Source: Candidatus Thalassarchaeaceae archaeon
GTDB taxonomy: Archaea; Thermoplasmatota; Poseidoniia; Poseidoniales; Thalassarchaeaceae
Direction: 5' to 3'
Length of the DNA stretch: 35,822 nt
NCBI GenBank assembly: GCA_030747395.1
Contig: JASLKT010000002.1
Span: 39,177-74,998 of the forward strand
In this document: one piece after another, positions 1 through 35,822 of the stretch
How positions within the stretch are numbered: position 1 is the stretch's first letter
Layout of the letters: each line of letters opens with the position of its first letter
The notes under the pieces: model-generated
What the model saw: the letters and a program-made list of their open reading frames with translations, nothing else
What the model was told of the DNA's origin: nothing
The model's database searches: none
Translations under genes and position numbers: made by a program

Positions 1-224
1 GGCTTCTGCACTTTCATTTTCAGTTTCAGCCACTGGCTTTTCTTCATAGGCAGTCCCACATTAGAAGTTACCATGCAAACAGAAAAATTGCAGCAGAATG
101 AGACGGTCACATTTGCCACTCTCGTGGCGACACGCAGACCGAGATGCCCGAAAGATGGTGCCCTGGTTCACTCCAGTGGCAATAATGACAATGGAAATTG
201 GCGGCCAATGGCACGCCCAACAGT
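1..224. other. Left-edge stretch, no confident gene
   Basis: No convincing gene lies before the ATG at 225. On the minus strand the first ~33-47 bases stay open to the window edge and could be the 5' end of a gene running leftward, either from an ATG at 45-47 (reads MKKSQWLK) or from a GTG at 31-33 in another frame (reads MAETENESAEA, an acidic start common in such proteomes). Too little is present to decide. The ORF-track entries here overlap each other in several frames and resemble no family I know. Confidence 0.3.
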
Positions 225-536
225 ATGGCGACACATACACCAACGAAGTTTGGAGGCGATGGCTTGAGTCGTACAAAGCGACTTCGAGAAGAAGTGTGTC
301 GGTTTCTCGGTGAGCGTGGACGTGCAAACACCGTCGAAGTTTTTGACCACCTCAATGAGCGCTTCAGTTGGGGTGCAACAATGAACCAAGTGGGGAACAT
401 ATTGGCAAAAGATACTCGATTTGAAAAAGTCGGCAGTGTCCGTGATTTCTTCCGTGGAGCGCGTTATAGTGTCTGCTTGTGGGCCTTATCTGGTCGGAAT
501 CATGGAGATTCTGGCCCGTCGAAGGCGACAGCGTAG
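225..536 (+). CDS. Small basic protein, putative winged-helix-like
   Basis: This encodes about 103 residues. I chose the ATG at 225; the longer ORF uses a TTG at 198. After a Thr/Gly-rich N-terminus (about 15 residues) comes a compact helical domain, from RLREEVCRFLGERGRA to NQVGNILAKDTRFEKVG. Its pattern, helix, short turn, helix over 'VFDHLNERF' and then a 'TRFEKVG' strand-like end, resembles a small winged helix of the kind that pairs with nucleic acid or protein partners. No cysteines suggesting a metal site are arranged in pairs. It ends 32 bases before the DGGGP synthase gene on the same strand, so the two may be co-transcribed. The fold is inferred from pattern only and the function is unknown. 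Confidence 0.6.
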   Translation: MATHTPTKFGGDGLSRTKRLREEVCRFLGERGRANTVEVFDHLNERFSWGATMNQVGNILAKDTRFEKVGSVRDFFRGARYSVCLWALSGRNHGDSGPSKATA

Positions 537-568
537 GCATCAAGTGATGTCTGCTAGGCGCCAGTTGC

Positions 569-1459
569 ATGGCCCACCCTGTATGGCGCTTGATACGCGG
601 GGGGAATGTCCTCGTTGGAGCCTCCACCGTAGCGGTTGGAGCCCTCATGGTGACAACGACCTTCACCCAGGTTGAACTCGTCCTAGTTCTATTGCATGCC
701 ATTTGTGTGGCCACATTTATGGCCGCATGGAATGCCTTCAATGATGTGCAAGATCATGAAACAGATGCCGTTAATCACCCCGAAAGACCGATTCCAAGTG
801 GGGCTTTGACACTCATTCAGGCCAAAGCAGTCGGTCGTGCAACTTTCCTGCTCTCGATTATTGCCCTGCTGGCTGCGATGTCTGTTGCTGCACTCTATTC
901 CGACCATCTGGAATCGTGGCTACCCAGTATCGGAATTTGGTTTGTAGCCTTCTTGCTGATGTTCCACTATGAAATGGTCGTACCTGCATCATTTATGCTC
1001 AAACACAAGGGGCTTTCTGGAAATCTTGCAATTTCTCTACTTGTTGGAATAGTCATTGTATTTGGTGCAGCAGCTGTCAATGGTATCCTGACACCTCTGG
1101 TCTGGATTGTTGCCATGGTTGCAATGCTCGTCAATGCTGCCAGAGAAATTGTCAAGGATATTGAGGATGAAAGTGGTGATGAAGATCGGGATACCTTACC
1201 CAAGCAGGTTGGGGCTGAACGCGCACGGGCCATAGCACAATTGCTTGTTCTTGCATCACTGATTCCACTGGTGGCACCTTATGCGAGGGGGATATTGCCA
1301 ATGGGCCTCCTAATTTTGCAAACACCAGCCTTGTTTGTTCTTGTGACGGTAAAACCACGCCTCTATAGAGGGGAGGACCACGCCGCACAAAAGAGTTTGA
1401 GATTGGCCATGCTATTGGGCCTTACTGGATTTCTGGCAACGGTTCTAATTTCAGCCTAA
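569..1459 (+). CDS. UbiA-family prenyltransferase, likely digeranylgeranylglyceryl phosphate (DGGGP) synthase
   Basis: An integral membrane prenyltransferase of 296 residues. UbiA enzymes carry two Asp-rich metal-binding motifs; here they are NDVQDHETD, followed by HPERPIPSG (about residues 56-76), and KDIEDESGDEDRDTLP (about 196-211). The NDxxDxxxD...PxRPIPSG and REIxKDIED..GD..TLP spellings are those of archaeal DGGGP synthases, which add the second geranylgeranyl chain to GGGP in ether-lipid synthesis. Alternating hydrophobic stretches fit the usual 8-9 membrane helices and the length is normal for the family. The ATG at 569 opens directly into the amphipathic N-terminus. The gene converges on argF with a 4-base overlap. 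Other UbiA activities (heme, quinone) are possible but fit the second motif less well. Confidence 0.85.
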   Translation: MAHPVWRLIRGGNVLVGASTVAVGALMVTTTFTQVELVLVLLHAICVATFMAAWNAFNDVQDHETDAVNHPERPIPSGALTLIQAKAVGRATFLLSIIALLAAMSVAALYSDHLESWLPSIGIWFVAFLLMFHYEMVVPASFMLKHKGLSGNLAISLLVGIVIVFGAAAVNGILTPLVWIVAMVAMLVNAAREIVKDIEDESGDEDRDTLPKQVGAERARAIAQLLVLASLIPLVAPYARGILPMGLLILQTPALFVLVTVKPRLYRGEDHAAQKSLRLAMLLGLTGFLATVLISA

Positions 1460-2409
1460 TACAATTCGATGTAAGCCTGAAATGCCGCTGGATTACAGAG
1501 ATATGTGAGAATCGCCATTTGCGCCCACATTCGATTCTCGGCCTGATCAAACACGATGCTGTTTGCACTATCAATGACTGCATCTGTGACCTCTTCTCCC
1601 CGATGGGCAGGTAAACAGTGCATGAAACCAAAACCCTCTGACGCATGCGATACCAATTTTTCGTTAACCTGGAACCCTTCAAACGCTGCAATTTTGTCAG
1701 TAAGATGTTCCTCCCCCATACTGATGAAAACATCGGTGTAAATGATGGTTGCATTTTTACAGGCATCTACTGGATTATTCGTTTCAATCATGAGAGCACC
1801 GGTTTTTTCGGATATTTTTGTTGCTCTTTCAACGACATCTTCAGCGGGTTCGTGGCCCTCAGGAACCGCCCAAATACAATCGACACCCAGCATTGCACAC
1901 GCCAGCATCAAATCGTGAAGGACGTTGTTACCATCGCCCACCCAAGCGACGCGTTCACCCTCTAATGTTGGATTACGTTCCATGATTGTCATCAAATCTG
2001 CGGCTGCTTGACAGGGGTGATGCTTGTCGGAAAGTGCGTTGATAACGGGTATGGTTGAATTCTCAGAAAGTGTCGTCACCATGTCGTGGCCAAAACAACG
2101 GTATGTAATTCCGTCAAGGAATCTAGACAATACGGCTCCGGTGTCAGCGATGGTTTCGGACTTACCCATTTGGATATCGCCTTTGAGTAATGTCAACGGT
2201 TGACCTCCCAATTTGTGTACCCCTACTTCAAAGGAGACTCGTGTCCGAGTACTCGGTTTTTCGTAGATGCACCCTATGCTTAATTCATCTAAGGGTCGGA
2301 AGTCATAATCAGGTTCAGGATCTTGTTTGTATTGTATGGCCCACTCCAGAATACTGCGGAGATCCTCGCCCAAATCGTCGATAGCCAGAAGATGCTGAAT
2401 ATCGCTCAT
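1456..2409 (-). CDS. argF: Ornithine carbamoyltransferase
   Basis: Makes citrulline from ornithine and carbamoyl phosphate in arginine synthesis; cytoplasmic, usually trimeric. The 317 residues show the carbamoyl phosphate signature EKPSTRTRVSFE (around residue 50-61), HPCQAAADLMT (second phosphate/carbamoyl loop, about 135), the ornithine-side SMG loop in 'DVFISMGEEH' (about 230) and HCLPAHRGEE (about 265-274), whose Cys takes part in ornithine binding. The SMG and HCLPAHRG motifs separate it from aspartate carbamoyltransferase. The ORF track starts at a TTG (2421), but the ATG at 2409 is preceded by GAGGG at good spacing and leaves 8 bases after the upstream GPN gene, so ATG is preferred. 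It forms a two-gene transcription unit with the GPN GTPase. Confidence 0.95.
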   Translation of the reverse strand: MSDIQHLLAIDDLGEDLRSILEWAIQYKQDPEPDYDFRPLDELSIGCIYEKPSTRTRVSFEVGVHKLGGQPLTLLKGDIQMGKSETIADTGAVLSRFLDGITYRCFGHDMVTTLSENSTIPVINALSDKHHPCQAAADLMTIMERNPTLEGERVAWVGDGNNVLHDLMLACAMLGVDCIWAVPEGHEPAEDVVERATKISEKTGALMIETNNPVDACKNATIIYTDVFISMGEEHLTDKIAAFEGFQVNEKLVSHASEGFGFMHCLPAHRGEEVTDAVIDSANSIVFDQAENRMWAQMAILTYLCNPAAFQAYIELY

Positions 2410-2417
2410 GAAATCCC

Positions 2418-3236
2418 TCAATTTCGTTCATCTTCTATGTCGCCGGCAAAACCATCTCTGGCGTCGGCCATGCCGCCGAAAATGTTCTGGGCGAACGAGA
2501 GTATGTCGGCCAGCCCTTCTTCTTGTTCGCTCGATAGTGGAATAAGTCCTGGTTGGATTTGGGCATTTTGCATCATCCGAAGCTGGCCGATAGCAAATTC
2601 CGTCCTCTGGCCGCCGGCTTCTTCGAAAAGTGCAGCTTCAAGTTGATCCAAATCCTCGCCCCAACCAAGAACTCTGTCGAGATCCTCAGGGGGCAACAAA
2701 TCTGCTTTTGAAAGGAAATTTGCAGTTGGCAGACCCAATCTGAAATGTACGATGTTGGAAAGTAGCATCTGGGATACGAATCCAGATGCCGATTGTGAAA
2801 GCATCGGATCAAATAGGAATATCAAGGCCGCCTGTCCTTGTCCAAGAACCTCAACCATGTGTGAACTGGCTTCTCTGAAAGCGAACAACTCAACCTGTCC
2901 GGGTGTGTCGATGACCAACAGGTCGCCTGAAAGCCCTTCTAGTTCGTCTTGAATGTCATAAGACTGGGCTGCAACAAGGTCGGCCGCTAAGATTTGGGCA
3001 CCATTTGGCCCAAGATCGTATTCTTCCATCACTTCGTGTAGTGAAATCAAGTCACGAACATCGAATTCAGGGTCATAATGTACCCTTTCAGCACCGGGAT
3101 CTAGGTTGATTGTAAGACATTCAACCTCAAGAAATCGAGTCCAGCGCTGGAATGCGGTCACGAGGGTGCTCTTGCCTGCGCCGGCAGTACCAACGACGAA
3201 TAGTACGGGAGGCATGCTGCTGTCGCTAACACTCAT
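2418..3236 (-). CDS. GPN-loop GTPase (ATP/GTP-binding family)
   Basis: A 272-residue cytoplasmic GTPase of the GPN (Gpn1/XAB1-like) family. Visible elements in order are the P-loop GTAGAGKST (residues 16-24), the Asp/Pro-rich 'NLDPGAE' switch I region (44-50), the diagnostic Gly-Pro-Asn insertion 'LGPNGA' (75-80), the switch II sequence DTPGQVE (110-116) and SKAD as the guanine-specificity motif (176-179). Eukaryotic homologues help assemble and import RNA polymerase II; archaeal ones are homodimeric GTPases of unclear role, so a job in RNA polymerase or complex assembly is only inference. The C-terminus is acidic. It is followed by argF with an 8-base gap and diverges from the large proline-rich gene across 143 bases. 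Confidence 0.9.
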   Translation of the reverse strand: MSVSDSSMPPVLFVVGTAGAGKSTLVTAFQRWTRFLEVECLTINLDPGAERVHYDPEFDVRDLISLHEVMEEYDLGPNGAQILAADLVAAQSYDIQDELEGLSGDLLVIDTPGQVELFAFREASSHMVEVLGQGQAALIFLFDPMLSQSASGFVSQMLLSNIVHFRLGLPTANFLSKADLLPPEDLDRVLGWGEDLDQLEAALFEEAGGQRTEFAIGQLRMMQNAQIQPGLIPLSSEQEEGLADILSFAQNIFGGMADARDGFAGDIEDERN

Positions 3237-3282
3237 GAAAGGGTGCCATCAACAGTGGTTCATCAACCCTCCGACAGACCCA

Positions 3283-3297
3283 CGGTCCTATGGACCG
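3283..3297. promoter_or_regulatory. Palindrome CGGTCC-TAT-GGACCG in divergent spacer
   Basis: A perfect 6-base inverted repeat with a 3-base centre lies between the divergent GPN GTPase and proline-rich genes. Because both genes point away from it, it cannot be an ordinary terminator for either. It is a candidate operator or 5'-UTR hairpin and belongs to the set of CC-NAN-GG palindromes described in the findings. Confidence 0.45.
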
Positions 3298-3320
3298 AGC
3301 AATATGCGACTCAACAATGG

Positions 3321-3327
3321 TTATACC
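3321..3327 (+). promoter_or_regulatory. Candidate TATA box (TTATACC) for the proline-rich gene
   Basis: TTATACC sits about 57 bases before the ATG at 3380. With archaeal TATA-to-start spacing of about 25 bases, transcription would begin near 3350, giving a short leader. That leader holds CCCAA-GCG-TTGGG (3353-3365), and CGTCCC (3339-3344) can pair with GGGACG (3363-3368), which touches the Shine-Dalgarno GGAGG (3368-3372). Confidence 0.4.
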
Positions 3328-3379
3328 ACATCCAACATCGTCCCGATGCTATCCCAAGCGTTGGGACGGAGGAATTAGA

Positions 3380-6133
3380 ATGAGTGACGAAAACGATGAT
3401 GGAAACATGCCACCAGCACCACCCGGAATGCCGCCAGCACCACCTGGACTGGATTCACTGGCTCCACCTGCACCACCTGAAGCACCACCTGCACCACCTG
3501 AACCTCCTGAAGCACCACCGGCACCGCCCGGATTGGGCGCACCTCCTGAACCACCCGAAGCACCACCGGCTCCACCGGCACCGCCCGGATTGGAAGCACC
3601 ACCGACTCCACCGGCACCGCCCGGATTGGAAGCACCACCGACTCCACCGGCACCGCCCGGATTAGAACCACCTGCACCACCTGAAGCACCACCGGCACCA
3701 CCTGAAATGCCTGAAATCGATGAGGATGATGATTTGCTTGTAGACCCAATGGACTTGTTGGATGGAATGGAAGAAGATGTGCCTGAAGCACCTCCTGAGC
3801 CACCTGTAATGTCCGAACCACCGATGCCCCCTGGGCTCGATTTACTCGCACCTCCAGCACCACTGGAAGAGAGTGAGGAACAAGAAGAGGCTCCACCGGC
3901 ACCACCCAGCCTTGACCTTTTGACTCCTGCTACTGAGGACGATTCTGATGTTGGTGAACCTGAAGAAATGGTTGATTCTGAACATTCAATGGCTGGCGGA
4001 AAAATTCGCAATGCATCTGATGTCGATGCAATTCCCGGTCACAAATTGATCGGAACTCTTGAAGAATCTGAAGATGTCACCCTTACCCCGGACGGGGAAA
4101 TGGTCAAGCAATCAGTGAAAGGTGTTCTAACGCTGAAAAATCCCAGTGACACAGATCGATTATGGGATATCGATGTTGTGCTAAACGATACTGATTTCTC
4201 CGATATTGCTTCTGAACTACCCTTCTCTGAATTAGAATCCGGGGCTGATCAAAGTGTCGATTACAACGTTGAAGGCCCACGTATGCTATGTGTTCGAGAG
4301 CGGATTGACACCAATCCATCACGGAATCAAGAAAGAAGCCTTTCCCTTGAGAGGAGTGGGGATGCACAGGACATCGAATTGGAGCTTGAAGTCGAAAATA
4401 TGGGCCCAGTTCAACTCAATGGAATTGTTGTAACGAGAACATTCCCTATTGAAATTCAAGTTAGTGAAGGTGACGGATTTGAAAAGCAGGGTGATACGGT
4501 AACATGGTCAGTTGGTCGATTGGGTTCTGGCGAAAGTCGCACGCTATCGATTCCAACATCTGTTACAGCTGAGGCAGTTGGAGCGATCGACGCTGGACAT
4601 GCAACCGCAACATACAGTGCTGATGCGACCCTTTCTGGAATGAATTTCAATGAAGTTGATGCGCACTGCCGAGGATTTTCCTATATGGTCGTCGATGAAG
4701 ATGAGCGACCCGACAATTACCGCTGCCAAGCAGTATTTGAAAATCGATCTTCGTTTACTGTTGATTTGACCAAATTAACTGTCAGCCAAACAGGTATTGA
4801 TGAAAATCTGTTTGAAATTGATGATGTTGAAGATGATGTTTTGCCAGACGGTCGCTGGGAAAGTGATGTCGAAGTCGTACACTCAACTGAAAAGCCAACC
4901 TTCAGTCAGGAATTACTCTACACTGTTTTGCCTAGGGTAAGTCAAGCAACTGAAGGAAATGTCACATTGCAACCCCTGACCATCGAAGTGCTTGAAGCAG
5001 CAGTCGAGAAATCATACTCAGTCGATGTTCTACGGCACTACCGGCAAACCGAATTAATTGCAACTATGGATATTGAAAACACAGGCTCAGCAACCATCAA
5101 TTTGCTCAGAATTACTGATGACATCCCCGGTATTTTCGATGCACCAGATGCTGACAGTGTCAAAGCCAGTATCGATGGCAATGAACTGATTAGAGACCAA
5201 TTCCGTATCGAACTCAAGGAAGGAATCTCACTTGAAGAGAATAGAACTTCACCAGATGGCCCCGGTCACACGATGTTGATTACAATCGGCACAAAAGGAC
5301 CAATCGGTTTGGCACCAGGGCACAAGATGTGTATCACATATCCACTTGTTGCCCCTGACCCCAGCCCGGCAAATGACGTCGTTGCTGCACCAGCTCGAAT
5401 TGATTTCAGTTCAGAGCGATTTGGGCCAGTTGCCACACGAGGACTCAATGTTGTCCCAGCTGTCCGAGTAACGCACAGAAAGGTGAATTATGACTCTGGC
5501 AAGGAAGTCTTTCCTGCCGGTGGCGCGGGGCGCTATGAAGCCATGATTATGTTCAAGAATCGAGGCGATTCAGGGCTCGAAAATGTTGTGATCCATGATG
5601 TCATTCCAGGTGCATTTGAGTTGCTCGAATGGAAGGTCACATCATCTGGTGGAAACATCGTTAAATGTGACATGGTCGAAGATGCAACCACTGATGGGAA
5701 GAAAATGTCATGGAACATTGGCACCGTATCTCGTGATGAAAGAATCGAAGTGACCTACGAATTCAAGGGTGATCCAGAAATTGGATTCAAAGTGAGTGAT
5801 GCACAAGAGATTCACGGTATTGATGTAGGTGCAGAAATCGAAGATGACGAATCACCTGCGGAATTGCCTTCAGAACAACCTACTGAAGAAGTCGAAGAAG
5901 AGGCTGCTGAAGAAGAAGTCGAAGAAGAGGCTGCTGAAGAAGAAGTCGAAGAAGAGGCTGCTGACGAAGAATCCGGTGACGAAGATGATGAAATGGACGC
6001 TGCTCTGGCGAAACTTACAGGCTCAAGCGGTTCTGCTGAAAGTGACTCATCCGAGGCAAGGTCGTGCACAATTTGTAACGCAGAAGTTGCAGCAGGATTA
6101 ACTCAGTGCCCAGTATGTTCATTCACATTCTGA
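3380..6133 (+). CDS. Large proline-rich, DUF11-like repeat protein with acidic repeats and C-terminal zinc ribbon
   Basis: The 917-residue product starts at ATG 3380, preceded by GGAGG; the upstream extension to 3290 is rejected. It begins without a signal peptide. Residues ~10-200 are a low-complexity Ala-Pro-Pro tract interrupted by an acidic patch, then several beta-rich domains of about 100-150 residues that look like DUF11/conserved-repeat or CARDB-type folds ('NTGSATINLLRITDDIPG', 'RGDSGLENVVIHDVIPGAF'). Near the end are three EEVEEEAAE repeats, and the protein closes with a zinc ribbon, CTIC...CPVC. DUF11 domains are normally extracellular, so a form with no signal peptide and a cytoplasmic-style zinc ribbon is unusual. 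It might scaffold an intracellular assembly. Function unknown; the domain calls are by pattern. Confidence 0.8.
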   Translation: MSDENDDGNMPPAPPGMPPAPPGLDSLAPPAPPEAPPAPPEPPEAPPAPPGLGAPPEPPEAPPAPPAPPGLEAPPTPPAPPGLEAPPTPPAPPGLEPPAPPEAPPAPPEMPEIDEDDDLLVDPMDLLDGMEEDVPEAPPEPPVMSEPPMPPGLDLLAPPAPLEESEEQEEAPPAPPSLDLLTPATEDDSDVGEPEEMVDSEHSMAGGKIRNASDVDAIPGHKLIGTLEESEDVTLTPDGEMVKQSVKGVLTLKNPSDTDRLWDIDVVLNDTDFSDIASELPFSELESGADQSVDYNVEGPRMLCVRERIDTNPSRNQERSLSLERSGDAQDIELELEVENMGPVQLNGIVVTRTFPIEIQVSEGDGFEKQGDTVTWSVGRLGSGESRTLSIPTSVTAEAVGAIDAGHATATYSADATLSGMNFNEVDAHCRGFSYMVVDEDERPDNYRCQAVFENRSSFTVDLTKLTVSQTGIDENLFEIDDVEDDVLPDGRWESDVEVVHSTEKPTFSQELLYTVLPRVSQATEGNVTLQPLTIEVLEAAVEKSYSVDVLRHYRQTELIATMDIENTGSATINLLRITDDIPGIFDAPDADSVKASIDGNELIRDQFRIELKEGISLEENRTSPDGPGHTMLITIGTKGPIGLAPGHKMCITYPLVAPDPSPANDVVAAPARIDFSSERFGPVATRGLNVVPAVRVTHRKVNYDSGKEVFPAGGAGRYEAMIMFKNRGDSGLENVVIHDVIPGAFELLEWKVTSSGGNIVKCDMVEDATTDGKKMSWNIGTVSRDERIEVTYEFKGDPEIGFKVSDAQEIHGIDVGAEIEDDESPAELPSEQPTEEVEEEAAEEEVEEEAAEEEVEEEAADEESGDEDDEMDAALAKLTGSSGSAESDSSEARSCTICNAEVAAGLTQCPVCSFTF
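3560..3667 (+). repeat. Three 36-bp tandem repeats in the proline-rich tract
   Basis: Three consecutive 36-base units (3560-3595, 3596-3631, 3632-3667) differ by one base between neighbours. Each encodes the 12-residue unit APP(A/T)PPAPPGLE. The in-frame, near-identical copies suggest recent expansion by slippage or unequal recombination, so copy number probably varies between strains. Less regular APP units flank the block on both sides (about 3410-3715). Confidence 0.9.
5885..5965 (+). repeat. Three 27-bp tandem repeats encoding EEVEEEAAE
   Basis: Units at 5885-5911, 5912-5938 and 5939-5965 are almost identical and encode EEVEEEAA(E/D) three times. They form a highly acidic, probably helical linker between the last beta-rich domain and the zinc ribbon of the 917-aa protein. 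Confidence 0.85.
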
Positions 6134-6898
6134 TCAGTCGAAATCGAACAAATCATCGGGAATTTCGACGTCTGTTCGGGATTCTTTGACTGGTTTAGCC
6201 TTGCTAATCCCACTCAAATCGATTTGATTTTGAGTCTGATTATCTCCGAGGAGTTCTGTGATTGCATCACTTGGTGGAGCCTGTAAATCGGCAGCAGTAA
6301 TGCCCGCCATGGCTTCAACGGAATCTGCTGCAAATGTAGGTGACTCAATAGCGAATTCTCTACGGGAATCAAGCGATGCAGATTCGGCGGTTAACTCACC
6401 CGTTTCAAGAATATCCAATTCGGGCACCTGTGTACCAATAATGGGCGAACATTCGCGCAAGAAATCATGCAATATTCTGCTCGAATTTCCACCTTGCAAA
6501 AAAGCACTCCGAGAACGTTCCCATGCTTCCTCCTTGCGACCTCTGTTCCAAATGGTTCGGCATAGACCAACGGTCGCAACATCAGTGGGGGCGCCGACAG
6601 AAAGCGCACGACCCCAAAGTGACTCGGCCAAACGTAACTTGTTGAGAGAAGAAGCTGTTTCTGCCGCAGCGATTGCAGCATCCGCACGCTGCGGGTGATC
6701 TTTGAGAACGGACCTGAATACTTTCAATGCCTTTCGTTCTTTACCAATGCTCCGCAGTACCTTACCATGCCGCATTTTGAATTCGGGTTCTCGTCGCCAC
6801 CTTTTGCTGGCCGAACGTAGAATAGATTCTGCCAGATTTAGGTCACCCGCTATTTCCGCGGCGTGTGCATCACGCAGGGCCTGTTCTGGGGAGTCCAC
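6134..6898 (-). CDS. TPR-like repeat protein
   Basis: This encodes 254 residues beginning with a GTG at 6898 (no ATG lies close by). The first ~150 residues are helical hairpins of TPR type: 'ALRDAHAAEIAGDLNLAESI', 'EPEFKMRHGKVLRSIGKERKALKVF', 'PQRADAAIAAAETASSLNKLRLAESLW' and one more, each with the expected small residues at TPR positions. The remaining ~100 residues are Ser/Ala/Asp-rich, probably disordered, and end in the acidic 'IPDDLFDFD'. No signal peptide or membrane segment is seen, so it should be a cytoplasmic protein-binding adaptor. Its stop codon directly abuts that of the 917-aa protein (TGA/TCA back to back) and it diverges from the DUF106 gene. Partner and function are unknown. 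Confidence 0.75.
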   Translation of the reverse strand: MDSPEQALRDAHAAEIAGDLNLAESILRSASKRWRREPEFKMRHGKVLRSIGKERKALKVFRSVLKDHPQRADAAIAAAETASSLNKLRLAESLWGRALSVGAPTDVATVGLCRTIWNRGRKEEAWERSRSAFLQGGNSSRILHDFLRECSPIIGTQVPELDILETGELTAESASLDSRREFAIESPTFAADSVEAMAGITAADLQAPPSDAITELLGDNQTQNQIDLSGISKAKPVKESRTDVEIPDDLFDFD

Positions 6899-6959
6899 GT
6901 GACCGCATGTATGTCGACGAGTTGAATACTTCCCCTATCTTAGCGGAATATTCACGTTT

Positions 6960-6976
6960 TCAACCCGAAGGGTTGA
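6960..6976. promoter_or_regulatory. Palindrome TCAACCC-GAA-GGGTTGA touching the DUF106 start
   Basis: A perfect 7-base inverted repeat with a GAA centre ends on the first base of the ATG at 6976. If that ATG is used, the hairpin would sit at the ribosome entry site. If translation begins at the in-frame ATG at 6907, the palindrome is coding (FQPEGL). It could be a regulator site for the divergent TPR/DUF106 pair. Confidence 0.4.
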
Positions 6977-7923
6977 TGGCGCGCCCTCAACGGCACAGTG
7001 GTGTGGCGGAAGATATCCCAGAGCAACCCGAGATGCCTCTCGGCCAATTGTTCATGCCAATCCTACTGCTTATTGGCATGTCATTCATCCTCATGAGTGA
7101 TGGTCTACGGCTTTCAATGGCCAGTGTCGCTGGTAGTGTCCTTGAACCGACCCTGCCATTCCATGACCTGTATTTTGTCCCTACCGTGCTAATCGTCGGT
7201 TCTTCAATCATGATTGTGAACACAGTATTCCGTTCACTTTTCATGGACCCCATGCAGCAGGCACATCTAAATCATCGAAATAAACAATTGCGGAAATTGA
7301 TGAATGAAGCACGACTTTCGAGAGATCATGTGCGCCTTGAGAAGGTTCAGAAAATGCAGATGCATTTGATGCCTGAAACTACGAAATTGCAAATGGGTAT
7401 GATGAAACCTATGATGTTCACGATGATTTTCGTCATTGGTATTTTTAGTTGGATGTATGTAATGGTTGAAGAGTTCAGAGTAGATTATGTGAGTCTCCCT
7501 TGGAACCCTCAGTGGGGATTCAATGGGCGGATTTTGCTCTTCCCAGCTTGGATTCTTGCATACATCACCCTGAGTGCCCCACTTGGTAGAATTGTCGATC
7601 GCCACATCAAATTATTCCGATACCGAAGCCACCCCCTTGTTGTGTCTGGCGAAAAATTGGAAGAACCATTGCTAGTGATTCTCAAGGAAAAGAAGGCCAA
7701 GAAACAAAGGAATCGGAGAACACAGCGCAGTCAGCGTCGAAATCGAGGTTCTACTGAAGAAGTTGAAGAGGAGAAAGATTTGGGGGAAAAGCGCTCACAG
7801 GGTGGAAAATTCACCCGGATATTGGACGGGGTTTCTTGCCGTTCTTGTGGAGGCGAGGATGTCATTCGCACCGAATCTGGACGCAATAGATGCCAAGTTT
7901 GTCTCGATGAATGGAGGCGTTGA
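6976..7923 (+). CDS. DUF106 / EMC3-like membrane protein (Oxa1 superfamily) with C-terminal zinc ribbon
   Basis: About 315 residues from ATG 6976; in-frame ATGs at 6907 and 6865 would lengthen it, and the start is uncertain. It has a first membrane helix (PILLLIGMSFILMSDGL), a second ('LYFVPTVLIVGSSIMIVNTVF'), a long basic cytosolic helical hairpin rich in Met, Arg and Gln ('KLMNEARLSRDHVRLEKVQK'), then two more membrane segments. That is the layout of archaeal DUF106 proteins, distant YidC/Oxa1/EMC3 relatives thought to assist membrane protein insertion at the ribosome. Unusually there is a long Lys/Arg/Glu-rich tail ending in a zinc ribbon, CRSCGGED...RCQVC. The position upstream of cmk and truB is the classical archaeal order, and the 3' end overlaps cmk by 13 bases. 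Confidence 0.8.
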   Translation: MARPQRHSGVAEDIPEQPEMPLGQLFMPILLLIGMSFILMSDGLRLSMASVAGSVLEPTLPFHDLYFVPTVLIVGSSIMIVNTVFRSLFMDPMQQAHLNHRNKQLRKLMNEARLSRDHVRLEKVQKMQMHLMPETTKLQMGMMKPMMFTMIFVIGIFSWMYVMVEEFRVDYVSLPWNPQWGFNGRILLFPAWILAYITLSAPLGRIVDRHIKLFRYRSHPLVVSGEKLEEPLLVILKEKKAKKQRNRRTQRSQRRNRGSTEEVEEEKDLGEKRSQGGKFTRILDGVSCRSCGGEDVIRTESGRNRCQVCLDEWRR

Positions 7924-8468
7924 ATTTGGTTGCAAAGGTGACCATTAGTGGCCATCCTGGTTCAGGTACCAGCACACTTGTCGAGGGGGTTTGTAAAACG
8001 CTGAGTTGGAGCAAACTCAATGGCGGGCAGGTGTTTCGCGAAATGGCTGAAGAACGAGGTGTGTCCTTAGAGGAGTTTGGACAACAATGTATGGAGGACG
8101 CTTCCGTTGATCAAGCACTGGATAAACTACTGGTCGAAACGATGCTAGCGAGTGATAGTCCTGAAATTGTAGAAAGTCGGCTGGCAGGGTGGTGGGCTTA
8201 CAAGAAGGAATTGCATTGTCCAAGAGTTTGGATTGATGTTAGTGAGCGTGTACGAGCAGAAAGAGTTGTGAATCGTGAAGGTGGGTCACTAGAGGACCAA
8301 ATCGAACTCATTCGTGAGCGGATGGAATCGGATGGATCTAGATATTCCGAATATTACGATATTGACATTAATTCACATGATCCCTACACATGTGTAATTG
8401 AATCTGATGACATGTCCATCGAGGATGTCCTAGCACATGTTCTACACCATTTGGAGGAATTTTATTGA
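7911..8468 (+). CDS. cmk: Cytidylate kinase, archaeal type
   Basis: Phosphorylates CMP/dCMP with ATP. The protein (185 residues from ATG 7911) has the P-loop GHPGSGTST near its start, a helical NMP-binding part ('GGQVFREMAEERGVSLEEF', matching the usual GxxFRxxAxExGxxLxEF of archaeal Cmk) and 'DVSERVRAERVVNREG' as a lid-like Arg-rich segment. Length is typical for the short archaeal form. The start is uncertain: a TTG at 7926, eight bases after GGAGG, would give MVAKVTISGHPG, closer to family N-termini. It overlaps DUF106 upstream and truB by 4 bases downstream, so the three are probably translated from one mRNA. Confidence 0.9.
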   Translation: MEALNLVAKVTISGHPGSGTSTLVEGVCKTLSWSKLNGGQVFREMAEERGVSLEEFGQQCMEDASVDQALDKLLVETMLASDSPEIVESRLAGWWAYKKELHCPRVWIDVSERVRAERVVNREGGSLEDQIELIRERMESDGSRYSEYYDIDINSHDPYTCVIESDDMSIEDVLAHVLHHLEEFY

Positions 8469-9436
8469 TTATAATCGACGGAGAGGCGAAGACATCGCCA
8501 GCACACGGTTGCAACCCATTTGAACGGACCATAGAGGAATTGTTGGATGCTGGCATGATTGTGATTGACAAACCAGCGGGACCGAATAGTCACCAAGTTT
8601 CAGCTTGGGCTAGAGAAATTCTAGGCGTCGGAAAACTCGGCCATGGGGGAACATTAGATCCATTTGCGACCGGTGTTCTACTGCTTCTTTCAGGACGTTC
8701 AATGAGATTGACAAAGAAAGTACTCAGTCATGACAAGACTTACGTCGGCATTTTGAGGGGAAGTCGTAACTTTGATGCTGATGCCCTGGGGCGTGCAATT
8801 GCACAACTCTCTGGGGAAGTGTACAATGTCCCCCCTGAAATTTCTGCAGTAAAAATTCAAGTCCGTAGCCGCCGAATGAAAACTCGCCTTATCGATGTTG
8901 ATGGACGTGATGCGGCCGTTGAAGTTGTCTGTGAAGCGGGCACTTACATACGAACTCTAGCCCGTGATTTGGGGTTGTTAATAGGTCACCCTGTCGAACT
9001 GAAGGAGTTGCGAAGGACCCAATCCGGTCGTTTCAAAGAATTGCAATCAGTAACGCTCCAAGATTTGAAGGATGCTATTTGGCTTTGGCAGGAAAAAGGA
9101 GAAGAAGTAGCGATTCGAAGAATCCTCAGCCCTATCGAATCCTTGGTGAGTGGACTACCTGAGATAGTTGTCAAAGATGGGGCTGCTGGTGCCATTGCTC
9201 ACGGTGCACCCCTAATGCGACCCGGTATCGTTTCTATTGCAGATCATCTGGAAAGAGGCGATACAGTGCGGCTGATGACCATGAAGGGTGAATTGGTCGC
9301 TTTAGCATCAATGCTAACACGCTCAGAAATGGTTGTCGAGATGAATGAAGGTGAAGTCGCACGACCGGATTCTGTATTCTTGCCGCCCGAGGCATATCCT
9401 CGTGCATGGAAGAAGAAGGATTCCTCATCCGCATGA
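8465..9436 (+). CDS. truB: tRNA/rRNA pseudouridine synthase TruB/Cbf5 family
   Basis: Isomerises uridine in RNA; archaeal members also act as Cbf5 with H/ACA guide RNPs (Nop10, Gar1, L7Ae). The catalytic loop GHGGTLDPFATGVL holds the nucleophile Asp65, followed by the 'TYVGILRGS' strand and 'GTYIRTLARDLG' motif; the final ~90 residues ('LPEIVVKDGAAGAIAHGAPL') form a PUA domain. Its length of 323 is normal. The TTG at 8465 overlaps the cmk stop (TTGA); an internal start cannot be excluded. In many archaea rpl34e and rpl14e lie between cmk and truB; neither is here. The first 25 residues are a poorly conserved extension before 'AGMIVIDKPAGPNSHQ'. Confidence 0.9.
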   Translation: MIIIDGEAKTSPAHGCNPFERTIEELLDAGMIVIDKPAGPNSHQVSAWAREILGVGKLGHGGTLDPFATGVLLLLSGRSMRLTKKVLSHDKTYVGILRGSRNFDADALGRAIAQLSGEVYNVPPEISAVKIQVRSRRMKTRLIDVDGRDAAVEVVCEAGTYIRTLARDLGLLIGHPVELKELRRTQSGRFKELQSVTLQDLKDAIWLWQEKGEEVAIRRILSPIESLVSGLPEIVVKDGAAGAIAHGAPLMRPGIVSIADHLERGDTVRLMTMKGELVALASMLTRSEMVVEMNEGEVARPDSVFLPPEAYPRAWKKKDSSSA

Positions 9437-9657
9437 ATCTATAGAGCCGTTACGCTTGTTCAAATTCCTCGAATACCCACGTCTCTGTTTCAAGACGGAT
9501 CTTAAGTTTCGCCATGTGGTTTACCACCCCTGTCCCACCCCCCGATTGGAGCACCAATCATTGTGGGAACAGCCCGTAGAACCGACTACCCCGTATAACC
9601 ATTCAGGGTAAAAATCGCATTATCAGCCCAAATGGCGTTTTTTTGCAGGATAAACCG
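9437..9657. other. Convergent spacer of 220 bp with hairpin; no gene seen
   Basis: This is the largest gene-free gap in the window and the only roomy convergent junction. It contains GATTGG-AGCA-CCAATC at about 9544-9559, a C-rich tract on the plus strand, and a T7 run near the right end. No tRNA, SRP or RNase P RNA hallmark is visible. The overlapping 88-aa ORF (9345-9611) is a frame shadow of truB running into the gap. Confidence 0.5.
9638..9644 (+). terminator. T7 run, probable transcription terminator of the truB operon
   Basis: Seven consecutive T follow a weak GCC...GGC stem about 200 bases after truB. Oligo-T tracts are sufficient termination signals in archaea. No other gene on the plus strand lies between it and truB. 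Confidence 0.45.
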
Positions 9658-12129
9658 CTACTCAATCTTACGAATTTGATTCGGTCCGTACATGAATACC
9701 AATATTGCAAATAATCCGAGGACTACAACTCCAACCCATAGGGTGGTATTATACTCATTTAGAACGGAGTTCGATTGCTGCTCTCCACTTGAATCGTCAG
9801 TAGATGTTGTCCTTTCCTGCACTATGACGTTTGTAGACCACAGGTTGTTTACTTCATTTGTTTCATCGAGTTCATCTGTCCAATCAATCTCAATTTCTAG
9901 AGTGACGTTTCCAGATTGAATATCCAAACGGTTCCATTCTTCGCAGGTCGCTGTTTCTAGACCACCAGGGGAAATCATTGCTATTTGTGGGGTCCCGATG
10001 GTTTGTCCATTGACTGAGCAACGCACGGTAACTGGTTGAGCGATGCTATTGCCGCTGTTTCGCACAAAAACTTCGATTGCAATGTCATTTCCTTCAATGA
10101 CTGAGGGTGAACCTGTATTCCTGTCCAGTATGCCAATGCTCTGAACCCAAACATCAGCGCGCTGAGTTACAATGACAGTAAGACTTTGATTTATTTCAGT
10201 CAACTCATCGGTTACAGAAATTGTGACTGTGTGGATTCCTATTGTGCTGGGACTAAACTCAATTTGACCAGCTGAGAAAACTGCCCATTCAGGTGTGATT
10301 TGAATATTCAACAAGTTGGATGCCGTGTCACGATCCCAATAAGCAAATGGAACTGAGAGGGATGAGTCGATTTCCATGGTCAACTCTACAGGAAGTGAAT
10401 CCATCTCTGGTGGGTCGTCAACAGCAGTGATGATGATTGCGATTTCATCGGTCCAAATATTCTGACGCTCATCCATAACCGAAATTGTGGCTGTTGTTTC
10501 ACCATGAGCATCTGAAACGGGTTGTAATCTGATTTGGCCATTGACGAAATTCGCTTCTAGGATAGATGCGTCGCCGCTCGACACTGTGACTACAAGGTCA
10601 TCATTGGAAGTAATATCATCCATGCAGGTGTATAGGAAGTCTAGCAAGCGTCCACCGCCATCTTCTTCGAACACCTGATCAGATTGGCCATCGCAAATGG
10701 GGTCACGATCCCATTCGATGAGGAAACCACCTTCAATGCCCATCTCGTCAACTTGGACAACAATATCTTCTGAACTCCCGTTGCTGGACCAATGGAATCG
10801 GGCCGATAGACCGACTTCAATCTCGCCGCCACCTGATGACAAGAGATGGCCAACAGTTGCCGTCAATTGGAACGTTGAGTTGCTTGAGGCGATATCATAT
10901 GACGCTACTTCCTCCCCATTCATCGCAACGCGCAACTTAGCGAACTCTGACACCATGGAGTGCACGTTCCCAATTATTTCTCCTTCAATTGTCAATATGG
11001 GGTCGTTGATATCGACCTTGAGACCCTCGATACACCCGTCGAGAAGGGTTGCATGGAATCTGACATATTGGGATGTTGTTTGAATTAATTCGCCTGATGA
11101 AATTGCACTTGTTGTAGACCAATCGTCACCATCTGCTGAACTCGAATAGTGCCAACTCGCATTTCCAATAACATCGGGATGGAATCGACCCCATGATTGT
11201 TCATGAGGCAGAGAAATGGAAGGTGTGACCCAGAAGCCTGTATTCTGGCCAGTAGTTTCCAAACCACAGGGAGATTGTGACAAATCCGTAAGTGTTCCTG
11301 TGGTTAAATTGATGTCAATGATTGGGAATTCATCAAAAGAGACTGAATGTGAGGCTTGAGCCAATTCAAAGGTCCCCCATGGCTGCATATGTTTGACAAT
11401 TAATCCTGCAGCATCCACTTGCAATTCTGTATCGTCAAATTCACCTACTGAGACGTAATCAAGCATGATTTTTAGATTAGAGAGTTCGCTCCAAGTCCAA
11501 GTTTTGATAGAGTCTAATGAATATACTTGAGCATTGTAATTCATGTGATTCAGTTCACCCATTGTATGAGCATATGTTTGGACGAGATGCTGTGTCCCTC
11601 CGGATTCGACAACGAATTGAACACTGTCCTGTTGCAAAGAATCTGGGACTCTAAATGCGACAGTCAATGACACGTTCGTGATTTCGTAATTCGAACCCTC
11701 ACTCAAATCAAATCCTGATAACTCAATGATGGGCCCTTTCGTCCAAGAAAACCCACCATCTGAATCTCCATCGGAGTCATTGTCGCAAACCGGATCAGAT
11801 ACTGGTTTGAAACAGTCAGGGGTGCCGATTGAGAGGTTGTCTCCAGACGGTGAAATTGTGGCCCAAGATGTGACTTCGTCGTAATTTGCAGGTCGATTAT
11901 GTGTGAACGATAATCGGCCATCCGCTATCATCGAACCGGAGTGTACTGCTGGCTCTTCACTGTACGCCTTGTTGGTGGAAAGGGACCATTCGGAGGCGTC
12001 AGCAAACGTCCCCGCAGGTAGCAAGTCAACCGTTTCAGAACGGATGACTGTGTCCCCCTCAACGTTGACGGGGATTATCGAAAATATGAGGAGAAGGACC
12101 AGCAGAACCGAGAGATTGCGGGTGTGCAT
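9658..12129 (-). CDS. Large secreted, C-terminally anchored protein with Ig/cadherin-like and CARDB domains
   Basis: The 823 residues begin with a signal peptide (MHTRNLSVLLVLLLIFSIIPVNVEG) and end with a single membrane helix (LWVGVVVLGLFAILVF) and a short basic tail, so the bulk should face outside. The middle is beta-rich with scattered Cys pairs and Asp-rich stretches ('DNDSDGDSDGG'). Residues ~540-660 look like two cadherin/Ig-type domains ('ITAVDDPPEMDSLPVELTM'), and ~660-780 match the CARDB pattern ('VFVRNSGNSIAQPVTVRC', 'DETNEVNNLW'). The tail has the Ser/Thr-rich spacer, helix and basic end that archaeosortase substrates share, but no PGF motif. Likely a surface adhesin or binding protein; no catalytic motif is seen. 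ATG 12129 is chosen because it opens the signal peptide. Confidence 0.8.
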   Translation of the reverse strand: MHTRNLSVLLVLLLIFSIIPVNVEGDTVIRSETVDLLPAGTFADASEWSLSTNKAYSEEPAVHSGSMIADGRLSFTHNRPANYDEVTSWATISPSGDNLSIGTPDCFKPVSDPVCDNDSDGDSDGGFSWTKGPIIELSGFDLSEGSNYEITNVSLTVAFRVPDSLQQDSVQFVVESGGTQHLVQTYAHTMGELNHMNYNAQVYSLDSIKTWTWSELSNLKIMLDYVSVGEFDDTELQVDAAGLIVKHMQPWGTFELAQASHSVSFDEFPIIDINLTTGTLTDLSQSPCGLETTGQNTGFWVTPSISLPHEQSWGRFHPDVIGNASWHYSSSADGDDWSTTSAISSGELIQTTSQYVRFHATLLDGCIEGLKVDINDPILTIEGEIIGNVHSMVSEFAKLRVAMNGEEVASYDIASSNSTFQLTATVGHLLSSGGGEIEVGLSARFHWSSNGSSEDIVVQVDEMGIEGGFLIEWDRDPICDGQSDQVFEEDGGGRLLDFLYTCMDDITSNDDLVVTVSSGDASILEANFVNGQIRLQPVSDAHGETTATISVMDERQNIWTDEIAIIITAVDDPPEMDSLPVELTMEIDSSLSVPFAYWDRDTASNLLNIQITPEWAVFSAGQIEFSPSTIGIHTVTISVTDELTEINQSLTVIVTQRADVWVQSIGILDRNTGSPSVIEGNDIAIEVFVRNSGNSIAQPVTVRCSVNGQTIGTPQIAMISPGGLETATCEEWNRLDIQSGNVTLEIEIDWTDELDETNEVNNLWSTNVIVQERTTSTDDSSGEQQSNSVLNEYNTTLWVGVVVLGLFAILVFMYGPNQIRKIE

Positions 12130-12130
12130 A

Positions 12131-12233
12131 GACCTGCGCTGCCGAGCAGCCCCTTCAATCCCTCGCCTGCGCGGGCGTATACATACAGAGCGAAGCGACG
12201 CTTGGCGCTTGCTTGAAATACCGTGCGCAGGTC
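12131..12233. other. GC-rich segment closed by a 9-bp inverted repeat
   Basis: GACCTGCGC (12131-12139) is perfectly complementary to GCGCAGGTC (12225-12233). Inside lie further short stems: GCTGC-CGA-GCAGC (12138-12150), CGCC...GGCG (12165-12178) and AAGC-GAC-GCTT (12193-12203). On the minus strand the outer repeat covers the AGGT just before the ATG of the surface protein. On the plus strand it precedes tRNA-His. It could be a structured leader, a small RNA or a tRNA-precursor element; none is established. Confidence 0.35.
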
Positions 12234-12248
12234 GCCGTTTTACATCGT

Positions 12249-12321
12249 GGCTGCGGTGGTCTAGTGGTTAGGACGGTAGATTGTGGCTCTGCCACCCCGG
12301 GTTCAACTCCCGGTCGCGGCC
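12249..12321 (+). tRNA. tRNA-His, anticodon GTG
   Basis: A full cloverleaf can be drawn: acceptor GCTGCGG/TCGCGGC, D stem GTCT/GGAC with AGTGGTTA loop, anticodon stem GTAGA/TCTGC with loop TTGTGGC (anticodon GTG), variable CACC, T stem CCGGG/CCCGG with loop TTCAACT, discriminator C73 (12321). The base before the acceptor is G (12249) and can pair with C73, the G-1 identity element of tRNA-His, so it appears to be genome-encoded. CCA is not encoded and there is no intron. TTGAAATACC about 30 bases upstream is a possible promoter element. Confidence 0.95.
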
Positions 12322-12324
12322 CCT

Positions 12325-12948
12325 TTACTCAATTCCAAGCTCTTGCTGAGGGATTTCATGCCCCATTCGGGTTGCCTTGGTTTCCAAATATCCGCGATTC
12401 TCTTCATTGACTCCTACAATCAATGGCATCCGTTCGATGACGGTGATTCCCAAATCCTGTAATGCAATTACTTTGTCAGGGTTGTTTGTGAGAAGGCTGA
12501 CATCAGAAATTCCAACCGCCCGTAGCATCTCGGCCGCAATTCGATAATCGCGGGCATCTGCAGGATGGCCGAGCATCAGGTTTGCATCGAGTGTGTCTGC
12601 GCCTTGATCTTGCAAATTGTAGGCCTGAATTTTCGCGTGCAACCCGATTCCTCTGCCTTCTTGTCGCAAATACAGTAGGCAACCCCAACCATGTAACTGA
12701 ATGGCCTGAAGGGCAGCGTCAAGTTGAGGTCCACAATCACATCTTGCAGAACTAAATGCATCACCAGTTAGGCATTCGGAGTGCATTCGAACAAGAACGG
12801 GGTCGGGTCCATCCATATCGCCCAATGTCAGAGCAACGTGATCAAATCCGGTTTCAGCGTCGTGAAATACGCGTATTCGAAATTCTCCATGGGCAGTGGG
12901 CAAACGAGCGTCGGCGGGGACTTCGCCTTTTTCGACAATGGGTGTCAT
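12325..12948 (-). CDS. ribA: GTP cyclohydrolase II
   Basis: Opens the GTP imidazole ring to give the diaminopyrimidine precursor of riboflavin. The 207-residue protein has the zinc site Cys59, Cys70 and Cys72 within 'HSECLTGDAFSSARCDCGPQ', the LRQEGRGIGL signature (about 94-103) and the 'TNNPDK' motif near residue 155. It is a stand-alone RibA, without a fused RibB domain. This is the bacterial/plant-type enzyme; many archaea instead use GTP cyclohydrolase III (ArfA), so acquisition by transfer in the lineage is likely. The ATG overlaps the stop of the TusA-like gene by 4 bases, and the stop lies 3 bases beyond the oppositely oriented tRNA-His. Confidence 0.93.
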   Translation of the reverse strand: MTPIVEKGEVPADARLPTAHGEFRIRVFHDAETGFDHVALTLGDMDGPDPVLVRMHSECLTGDAFSSARCDCGPQLDAALQAIQLHGWGCLLYLRQEGRGIGLHAKIQAYNLQDQGADTLDANLMLGHPADARDYRIAAEMLRAVGISDVSLLTNNPDKVIALQDLGITVIERMPLIVGVNEENRGYLETKATRMGHEIPQQELGIE

Positions 12949-13190
12949 TCGTTTGCCTCCTTTCGTATACGGTAATGATACTCTCCCGCCTCTTCCTCTA
13001 CACCCAGAAGTGAGTCGCCACTTCTATTCAATAGTGCTGGAATGTCCATTTTGGTTTCTGGATCATCTGCCATCACCAAAACAATTTCACCAGGGGACAT
13101 TGTTGCCAATATGCGTTTTGTTTCATGAACTGGTACTGGGCAGTGGAAACCAAGCACGTCTAGAGTGACGTCGGCGAGTTCGAGTGCCAT
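12945..13190 (-). CDS. TusA-like sulfur-carrier protein
   Basis: A small TusA/SirA/YeeD-type protein of 81 residues from ATG 13190 (the ORF track extends to a TTG at 13220). The signature LDVLGFHCPVPVHETKRIL contains the conserved Cys-Pro-x-Pro that carries persulfide sulfur in TusA, followed by 'LVMADDPETKMDIPALLNRSG', matching the usual DDP.....I......G pattern. Family members pass sulfur for tRNA thiolation, molybdenum cofactor or other sulfur chemistry; the acceptor here cannot be told. It overlaps ribA by 4 bases (ATGA), so the two are translationally coupled, and it diverges from the archaeosortase-like gene. Confidence 0.85.
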   Translation of the reverse strand: MALELADVTLDVLGFHCPVPVHETKRILATMSPGEIVLVMADDPETKMDIPALLNRSGDSLLGVEEEAGEYHYRIRKEANE

Positions 13191-13276
13191 GGTCTGAGGC
13201 GGGTGCTCTCCTTTCTTCAATGCGACGGGGGTTTTGATGAGAGGGATTGAAGCGGGAACAGGTGCTGGGGAGGGTT

Positions 13277-14197
13277 GTGCGAGCGAATCAGAAGAGTCGT
13301 CCTAAAGACGACTTATCTTGGTCTGAAGTTGGAGAAATGGCCTATGGATATCTCCGCATTCCACTGGCATTGGTGTTTGTCGAAATTATCTATTGGTGGG
13401 CCACAGAACCCGATGCAAGTTTGGAACCATTGCAGGTTGTCTTGGCATGGCTATGGTCGGGGACCTCAAATCTGCTCTGGCCAGGTTCTACCGAATTGGT
13501 TTTCCATGGGCCATCTCAATCTTGGACTGGTGTGAATCTTATCGGCTCTGGGTTCGATTATGGCGAAGTACCATTGTATATTGATGCAGAATGTGCAGGT
13601 GTTCACGAAATCATGTTCCTCGGTGTTTTGATGTTATTGACGCCTGGTGTTGAACGAGGAATTCGTAACCGCTCATTGATCGGGATGGTTATCATTGTCC
13701 AATTCATCAATTTCCTTCGATTAATCGCACTATATCCAATCGGGATGGAATACGGTGAAGCGAAAATGAATGAGATGCATGAATTCATTTTCCGACAGGG
13801 GTTCCTGATTTTGTTAGTATTGTTCTGGATTGTTTGGTATATTCAATTGGAGCGAAATGGCGTCCGTGACAAAAAAGCCAAGCCGGCTTTGTCCGACCTT
13901 CCAAAAAAAGAGCAAATCAAGATGCGGGATACACTTCCAACCGCATCTGTAGTGACACTAATCTTCTGTGCAATCATCGCAATTTGGGCGACTCATGAAG
14001 TGACTATGAATGATGATAACCTTCAGTTCAAAGCAACCGCTGAAGAATGTGAAGGCTCTGAGTGCCAAAACGATGAAGCGAAGATTTGGTCGAATGTATG
14101 GGACCGATCTGTGCGTTTGTGGTTATTTTCGGGACTTCTTTCCGCCTTTGCGATTGTCAAAGTAGAACCGCTTGGAATCGGGGAGAGTGAGGAATAG
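13277..14197 (+). CDS. Archaeosortase/exosortase-family membrane protease-like protein
   Basis: About 306 residues, multi-pass membrane. The exosortase/archaeosortase triad is readable in order: Cys in 'DAECAGVHEIMFLGVL' (C116 in the long ORF numbering), Arg in 'INFLRLIALYP' (R158) and His in 'NEMHEFIFRQG' (H178), with the expected membrane segments between them. Family members cleave C-terminal sorting tails and transfer surface proteins to an anchor or lipid. I prefer GTG 13277, behind GGGGAGGG; TTG 13247 is the longer alternative. The C-terminal third has two extra membrane helices and a Cys pair (ECEGSEC) in the loop, not part of the core family. No PGF-type substrate is seen nearby. Its stop abuts that of the DEAD helicase. 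Confidence 0.8.
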   Translation: MRANQKSRPKDDLSWSEVGEMAYGYLRIPLALVFVEIIYWWATEPDASLEPLQVVLAWLWSGTSNLLWPGSTELVFHGPSQSWTGVNLIGSGFDYGEVPLYIDAECAGVHEIMFLGVLMLLTPGVERGIRNRSLIGMVIIVQFINFLRLIALYPIGMEYGEAKMNEMHEFIFRQGFLILLVLFWIVWYIQLERNGVRDKKAKPALSDLPKKEQIKMRDTLPTASVVTLIFCAIIAIWATHEVTMNDDNLQFKATAEECEGSECQNDEAKIWSNVWDRSVRLWLFSGLLSAFAIVKVEPLGIGESEE

Positions 14198-15625
14198 TCA
14201 ATTTGCGATTTGCACATTGACTTCTGACCCGTTCATCGATTTCCCTTTGAGTGCATCGAGTGTGTGTTGAGCCTTCTCTCTGTGAATCTCTACAACAGCA
14301 ATTGTACCGTCAGTTTGAATTTGCCCGATGGCTAAATCTGGAAGCCGTGCTTGTTCTGAAACAAAATTGTGAATGGCAAGTTTGGATGTTTCGCTTGTGG
14401 AAAGCCGAATCGGCACCATTCCAAACACATCTGCACTTTCGCCCCAATCCATTTGTTTTCGGACGGGGTCACGGTCCACTCCTTCAGGGAGTTCAGGTGC
14501 TTCGACTTCTCTAACTACCATGTTCCATGTCGAGATGATTTTGGTCATGTTAGGGGCGTCTTCACCGGAGACAAACGACCAGGCTTCACCCTTGCGTCCC
14601 ATTCGACCAGTTCGGCCAATCCGGTGTACGTATGACTCAGAATCCGCTGGGATGTCATAATTGACAACCATGGTGACACCATCGACATCTAATCCGCGAG
14701 CAGCTACGTCTGTCGCGACGACGACTCGTGTTTTTCCATCGCGGAAATCAGAAATTATTCTTTCTCGCTTGTTTTGTGCCATGTCGCCATGTAATCCGAT
14801 CGCGGAAAACTTGTGGCGGTCCAACCGCTCGACAAGGAGGTCGACCATCCGTTTGGTATTGGAGAAAATGATAACTTGATCTTCCTTCGTGAGGCGAATC
14901 ATGAGTCGTCCCAGAACCCACAATTTATTGGCACGGCCAATTCGAACCATGAATTGGTCTATTTCAGGAACTTCAACGTCCAAGTCATCGCTCATGACGT
15001 GTTCTGCATCGGTAATGAATTCATTTGCGGCTTCAAGAATTTCTTGAGGGAATGTGGCGGAAAAGAGCAGGGTTTGCTGCCTATTTTCCAAACGTTCAAG
15101 GCACCAAAGAATATCTGGGAAGAACCCCATATCTAGCATTCGATCTGCTTCATCGAGAGCGAAGTGGGTAATGTTCTCCAAATTGATATGGCCTCTTTTG
15201 CTCATGTCGATGACGCGTCCAGGTGTGCCAACGATGATATCGCACCCGCTGTCTAGCACCTTGGCCTGCTTATCGATATCAGTTCCACCGTAAACAGTGA
15301 CAAATTTGAGGCCCCTTCCACCTTGTAACCATTGCATTTCCTCGCTGACCTGAGTCGCCAATTCTCTCGTAGGGCAGAGGACCAATGCTTGGGTTTGCCC
15401 GGTTGCTTGACAATTTTCAATAATCGGAATGCCGAATGCAACTGTTTTCCCTGATCCGGTTCGGGCTTGACCCACAATGTCCTTTCCCGAACGAGCCAAG
15501 GGAATGGCTTCGGCTTGAATCGGCGTGGCTAATTCCCAACCTTTTGCAGAAATAGCGTCGGCTATTTCCGGTGCTAGATCCCAATCCGAAAAACGGACTG
15601 TCGAAAGTGCATTGGTGCTAGACAT
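14198..15625 (-). CDS. DEAD-box RNA helicase (DbpA/CsdA-like)
   Basis: ATP-dependent RNA helicase of 475 residues. Motifs in order are the Q motif (GWELATPIQAEAIP, ~30-43), I ARTGSGKT (~54-61), Ia PTRELA, Ib TPGRV, II DEAD (~158), III SAT (~190), IV 'VIIFSNTK', V 'ATDVAARGLDV' and VI HRIGRTGR (~338-345). The last ~75 residues ('MVPIRLSTSETSKLAIHNFV') resemble the DbpA-type RNA-binding domain, which in bacteria targets 23S rRNA. A role in ribosome assembly or mRNA unwinding in cold seawater is likely but inferred. It lies 14 bases after the 71-aa gene and probably shares its transcript. Confidence 0.95.
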   Translation of the reverse strand: MSSTNALSTVRFSDWDLAPEIADAISAKGWELATPIQAEAIPLARSGKDIVGQARTGSGKTVAFGIPIIENCQATGQTQALVLCPTRELATQVSEEMQWLQGGRGLKFVTVYGGTDIDKQAKVLDSGCDIIVGTPGRVIDMSKRGHINLENITHFALDEADRMLDMGFFPDILWCLERLENRQQTLLFSATFPQEILEAANEFITDAEHVMSDDLDVEVPEIDQFMVRIGRANKLWVLGRLMIRLTKEDQVIIFSNTKRMVDLLVERLDRHKFSAIGLHGDMAQNKRERIISDFRDGKTRVVVATDVAARGLDVDGVTMVVNYDIPADSESYVHRIGRTGRMGRKGEAWSFVSGEDAPNMTKIISTWNMVVREVEAPELPEGVDRDPVRKQMDWGESADVFGMVPIRLSTSETSKLAIHNFVSEQARLPDLAIGQIQTDGTIAVVEIHREKAQHTLDALKGKSMNGSEVNVQIAN

Positions 15626-15639
15626 CTGCGTCAGCTCGC

Positions 15640-15855
15640 TCAGAAGGTCTCAGCATCGCGCATTTCCTTCTGCAATTCGCCCATCCAATACTTTTCACAG
15701 TTCTCTCGGGTAAGCGCCACTCTCTTTTGGCGGACATGCTCGCGGATGTATTGACGGAACTTGAGGGCCTTCGTTCGGTTGACCCCTTTTGGCGTAATAC
15801 CATCCCAAAGATTGCTGAACTGCTCACGCTTCGTGTTGAACTCCTCGTCACTCAT
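15640..15855 (-). CDS. Small conserved-looking protein, unknown
   Basis: A 71-residue highly charged protein (MSDEEFNTKREQFSNLW...) with ATG at 15855 and no signal peptide. Predicted mostly helical: 'KALKFRQYIREHVRQKRVALT' and 'RENCEKYWMGELQKEMRDAE' form two amphipathic basic/acidic helices. I do not recognise the family. The tight position, 14 bases upstream of the DEAD helicase gene, suggests a helicase partner or RNA-binding accessory. The overlapping 77-aa minus ORF (15618-15851) in another frame is a shadow. Confidence 0.65.
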   Translation of the reverse strand: MSDEEFNTKREQFSNLWDGITPKGVNRTKALKFRQYIREHVRQKRVALTRENCEKYWMGELQKEMRDAETF

Positions 15856-15904
15856 GCAGATTCCTCGGCGTCGGCGACCTTCCGCCCCTCTTTAACCGTG
15901 CCGA

Positions 15905-15929
15905 CTCCCCTACGGGGAGGTATTACCTC
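15905..15929 (-). terminator. Two overlapping hairpins after the HEAT gene
   Basis: CTCCCC-TAC-GGGGAG (15905-15919) and GAGGT-ATT-ACCTC (15917-15929) overlap, so only one can form at a time. They sit between the HEAT-repeat gene stop and the 71-aa gene start on the minus strand, and could end the HEAT transcript or act in the leader of the 71-aa/helicase unit. Confidence 0.45.
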
Positions 15930-17262
15930 AAACAAGGTCGTCTGTTCCATCATCAAAATCCTCACCGTAGAAGATTTCATCTTGACTCGGTCTCCGAATC
16001 GAATCTGGTGTGATAGAAGGATTCTCGGGCTCATCTTTCTTTTCCGCTTGCATCACAACAGGAGGTGGTAAAGCCATTGACCCCTCATCCATTTCGACCT
16101 TTTCTGCAGGTGCAAGGTACGCATTTTTCTCGGCCTCTGTGCCCTCGAGAGAATCGTCAACCATCATTTCTTCAAGGAGGGTTCGGATATCAGAATTTGT
16201 TTCTTGCTGGAGCAATTCAGTAGCCAGTATTCTAACCTCTGCATCGACCATAATCACAGGTAACATCTTGATACAAGACGTGCGGATGTTTGAATCCGGA
16301 TGACGTGTTCCATCGGTAATCAATCGTTGCATTCTGAATGAATTTGGATCGAGTTTCTGTGATGCCTTCAATGCCGAAGTGCGTACGGCCTCATCGTCAT
16401 CGAAAAATGCTATTTCAAGTGCGATTTGTGTGACTTTAGGCGCGTGATCTGCGAGAGGGATGAGGGCGCGAGCGGCATGCCTCCTGACGATAACGGCTTC
16501 ATCTTGTAAGCACCACCCAATCAAGTCCCACAGCGTGGCAGACTTGTGTTTAGCCAAGCGAGAGAGTAGAGCTGCTGCCATGCCGCGGAGTTCGCCGTCT
16601 TCCTCTCGGATCAATTCGTCGATATGAAGTTCAGCAACTTCTGGCCAAGAGCCGGCAACCTGCTTGAGAGCAGTAAATGCAGACTTTCTCCTTGCTTTAT
16701 CTTCTGAGCGCAATTCACGGCGCATGGTTTCCTCTGTCACTGACGGAAATACTGGAGCGACGGTGATGAGACATTGTTGCGCTGCTTTCTGGACATCACT
16801 ATCAATATCTTCGAGCAATTCATGGAGATGTTCAAACAGATTCTCGGTATTCAACAATGCACAATAGGGTAAGCTGGACAAACCAGCAATCCGCAACCGG
16901 GTGTCGAGAGAACCCAGAGCGGTTTCAAGGACAGCATGTGCTTCCAACTGATTACTTCCGCGAATCCGGGGTAATGCTCGAATGGCATCTGGCTGTCGCA
17001 TCAACCTTTCCTTATCGAGCCAAATTACCTGTTCAAGTTCAATGTCGCCTCGAGCAAGAGGGAGAATTCTATCGAGTGGAATTTTATCCCAAACCCCCTC
17101 TGCAGGTTTGTATGCCAAGTCGAGGTGTTTCCTTCGTTTTCTACCCGCGTGTAGTGGCTTGCCCGTCTTGGGGTCTCTAGCAATGTATTCTCTCATGCAA
17201 TCACCACACAGGGTACTCTCCGACCTCTTCAAAGCCACCGGTTCGGGCCGCGCAGGAATCAC
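15928..17262 (-). CDS. HEAT-repeat protein
   Basis: About 444 residues from a GTG at 17262; the ORF track runs further upstream (to 17466) but that part lies inside the divergent DUF2240 gene and looks non-coding. An N-terminal CGDC motif and a basic segment (GRKRRKHLD) come first. Then a run of helical pairs spans ~90-380: 'DTRLRIAGLSSLPYCALL', 'SDVQKAAQQCLITVAPVF', 'GELRGMAAALLSRLAKH', 'AVIVRRHAARALIPLADHA', 'EAVRTSALKASQKLD', 'SNIRTSCIKMLPVI'. These are HEAT/PBS-lyase type repeats, generally protein-binding scaffolds. The last ~90 residues are acidic and disordered, ending DDGTDDLV. Partner unknown; cytoplasmic. It is transcribed toward the 71-aa gene and DEAD helicase. Confidence 0.75.
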   Translation of the reverse strand: MIPARPEPVALKRSESTLCGDCMREYIARDPKTGKPLHAGRKRRKHLDLAYKPAEGVWDKIPLDRILPLARGDIELEQVIWLDKERLMRQPDAIRALPRIRGSNQLEAHAVLETALGSLDTRLRIAGLSSLPYCALLNTENLFEHLHELLEDIDSDVQKAAQQCLITVAPVFPSVTEETMRRELRSEDKARRKSAFTALKQVAGSWPEVAELHIDELIREEDGELRGMAAALLSRLAKHKSATLWDLIGWCLQDEAVIVRRHAARALIPLADHAPKVTQIALEIAFFDDDEAVRTSALKASQKLDPNSFRMQRLITDGTRHPDSNIRTSCIKMLPVIMVDAEVRILATELLQQETNSDIRTLLEEMMVDDSLEGTEAEKNAYLAPAEKVEMDEGSMALPPPVVMQAEKKDEPENPSITPDSIRRPSQDEIFYGEDFDDGTDDLV

Positions 17263-17324
17263 TAGTGCATGACCTTTGGCCCAAGACGATGAAGAACCGT
17301 GAGGGGGTCCGACAATCTGTTCAC

Positions 17325-17894
17325 ATGACGACTGCGATGGATATTGCACCCGATATTGCGATACTATTGGCCCAAACGTGGCAAAATCATAGTGAAGAAT
17401 CGATTGATAGAGAGGCTGTTTGTCGGATTTGGGCTTTTGACATGGGTTGGTTCGACATGGAAACATCGAATCGTGTTCGAGATAATTTAGTCAGCGCAGG
17501 GTGGCTGGATGAAAATTCAGAAGGAGTCAGGCCAGGGGTTGAAATTTCTGCAATCGAGGTTCCATTTGGATGGTTGCCAACAATGCGATTATTGGAGAAT
17601 CCCCCTATTCTCCCTAAGGGAATATCTCCAATTTCAGAAGCAGAATCTGTGGAGAGGGTCGTTCCTGTGGATAAATCAGTAGAATCTGCACCTATTGATC
17701 CCGCTTCAACTCACATTACCAATCTGTTAGACCAGATTGCCAGCACTTCTGGCCTTGAACGGAAAGAGGTCATGCGTCGTGCACAGCGGAAAAGAAGGGC
17801 GCTTGGCCCCGTTACATTGTGGATGACCCTATTGTTGGTTGCACGTGAACAGCAACTACCCATGCGAACATTAATGCAAACCATTTCATCTTAG
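17325..17894 (+). CDS. DUF2240 family protein
   Basis: About 189 residues from ATG 17325 (a GTG at 17265 and other ATGs would lengthen or shorten it). The N-terminal half reads as a winged-helix-like domain, 'RIWAFDMGWFDMETSNRVRDNLVSAGWLDEN', followed by 'VRPGVEISAIEVPFGWLP'. The C-terminal 'LDQIASTSGLERKEVMRRAQRKRRALG...AREQQL' is the second conserved block of archaeal DUF2240 (COG3612) proteins, where a Lys/Glu-rich helix precedes 'aa-ly-Hre-G'. The variable Pro/Ser-rich stretch in between is a linker. Archaeal DUF2240 proteins are uncharacterised; a nucleic acid-binding role is a guess. It overlaps the RND gene stop by 4 bases. Confidence 0.75.
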   Translation: MTTAMDIAPDIAILLAQTWQNHSEESIDREAVCRIWAFDMGWFDMETSNRVRDNLVSAGWLDENSEGVRPGVEISAIEVPFGWLPTMRLLENPPILPKGISPISEAESVERVVPVDKSVESAPIDPASTHITNLLDQIASTSGLERKEVMRRAQRKRRALGPVTLWMTLLLVAREQQLPMRTLMQTISS

Positions 17895-20488
17895 TCGGAT
17901 ACAGAACCGTTCTTCGATTGCGTGTCCATAATCAAGAATACGGGCAATAAAATCAATGCGAGAATGAGGGAGAAGAAGACTGTGATCGCTGTCACAATCC
18001 CGAAATCTTGGACGACTGGCATTTGAGAGAATAATAGCACTGTGAATCCACACACGGTCGTTCCTGCGGACAATAAGAGAGCGACACCGGTCGAAGCATA
18101 CATCTCCCGTATCCCAAGCCAAATATCTCCTTCTCTATCCTTCATCGCCTCAAATCCCCTCCAAACATGTATGGAATAATCAATTCCCAAACCGATGGTC
18201 AAAGCGGTGACCATGACAGTCATGACATTCCAATTCAAATTCAGTACAGCCATGGCCCCAACCACCCATGTCGCTGCAATCCCAACGGGTAAGACAATGA
18301 TTAGAGCGGGTCCGATTCGGCGTGTAAGTGCCAAAAGAACTGTGAAACAAACTGCCAAGCTGATGAGGGTTGATTGCAGCTGAGATTCGGTTAGGCCGTC
18401 TAGAACTGCTTCAAGACTCACGCTGTCACCTGCGAGGTGTACATTCGTTCCATCCATACCTGGGTGATCAGCGAAACGACCGACGTCGTCCCTCAGTGCG
18501 GCGAGAACGGCAGAACTATCGCTGCTCGTCTTGACTTCGATCAGGACTTCCATGCGGATGTAGTGAATCGTGTCATCCGAATTGAATGCGATTACCTTTT
18601 CCAGCCGCTCGCTCCAACTTTCCCCAGAGAGAGGGTCTGCAATCGAATCATTCGTGCTCAAGGATTTCAAAGCCGCAGCAATGTTTCCTTCGGTGAATGA
18701 CTCGGTTTTTTCCAAGTGATTGTCGTCGACTGGTATCGTCAAATTATACATTGAACCGAAATTGGAATCACCTTCAACAGCATCGAACAAGATGAGATAG
18801 GGGCCATCGTAGGCCGGGTGAAAATTACCACCTGCTTGTGGTGAAACGACTCCTTTATTGTGCCCGAGATAACTGTCCAACGTTCTCGTTGCGCTCAGGA
18901 ATTGTGCGTCATCTGAAATCGCCGAGTGCCCATCTGCAGGTTCGATGAGGATGTAGATTGGTTTCCACCCAGCAGCATCGTATGATGCGTAGAGTTGATC
19001 GCGACCCTCCATGACATCCATATCTTCACTGAGAAAATCGGTGAGTTCAAATTCAGTTTCCAATTTCGCTGCAGCGAAAATCAACGAACCGACGGTCAAC
19101 ATTGCGGCAACACCGATGACTTTGGCCTGATGTGATTTCTGGAAATTGACCATGTATTGGCTAAAATTGCCAAATCGCATCCACTCTACGTGTTTCGCAA
19201 ACGCTGCTGATTCTCTCTCCATCACAACATGCAGTGCACCCACCAAAAGTGTAGAAGAAACGAAGGCACAAAATACACCTAAGGCCAGACCGAATCCGAA
19301 ATCTCGCAATGGTGGAAGTGGTGAAGCAATGTTGGCAACGAAGGCGGCCATTGTGGTGATCACTGCCAATGTCAAAGCGACCTTGAGGGTCTCAAATCCC
19401 TTGAGCCACGCTAAACTTGCCGAGTCACCTTCGGCACGGAAGGTGTTGTACCGTCGTTGTAAGTGAATACTGTAATCGATACCGAGTCCAAGAACGACTG
19501 GTGCTACTGCAACTTCAAGAATTGAAAATTGGATGCCTGCCAAAGCCAAACCACCATAGGTCCAAACAAGGGCTGCGGAAAGGCCAACCAAGGGGAAAGC
19601 AACACCTCGAACAGATCTGAATGCAAGAGCGAGTAGCAAGACAACGATGCCAACCGCACCACTCATCAGCATCACCAATTCACCGATTGTACTCTTGTTG
19701 ATATCATGACTCATCAAATCAAGACTTGTTGAGTGGAAATGCAGATTTGAAGTTGCTGAGAAATCATTGAGTTGGGCTCGAATGAAATCCTGCTGAACTT
19801 GACGGGCGGTGTCGTCAAGTTGGGGGTCAATCATAATCACCCAGAGTGTGCTAGTTGCAGTGGGGTCTGCATTTCCAGTAGCATTGGTAGGGTCTGTCGC
19901 CCTTGTAGACAGGTAATCACAAGTATTGGAGTAATCCAAATCTTGGTGAAGTAAACTGTCTTGAATGAATGCACCGGCTGCAAGTGCCCTGTCATCTGCA
20001 AGAGCGTCCCCGCATTCCGTACCTTCGTCGAGGACTGCATCAAGAAGTGAAGACCAAGATGTGTAATCGTTCAATGTCGTATTATTGGCAGCGGACTCGT
20101 CGATTGCATATTGTATGACTTGAGGTGCTGCGATGACAGATTCGATGTAATCATTGGATGAATGTGAACGATTCATGACCTCATCGAGAGCGCTTTGCTG
20201 CAAATGTAAACTATCGATGCTTAGGACACTCATTTCGTCATCGGTGGTCACATGGATGAACATCGGGCGGCTTTCAGCCGGGAAATCTTCCGACATTCGC
20301 TTTTCTGCTTGTTCCGCCGGAGTTTCTGGAGTGAAGGCGGACAAATCGGTGTCGAATTGCGGCATGGGGAATAATTGCGCCCCCAATGCGAGGGTTAGAA
20401 GCAATGCACCAATCAGAATGGGGATGGAAGATTTCTCAAAAGTGTCCGGACTAACGAGGGTGCGGTCAGTTGATTCCACACCACCCAT
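17891..20488 (-). CDS. RND-superfamily (MMPL/HpnN-like) exporter, paralogue 1
   Basis: An 865-residue membrane protein with the duplicated RND layout: one N-terminal helix (IPILIGALLLTLALGAQLF), a large extracytoplasmic domain (~60-260), five helices, a second helix and external domain (~440-680), then five helices. The paired signatures GLGIDYSIHLQRRY and GLGIDYSIHVWRGF mark the proton-relay helix 4 equivalents of both halves. Eukaryotic/bacterial relatives move lipids or hydrophobic compounds (MMPL, HpnN, Patched-like); substrate unknown. ATG 20488 is chosen; TTG 20521 is the alternative. The start codon lies within a GGGTGG/CCACCC palindrome. It diverges from rpoL. A second RND protein (29839-32880) is encoded 9 kb away. 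Confidence 0.88.
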   Translation of the reverse strand: MGGVESTDRTLVSPDTFEKSSIPILIGALLLTLALGAQLFPMPQFDTDLSAFTPETPAEQAEKRMSEDFPAESRPMFIHVTTDDEMSVLSIDSLHLQQSALDEVMNRSHSSNDYIESVIAAPQVIQYAIDESAANNTTLNDYTSWSSLLDAVLDEGTECGDALADDRALAAGAFIQDSLLHQDLDYSNTCDYLSTRATDPTNATGNADPTATSTLWVIMIDPQLDDTARQVQQDFIRAQLNDFSATSNLHFHSTSLDLMSHDINKSTIGELVMLMSGAVGIVVLLLALAFRSVRGVAFPLVGLSAALVWTYGGLALAGIQFSILEVAVAPVVLGLGIDYSIHLQRRYNTFRAEGDSASLAWLKGFETLKVALTLAVITTMAAFVANIASPLPPLRDFGFGLALGVFCAFVSSTLLVGALHVVMERESAAFAKHVEWMRFGNFSQYMVNFQKSHQAKVIGVAAMLTVGSLIFAAAKLETEFELTDFLSEDMDVMEGRDQLYASYDAAGWKPIYILIEPADGHSAISDDAQFLSATRTLDSYLGHNKGVVSPQAGGNFHPAYDGPYLILFDAVEGDSNFGSMYNLTIPVDDNHLEKTESFTEGNIAAALKSLSTNDSIADPLSGESWSERLEKVIAFNSDDTIHYIRMEVLIEVKTSSDSSAVLAALRDDVGRFADHPGMDGTNVHLAGDSVSLEAVLDGLTESQLQSTLISLAVCFTVLLALTRRIGPALIIVLPVGIAATWVVGAMAVLNLNWNVMTVMVTALTIGLGIDYSIHVWRGFEAMKDREGDIWLGIREMYASTGVALLLSAGTTVCGFTVLLFSQMPVVQDFGIVTAITVFFSLILALILLPVFLIMDTQSKNGSVSD

Positions 20489-20496
20489 AGGGGTGG
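20481..20496. promoter_or_regulatory. Palindrome CCACCC-ATAG-GGGTGG over the RND1 start codon
   Basis: A perfect 6-base inverted repeat with a 4-base centre contains the start codon (complement of 20486-20488) of the RND exporter. On the mRNA this would put the AUG at the edge of a hairpin loop, unless translation starts at the upstream TTG. Confidence 0.4.
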
Positions 20497-20557
20497 CGAG
20501 CGGAATACGATTGATAAGCAAGAAGGCGGCAAATGCTCACAGGATAGCAAATGAGTT

Positions 20558-20590
20558 GCTCCCGAACACACCCACATAGTGGGTGGGAGC
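20558..20590. promoter_or_regulatory. Nested palindrome in the RND1/rpoL divergent spacer
   Basis: GCTCCC (20558-20563) pairs with GGGAGC (20585-20590), enclosing CACCCAC-ATA-GTGGGTG (20569-20585). Between two outward-facing genes it cannot serve as a terminator for either, so a regulator site is more likely. ATAAAC right after it (about 20591-20596) is a possible TATA element for rpoL. Confidence 0.4.
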
Positions 20591-20636
20591 ATAAACAAGG
20601 CTCAAAAGGGTGGGCTGGGTCGGCGGGCTGGTCAAC

Positions 20637-20897
20637 ATGGCGATTAAGGTACTATTGAGCGAGGGTGTCGAACTCCGTATTCGGATTACAGAAGAAAGTC
20701 ACACAGCATTGCAACTATTCCGTTCGCGTCTGAATGAGAGCAAAGATGTCGAATATGCAAACTACTTTGTTGGACATCCAGAACTAGATCAACCTGAATT
20801 TTACCTTCGATGTAAAAAAGGCAAGAATCCAGCGAAGATTCTGAAAGGACTTTGCAAGGATATTGCCAAGGAATTCGATGGCCTAACCCTCCCCTGA
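20637..20897 (+). CDS. rpoL: DNA-directed RNA polymerase subunit L (Rpb11-like)
   Basis: An 86-residue subunit that dimerises with subunit D to form the alpha-like assembly platform of archaeal RNA polymerase. The family pattern is clear: 'VELRIRITEESHTALQLFRSRL' matches the ELRIEIxGEDHTLLNLLRxxL block and 'DVEYANYFVGHPELDQPEFYL' the VEFASYxxxHPLLxxPxLYL block, followed by a basic 'KKGKNPAKILKGLCKDI' helix. ATG 20637 (MAIKVLL) is the natural N-terminus; the track's start at 20610 adds nine residues absent from the family. truD follows after 10 bases, so they form an operon. Confidence 0.92.
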   Translation: MAIKVLLSEGVELRIRITEESHTALQLFRSRLNESKDVEYANYFVGHPELDQPEFYLRCKKGKNPAKILKGLCKDIAKEFDGLTLP

Positions 20898-20907
20898 AGG
20901 AATTTGC

Positions 20908-22305
20908 ATGACACCCGCGGACATCGCGGCAGCCTGCGGACTAGCGGGGTATTCTTGTGAAGGTAATGGAATTGGTGGATTACTCAAATCCAGATTTGAG
21001 GATTTCCGAGTCGAAGAAGTGGGTCGAACCCCAGCCCTAGAGGGAAAGGGACGATTTACGGTTGTTAAGGCGACTTTGACCAATTGGGAAACAAACCGAT
21101 TTGTGGGTAAATTAGCCAGGAAATTAGGTATTTCCAAGAATAGGATTTGGTTCAGTGGTACGAAGGATAAGCGTGCAATTACGACCCAATTGCTTGTGAT
21201 TGATGCGCCTCAAAACAAAGTAGCGACAATCGAAATGCCAGATGTCGATTTGGAAATTTTGGGTCGCAGTCACCAAAAATTGGGATTTGGTGATCACAAT
21301 AGTAATCGATTCACAATCACCGTTCGCGGATGTGCGAATGCTGACGGGACGCCTCTAGAAGCGAAGGATGCCATTGCCAGAGTCAATGCCATTTTTGAAA
21401 ATATGGAAATCCGATTGGGAGCTGGAAAATTCCCCAATTGGATTGGCCCGCAAAGATTTGGGGCCACCCGTCCAGTGACACCTGTCGTTGGTCGTTCAGT
21501 AATCTCGGATGATTGGAAGGGGGCTGTTGATGCATATCTTGGGATGGCAGGAATCTATCAGCAGGACGAAGTGGACACTTTTCGAACACTTTGGCGGGAA
21601 ACTGCCGATGTCGAGAAATGTTTGGAAGTAATCCCAAAGCATCTTGGATTCGAGAGAGATATCTTGAAGCATTTGGAAAAGAGATCTGAGGATTGGGTTG
21701 GAGCATTCCGAAAGCTCCCCAACAACTTGCAATTGATGATGGTACACAGTCTCCAATCTGAAGCATTCAACCGAATCATCGCAGCAAGATTGGAAGCAGG
21801 ATTGACATTGTCAATACCAATCGTAGGAGATATTGTTGGGCTAATTCAAGATAATGGGAAAATTGACATGGCAAAATTGGTTGAAGTCGACACAGATATT
21901 TTGCCGAGGATTACCAGAAATTGCAAGAATGGAAGATTGGCAGTAACTGCGGCACTACCTGGTGGGGAAAGTGAGTACACAAATTCAAAACCGGGAAAGA
22001 TTGAGGAAAAAGTGCTTACAGAAATGAATCTGCTTGAGGAAGACTGGCAGGTAACGGGTATCCCAAGACTAACTTCGAAAGGAAGTAGGAGGGCGTTGAC
22101 TGTTTCATTCAACGAGTTCAGTGTGGAGGAAGCGGGAGAAGTTGAGGCTGACCAATTGGGGAAACGATTTGCCGAAGGTCCACGGGATGGAGAAGTTTGG
22201 CACCCCGATGGATGCAGTTTGCGTTTGCGATTCTCATTGCCAAGTGGAACATACGCTACAATTCTGATGCGTGAATTCATGAGAGCCCCTTTGACTCAAT
22301 ACTGA
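20908..22305 (+). CDS. truD: tRNA pseudouridine(13) synthase TruD
   Basis: The 465-residue enzyme makes pseudouridine in tRNA (U13 in bacteria, U13/U35 in some archaea). The catalytic motif GTKDKRAITTQ (residues ~84-94) contains the nucleophilic Asp, preceded by 'KSRFEDFRVEEV' near the N-terminus as in all TruD proteins. 'FPNWIGPQRFG' (about 171-181) is the conserved NxFGxQRFG element, and the TRUD insertion domain follows (~200-380). 'LTVSFNEFSVEEA' and 'GTYATILMREFMR' close the protein, the latter typical of TruD C-termini. An AGGA precedes the ATG by 7 bases. It follows rpoL in the same operon and nearly meets the EF-1 beta gene end-to-end, 4 bases apart. Confidence 0.95.
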   Translation: MTPADIAAACGLAGYSCEGNGIGGLLKSRFEDFRVEEVGRTPALEGKGRFTVVKATLTNWETNRFVGKLARKLGISKNRIWFSGTKDKRAITTQLLVIDAPQNKVATIEMPDVDLEILGRSHQKLGFGDHNSNRFTITVRGCANADGTPLEAKDAIARVNAIFENMEIRLGAGKFPNWIGPQRFGATRPVTPVVGRSVISDDWKGAVDAYLGMAGIYQQDEVDTFRTLWRETADVEKCLEVIPKHLGFERDILKHLEKRSEDWVGAFRKLPNNLQLMMVHSLQSEAFNRIIAARLEAGLTLSIPIVGDIVGLIQDNGKIDMAKLVEVDTDILPRITRNCKNGRLAVTAALPGGESEYTNSKPGKIEEKVLTEMNLLEEDWQVTGIPRLTSKGSRRALTVSFNEFSVEEAGEVEADQLGKRFAEGPRDGEVWHPDGCSLRLRFSLPSGTYATILMREFMRAPLTQY

Positions 22306-22309
22306 GTCA

Positions 22310-22582
22310 TCAAAGGCGACCGATTTCAAGGACTTCGACTTCGCCGACACCGACAATTTCTCGGATTGCATCTTCGAACGCGTCAACGGTCCCGTCGCCT
22401 TCTTGGATTACGCAGTGTGCTTCGACGAATTTTAGTCCAAATGCGAGTGGTTTGGTTTCGACCATTTGCACAACACCAACTTCACTTTCCATGCTATCCA
22501 TGGCATTGGCAATGTCATCAGCACTTGCGTCCTCAATATCGGGATCACACATGATTTTGTATTTGACAGCAACTTCACCCAT
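22310..22582 (-). CDS. Translation elongation factor 1 beta (archaeal aEF1B)
   Basis: A 90-residue guanine-nucleotide exchange factor for aEF1A. It has the single ferredoxin-like domain of the family: 'VAVKYKIMCDPDIEDASADD' at the start, 'KPLAFGLKFVEAHCVIQEGDG' (the EPIAFGLKAL...V.DEEGG block) and 'IVGVGEVEVLEIGRL' at the end, matching the xGVxxVxVxxxxRL terminus. ATG 22582 is preceded by GAGGA. The gene is 14 bases downstream of the small zinc-finger gene, an arrangement common in Archaea, so both should share a promoter. Confidence 0.92.
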   Translation of the reverse strand: MGEVAVKYKIMCDPDIEDASADDIANAMDSMESEVGVVQMVETKPLAFGLKFVEAHCVIQEGDGTVDAFEDAIREIVGVGEVEVLEIGRL

Positions 22583-22596
22583 GAAAAATCCTCCAT

Positions 22597-22764
22597 TCAG
22601 GGACCCTGGAATTTACAATCAGGACAGATGTAGGTCACCGCCTGATTCCTGCACCTCTCTGAACGACCGATTGGTTCGCCACAATTTGGGCACGGGAATG
22701 AGGTGCTCTTGGCGTCCGTCAACGGTACGCCAGAGGCGGAGCAAGTAGATGCGCGCTTCTGCAT
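22597..22764 (-). CDS. Small zinc-finger protein (HVO_2753-like), upstream of EF-1 beta
   Basis: This 55-residue gene is below the ORF-track cutoff and had to be read by hand: it runs from ATG 22764 to TGA 22597. The protein has C-x16-C-x2-C then C-x8-C-x2-C spacing, with 'FPCPNCGEPIGR', 'ERCRNQ' and 'YICPDCKFQGP' at the C-terminus. This matches the archaeal HVO_2753 family of two-zinc-finger micro-proteins (the haloarchaeal member affects swarming and biofilm), which usually sits beside aEF1B, as here. GAGGG stands 6 bases before the ATG. One of the usual four Cys pairs is relaxed near the N-terminus (single Cys in 'STCSASG'), so the first finger may be incomplete. Confidence 0.9.
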   Translation of the reverse strand: MQKRASTCSASGVPLTDAKSTSFPCPNCGEPIGRSERCRNQAVTYICPDCKFQGP

Positions 22765-22797
22765 AAGAATCCCTCAGCGAGCCGGCGAACGACTCCT

Positions 22798-22809
22798 CCT
22801 TAATATGGT
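22798..22809 (-). promoter_or_regulatory. Candidate TATA box (CATATTAAGG) for the zinc finger-EF1B operon
   Basis: On the minus strand ACCATATTAAGG lies about 35-45 bases before the ATG at 22764, which would put the start of transcription near 22778 and a short leader containing the Shine-Dalgarno. It is the most AT-rich segment of this spacer. Confidence 0.45.
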
Positions 22810-22822
22810 TGACCGAAGGTCA
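22810..22822 (-). terminator. TGACC-GAA-GGTCA hairpin after the OB-fold gene
   Basis: A perfect 5-base stem with a GAA centre lies 12 bases beyond the stop of the OB-fold gene and just before the TATA box of the zinc-finger gene. Its place fits a terminator or insulator between two minus-strand units. Confidence 0.4.
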
Positions 22823-22834
22823 TAGGATGCTGTA

Positions 22835-23296
22835 TTATGCTTCCAAGATGGTCAATTTTCCCGTCCTACCCGTGGATACGACCTTCTGACCCTGACTATA
22901 CCGACACCAACCGCCTTGAATTGCGATAATGTCGCCAGTCCTTACTCGATCAACTTGGTCGCCCCACAGTACAAGGCCAATCAATCCAGTTTCATCCCTG
23001 CCACAAGCAGCAGCAATTGAACCAGTCCATCCCTTTGACATCACCGTTCTTCGAGGGTAACGACGCAATACAAGCAATTCAATCCGCCCAACTGGACGAT
23101 TTGGAATTACATTCTCAACGCGTGTACGTGGAATTTCTCTTGGGCGATTCCTTGCTTGATGTATCCCAACATGACGTAGGATACTTTCACGGGCGTTGTT
23201 TCGAATTGTTGGCGTGCTTTGGTTTTCAATTATACTTACAGACATTGTTTCCACTCCTTGGAGCGACTGAGATGGACGCTTTCGGTCCACCATCAT
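22835..23296 (-). CDS. OB-fold nucleic acid-binding protein (RPA/SSB-like)
   Basis: 153 residues from ATG 23296 (adjacent ATG at 23293; an internal ATG at 23245 is also possible). The first ~65 residues are basic, Asn/Arg-rich and without recognisable fold. The last ~85 form a single OB fold: 'VGRIELLVLRRYPRRTVMS', 'GSIAAACGRDETGLIGLVLWGDQVDRVRTGDII' and 'GGWCRYSQGQKVVSTGRTGKL'. The W-G-D...G-D-I-I pattern is that of RPA-type single-strand DNA-binding domains in archaea. It may act in repair or replication, or bind RNA given the neighbour. It follows rlmE by 30 bases on the same strand. Confidence 0.8.
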   Translation of the reverse strand: MMVDRKRPSQSLQGVETMSVSIIENQSTPTIRNNARESILRHVGIHQARNRPREIPRTRVENVIPNRPVGRIELLVLRRYPRRTVMSKGWTGSIAAACGRDETGLIGLVLWGDQVDRVRTGDIIAIQGGWCRYSQGQKVVSTGRTGKLTILEA

Positions 23297-23326
23297 TTCG
23301 CCGGGAGGTAAGTGAAAGTGAATGTG

Positions 23327-24124
23327 TTACTCTTTCTTTGGAATTCGACGAAAACCACTCTTAACGCTGTCAATGGGCACAGAATCCTTGTGCTGAATAA
23401 TACCTTCAGATTCAAGATGAGTGTTCAATTCCTGCGCAACTGATGTACCACGGGAACCTTTCTTCGGCCGGGGGAGTTTGTTCTTGCAAACGAGGAAAAC
23501 TTCTGAGGATGAATTGCGGGATGCCTCCGGCGAAAACCGCTGTACTCTTGAGAAACGCTGCTTTGCGGCATTCACCACACCTTCAATTCCAGTCCCTTGG
23601 AAAATTTTAGTGACAAACGAACCCCCGGGGACAAGTAGGGGCATTGTGAAATCAAATACCATCGCGACCAATTCGAGCGATATTGCTTGGTCGCGATCAT
23701 ACTGCCCTGTTAAACGTGGAGATATGTCTGAGACGATGGTATTGAACAGACGTGTTTCATCTGCGCCAACAGGTGGGAGGCTGGTCCCATCGACCTTAGT
23801 ACCCGCCTGTAATAAATCGAGAATCAACTCTTGAGATGTCGTTTCTGTGACATCACCAATAACCATTTGCGCACCTTCAATGGGTGCGCTAGCGAGAAGA
23901 TCGATACCGATGACCAATCCATTCGGACCGGTCTCTTCGACCGAAACTTGAGTCCACCCTCCTGGATGGCTACCTACATCGAGTATCAAGTCACCCTCGC
24001 GAATGAGTGTGAATTTCTCCTGAATCTGCTTAAGTTTGAAGGCCGATCTAGCCCGGTATCCCTTTGAGCGTGCCTGCCGACGCCAAGTATCGCGTTGATG
24101 AGCTTGGAACCAACGCTTGCTCAT
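23327..24124 (-). CDS. rlmE: 23S rRNA (uridine-2'-O-) methyltransferase, RlmE/FtsJ family
   Basis: SAM-dependent 2'-O-methyltransferase of 265 residues. It starts 'RWFQAHQRDTWRRQARSKGY' and 'RSAFKLKQI', the conserved FtsJ entry with the first catalytic Lys (K30); 'LDVGSHPGGWTQVS' is the SAM-binding loop; 'VSDISP' carries the catalytic Asp; 'SFVTKIFQG' the second Lys; and 'SSSEVFLVC' the Glu, so the K-D-K-E tetrad is complete. The bacterial enzyme methylates U2552 of 23S rRNA; archaeal relatives may act on rRNA or tRNA. A ~40-residue charged C-terminal tail, ending 'SGFRRIPKKE', extends past the family core. It diverges from the secreted thioredoxin-like gene by 67 bases. Confidence 0.93.
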   Translation of the reverse strand: MSKRWFQAHQRDTWRRQARSKGYRARSAFKLKQIQEKFTLIREGDLILDVGSHPGGWTQVSVEETGPNGLVIGIDLLASAPIEGAQMVIGDVTETTSQELILDLLQAGTKVDGTSLPPVGADETRLFNTIVSDISPRLTGQYDRDQAISLELVAMVFDFTMPLLVPGGSFVTKIFQGTGIEGVVNAAKQRFSRVQRFSPEASRNSSSEVFLVCKNKLPRPKKGSRGTSVAQELNTHLESEGIIQHKDSVPIDSVKSGFRRIPKKE

Positions 24125-24155
24125 CGCACACCCTCAGCGTGGGGGCCGAACCCGA

Positions 24156-24165
24156 GATATGTAAA
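24156..24165 (+). promoter_or_regulatory. Candidate TATA box (GATATGTAAA) of the thioredoxin-like gene
   Basis: GATATGTAAA lies 27-36 bases before the ATG at 24192, where a TATA box would be for a leaderless transcript. This is the main reason to prefer ATG 24192 over ATG 24165, which would fall inside the box. Confidence 0.45.
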
Positions 24166-24191
24166 TGAGACCCGGCTCAAACGCTTGGAAC

Positions 24192-25085
24192 ATGCAGAAG
24201 GGGGTGGCTGTTGCTCTAATCACGCTCATTCTACTACCATTGGTGAGCGCCGATACAGGTTCCCCTGATGAATCAAGAGATGCTGTAGGGGGTCATGCCA
24301 TCTTATTGGAACATTATACAGCAACTTGGTGCGATAGTTGTGCCACTGTCGATCCGTGGATTTCTGAATTTTCAGATAGTCACTCTAGTCGAATGGTTCG
24401 CATTGCCCTACACCCGGATGATCACGACCCTTTTGGAAGCCCCCTTACCACGAAACGGGTGGCACTCAAACAGACTGACCATTCGCTATCATTGCCAACA
24501 TTTTGGTTTGATGGTCAAGGCGAATTGGAGGGGGTTGTGAGTGAATCACTACTTGAAAACCAATTGCGTTCAGCAGAATCCAATCGGGCGCATTGGATTG
24601 GGATGCAAGTTTCATGGGACACTTGGTACAGACAACCTCAGGGTGATGTGCAGAAGATCAGTGTACAAGTTGATGATTTACCTGAAAATGCGGAAATCAC
24701 AGTCTTCAGATTACAGACGCTAATGATGAATGGTGAAATCGCGAATAATGGCATCGATGTTCATCATGATGTGGCTACACAGATGATTACATTCTCACCT
24801 AATGGCACGGTCCTAGATTCCTTTGAGGGCGAGCATGGTTGGATTTTATCCAGTGATAACGCACTCAGTGAAGGTGACACATCCGTGTTCGCTCTGGAAA
24901 CAACGGGGGAAATAAACAGTTTTGTGACGGTTGTCGAAGTAAATGGCACTGTTCGCGGCGTAATCGGTATCTCAAATGATGATATGCCCCGAAAAGCGGA
25001 AAATTTCGCGAATTTTTCACTATTATTGTTACTAGGTGCGCTAGTGTGTTCAGGCGTAATCTCGCGCCAGGACAAGTTCCATTGA
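24192..25085 (+). CDS. Secreted, membrane-anchored thioredoxin-like protein
   Basis: About 297 residues from ATG 24192, which begins a clean signal peptide (MQKGVAVALITLILLPLVSA). The first ~110 mature residues are a thioredoxin-fold domain: 'LLEHYTATWCDSCATVDPW' has the redox motif C47-x-x-C50 (WCDSC), with the cis-Pro site in 'LSLPTFWFDGQG'. The rest is beta-rich ('KISVQVDDLPENAEITVF', 'SFVTVVEVNGTVRGVIGI'), without known family, and a membrane helix (FSLLLLLGALVCSGVI) closes it with a short basic tail. It should face outside the cell as an oxidoreductase or disulfide-linked binding protein. The CDSC motif differs from ordinary thioredoxin (CGPC). The VKOR and second thioredoxin-like genes follow within 2 kb. 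Confidence 0.82.
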   Translation: MQKGVAVALITLILLPLVSADTGSPDESRDAVGGHAILLEHYTATWCDSCATVDPWISEFSDSHSSRMVRIALHPDDHDPFGSPLTTKRVALKQTDHSLSLPTFWFDGQGELEGVVSESLLENQLRSAESNRAHWIGMQVSWDTWYRQPQGDVQKISVQVDDLPENAEITVFRLQTLMMNGEIANNGIDVHHDVATQMITFSPNGTVLDSFEGEHGWILSSDNALSEGDTSVFALETTGEINSFVTVVEVNGTVRGVIGISNDDMPRKAENFANFSLLLLLGALVCSGVISRQDKFH

Positions 25086-25167
25086 AGTGGTCCTATATCA
25101 TACCCTCGTTTTTCTGTTCAAACGATATGCTGCGAAGCATTCATAGTCTGTCATTGCCAATATTACA

Positions 25168-25458
25168 ATGATGGCGTACATCCCCGAAGAAAGAGAAGAA
25201 GAGCGCCTAGGGGGCGCACAGGTCGATCGCGAATGGCTCGTCGAATACATCGTCGAACTGCCTGATGACAATACAATCCGCATGGTGACTATTCTGCGTG
25301 GAGCACAAATGGCAGATGTTCAAGGCAGGCTCTATGACATCTTGCGCGCGCAATATGCTTCAGAGGCTCGCCTGGATGTGACGGTAGTCAGAATGGAACC
25401 TGTAGACATGCGAACAGATGTTGCTCTCTTTGAGATCGGAGGTACATACCAGCCGTAA
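25168..25458 (+). CDS. Small protein of unknown function
   Basis: A 96-residue protein beginning MMAYIPEEREEERLGG (ATGs at 25168 and 25171). There is no signal peptide, membrane segment or Cys. The predicted order is strand ('EWLVEYIVELPDDN'), strand ('TIRMVTILRGAQM'), helix ('VQGRLYDILRAQYASEA') and strand ('LDVTVVRMEPVDM'), a compact alpha/beta unit. I do not recognise it. Its stop directly abuts the VKOR gene stop from the other strand. The N-terminal acidic stretch is probably disordered. The 114-aa minus-strand ORF over it is a shadow. Confidence 0.65.
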   Translation: MMAYIPEEREEERLGGAQVDREWLVEYIVELPDDNTIRMVTILRGAQMADVQGRLYDILRAQYASEARLDVTVVRMEPVDMRTDVALFEIGGTYQP

Positions 25459-26094
25459 TCACTTCTTGCTCGCCTTGTGCTTGGCAAGTAGTTCAGCCTT
25501 CGACAACTTTTGCACCGCATCCCAAGTTCCAGCATCCCGCTCGGAGCGTATTGTGAAGAGAATGTACATGCATGCGATGAGGGCAATGTGTACACTGGTG
25601 CAATATGGGCAGATGTGTGGCGCTCCTTCGACAAGGAAGAGTTCGACGAGAACCAACCAAACGATTCCGGGGGCACTAGGCAGACTCAGCCACCAAGCGT
25701 AGTCAACGTAAGACTTGGACCAATCTGCTTTCATATCCAAATAGATGGATAGGGTAATCCAACCCAAAACCGAGAACGCGCCGATTCCGACGACACCCCA
25801 TGGAATGCCGAAGAATTCGGAGTAAATTGGATCTCCAATCACTGAACCACATTGGACAACGCCCTCTGCGGCACAGAATTCAGAACCGCCTGTAACCATT
25901 TGATTGTGAATCATCCACGTCCAAGCACTCGCTGCCAAACCACTCATCTCGATGATGAATAGTCCCAGTAAGCGGCGACGCATTTGACTCATTTCCTGTA
26001 GTTGCGAAATCTTCTGATTGCTCGCAACCAAGCCGCCGATGGCCATCACGACCAGGAATGCGGTCAGTGGACCATATTCCATCATTGCACTCAT
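25459..26094 (-). CDS. Vitamin K epoxide reductase (VKOR) family membrane oxidoreductase
   Basis: A 211-residue, four- to five-helix membrane protein of the VKOR family, the DsbB substitute in many prokaryotes. The loop pair C74 and C82 sits in 'FCAAEGVVQCGSV' followed by the family block 'YSEFFGIPWGVVGI' (the FGIP turn), and the active-site pair is C162-x-x-C165 in 'ICPYCTSVHI'. These would take electrons from a thioredoxin-like partner and pass them to quinone. No fused thioredoxin domain is present; the preceding gene encodes one separately. Its ATG directly follows the partner's stop codon. The C-terminus is Lys-rich and cytosolic ('LLAKHKASKK'). Confidence 0.9.
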   Translation of the reverse strand: MSAMMEYGPLTAFLVVMAIGGLVASNQKISQLQEMSQMRRRLLGLFIIEMSGLAASAWTWMIHNQMVTGGSEFCAAEGVVQCGSVIGDPIYSEFFGIPWGVVGIGAFSVLGWITLSIYLDMKADWSKSYVDYAWWLSLPSAPGIVWLVLVELFLVEGAPHICPYCTSVHIALIACMYILFTIRSERDAGTWDAVQKLSKAELLAKHKASKK

Positions 26095-26778
26095 TCAAGC
26101 ACTCTCCGTCAAATGATACTGTATGGCGTCACCGGGTTCGTGTAGCTGTGTGCCTTCCTTGTGCAGTGCGCTGTTCCAAACAACGATTCCATCTGGAGAA
26201 AGCAAGAGATGAAATGGAACACCAGGGATATCATAATCGTTGAATGCCCGAAGATTGAGGTCATCAACATAGGGCCAATTGTGCACATCGCCTGAGCGTG
26301 TTTCACAGTTTCGATCTTGGTTACAACCTTCTCGATCCCCCTTCTCTTGGAAAGCGATGATTTCGCCACGACTGTGGTCTGTATTGAGCATTCCAACTGA
26401 AACCGTGATGAATTGTACTGCCCCATTGGAACCGAAACTCGAGTAGAGATTTGACATCTGCGGTGCGTCTGACCAACAGTGCCCACAATCCGTATCCGCG
26501 AATTGCAAGAAAATGAATTGTCCACCTTCACCCTTCGACCAAGTGTGATTGATGTAATCATACAACCGGAATTCGTTCCAATTACCATTCTCATGCGCCT
26601 CACCAACGATGTCGGGTGCGAGTTGACCCTCGTCGACACCGATGTCAGCAGGCGGGGCCAATGTCCAGATGATGATGAGTAGAGCAGTCAAAATAGCTGA
26701 TATAGAGAAGAATGCGGAAATTCTGGCATCAGCATTCTCATCGTTAACGAGCAAGTTCGTGTTATGTTGTGTTCGCAT
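26095..26778 (-). CDS. Membrane-anchored thioredoxin-like protein, VKOR partner
   Basis: 227 residues with an N-terminal anchor helix (FSISAILTALLIIIWTLAP) after a short cytoplasmic tail, so the thioredoxin domain should face outside. 'FIFLQFADTDCGHCWSDAPQM' carries the redox motif C98-G-H-C101 (the motif of PDI and of many DsbA-like proteins CxHC), and 'DYDIPGVPFHLLLSPDG' has the cis-Pro loop with TlpA/redoxin-like sequence. A second Cys pair (EGCNQDRNCE) lies in the insert between them. The ATG overlaps the epimerase stop by one base (TAATG) and its stop abuts the VKOR ATG, so all three are made together. Likely the disulfide donor recycled by VKOR. Confidence 0.88.
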   Translation of the reverse strand: MRTQHNTNLLVNDENADARISAFFSISAILTALLIIIWTLAPPADIGVDEGQLAPDIVGEAHENGNWNEFRLYDYINHTWSKGEGGQFIFLQFADTDCGHCWSDAPQMSNLYSSFGSNGAVQFITVSVGMLNTDHSRGEIIAFQEKGDREGCNQDRNCETRSGDVHNWPYVDDLNLRAFNDYDIPGVPFHLLLSPDGIVVWNSALHKEGTQLHEPGDAIQYHLTESA

Positions 26779-27719
26779 TACAATCCAATCTCCTGTATTA
26801 GTGTAGAAGCAGTGTGGCGAATGGCTTCCTCAGAATCGAAATTTGGGCCAAATCCTGTCGAGAATAGGGCCGTAGGGTCTAGCATCGTTTTGGGCACATC
26901 TCCAGCCCAGCCTCGATCGCCGCCAGTATATTCGATGCTGACATTTTCAAAGCCGGTTTCTTCGACAACAATTTCAGCAATTCGGCGGACACTGCAAGTA
27001 TCATGCGTGCCTAGATTGAAGCAATTGACCTGCTCATCTGTAGTCTCGGTTAGGTGAACCATCGCGCGTGCGCAATCCAGGACTTCCATGTACGATTTTT
27101 CTTGCCGGCCATTACCGAGCACCTCGAGTCGTGTTGAATCGGCCTTCAACTTGTGTATAAAGTCGAAAATAACACCATGCGTACCCCGCGCGCCCACGAT
27201 GTTAGCGAATCGGAACAACCAGGCCTTCAGTCCAAATGTACCCACCCAACTGGTAATCAGTGCTTCAGAACCTAACTTGCTTGCACCATACAAACTGATG
27301 GGGAACAATGGACCATATGATTCAGGGGTTGGCATCTCGGATGCCTCTCCATAGACCACGCTACTGCTCGAGAATGCGATGTTTTTCACATCCGCACATC
27401 GCATGGCTTCTAGGACGTTGTACGTTGCCACTGTTCCTTGCTTTAGATCGGTGTCAGTGACCCGGGTCCCCAAACGTATGTCTGGATTGGCTGCAAGATG
27501 GAAAACAAGGTCAATTTCACTCATTGCAGCCTTGACTGCATCAAGGTCGAGAAGGTCTCCTTCGATGAAATTGATTGATTCGCCATGGTGGGCGAGGAAT
27601 TCGTGCCGCCCACTGCTCATATTATCGAACACTGTTACAGTGTCTCCTCGGGCAACCAAGCGGTCAACGAGGTGTGAACCAATGAAACCGGCACCACCGG
27701 TCACGAGGACATTCATCAT
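26778..27719 (-). CDS. NAD-dependent sugar epimerase/dehydratase (GalE-like)
   Basis: An extended short-chain dehydrogenase of ~313 residues from ATG 27719 (adjacent in-frame ATG 27716; the upstream 13 residues in the track are unlikely). The NAD motif GGAGFIGSHL is at the start, 'DVVFHLAA'-type block appears as 'DLVFHLAANPDIR', the catalytic set is 'SSSSVVYGE' (Ser/Thr) and YGASK (Tyr-x-x-x-Lys), and 'NIVGARGTHGVIFDFI' is the substrate-loop signature typical of UDP-sugar 4-epimerases. Exact sugar cannot be told. It feeds nucleotide-sugar supply for surface glycans, in line with the GT2 gene upstream on the other strand. It is the first gene of the epimerase-thioredoxin-VKOR unit. Confidence 0.9.
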   Translation of the reverse strand: MMNVLVTGGAGFIGSHLVDRLVARGDTVTVFDNMSSGRHEFLAHHGESINFIEGDLLDLDAVKAAMSEIDLVFHLAANPDIRLGTRVTDTDLKQGTVATYNVLEAMRCADVKNIAFSSSSVVYGEASEMPTPESYGPLFPISLYGASKLGSEALITSWVGTFGLKAWLFRFANIVGARGTHGVIFDFIHKLKADSTRLEVLGNGRQEKSYMEVLDCARAMVHLTETTDEQVNCFNLGTHDTCSVRRIAEIVVEETGFENVSIEYTGGDRGWAGDVPKTMLDPTALFSTGFGPNFDSEEAIRHTASTLIQEIGL

Positions 27720-27772
27720 ACTGACGACAGGGGAGTTGTTCTTCAATGCCACGTTCAAAGGTGTTTGGAATA

Positions 27773-28681
27773 CTAGTTGTCCTTTTGGGGAGAATTTCGG
27801 GATTTTCGTTTATCTTCCCGTTCCCGATTTTGTCTCTCTTGAATCTCTTTCTCTTGTCTCTCACGATTTCTGGTCCTGGACATCTTCTTTTTCGATGGGC
27901 GCCCCTTCAAGTGTGTTATTCGGCCACGTATGCGATTATCAAGCAGTAAGGTTCCGTAAATTCGGTCTTCGGGGCAGCATACAATGAGGACAGAGATACA
28001 ATCCTTGCTCAGATTGAGTTTATCGAACATGATGCCTTGAGAATGAGACTGTGAAAGGTGCTTTTGGATTTTATTTAACAAAAAATTATCCTTTGCAACT
28101 GTTTTGAATTCCACAGGGAAACTGTGCACCGAGTCGAAAGAAATTACGGCATCCGGTTTTGCGGGGTTTTTTCTATCGGAGTGTTCGTAGCTTTGGTTGC
28201 ATCTTTCGATGTGCTCGATATTATCGATCGCCTTCAGGAAAAAAACTTCGTACAATTCACCCCTGATGGAACCCTGTTTGGTCCTTTTTTTATTGTCCCT
28301 TCTTTTCAACCTCACCGTGCGTTTTGATGTGCGAGCAAAGTTTACCCTATAATGAGGGAAATACGCTTCGGAATCAGATTCATTGAAAAAATCAAAGATT
28401 TGTTTTGTGATTTTCTCCGTTTTCTTAGTCAACTCTTTGTTTAAGGACAAATCATTTTTGAGTGATTTTTCCAACTTCTTGTTCCTTTTCCAACTACCAG
28501 AATTTTCTGTTTTGACCCAGCGCTTTCTATGGCCACCGTGAATATGAATGGCATAAACCAAATTTCCGGATTCGCACACATCACAGCAGAAATCATTCAA
28601 ATCTAAATCACTAGGAATCTCATCCACATTGTCACAATCCAAACAGAGATATGGATCGGTGCATATTTCTTCAACTGTCAC
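27773..28681 (-). CDS. Orphan protein with PD-(D/E)XK nuclease-like core and zinc-ribbon-like N-terminus
   Basis: 302 residues from GTG 28681. The N-terminus has two CxxC pairs ('YLCLDCD', 'FCCDVCESG') spaced like a zinc ribbon, then a charged helical segment rich in Lys/Glu. The core reads 'GSIRGELYEVFFLKAI' (possible helix with a conserved Glu), 'KPDAVISF' and 'FPVEFKTV', the E...PD...ExK order of PD-(D/E)XK nucleases. The last ~40 residues are extremely basic (Arg/Lys with Glu), suited to nucleic acid binding. The gene is visibly richer in A/T and Lys/Asn codons than its neighbours, suggesting recent acquisition. No methyltransferase or toxin partner is seen. Family unrecognised; the nuclease call is by motif only. 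Confidence 0.65.
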   Translation of the reverse strand: MTVEEICTDPYLCLDCDNVDEIPSDLDLNDFCCDVCESGNLVYAIHIHGGHRKRWVKTENSGSWKRNKKLEKSLKNDLSLNKELTKKTEKITKQIFDFFNESDSEAYFPHYRVNFARTSKRTVRLKRRDNKKRTKQGSIRGELYEVFFLKAIDNIEHIERCNQSYEHSDRKNPAKPDAVISFDSVHSFPVEFKTVAKDNFLLNKIQKHLSQSHSQGIMFDKLNLSKDCISVLIVCCPEDRIYGTLLLDNRIRGRITHLKGRPSKKKMSRTRNRERQEKEIQERQNREREDKRKSRNSPQKDN

Positions 28682-28684
28682 GTG

Positions 28685-28708
28685 TAACCCACTCTGTAAT
28701 GGGTGTTA
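28685..28708. promoter_or_regulatory. Inverted repeat next to the orphan gene start
   Basis: TAACCCA (28685-28691) and TGGGTgTTA (28700-28708) form an imperfect inverted repeat with an 8-base centre, only a few bases upstream of the GTG start of the nuclease-like gene. It could be an operator, possibly autoregulatory. Confidence 0.35.
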
Positions 28709-28798
28709 AATTTTGGCAATGTGACAGAGTGCTATATTTGCCCGTAGGGCGGTTTTGAAAGGGAAGTCTTGAAATGCGTTCTCTGAAGCCCACCATTT

Positions 28799-29764
28799 AT
28801 GGAAGACATGGCCGAAGAGGTCGTCGTACCCATCGTTTGGGACGGTCCGATTATTGCAGCAATGCCTGTTTTCAATGAGGAAGAAACCATCGGTAGTGTT
28901 GTCCTTTCCTGTAAACCACAAGTCGATGAAGTTCTCTGTGTTGACGATGGGTCATCCGATGCATCTTCTCGAATCGCACGTTCTCTTGGGGCAACTGTTC
29001 ACCACCATCGTGCCAATCGCGGTTATGGAGGTGCCCTCAAGACGATTTTTGATACCGCCCAAGAGCGGCGTGCTAAGGCACTCGTCATCCTAGATAGTGA
29101 TGGGCAGCATGACGCTAGCGACATTCCGGCTCTGCTTGAACCCATTTTGGCTGGAGAAGCCGATGTGGTCATCGGTTCTCGATTTGTAGCAGGAGGTGGG
29201 GCTGAAAGTATGCCGACGTATCGTGCGCTCGGAATCAAGGTCATCACAGCAGCTTCAAATCTTTCGAGCGACCTCAATATCAAGGATACACAAAGTGGAT
29301 TCAGGGCATTCGGACCCAAGGCACTTGAGAGACTGAACTTCGACCATGATGGGATGGAATCGTGCCTTGAAATTCTCAATGCTTGTGACGATCTACGACT
29401 GAGGGTTACCGAAGTTCCAACCAAAATCAGATATGATGTCCCAAAGGGTAGCAGATACACTGCACTATCACACGGGTTTACTGTTCTGAGTTTCGCCCTC
29501 ATTTCACTATCACAGAAAAAACCTCTACTATTCTTTGGATTACCTGGAATTTCGCTGTTGGCAACCGGTGCTGCAATCGGCATGCGTGGCCTCAATGAAG
29601 TGGATGGACTGACAGATGGTGCAATTTCTCTTTCGGTGGGACCTGGACTCACGGCTGCATGGATTGGAATGCTGGGTGCGTCACTTTGCTTTGCGGCAAT
29701 GGTTTTGCACGGTGCTCGACGACTGATGCGACGTCTCTTGGTCGAAGAGTTCGGACTTGATTAA
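28799..29764 (+). CDS. GT2-family glycosyltransferase (dolichyl-phosphate hexose synthase-like)
   Basis: 321 residues; ATG 28799, with ATG 28808 as an alternative. The N-terminal GT-A domain shows 'IIAAMPVFNEEETIGSVV' (entry strand with NEExxI), 'VLCVDDGSSDASSRIA', 'RANRGYGGALKTIF', 'VILDSDGQHDASDIP' (metal-binding Asp set) and 'IKDTQSGFRAFG', the full set of dolichyl-phosphate mannose/glucose synthase relatives. After residue ~235 come two membrane helices ('LLFFGLPGISLLATGAAIGM', 'GLTAAWIGMLGASLCFAAMV'), as in the membrane-bound archaeal forms. It likely loads a sugar on dolichol for glycosylating surface proteins. A terminator hairpin follows. Confidence 0.9.
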   Translation: MEDMAEEVVVPIVWDGPIIAAMPVFNEEETIGSVVLSCKPQVDEVLCVDDGSSDASSRIARSLGATVHHHRANRGYGGALKTIFDTAQERRAKALVILDSDGQHDASDIPALLEPILAGEADVVIGSRFVAGGGAESMPTYRALGIKVITAASNLSSDLNIKDTQSGFRAFGPKALERLNFDHDGMESCLEILNACDDLRLRVTEVPTKIRYDVPKGSRYTALSHGFTVLSFALISLSQKKPLLFFGLPGISLLATGAAIGMRGLNEVDGLTDGAISLSVGPGLTAAWIGMLGASLCFAAMVLHGARRLMRRLLVEEFGLD

Positions 29765-29773
29765 ATGGTCTGC

Positions 29774-29796
29774 AAGAGGTCCCATAGGGACCTCTT
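29774..29796 (+). terminator. Perfect 10-bp hairpin AAGAGGTCCC-ATA-GGGACCTCTT
   Basis: Ten paired bases around an ATA centre, starting 9 bases beyond the GT2 stop and continuing into TTC. It is the strongest intergenic hairpin in the window and well placed to end the GT2 transcript. A promoter for the next gene follows at once. Confidence 0.65.
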
Positions 29797-29810
29797 TCAT
29801 CCGTGCCCTT

Positions 29811-29820
29811 CAATATCAAA
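29811..29820 (+). promoter_or_regulatory. Candidate TATA box (CAATATCAAA) of RND2
   Basis: An AT-rich CAATATCAAA is centred about 24 bases before ATG 29839, fitting a leaderless or near-leaderless transcript. No Shine-Dalgarno precedes the ATG. Confidence 0.4.
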
Positions 29821-29838
29821 TGGTGATTCGACAAGACG

Positions 29839-32800
29839 ATGAGCGACTCGGATTCAGCAGGGCATGAGCCTGCACAACCGATTCTTCCAGTTGCCGAAGG
29901 TGAATCAATCATCACACGTTTACGTACGCTCTGGTCTGGACTTTCAGACCGGATGGACTCTGCAGGAGAAATAGCACACGATGCGATTGAAAAACCAGTG
30001 CGTGGATTGTATGGAGCCCTGCACAAATCACCCGGTGCTGTGATTGTCATCTTGTTACTCGTTACGGGCTTCATTGGCCAGTATTCGGTCGATTTTCAGC
30101 ACCAAATAAATGGTGATGTGGAGGTCTATTTACCAGATGGTGCTGAATCCAAGGATCTGCTACTCGAAGTTCGTGAAGGATGGTCTACAGACATTGTAAT
30201 GCTCTACATCCACACCGATAATGCAATTGAAGGGGAAACGAGAGGTACTTGCGAAGAAATCGATGATTGTGAACACAATGTGACCAGTGTCACCGTTCTC
30301 AATCAATTGTCCTACCTTGAAGGTGATGATGACAGTAGTCAAGGCAATTATGCCAGAGGATTGGATTGGGACAAAGAGGACCGAGGGCGAAATGATGGAG
30401 TCGTTTGGGTCTTATCTCCTGCACAGATAATCAAGGAAGAGAACAGTGCTCAAAATCGATTCAGATGTGCGATGGAAGAACATGGTGTCGCTGGATTCAA
30501 CCTTGAGGATTGTCCGATTACAACCGCCAGCCCCAACGAGGGGTATGTCATCCCTCAGGACCAAAATACAGTCAATGAAATGGTCGAAAATGCTGGTAGC
30601 CTGATGGATTCATTTGTTCGCGATACCAATGGGGATGGGATTTGGGATACCGCAGTCATCGTCATGGGCATTCGCTTTGAAATGGATGGGACGCAAATTG
30701 ATGCGCGGCCCGATCCAAAAGGCGAAGTTGGCGAGACAATCAAGGATCACAAAGCGTTCCTCCAATACACGAAAAAACTGGTTTACGATGCATCAGACAA
30801 GGAAATTTGTCCGCTTTGTGCGCGTAACTACGAGGTGAAACTTTCCCCCATGTGGTATGAAAATGACGATACTGGTGAACAGGAATGGCGAACGCCTGAC
30901 AATGGCGTGCGTCGTGCAATCACCGTCACGGGATTAACCCCTGTCCTGCACGACGTTTCAGATGCGGTATACGAACAACTCGAATACATGCTCCCTTGGT
31001 CACTGGCATTCGTCGCAGTCACCATGTTAATCTTGCACCGAAATCCCAAGGTTCTGATCATTTGCGGCACACCCATCGTCATGAGTTTGGCTGTGACCTT
31101 CGGAATCACGGTGATGGCCGACATCGAATTGACTCCGATGATTATTGCAGCAGGACCGATTCTCATTGGGCTTGGTGTTGACTATGCATTACATCTCATC
31201 AACCGAATTGAAGAAGGACGGAATGAACGTTTGGAAGAAGCCGCTGAAGAAGCATGGAGAAAACAGCGAGAAGGATTGCGCACAGAGGAAATTGATGCTT
31301 GGGATGCGGATGTTTACCTCGGGGCTACTGTTGATGCTGTGATGACGACTGGTAATGCCATTTTGCTATCGGCACTGACTACAATCGTTGGATTTAGTGT
31401 CCTAGCATGGCCATTCCTCGTCCCCATCAAGCCCATGCGAACGGTTGGATTGACACTGGTCCTTGGAATCGCTTGCACATTCTTCTTCTCGATGATCATG
31501 GTTCCAGTACTCGGATGGGTCCTCCGTTACCGAAAGAAAGGGTTGGAATCTGCCGACAAGGCTTGGAAGAAAATCGGCCAAGTGCCTGTCGTCGGGTGGT
31601 GGGCCGTCATATTGGTCGCCTTCTTGGTCAGTGCTGGTGGACTGTACATGATGGCAGATACAATGGGGGATGACATTACAGGTTCCTCGGATGAAGTTCC
31701 GCCCGGCCTGGAGTCATACCAAACACTGGCGGAATACAGTCGGGTGTTTGAGGGTGGACAAACGAACATGTTCATCGTTGATGCGACAGAACATACTGGC
31801 GAAAATGATGCCCCTATCAGAGATCTAGACGTACTCGATTCGATTGCTGCAATGGAAGAACGTATTGATGATGTCCCCGAAACAACAACGGTGAGTCTGG
31901 TCACAATTCTAAAGGCGGTGCACGTTGATTTGGGGATTCCTGGTGTGGAGTCACAGAGTTTGTGGGAAATTCTACATGATGAGTGTTGGAACATCACAAG
32001 GAATCCGGACTTTAGTGATGTATTGCACCCTGAATGTTTGCCATATTTGGGATCGAGTCAGCCACAAATGGTGAATGTGGCTTTCGACACACTGTCGGTC
32101 GAAATTCGCTCGATGCTGATGAATGAGGTAAGCGATTTGGCCGGAGGTGAAACCCAAACTCTAGTCTATGTCAATCAACCTTACATCAATCTCCGCGATG
32201 CTGGGGCATTGCGGAATGAAATTGATGGAATGCTCTCGGCTGGTTTCCCCACACTCCCAATGGTCGAAGTCAGTGAATTGACTGGAGGTTTGCCCCTCTC
32301 ATTGGATATCAACAAAGGCGTTCACGATGCACAAACTGATGCGACGTTCATGACCATGTTTGTTCTGCTCTTTGTCATGGCAATTCTGTTCCGCTCTTTC
32401 CGACTTGCATTCTTCACCATGACTGCAGTCGGTGTTGTCGTTTTGTGGCAACCACTGCTCATGTATAGTGGCGATGTGAACGTCAATGTATTCACAGCGA
32501 TGGTGTCCACCATCGTATTCGGAATCGGGGTCGATGATTCAATACACATCATTGATCGGATTCGGGAAGAGAAAGAAACTCCGGCTGGTATCGTGAAAAC
32601 AGTATCAAGAACAGGTCAAACCATCTTCGAAACAACAGCGACAACATGTGCTGGATTGGGTGCTGGACTGTTGGTTGACATCCCCGGGTTGAGGAATTTC
32701 TTCTTCCTGATGATGATGCTGATTACATTCGCCTTGTTAACTAGCTCAATTCTCCTTCCGGCAATGCTGGTCGGATGGCATACTCTGATGTTCAGAATGC

Positions 32801-32880
32801 GAGGGAAAGGAGAGTACCAAGATCTCGACATCGATGTGGTCGTAGCGAATAGTACCACAATGGATGCAATTCTCGATTAA
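29839..32880 (+). CDS. RND-superfamily (MMPL-like) exporter, paralogue 2
   Basis: A 1013-residue membrane protein. A ~60-residue cytosolic N-terminus leads into helix 1 (AVIVILLLVTGFIGQYSV), a large external domain (~80-380), five helices including GLGVDYALHLINRI, helix 7 (GWWAVILVAFLVSAGGLYMM), a second external domain (~620-820) and five helices including GIGVDDSIHIIDRI. Unlike paralogue 1, both external domains carry several cysteines in pairs (CEEIDDC, CAMEEH...DC, CPLC, DECWN...HPEC) and one EF-like 'DTNGDGIWD', which suits disulfide formation outside the cell. Substrate unknown; it lies directly before the GDSL esterase gene, so lipid-related export is an inference. A hairpin starts immediately after its stop codon. 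Confidence 0.88.
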   Translation: MSDSDSAGHEPAQPILPVAEGESIITRLRTLWSGLSDRMDSAGEIAHDAIEKPVRGLYGALHKSPGAVIVILLLVTGFIGQYSVDFQHQINGDVEVYLPDGAESKDLLLEVREGWSTDIVMLYIHTDNAIEGETRGTCEEIDDCEHNVTSVTVLNQLSYLEGDDDSSQGNYARGLDWDKEDRGRNDGVVWVLSPAQIIKEENSAQNRFRCAMEEHGVAGFNLEDCPITTASPNEGYVIPQDQNTVNEMVENAGSLMDSFVRDTNGDGIWDTAVIVMGIRFEMDGTQIDARPDPKGEVGETIKDHKAFLQYTKKLVYDASDKEICPLCARNYEVKLSPMWYENDDTGEQEWRTPDNGVRRAITVTGLTPVLHDVSDAVYEQLEYMLPWSLAFVAVTMLILHRNPKVLIICGTPIVMSLAVTFGITVMADIELTPMIIAAGPILIGLGVDYALHLINRIEEGRNERLEEAAEEAWRKQREGLRTEEIDAWDADVYLGATVDAVMTTGNAILLSALTTIVGFSVLAWPFLVPIKPMRTVGLTLVLGIACTFFFSMIMVPVLGWVLRYRKKGLESADKAWKKIGQVPVVGWWAVILVAFLVSAGGLYMMADTMGDDITGSSDEVPPGLESYQTLAEYSRVFEGGQTNMFIVDATEHTGENDAPIRDLDVLDSIAAMEERIDDVPETTTVSLVTILKAVHVDLGIPGVESQSLWEILHDECWNITRNPDFSDVLHPECLPYLGSSQPQMVNVAFDTLSVEIRSMLMNEVSDLAGGETQTLVYVNQPYINLRDAGALRNEIDGMLSAGFPTLPMVEVSELTGGLPLSLDINKGVHDAQTDATFMTMFVLLFVMAILFRSFRLAFFTMTAVGVVVLWQPLLMYSGDVNVNVFTAMVSTIVFGIGVDDSIHIIDRIREEKETPAGIVKTVSRTGQTIFETTATTCAGLGAGLLVDIPGLRNFFFLMMMLITFALLTSSILLPAMLVGWHTLMFRMRGKGEYQDLDIDVVVANSTTMDAILD

Positions 32881-32897
32881 TTCACCCTATGGGTGAA
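32881..32897 (+). terminator. TTCACCC-TAT-GGGTGAA hairpin after RND2
   Basis: A perfect 7-base stem with TAT centre starts on the base right after the RND2 stop codon. No T run follows, so it may be a 3'-end stabiliser or regulator site for the following esterase gene rather than a classical terminator. Confidence 0.45.
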
Positions 32898-32945
32898 AAA
32901 TCAGAATTGCGGTAGATTGAATGCGTGAATCTGACTAGACCACCC

Positions 32946-35609
32946 ATGAGCCGACGTGTCGCCATCCTCCTAGTGGCCTCGATGTTGGCCACTTCTTGGG
33001 TTGGTGCACTGACACCTGTACTGGCCACAGATTCCCGCTCAAACGAGGGCATGTCCATTGTCATTTCAAAAGAGGTTTGGACTTCATCTGAAACATTTGA
33101 GGCGACGGTTGGTCTATGGGGCCTCAGCATGGGGAGGGCGTATACATTGGAATGGCAAATTCGTACAGGAAATGGCACACTGGGCCCCAACGTAATCGTC
33201 GACAATGGATATCATAATTTCACTGCAAACTCTTCTGCGATACAAGTACAGATTGAAGCCAATCATCTAGATTCTTCATCGACACACCTTCATCGACTTC
33301 TTGTAGATTTGTCCGATAATAGTGGCTCCTTAATTGACAATCAAGCGAATTTTAGTTCGTTCACGAACACGTTGCCAGTTGCCTATTCAGACATCATCTT
33401 CTTTGGTGATTCTCTATCGGACATGGGCAACTCGTTCAACCAATGGGGAACACCTGATAGTCCCCCATATTGGAATGGAAGATTCTCCAATGGGGAAGTT
33501 TGGGCGGAGCAATTTGGTCGGTTTATGGGGTTGAGTATGAGTGCAGGTCGAGGCAGTGCAAATGGGAACAATCGTGCCTATGGCGGTGCTCATTCGGGTG
33601 ATGGAACATACCTATTTGTGATCCCAAATGTAGGCCAACAAGTTGACGATTATCTGCAAAATCGCCAAATCAATGCAAATGAATTGGTCGTCATTTTCTG
33701 TGGAGGGAATGACTTCGTGCACAGTGACGAAACCGATACTCAGCAAGTTGTGGATAATATCGAGGGGCATATGACTGATCTGACCGGTGCAGGGGCTACT
33801 GAATTCCTCATTCTTGACTTACCTCCACTTGACACGGTCCCCAGAGTTGCTGAAGAAAGAGATGCCGCGGGTGTTGCGGCTATGCATGAACGCATCCTTG
33901 ATTTCAATCAAAAATTACACACCATGCTAGACGATACCGTAAACAGTACATCACTGACCATTCATCGAGGAATGGCGTGGGGTATGTTTGACATTGTCTA
34001 CAACAATCCATCTCACTTCGGACTCACCAACATCACACACCCTGCCTGTGACCATGATGGATACACGTGTGAGGAGGGGGATACGATTGCTGCGAATGCA
34101 GAGGAATACATCTTTTTCGATAAAATGCACCCGACGTTGACCATGCACGATTTAATCGATTTGTACATCAGAGAATTGATGGGTGTTGACGATATAGATG
34201 GTGATGGCCTTGCCGACATTTATGATAATTGTACGAACACCTTGCCAGGTATAGAAATCGGGAGTGATGGCTGCGACATCCCGCCACCAGACACCGATGA
34301 GGATGGAGTCATCGACGATGAGGATGCATGTCCTGGGACAGATACCGGTTTGGGTGTGGATGAGAATGGTTGTGCAACCAATCAAATCGATTCGGATCAG
34401 GATGGTGTCATGGATGATGTAGACCAATGTCCAGATACACAACCGGGCTGGGAAGTAAACAGTATTGGATGCTCGTCATGGGAAACCGATGGTGATTCAG
34501 ATGGCGTTGTAGACGCCGAAGATGACTGTCCCAATACAGACCAAGGCGAAGACATTGATGGCGATGGTTGTGCAGACAATCAATTGGATTCAGATGATGA
34601 TGGTGTGACGGACGATTTGGATGCCTGTCCCGAAACACCGCGTGAAGAATTGGTTAACGAATTGGGGTGCTCAGGGTCACAGCTAGACGAGGATGCCGAT
34701 GGAATCTCCAATATCGACGATGCCTGTCCGAATACACCAATTGGAGAGGTGGAGGTCAATTCACAAGGATGCGGTCCATCTGAGAGAGATTCTGATGAGG
34801 ATGGAGTGAACGATCATATCGATACTTGCCCGGACACAGAATGGTTACATGAGACCGATGCGAATGGTTGTGCCGCCAATCAACGCGATACGGACGGCGA
34901 TGGACGGAAGGATTCCGTAGATGGTTGTCCAGAGGTGTGGGGTTCGTTGAATGGTTGCCCTATTCTATCCATTGAATTGGGCTTGGTTGAGTCGCCCGAT
35001 AGTGAAACGCGAACGGCCAATCTTTCCATTACGATTTCGTGTGAAAGTGATTGTCATATGTCTTGGGCACTGAAAGAGGGAGATGCAATTATTTCCGAAG
35101 ATGGAGATGCACTCAATGGAATCTATTACGTTAGTTACACGAACACTGTCGACGAATCGCGGGAATTGAATGCCCGGGTCAGTATTGATGGTATGTGGAA
35201 GGATACGATGCTGACAGTTTACTTCCCGCCAATTGGGGATGATACCGAATCTACCGACAATCAAACGGATTCTGTGAATCAAAACACGGATGCTAATCCT
35301 TCTGATGCGACAGGAAATCAAGATGTTGGATTTGAAATGGATTCAGGATCGATTGCCATGATTGCCATGCTGATTCTAGTCAACGTCGGTGTTGTGGCTG
35401 CCATCATGGCTGTTCGTTCAAAGTCTAGGGGAAAGAAAGATGGTCGCGAACTCTCAATGGCCGCTTTTGAGCGCGATTTGTTCGCCGATTCGGGGCCTGT
35501 GGCAAATATACCAGCAGCAGACCCACCCCCCATGATTGAGGCGGAATCCGTTCAACCAGTGGTTGCGGAAAACTCAGACTTGCCGAGCATCGAGGATCTA
35601 CTCGAATAA
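32946..35609 (+). CDS. Secreted GDSL/SGNH esterase with thrombospondin type 3-like Ca-binding repeats and membrane anchor
   Basis: 887 residues from ATG 32946 (GTG 32925 possible). Signal peptide MSRRVAILLVASMLATSWVGA. A beta-rich N-terminal domain (~30-145) precedes an SGNH hydrolase: block I FFGDSLSDMGNS with nucleophile Ser156, 'GRFSNGEVWAEQFGRF', 'GRGSANGNNRAYGGA', block III 'FCGGNDF', and block V 'DKMHPT' with Asp392 and His395. This is the lipase/phospholipase (thermolabile hemolysin-like) GDSL type. Residues ~410-670 hold about eight Asp-rich repeats of thrombospondin type 3 form (D-D-D-G-V-x-D...D-x-C-P), usually binding Ca. Then comes a beta domain, a membrane helix (IAMIAMLILVNVGVVAAIMA) and a ~60-residue acidic cytosolic tail. 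It could degrade lipids or esters at the cell surface. Confidence 0.9.
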   Translation: MSRRVAILLVASMLATSWVGALTPVLATDSRSNEGMSIVISKEVWTSSETFEATVGLWGLSMGRAYTLEWQIRTGNGTLGPNVIVDNGYHNFTANSSAIQVQIEANHLDSSSTHLHRLLVDLSDNSGSLIDNQANFSSFTNTLPVAYSDIIFFGDSLSDMGNSFNQWGTPDSPPYWNGRFSNGEVWAEQFGRFMGLSMSAGRGSANGNNRAYGGAHSGDGTYLFVIPNVGQQVDDYLQNRQINANELVVIFCGGNDFVHSDETDTQQVVDNIEGHMTDLTGAGATEFLILDLPPLDTVPRVAEERDAAGVAAMHERILDFNQKLHTMLDDTVNSTSLTIHRGMAWGMFDIVYNNPSHFGLTNITHPACDHDGYTCEEGDTIAANAEEYIFFDKMHPTLTMHDLIDLYIRELMGVDDIDGDGLADIYDNCTNTLPGIEIGSDGCDIPPPDTDEDGVIDDEDACPGTDTGLGVDENGCATNQIDSDQDGVMDDVDQCPDTQPGWEVNSIGCSSWETDGDSDGVVDAEDDCPNTDQGEDIDGDGCADNQLDSDDDGVTDDLDACPETPREELVNELGCSGSQLDEDADGISNIDDACPNTPIGEVEVNSQGCGPSERDSDEDGVNDHIDTCPDTEWLHETDANGCAANQRDTDGDGRKDSVDGCPEVWGSLNGCPILSIELGLVESPDSETRTANLSITISCESDCHMSWALKEGDAIISEDGDALNGIYYVSYTNTVDESRELNARVSIDGMWKDTMLTVYFPPIGDDTESTDNQTDSVNQNTDANPSDATGNQDVGFEMDSGSIAMIAMLILVNVGVVAAIMAVRSKSRGKKDGRELSMAAFERDLFADSGPVANIPAADPPPMIEAESVQPVVAENSDLPSIEDLLE

Positions 35610-35623
35610 GTGAGGGGAAGTCC

Positions 35624-35764
35624 ATGGCTACTTGTCATTATGCTGGTTGTAGAAGTGCCGCACAACATAGATGTGGTTGTTGCGGGAAATCATATTGTAG
35701 TTCTTGCATGGTATGCACTCGTTACCCGGCAGTGTGTGCATATTGTAGTGATGATGATGATTAA
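35624..35764 (+). CDS. 46-aa Cys-rich zinc-finger mini-protein
   Basis: Too short for the ORF track; read by hand. ATG 35624 follows GAGGGG by about 7 bases and the stop is TAA 35762-35764. The protein begins MATCHYAGCRSAAQHRCGCC and has ten Cys and two His in 46 residues, ending in four Asp. The order C-x4-C...H-x1-C-x-C-C...C-x2-C-x2-C...C-x2-C resembles AN1/B-box-type cross-brace fingers. It may bind two zinc ions. It lies 14 bases after the GDSL esterase stop and could share its mRNA. Function unknown. Confidence 0.7.
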   Translation: MATCHYAGCRSAAQHRCGCCGKSYCSSCMVCTRYPAVCAYCSDDDD

Positions 35765-35776
35765 CATGGCTGTAGA

Positions 35777-35822
35777 ATGAGAAGTAAAGCCGATAGTGTG
35801 CTTTTGATTACAAATCGATATG
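35777..35822 (+). CDS. Possible start of a gene cut by the window edge
   Basis: An ATG at 35777 opens a frame (MRSKADSVLLITNRY) that stays open to the end of the window. Only 15 residues are seen, so neither reality nor function can be judged. It follows the mini-protein by 12 bases. Confidence 0.3.
   Translation, partial: MRSKADSVLLITNRY

Follow-up and report, generated by a model that had tools for sequence, protein, structure and literature searches.

Marine Group II archaea rank among the most abundant organisms of the plankton. They have so far escaped cultivation and are believed to eat proteins and lipids by way of surface-bound enzymes. The literature that we found, with subscription journals outside its scope, does not describe how the surface proteins of these organisms are anchored, and within the same scope no paper mentions archaeosortase or exosortase together with Poseidoniales, or archaeosortase together with Marine Group II. 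The window analysed here (the whole stretch of 35,822 nucleotides) encodes a membrane protein that an earlier note, made from the sequence alone, had described as archaeosortase/exosortase-like, with no PGF-type substrate in sight. The locus raises the questions of whether this protein, for which we use the working label Art2, belongs to that family, and on what it would act.

The Art2 open reading frame and its conserved residues

The Art2 frame (13277-14197, plus strand) is open for 306 aa from GTG 13277, or for 316 aa if TTG 13247 is used. The GTG is the likelier start, since its position is matched in the plus-strand loci of the same genus, with the exception of the most diverged one (G073). 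The gene and its main features are:

13277..14197, plus strand: Art2, exosortase/archaeosortase-family membrane protein (TIGR04178), with orthologues order-wide
13592..13594, plus strand: codon of C106, presumed catalytic Cys, in ECAGVHE; aligned with Cys239 of the archaeosortase A (ArtA) encoded in the same genome
13718..13720, plus strand: codon of R148, presumed catalytic Arg, in NFLRL; aligned with ArtA R281
13778..13780, plus strand: codon of H168, presumed catalytic His, in MHEF; aligned with ArtA H308
13919..14194, plus strand: C-terminal extension beyond the core model (hydropathy), present in all orthologues except those of genus g20
14048..14065, plus strand: Cys pair C258/C263 in an extracytoplasmic loop, presumed disulfide, kept in every orthologue with the extension

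The Cys, Arg and His highlighted in the earlier note as C116, R158 and H178, in the numbering of the longer frame, are C106, R148 and H168 when counted from the GTG, and hydropathy bears out their membrane context. In an alignment of 21 divergent orthologues (identity about 26-58%) all three are invariant, so the conservation on which that identification depended is present, and the same is observed for G108, H110, N145, L149 and G175.

Relationship to known archaeosortases

Art2 scores 34.7 bits against TIGR04178, the exosortase/archaeosortase signature (cut-off 23), and seven orthologues scanned singly score 23.0-40.9 bits, the lowest value coinciding with the cut-off. Aligning the Art2 profile with that of archaeosortase A by hhalign brings C, R and H into register, with an E-value of 4e-4 and a modest probability of 34%. 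The proposed archaeosortase/exosortase identity is thus backed by the signature match, the conserved residues and the profile alignment, and the HMM search by which it was to be checked supports the superfamily and none of its named subfamilies. Among the NCBIfam models used, the highest subfamily scores of Art2 (XrtG 25.0, pacearchaeosortase 24.3, XrtM 23.3 and ArtC 22.1 bits) stay far short of the respective cut-offs, and Art2 and its orthologues together reach about 22-31 bits against XrtG, archaeosortase B, archaeosortase C and pacearchaeosortase, whose curated cut-offs are 80-150. On the archaeosortase A model TIGR04125 (cut-off 75) the Art2 of the window has no match at E<=1, and its orthologues, where listed, remain at or below 21 bits (21.3 at most). 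The PF09721 (Exosortase_EpsH) match covers the same superfamily core region, residues 88-187, and at 15.5 bits does not reach the gathering score (25.7). A search for relatives of solved structure found none, and an AlphaFold model of Art2 built from six sequences (pLDDT 42.6) is too poor for a fold test.

Art2 shares with archaeosortase A (ArtA, TIGR04125; Haloferax volcanii HVO_0915) the superfamily signature and the Cys and Arg motifs. The H. volcanii enzyme acts on a PGF tripartite signal and uses Cys173, Arg214 and Arg253 (PMC9263693), as against Cys, Arg and His in Art2. In the ArtA of Poseidoniales the His is present too, and both enzymes coexist in the same genomes. Art2 differs from ArtA in that its core begins earlier in the chain and that a C-terminal extension comprising two helices and a Cys pair is added. 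Nor is Art2 linked to PGF tails: the PGF-CTERM co-occurrence that characterizes archaeosortase A does not extend to Art2, as PGF tails are also found in genera devoid of it. The weak best subfamily matches, XrtG (TIGR03110), pacearchaeosortase (NF033505), archaeosortase B (TIGR04144) and archaeosortase C (TIGR03762), have the same core and, unlike Art2, no Cys-pair extension in the matched region. Judged from these comparisons, Art2 is a genuine member of the archaeosortase family, predicted to be an enzyme and with its triad intact. It stands beside archaeosortase A as the second of its kind and belongs to no named subfamily in the copy of NCBIfam used.

Archaeosortase A and PGF-like tails in the same genomes

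A TIGR04178 profile search of the genome that carries the window yields two members, both on contig C73, namely Art2 and a gene at C73:3306-3596 (L120), which lies about 36 kb ahead of the window and about 49 kb from Art2. The L120 protein scores 92.4 bits against TIGR04125 (cut-off 75) and is a true archaeosortase A. The spacing of about 49 kb between the two genes recurs in G015, and in G118 it is about 95 kb. All but one of the 20 sampled genomes, Art2-less genera included, have matches of this stronger TIGR04178 class (51-63 bits, archaeosortase A type), and the one genome lacking them (G053) is 78% complete. PGF-CTERM-like tails are equally widespread (19/20 genomes, again including Art2-less genera, with one MAG of genus g1 as the exception). 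An example from the same genome is found at G000:C90 (...GLLPGFLAPLGLIALGAGALVRRE); its tail (...EGLLPGFLAPLGLIALGAGALVRRE) scores 10.8 bits, below the PGF model cut-off of 24.5, and reads as PGF followed by a helix and RRE. We judged such tails by reading them, because the PGF model also scores weakly in unrelated control genomes; as read, the Poseidoniales tails appear broader than the PGF-CTERM model, and most score below its cut-off. The absence of a PGF-type substrate therefore applies to the window and not to the genome: the contig of Art2 also encodes a true archaeosortase A, and there are PGF-like tails elsewhere. Art2 is thus a second archaeosortase. The simplest assignment of PGF-type sorting is to archaeosortase A, which very probably serves the PGF-type tails.

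Distribution, gene order and loss

Orthologues of Art2 are found in 32 of the 118 genomes of its own family, Thalassarchaeaceae, where they are confined to 4 of the 11 sampled genera (g1, g2, g4 and g7), and in 92 of the 99 genomes sampled from the sister family Poseidoniaceae (the 99 being inferred from the genome numbering, G118-G216). The named relatives are Candidatus Poseidoniales, Candidatus Thalassarchaeaceae and Marine Group II MED-G33. A weaker homologue is present in yet another family of the class. The genes around Art2, together with a second secreted protein of the window, are:

9658..12129, minus strand: CARDB-domain secreted protein (PF07705; synteny) with a C-terminal membrane helix and a conserved cytoplasmic end, GPxxI[RK]+xE
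12250-12323: tRNA-His gene, between the CARDB gene and ribA
12325..12948, minus strand: GTP cyclohydrolase II (RibA), conserved neighbour (PF00925/PRK00393; synteny)
12945..13220, minus strand: TusA-like sulfurtransferase, divergent neighbour (PF01206, 74 bits)
14198..15625, minus strand: DEAD-box RNA helicase, convergent conserved neighbour (PF00270, DbpA domain; synteny)
24165..25085, plus strand: secreted thioredoxin-like protein with a C-terminal helix, 'ENFANFS...'

The true start of the CARDB gene is taken as ATG 12129, because its open frame extends back into the tRNA-His gene. The order CARDB - RibA - (TusA) - [Art2] - DEAD helicase - HEAT protein is common to both families, and in five of the Art2-less genera the neighbours are still collinear, minus Art2. 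The gap between the DEAD helicase and RibA genes is there about 306-560 bp (measured at G009:C35, G008:C2, G011:C10, G025:C12, G019:C13, G014:C124, G021:C18, G010:C37 and G022:C6), against 1316 bp in the Art2-containing control G007. In genera g5 and g6, also Art2-less, the locus is rearranged or split across contigs.

The seven genera without Art2 group together as a single clade in a tree of archaeosortase A (support 98/98), and one loss therefore explains the pattern: Art2 was probably cleanly lost once, in a clade that retained archaeosortase A. As there is only one such clade, phylogenetic profiling has about one independent event to draw on. Poseidoniales thus have archaeosortase A with PGF-like tails and a second, unnamed archaeosortase cleanly lost in one clade, and this clade can serve as a natural knock-out in the search for the substrates of that enzyme.

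The C-terminal extension and the proposed function

The earlier note had also placed an extra C-terminal third with a Cys pair outside the core family, and this part indeed lies beyond the core model and is conserved. By hydropathy it comprises two predicted membrane helices (residues ~220-238 and ~278-296) with an extracytoplasmic loop between them and an acidic cytoplasmic end. Both C258 and C263 are invariant in the 20 aligned orthologues that have the extension, the remaining one being from genus g20. In this genus of the sister family (G164, G190, G203; L146, L137 of G190) Art2 has 229-230 aa and no extension, while the triad is kept, which provides a natural test of the role of the extension. 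Because the homologue in the further family of the class covers the core only, the extension is known only within the order. Hydropathy with positive-inside loops suggests that C106, H168 and the Cys pair are all on the outer side of the membrane.

The activity of Art2 is argued here from residue conservation and from what is known of the family, by analogy with which it would cut and re-anchor tails. A C-terminal helix ending in basic residues would keep a secreted precursor in the membrane; from the outer face of the membrane, C106 would attack the peptide bond beside the helix, assisted by R148 and H168, and the cut protein would be released or handed to an anchor such as a lipid. The clients of Art2 would most likely be a small number of dedicated proteins, perhaps a single one, or else an as yet unrecognised tail. 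The extension, with its two helices and extracellular Cys pair, probably serves to gate or position the substrate. We consider it probable that Art2 is a catalytically intact archaeosortase, as predicted from sequence, which is order-wide and ancestral to Poseidoniales and coexists with archaeosortase A without being its orthologue; the faster evolution of Art2 relative to archaeosortase A was counted against this explanation. More tentatively, and in our estimate falling somewhat short of an even chance, Art2 may represent an unnamed class of archaeosortase ancestral to Poseidoniales, with a private substrate or tail and a disulfide-bearing extension for its recognition, operating in parallel to archaeosortase A and PGF, and lost once in a streamlined Thalassarchaeaceae clade.

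Search for substrates and alternative explanations

The survey of C-terminal tails proposed in the earlier note was carried out over 1.7 Mb, comprising about 1.2 Mb of G118, a complete genome of the sister family, and 0.5 Mb of the genus of the window. It yielded tails of the PGF type and its variants LPAAS, LLPALS, TPAIS and LLPSF, and contained no Art2-specific tail or second recurrent motif, so that the expected pre-helix motif co-occurring with Art2 did not emerge. An automatic motif count was weakly above the shuffled expectation (17 vs 9.7; 5 vs 2.9) and serves as a descriptive list only. Of 12 candidate tails assembled, the first 5 were profiled and the other 7 (G118) left out. An 'LPAxS' tail, modelled from G118, G073 and G001 and searched for, was rejected as specific to Art2, given that LPAPS tails are also found in Art2-less genera. 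A link to the archaellum was likewise discarded, the FlaD/E gene being present in 0 of 34 genomes, from genera with and without Art2 alike.

It is possible, if on the doubtful side, that Art2 acts on some of the PGF-like tails of archaeosortase A, or on a variant of them (e.g. LPAxS, LLPSF), and is partly redundant with it. The wide variation of these tails in genomes with Art2, the alternation of orthologous proteins between PGF and LPA forms, the lack of a second recurrent motif in the 1.7 Mb survey and the tolerance of a whole clade to the loss of Art2 all agree with this possibility. However, genera without Art2 still have LPAPS, LPGF and TPGF tails, so that none of these variants depends on it, and its order-wide retention speaks against simple redundancy. 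Seemingly orthologous surface proteins were also observed to swap the pre-helix motif among PGF, PSF, LPF, LPAA, LPAPS and FNPLS (L213, L059, L082; L222, L174; L189 vs L240/L242/L251).

Less likely, Art2 could be a membrane enzyme of the same fold with a job other than C-terminal sorting, as might be suggested by the lack of a substrate among the tails surveyed and of a named subfamily, by the unusual extension with its Cys pair, and by a neighbourhood of housekeeping genes, for riboflavin synthesis, TusA and an RNA helicase. On the other hand, the triad is fully conserved, and to our knowledge the exosortase/archaeosortase superfamily members characterised so far all act on C-terminal tails.

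The two tails quoted in the earlier note, 'LNEYNTT' before the helix of the CARDB protein and 'ENFANFS' before that of the 24165-25085 protein, both exist, but neither is a good candidate as an Art2 substrate, because both protein families persist in the seven genera without Art2. For the 24165-25085 protein, moreover, matches beyond its own genus cover the domain and not the tail. The CARDB protein would seem an attractive dedicated substrate, since it is secreted, has a C-terminal helix with basic residues and is encoded near-adjacent to Art2 in most genomes examined. Nevertheless, we regard this as quite unlikely: genera without Art2 retain the gene, most of them together with its tail (in g3, g9, g10 and g11 the alignment reaches residue 821 of 823), the two genes lie apart in genus g7, and what is conserved in the tail is its cytoplasmic end (GPNQIRKIE / APAKIKKIE) rather than a pre-helix motif. 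The tail looks like a plain membrane anchor, and its conserved end suggests a partner bound inside the cell; this end, which takes the form GPGKIRRES as well, is conserved order-wide.

Finally, that Art2 is an unrelated membrane protein with Cys, Arg and His in place by chance would fit the Pfam Exosortase_EpsH score below gathering, but is hardly credible in view of the TIGR04178 score above the cut-off, the invariance of these residues in 21 orthologues and their register with archaeosortase A.

Tri-glutamate C-termini

Nearly all Art2 orthologues end in EE or EEE. Among ORFs of at least 200 aa, a C-terminal EEE immediately before the stop is strongly over-represented in G118 (24 of 722-724, vs 0.2-0.35 expected; L044-L063, L164-L203) and in the genus of the window (8 of 289, vs about 0.1 expected; the window, L094, L095, L106, L152, L204-L223), and EEE is the top C-terminal tripeptide. 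Overlap with Shine-Dalgarno sequences was rejected as the cause, because GAA and GAG codons are mixed and there is no preference for co-directional next genes.
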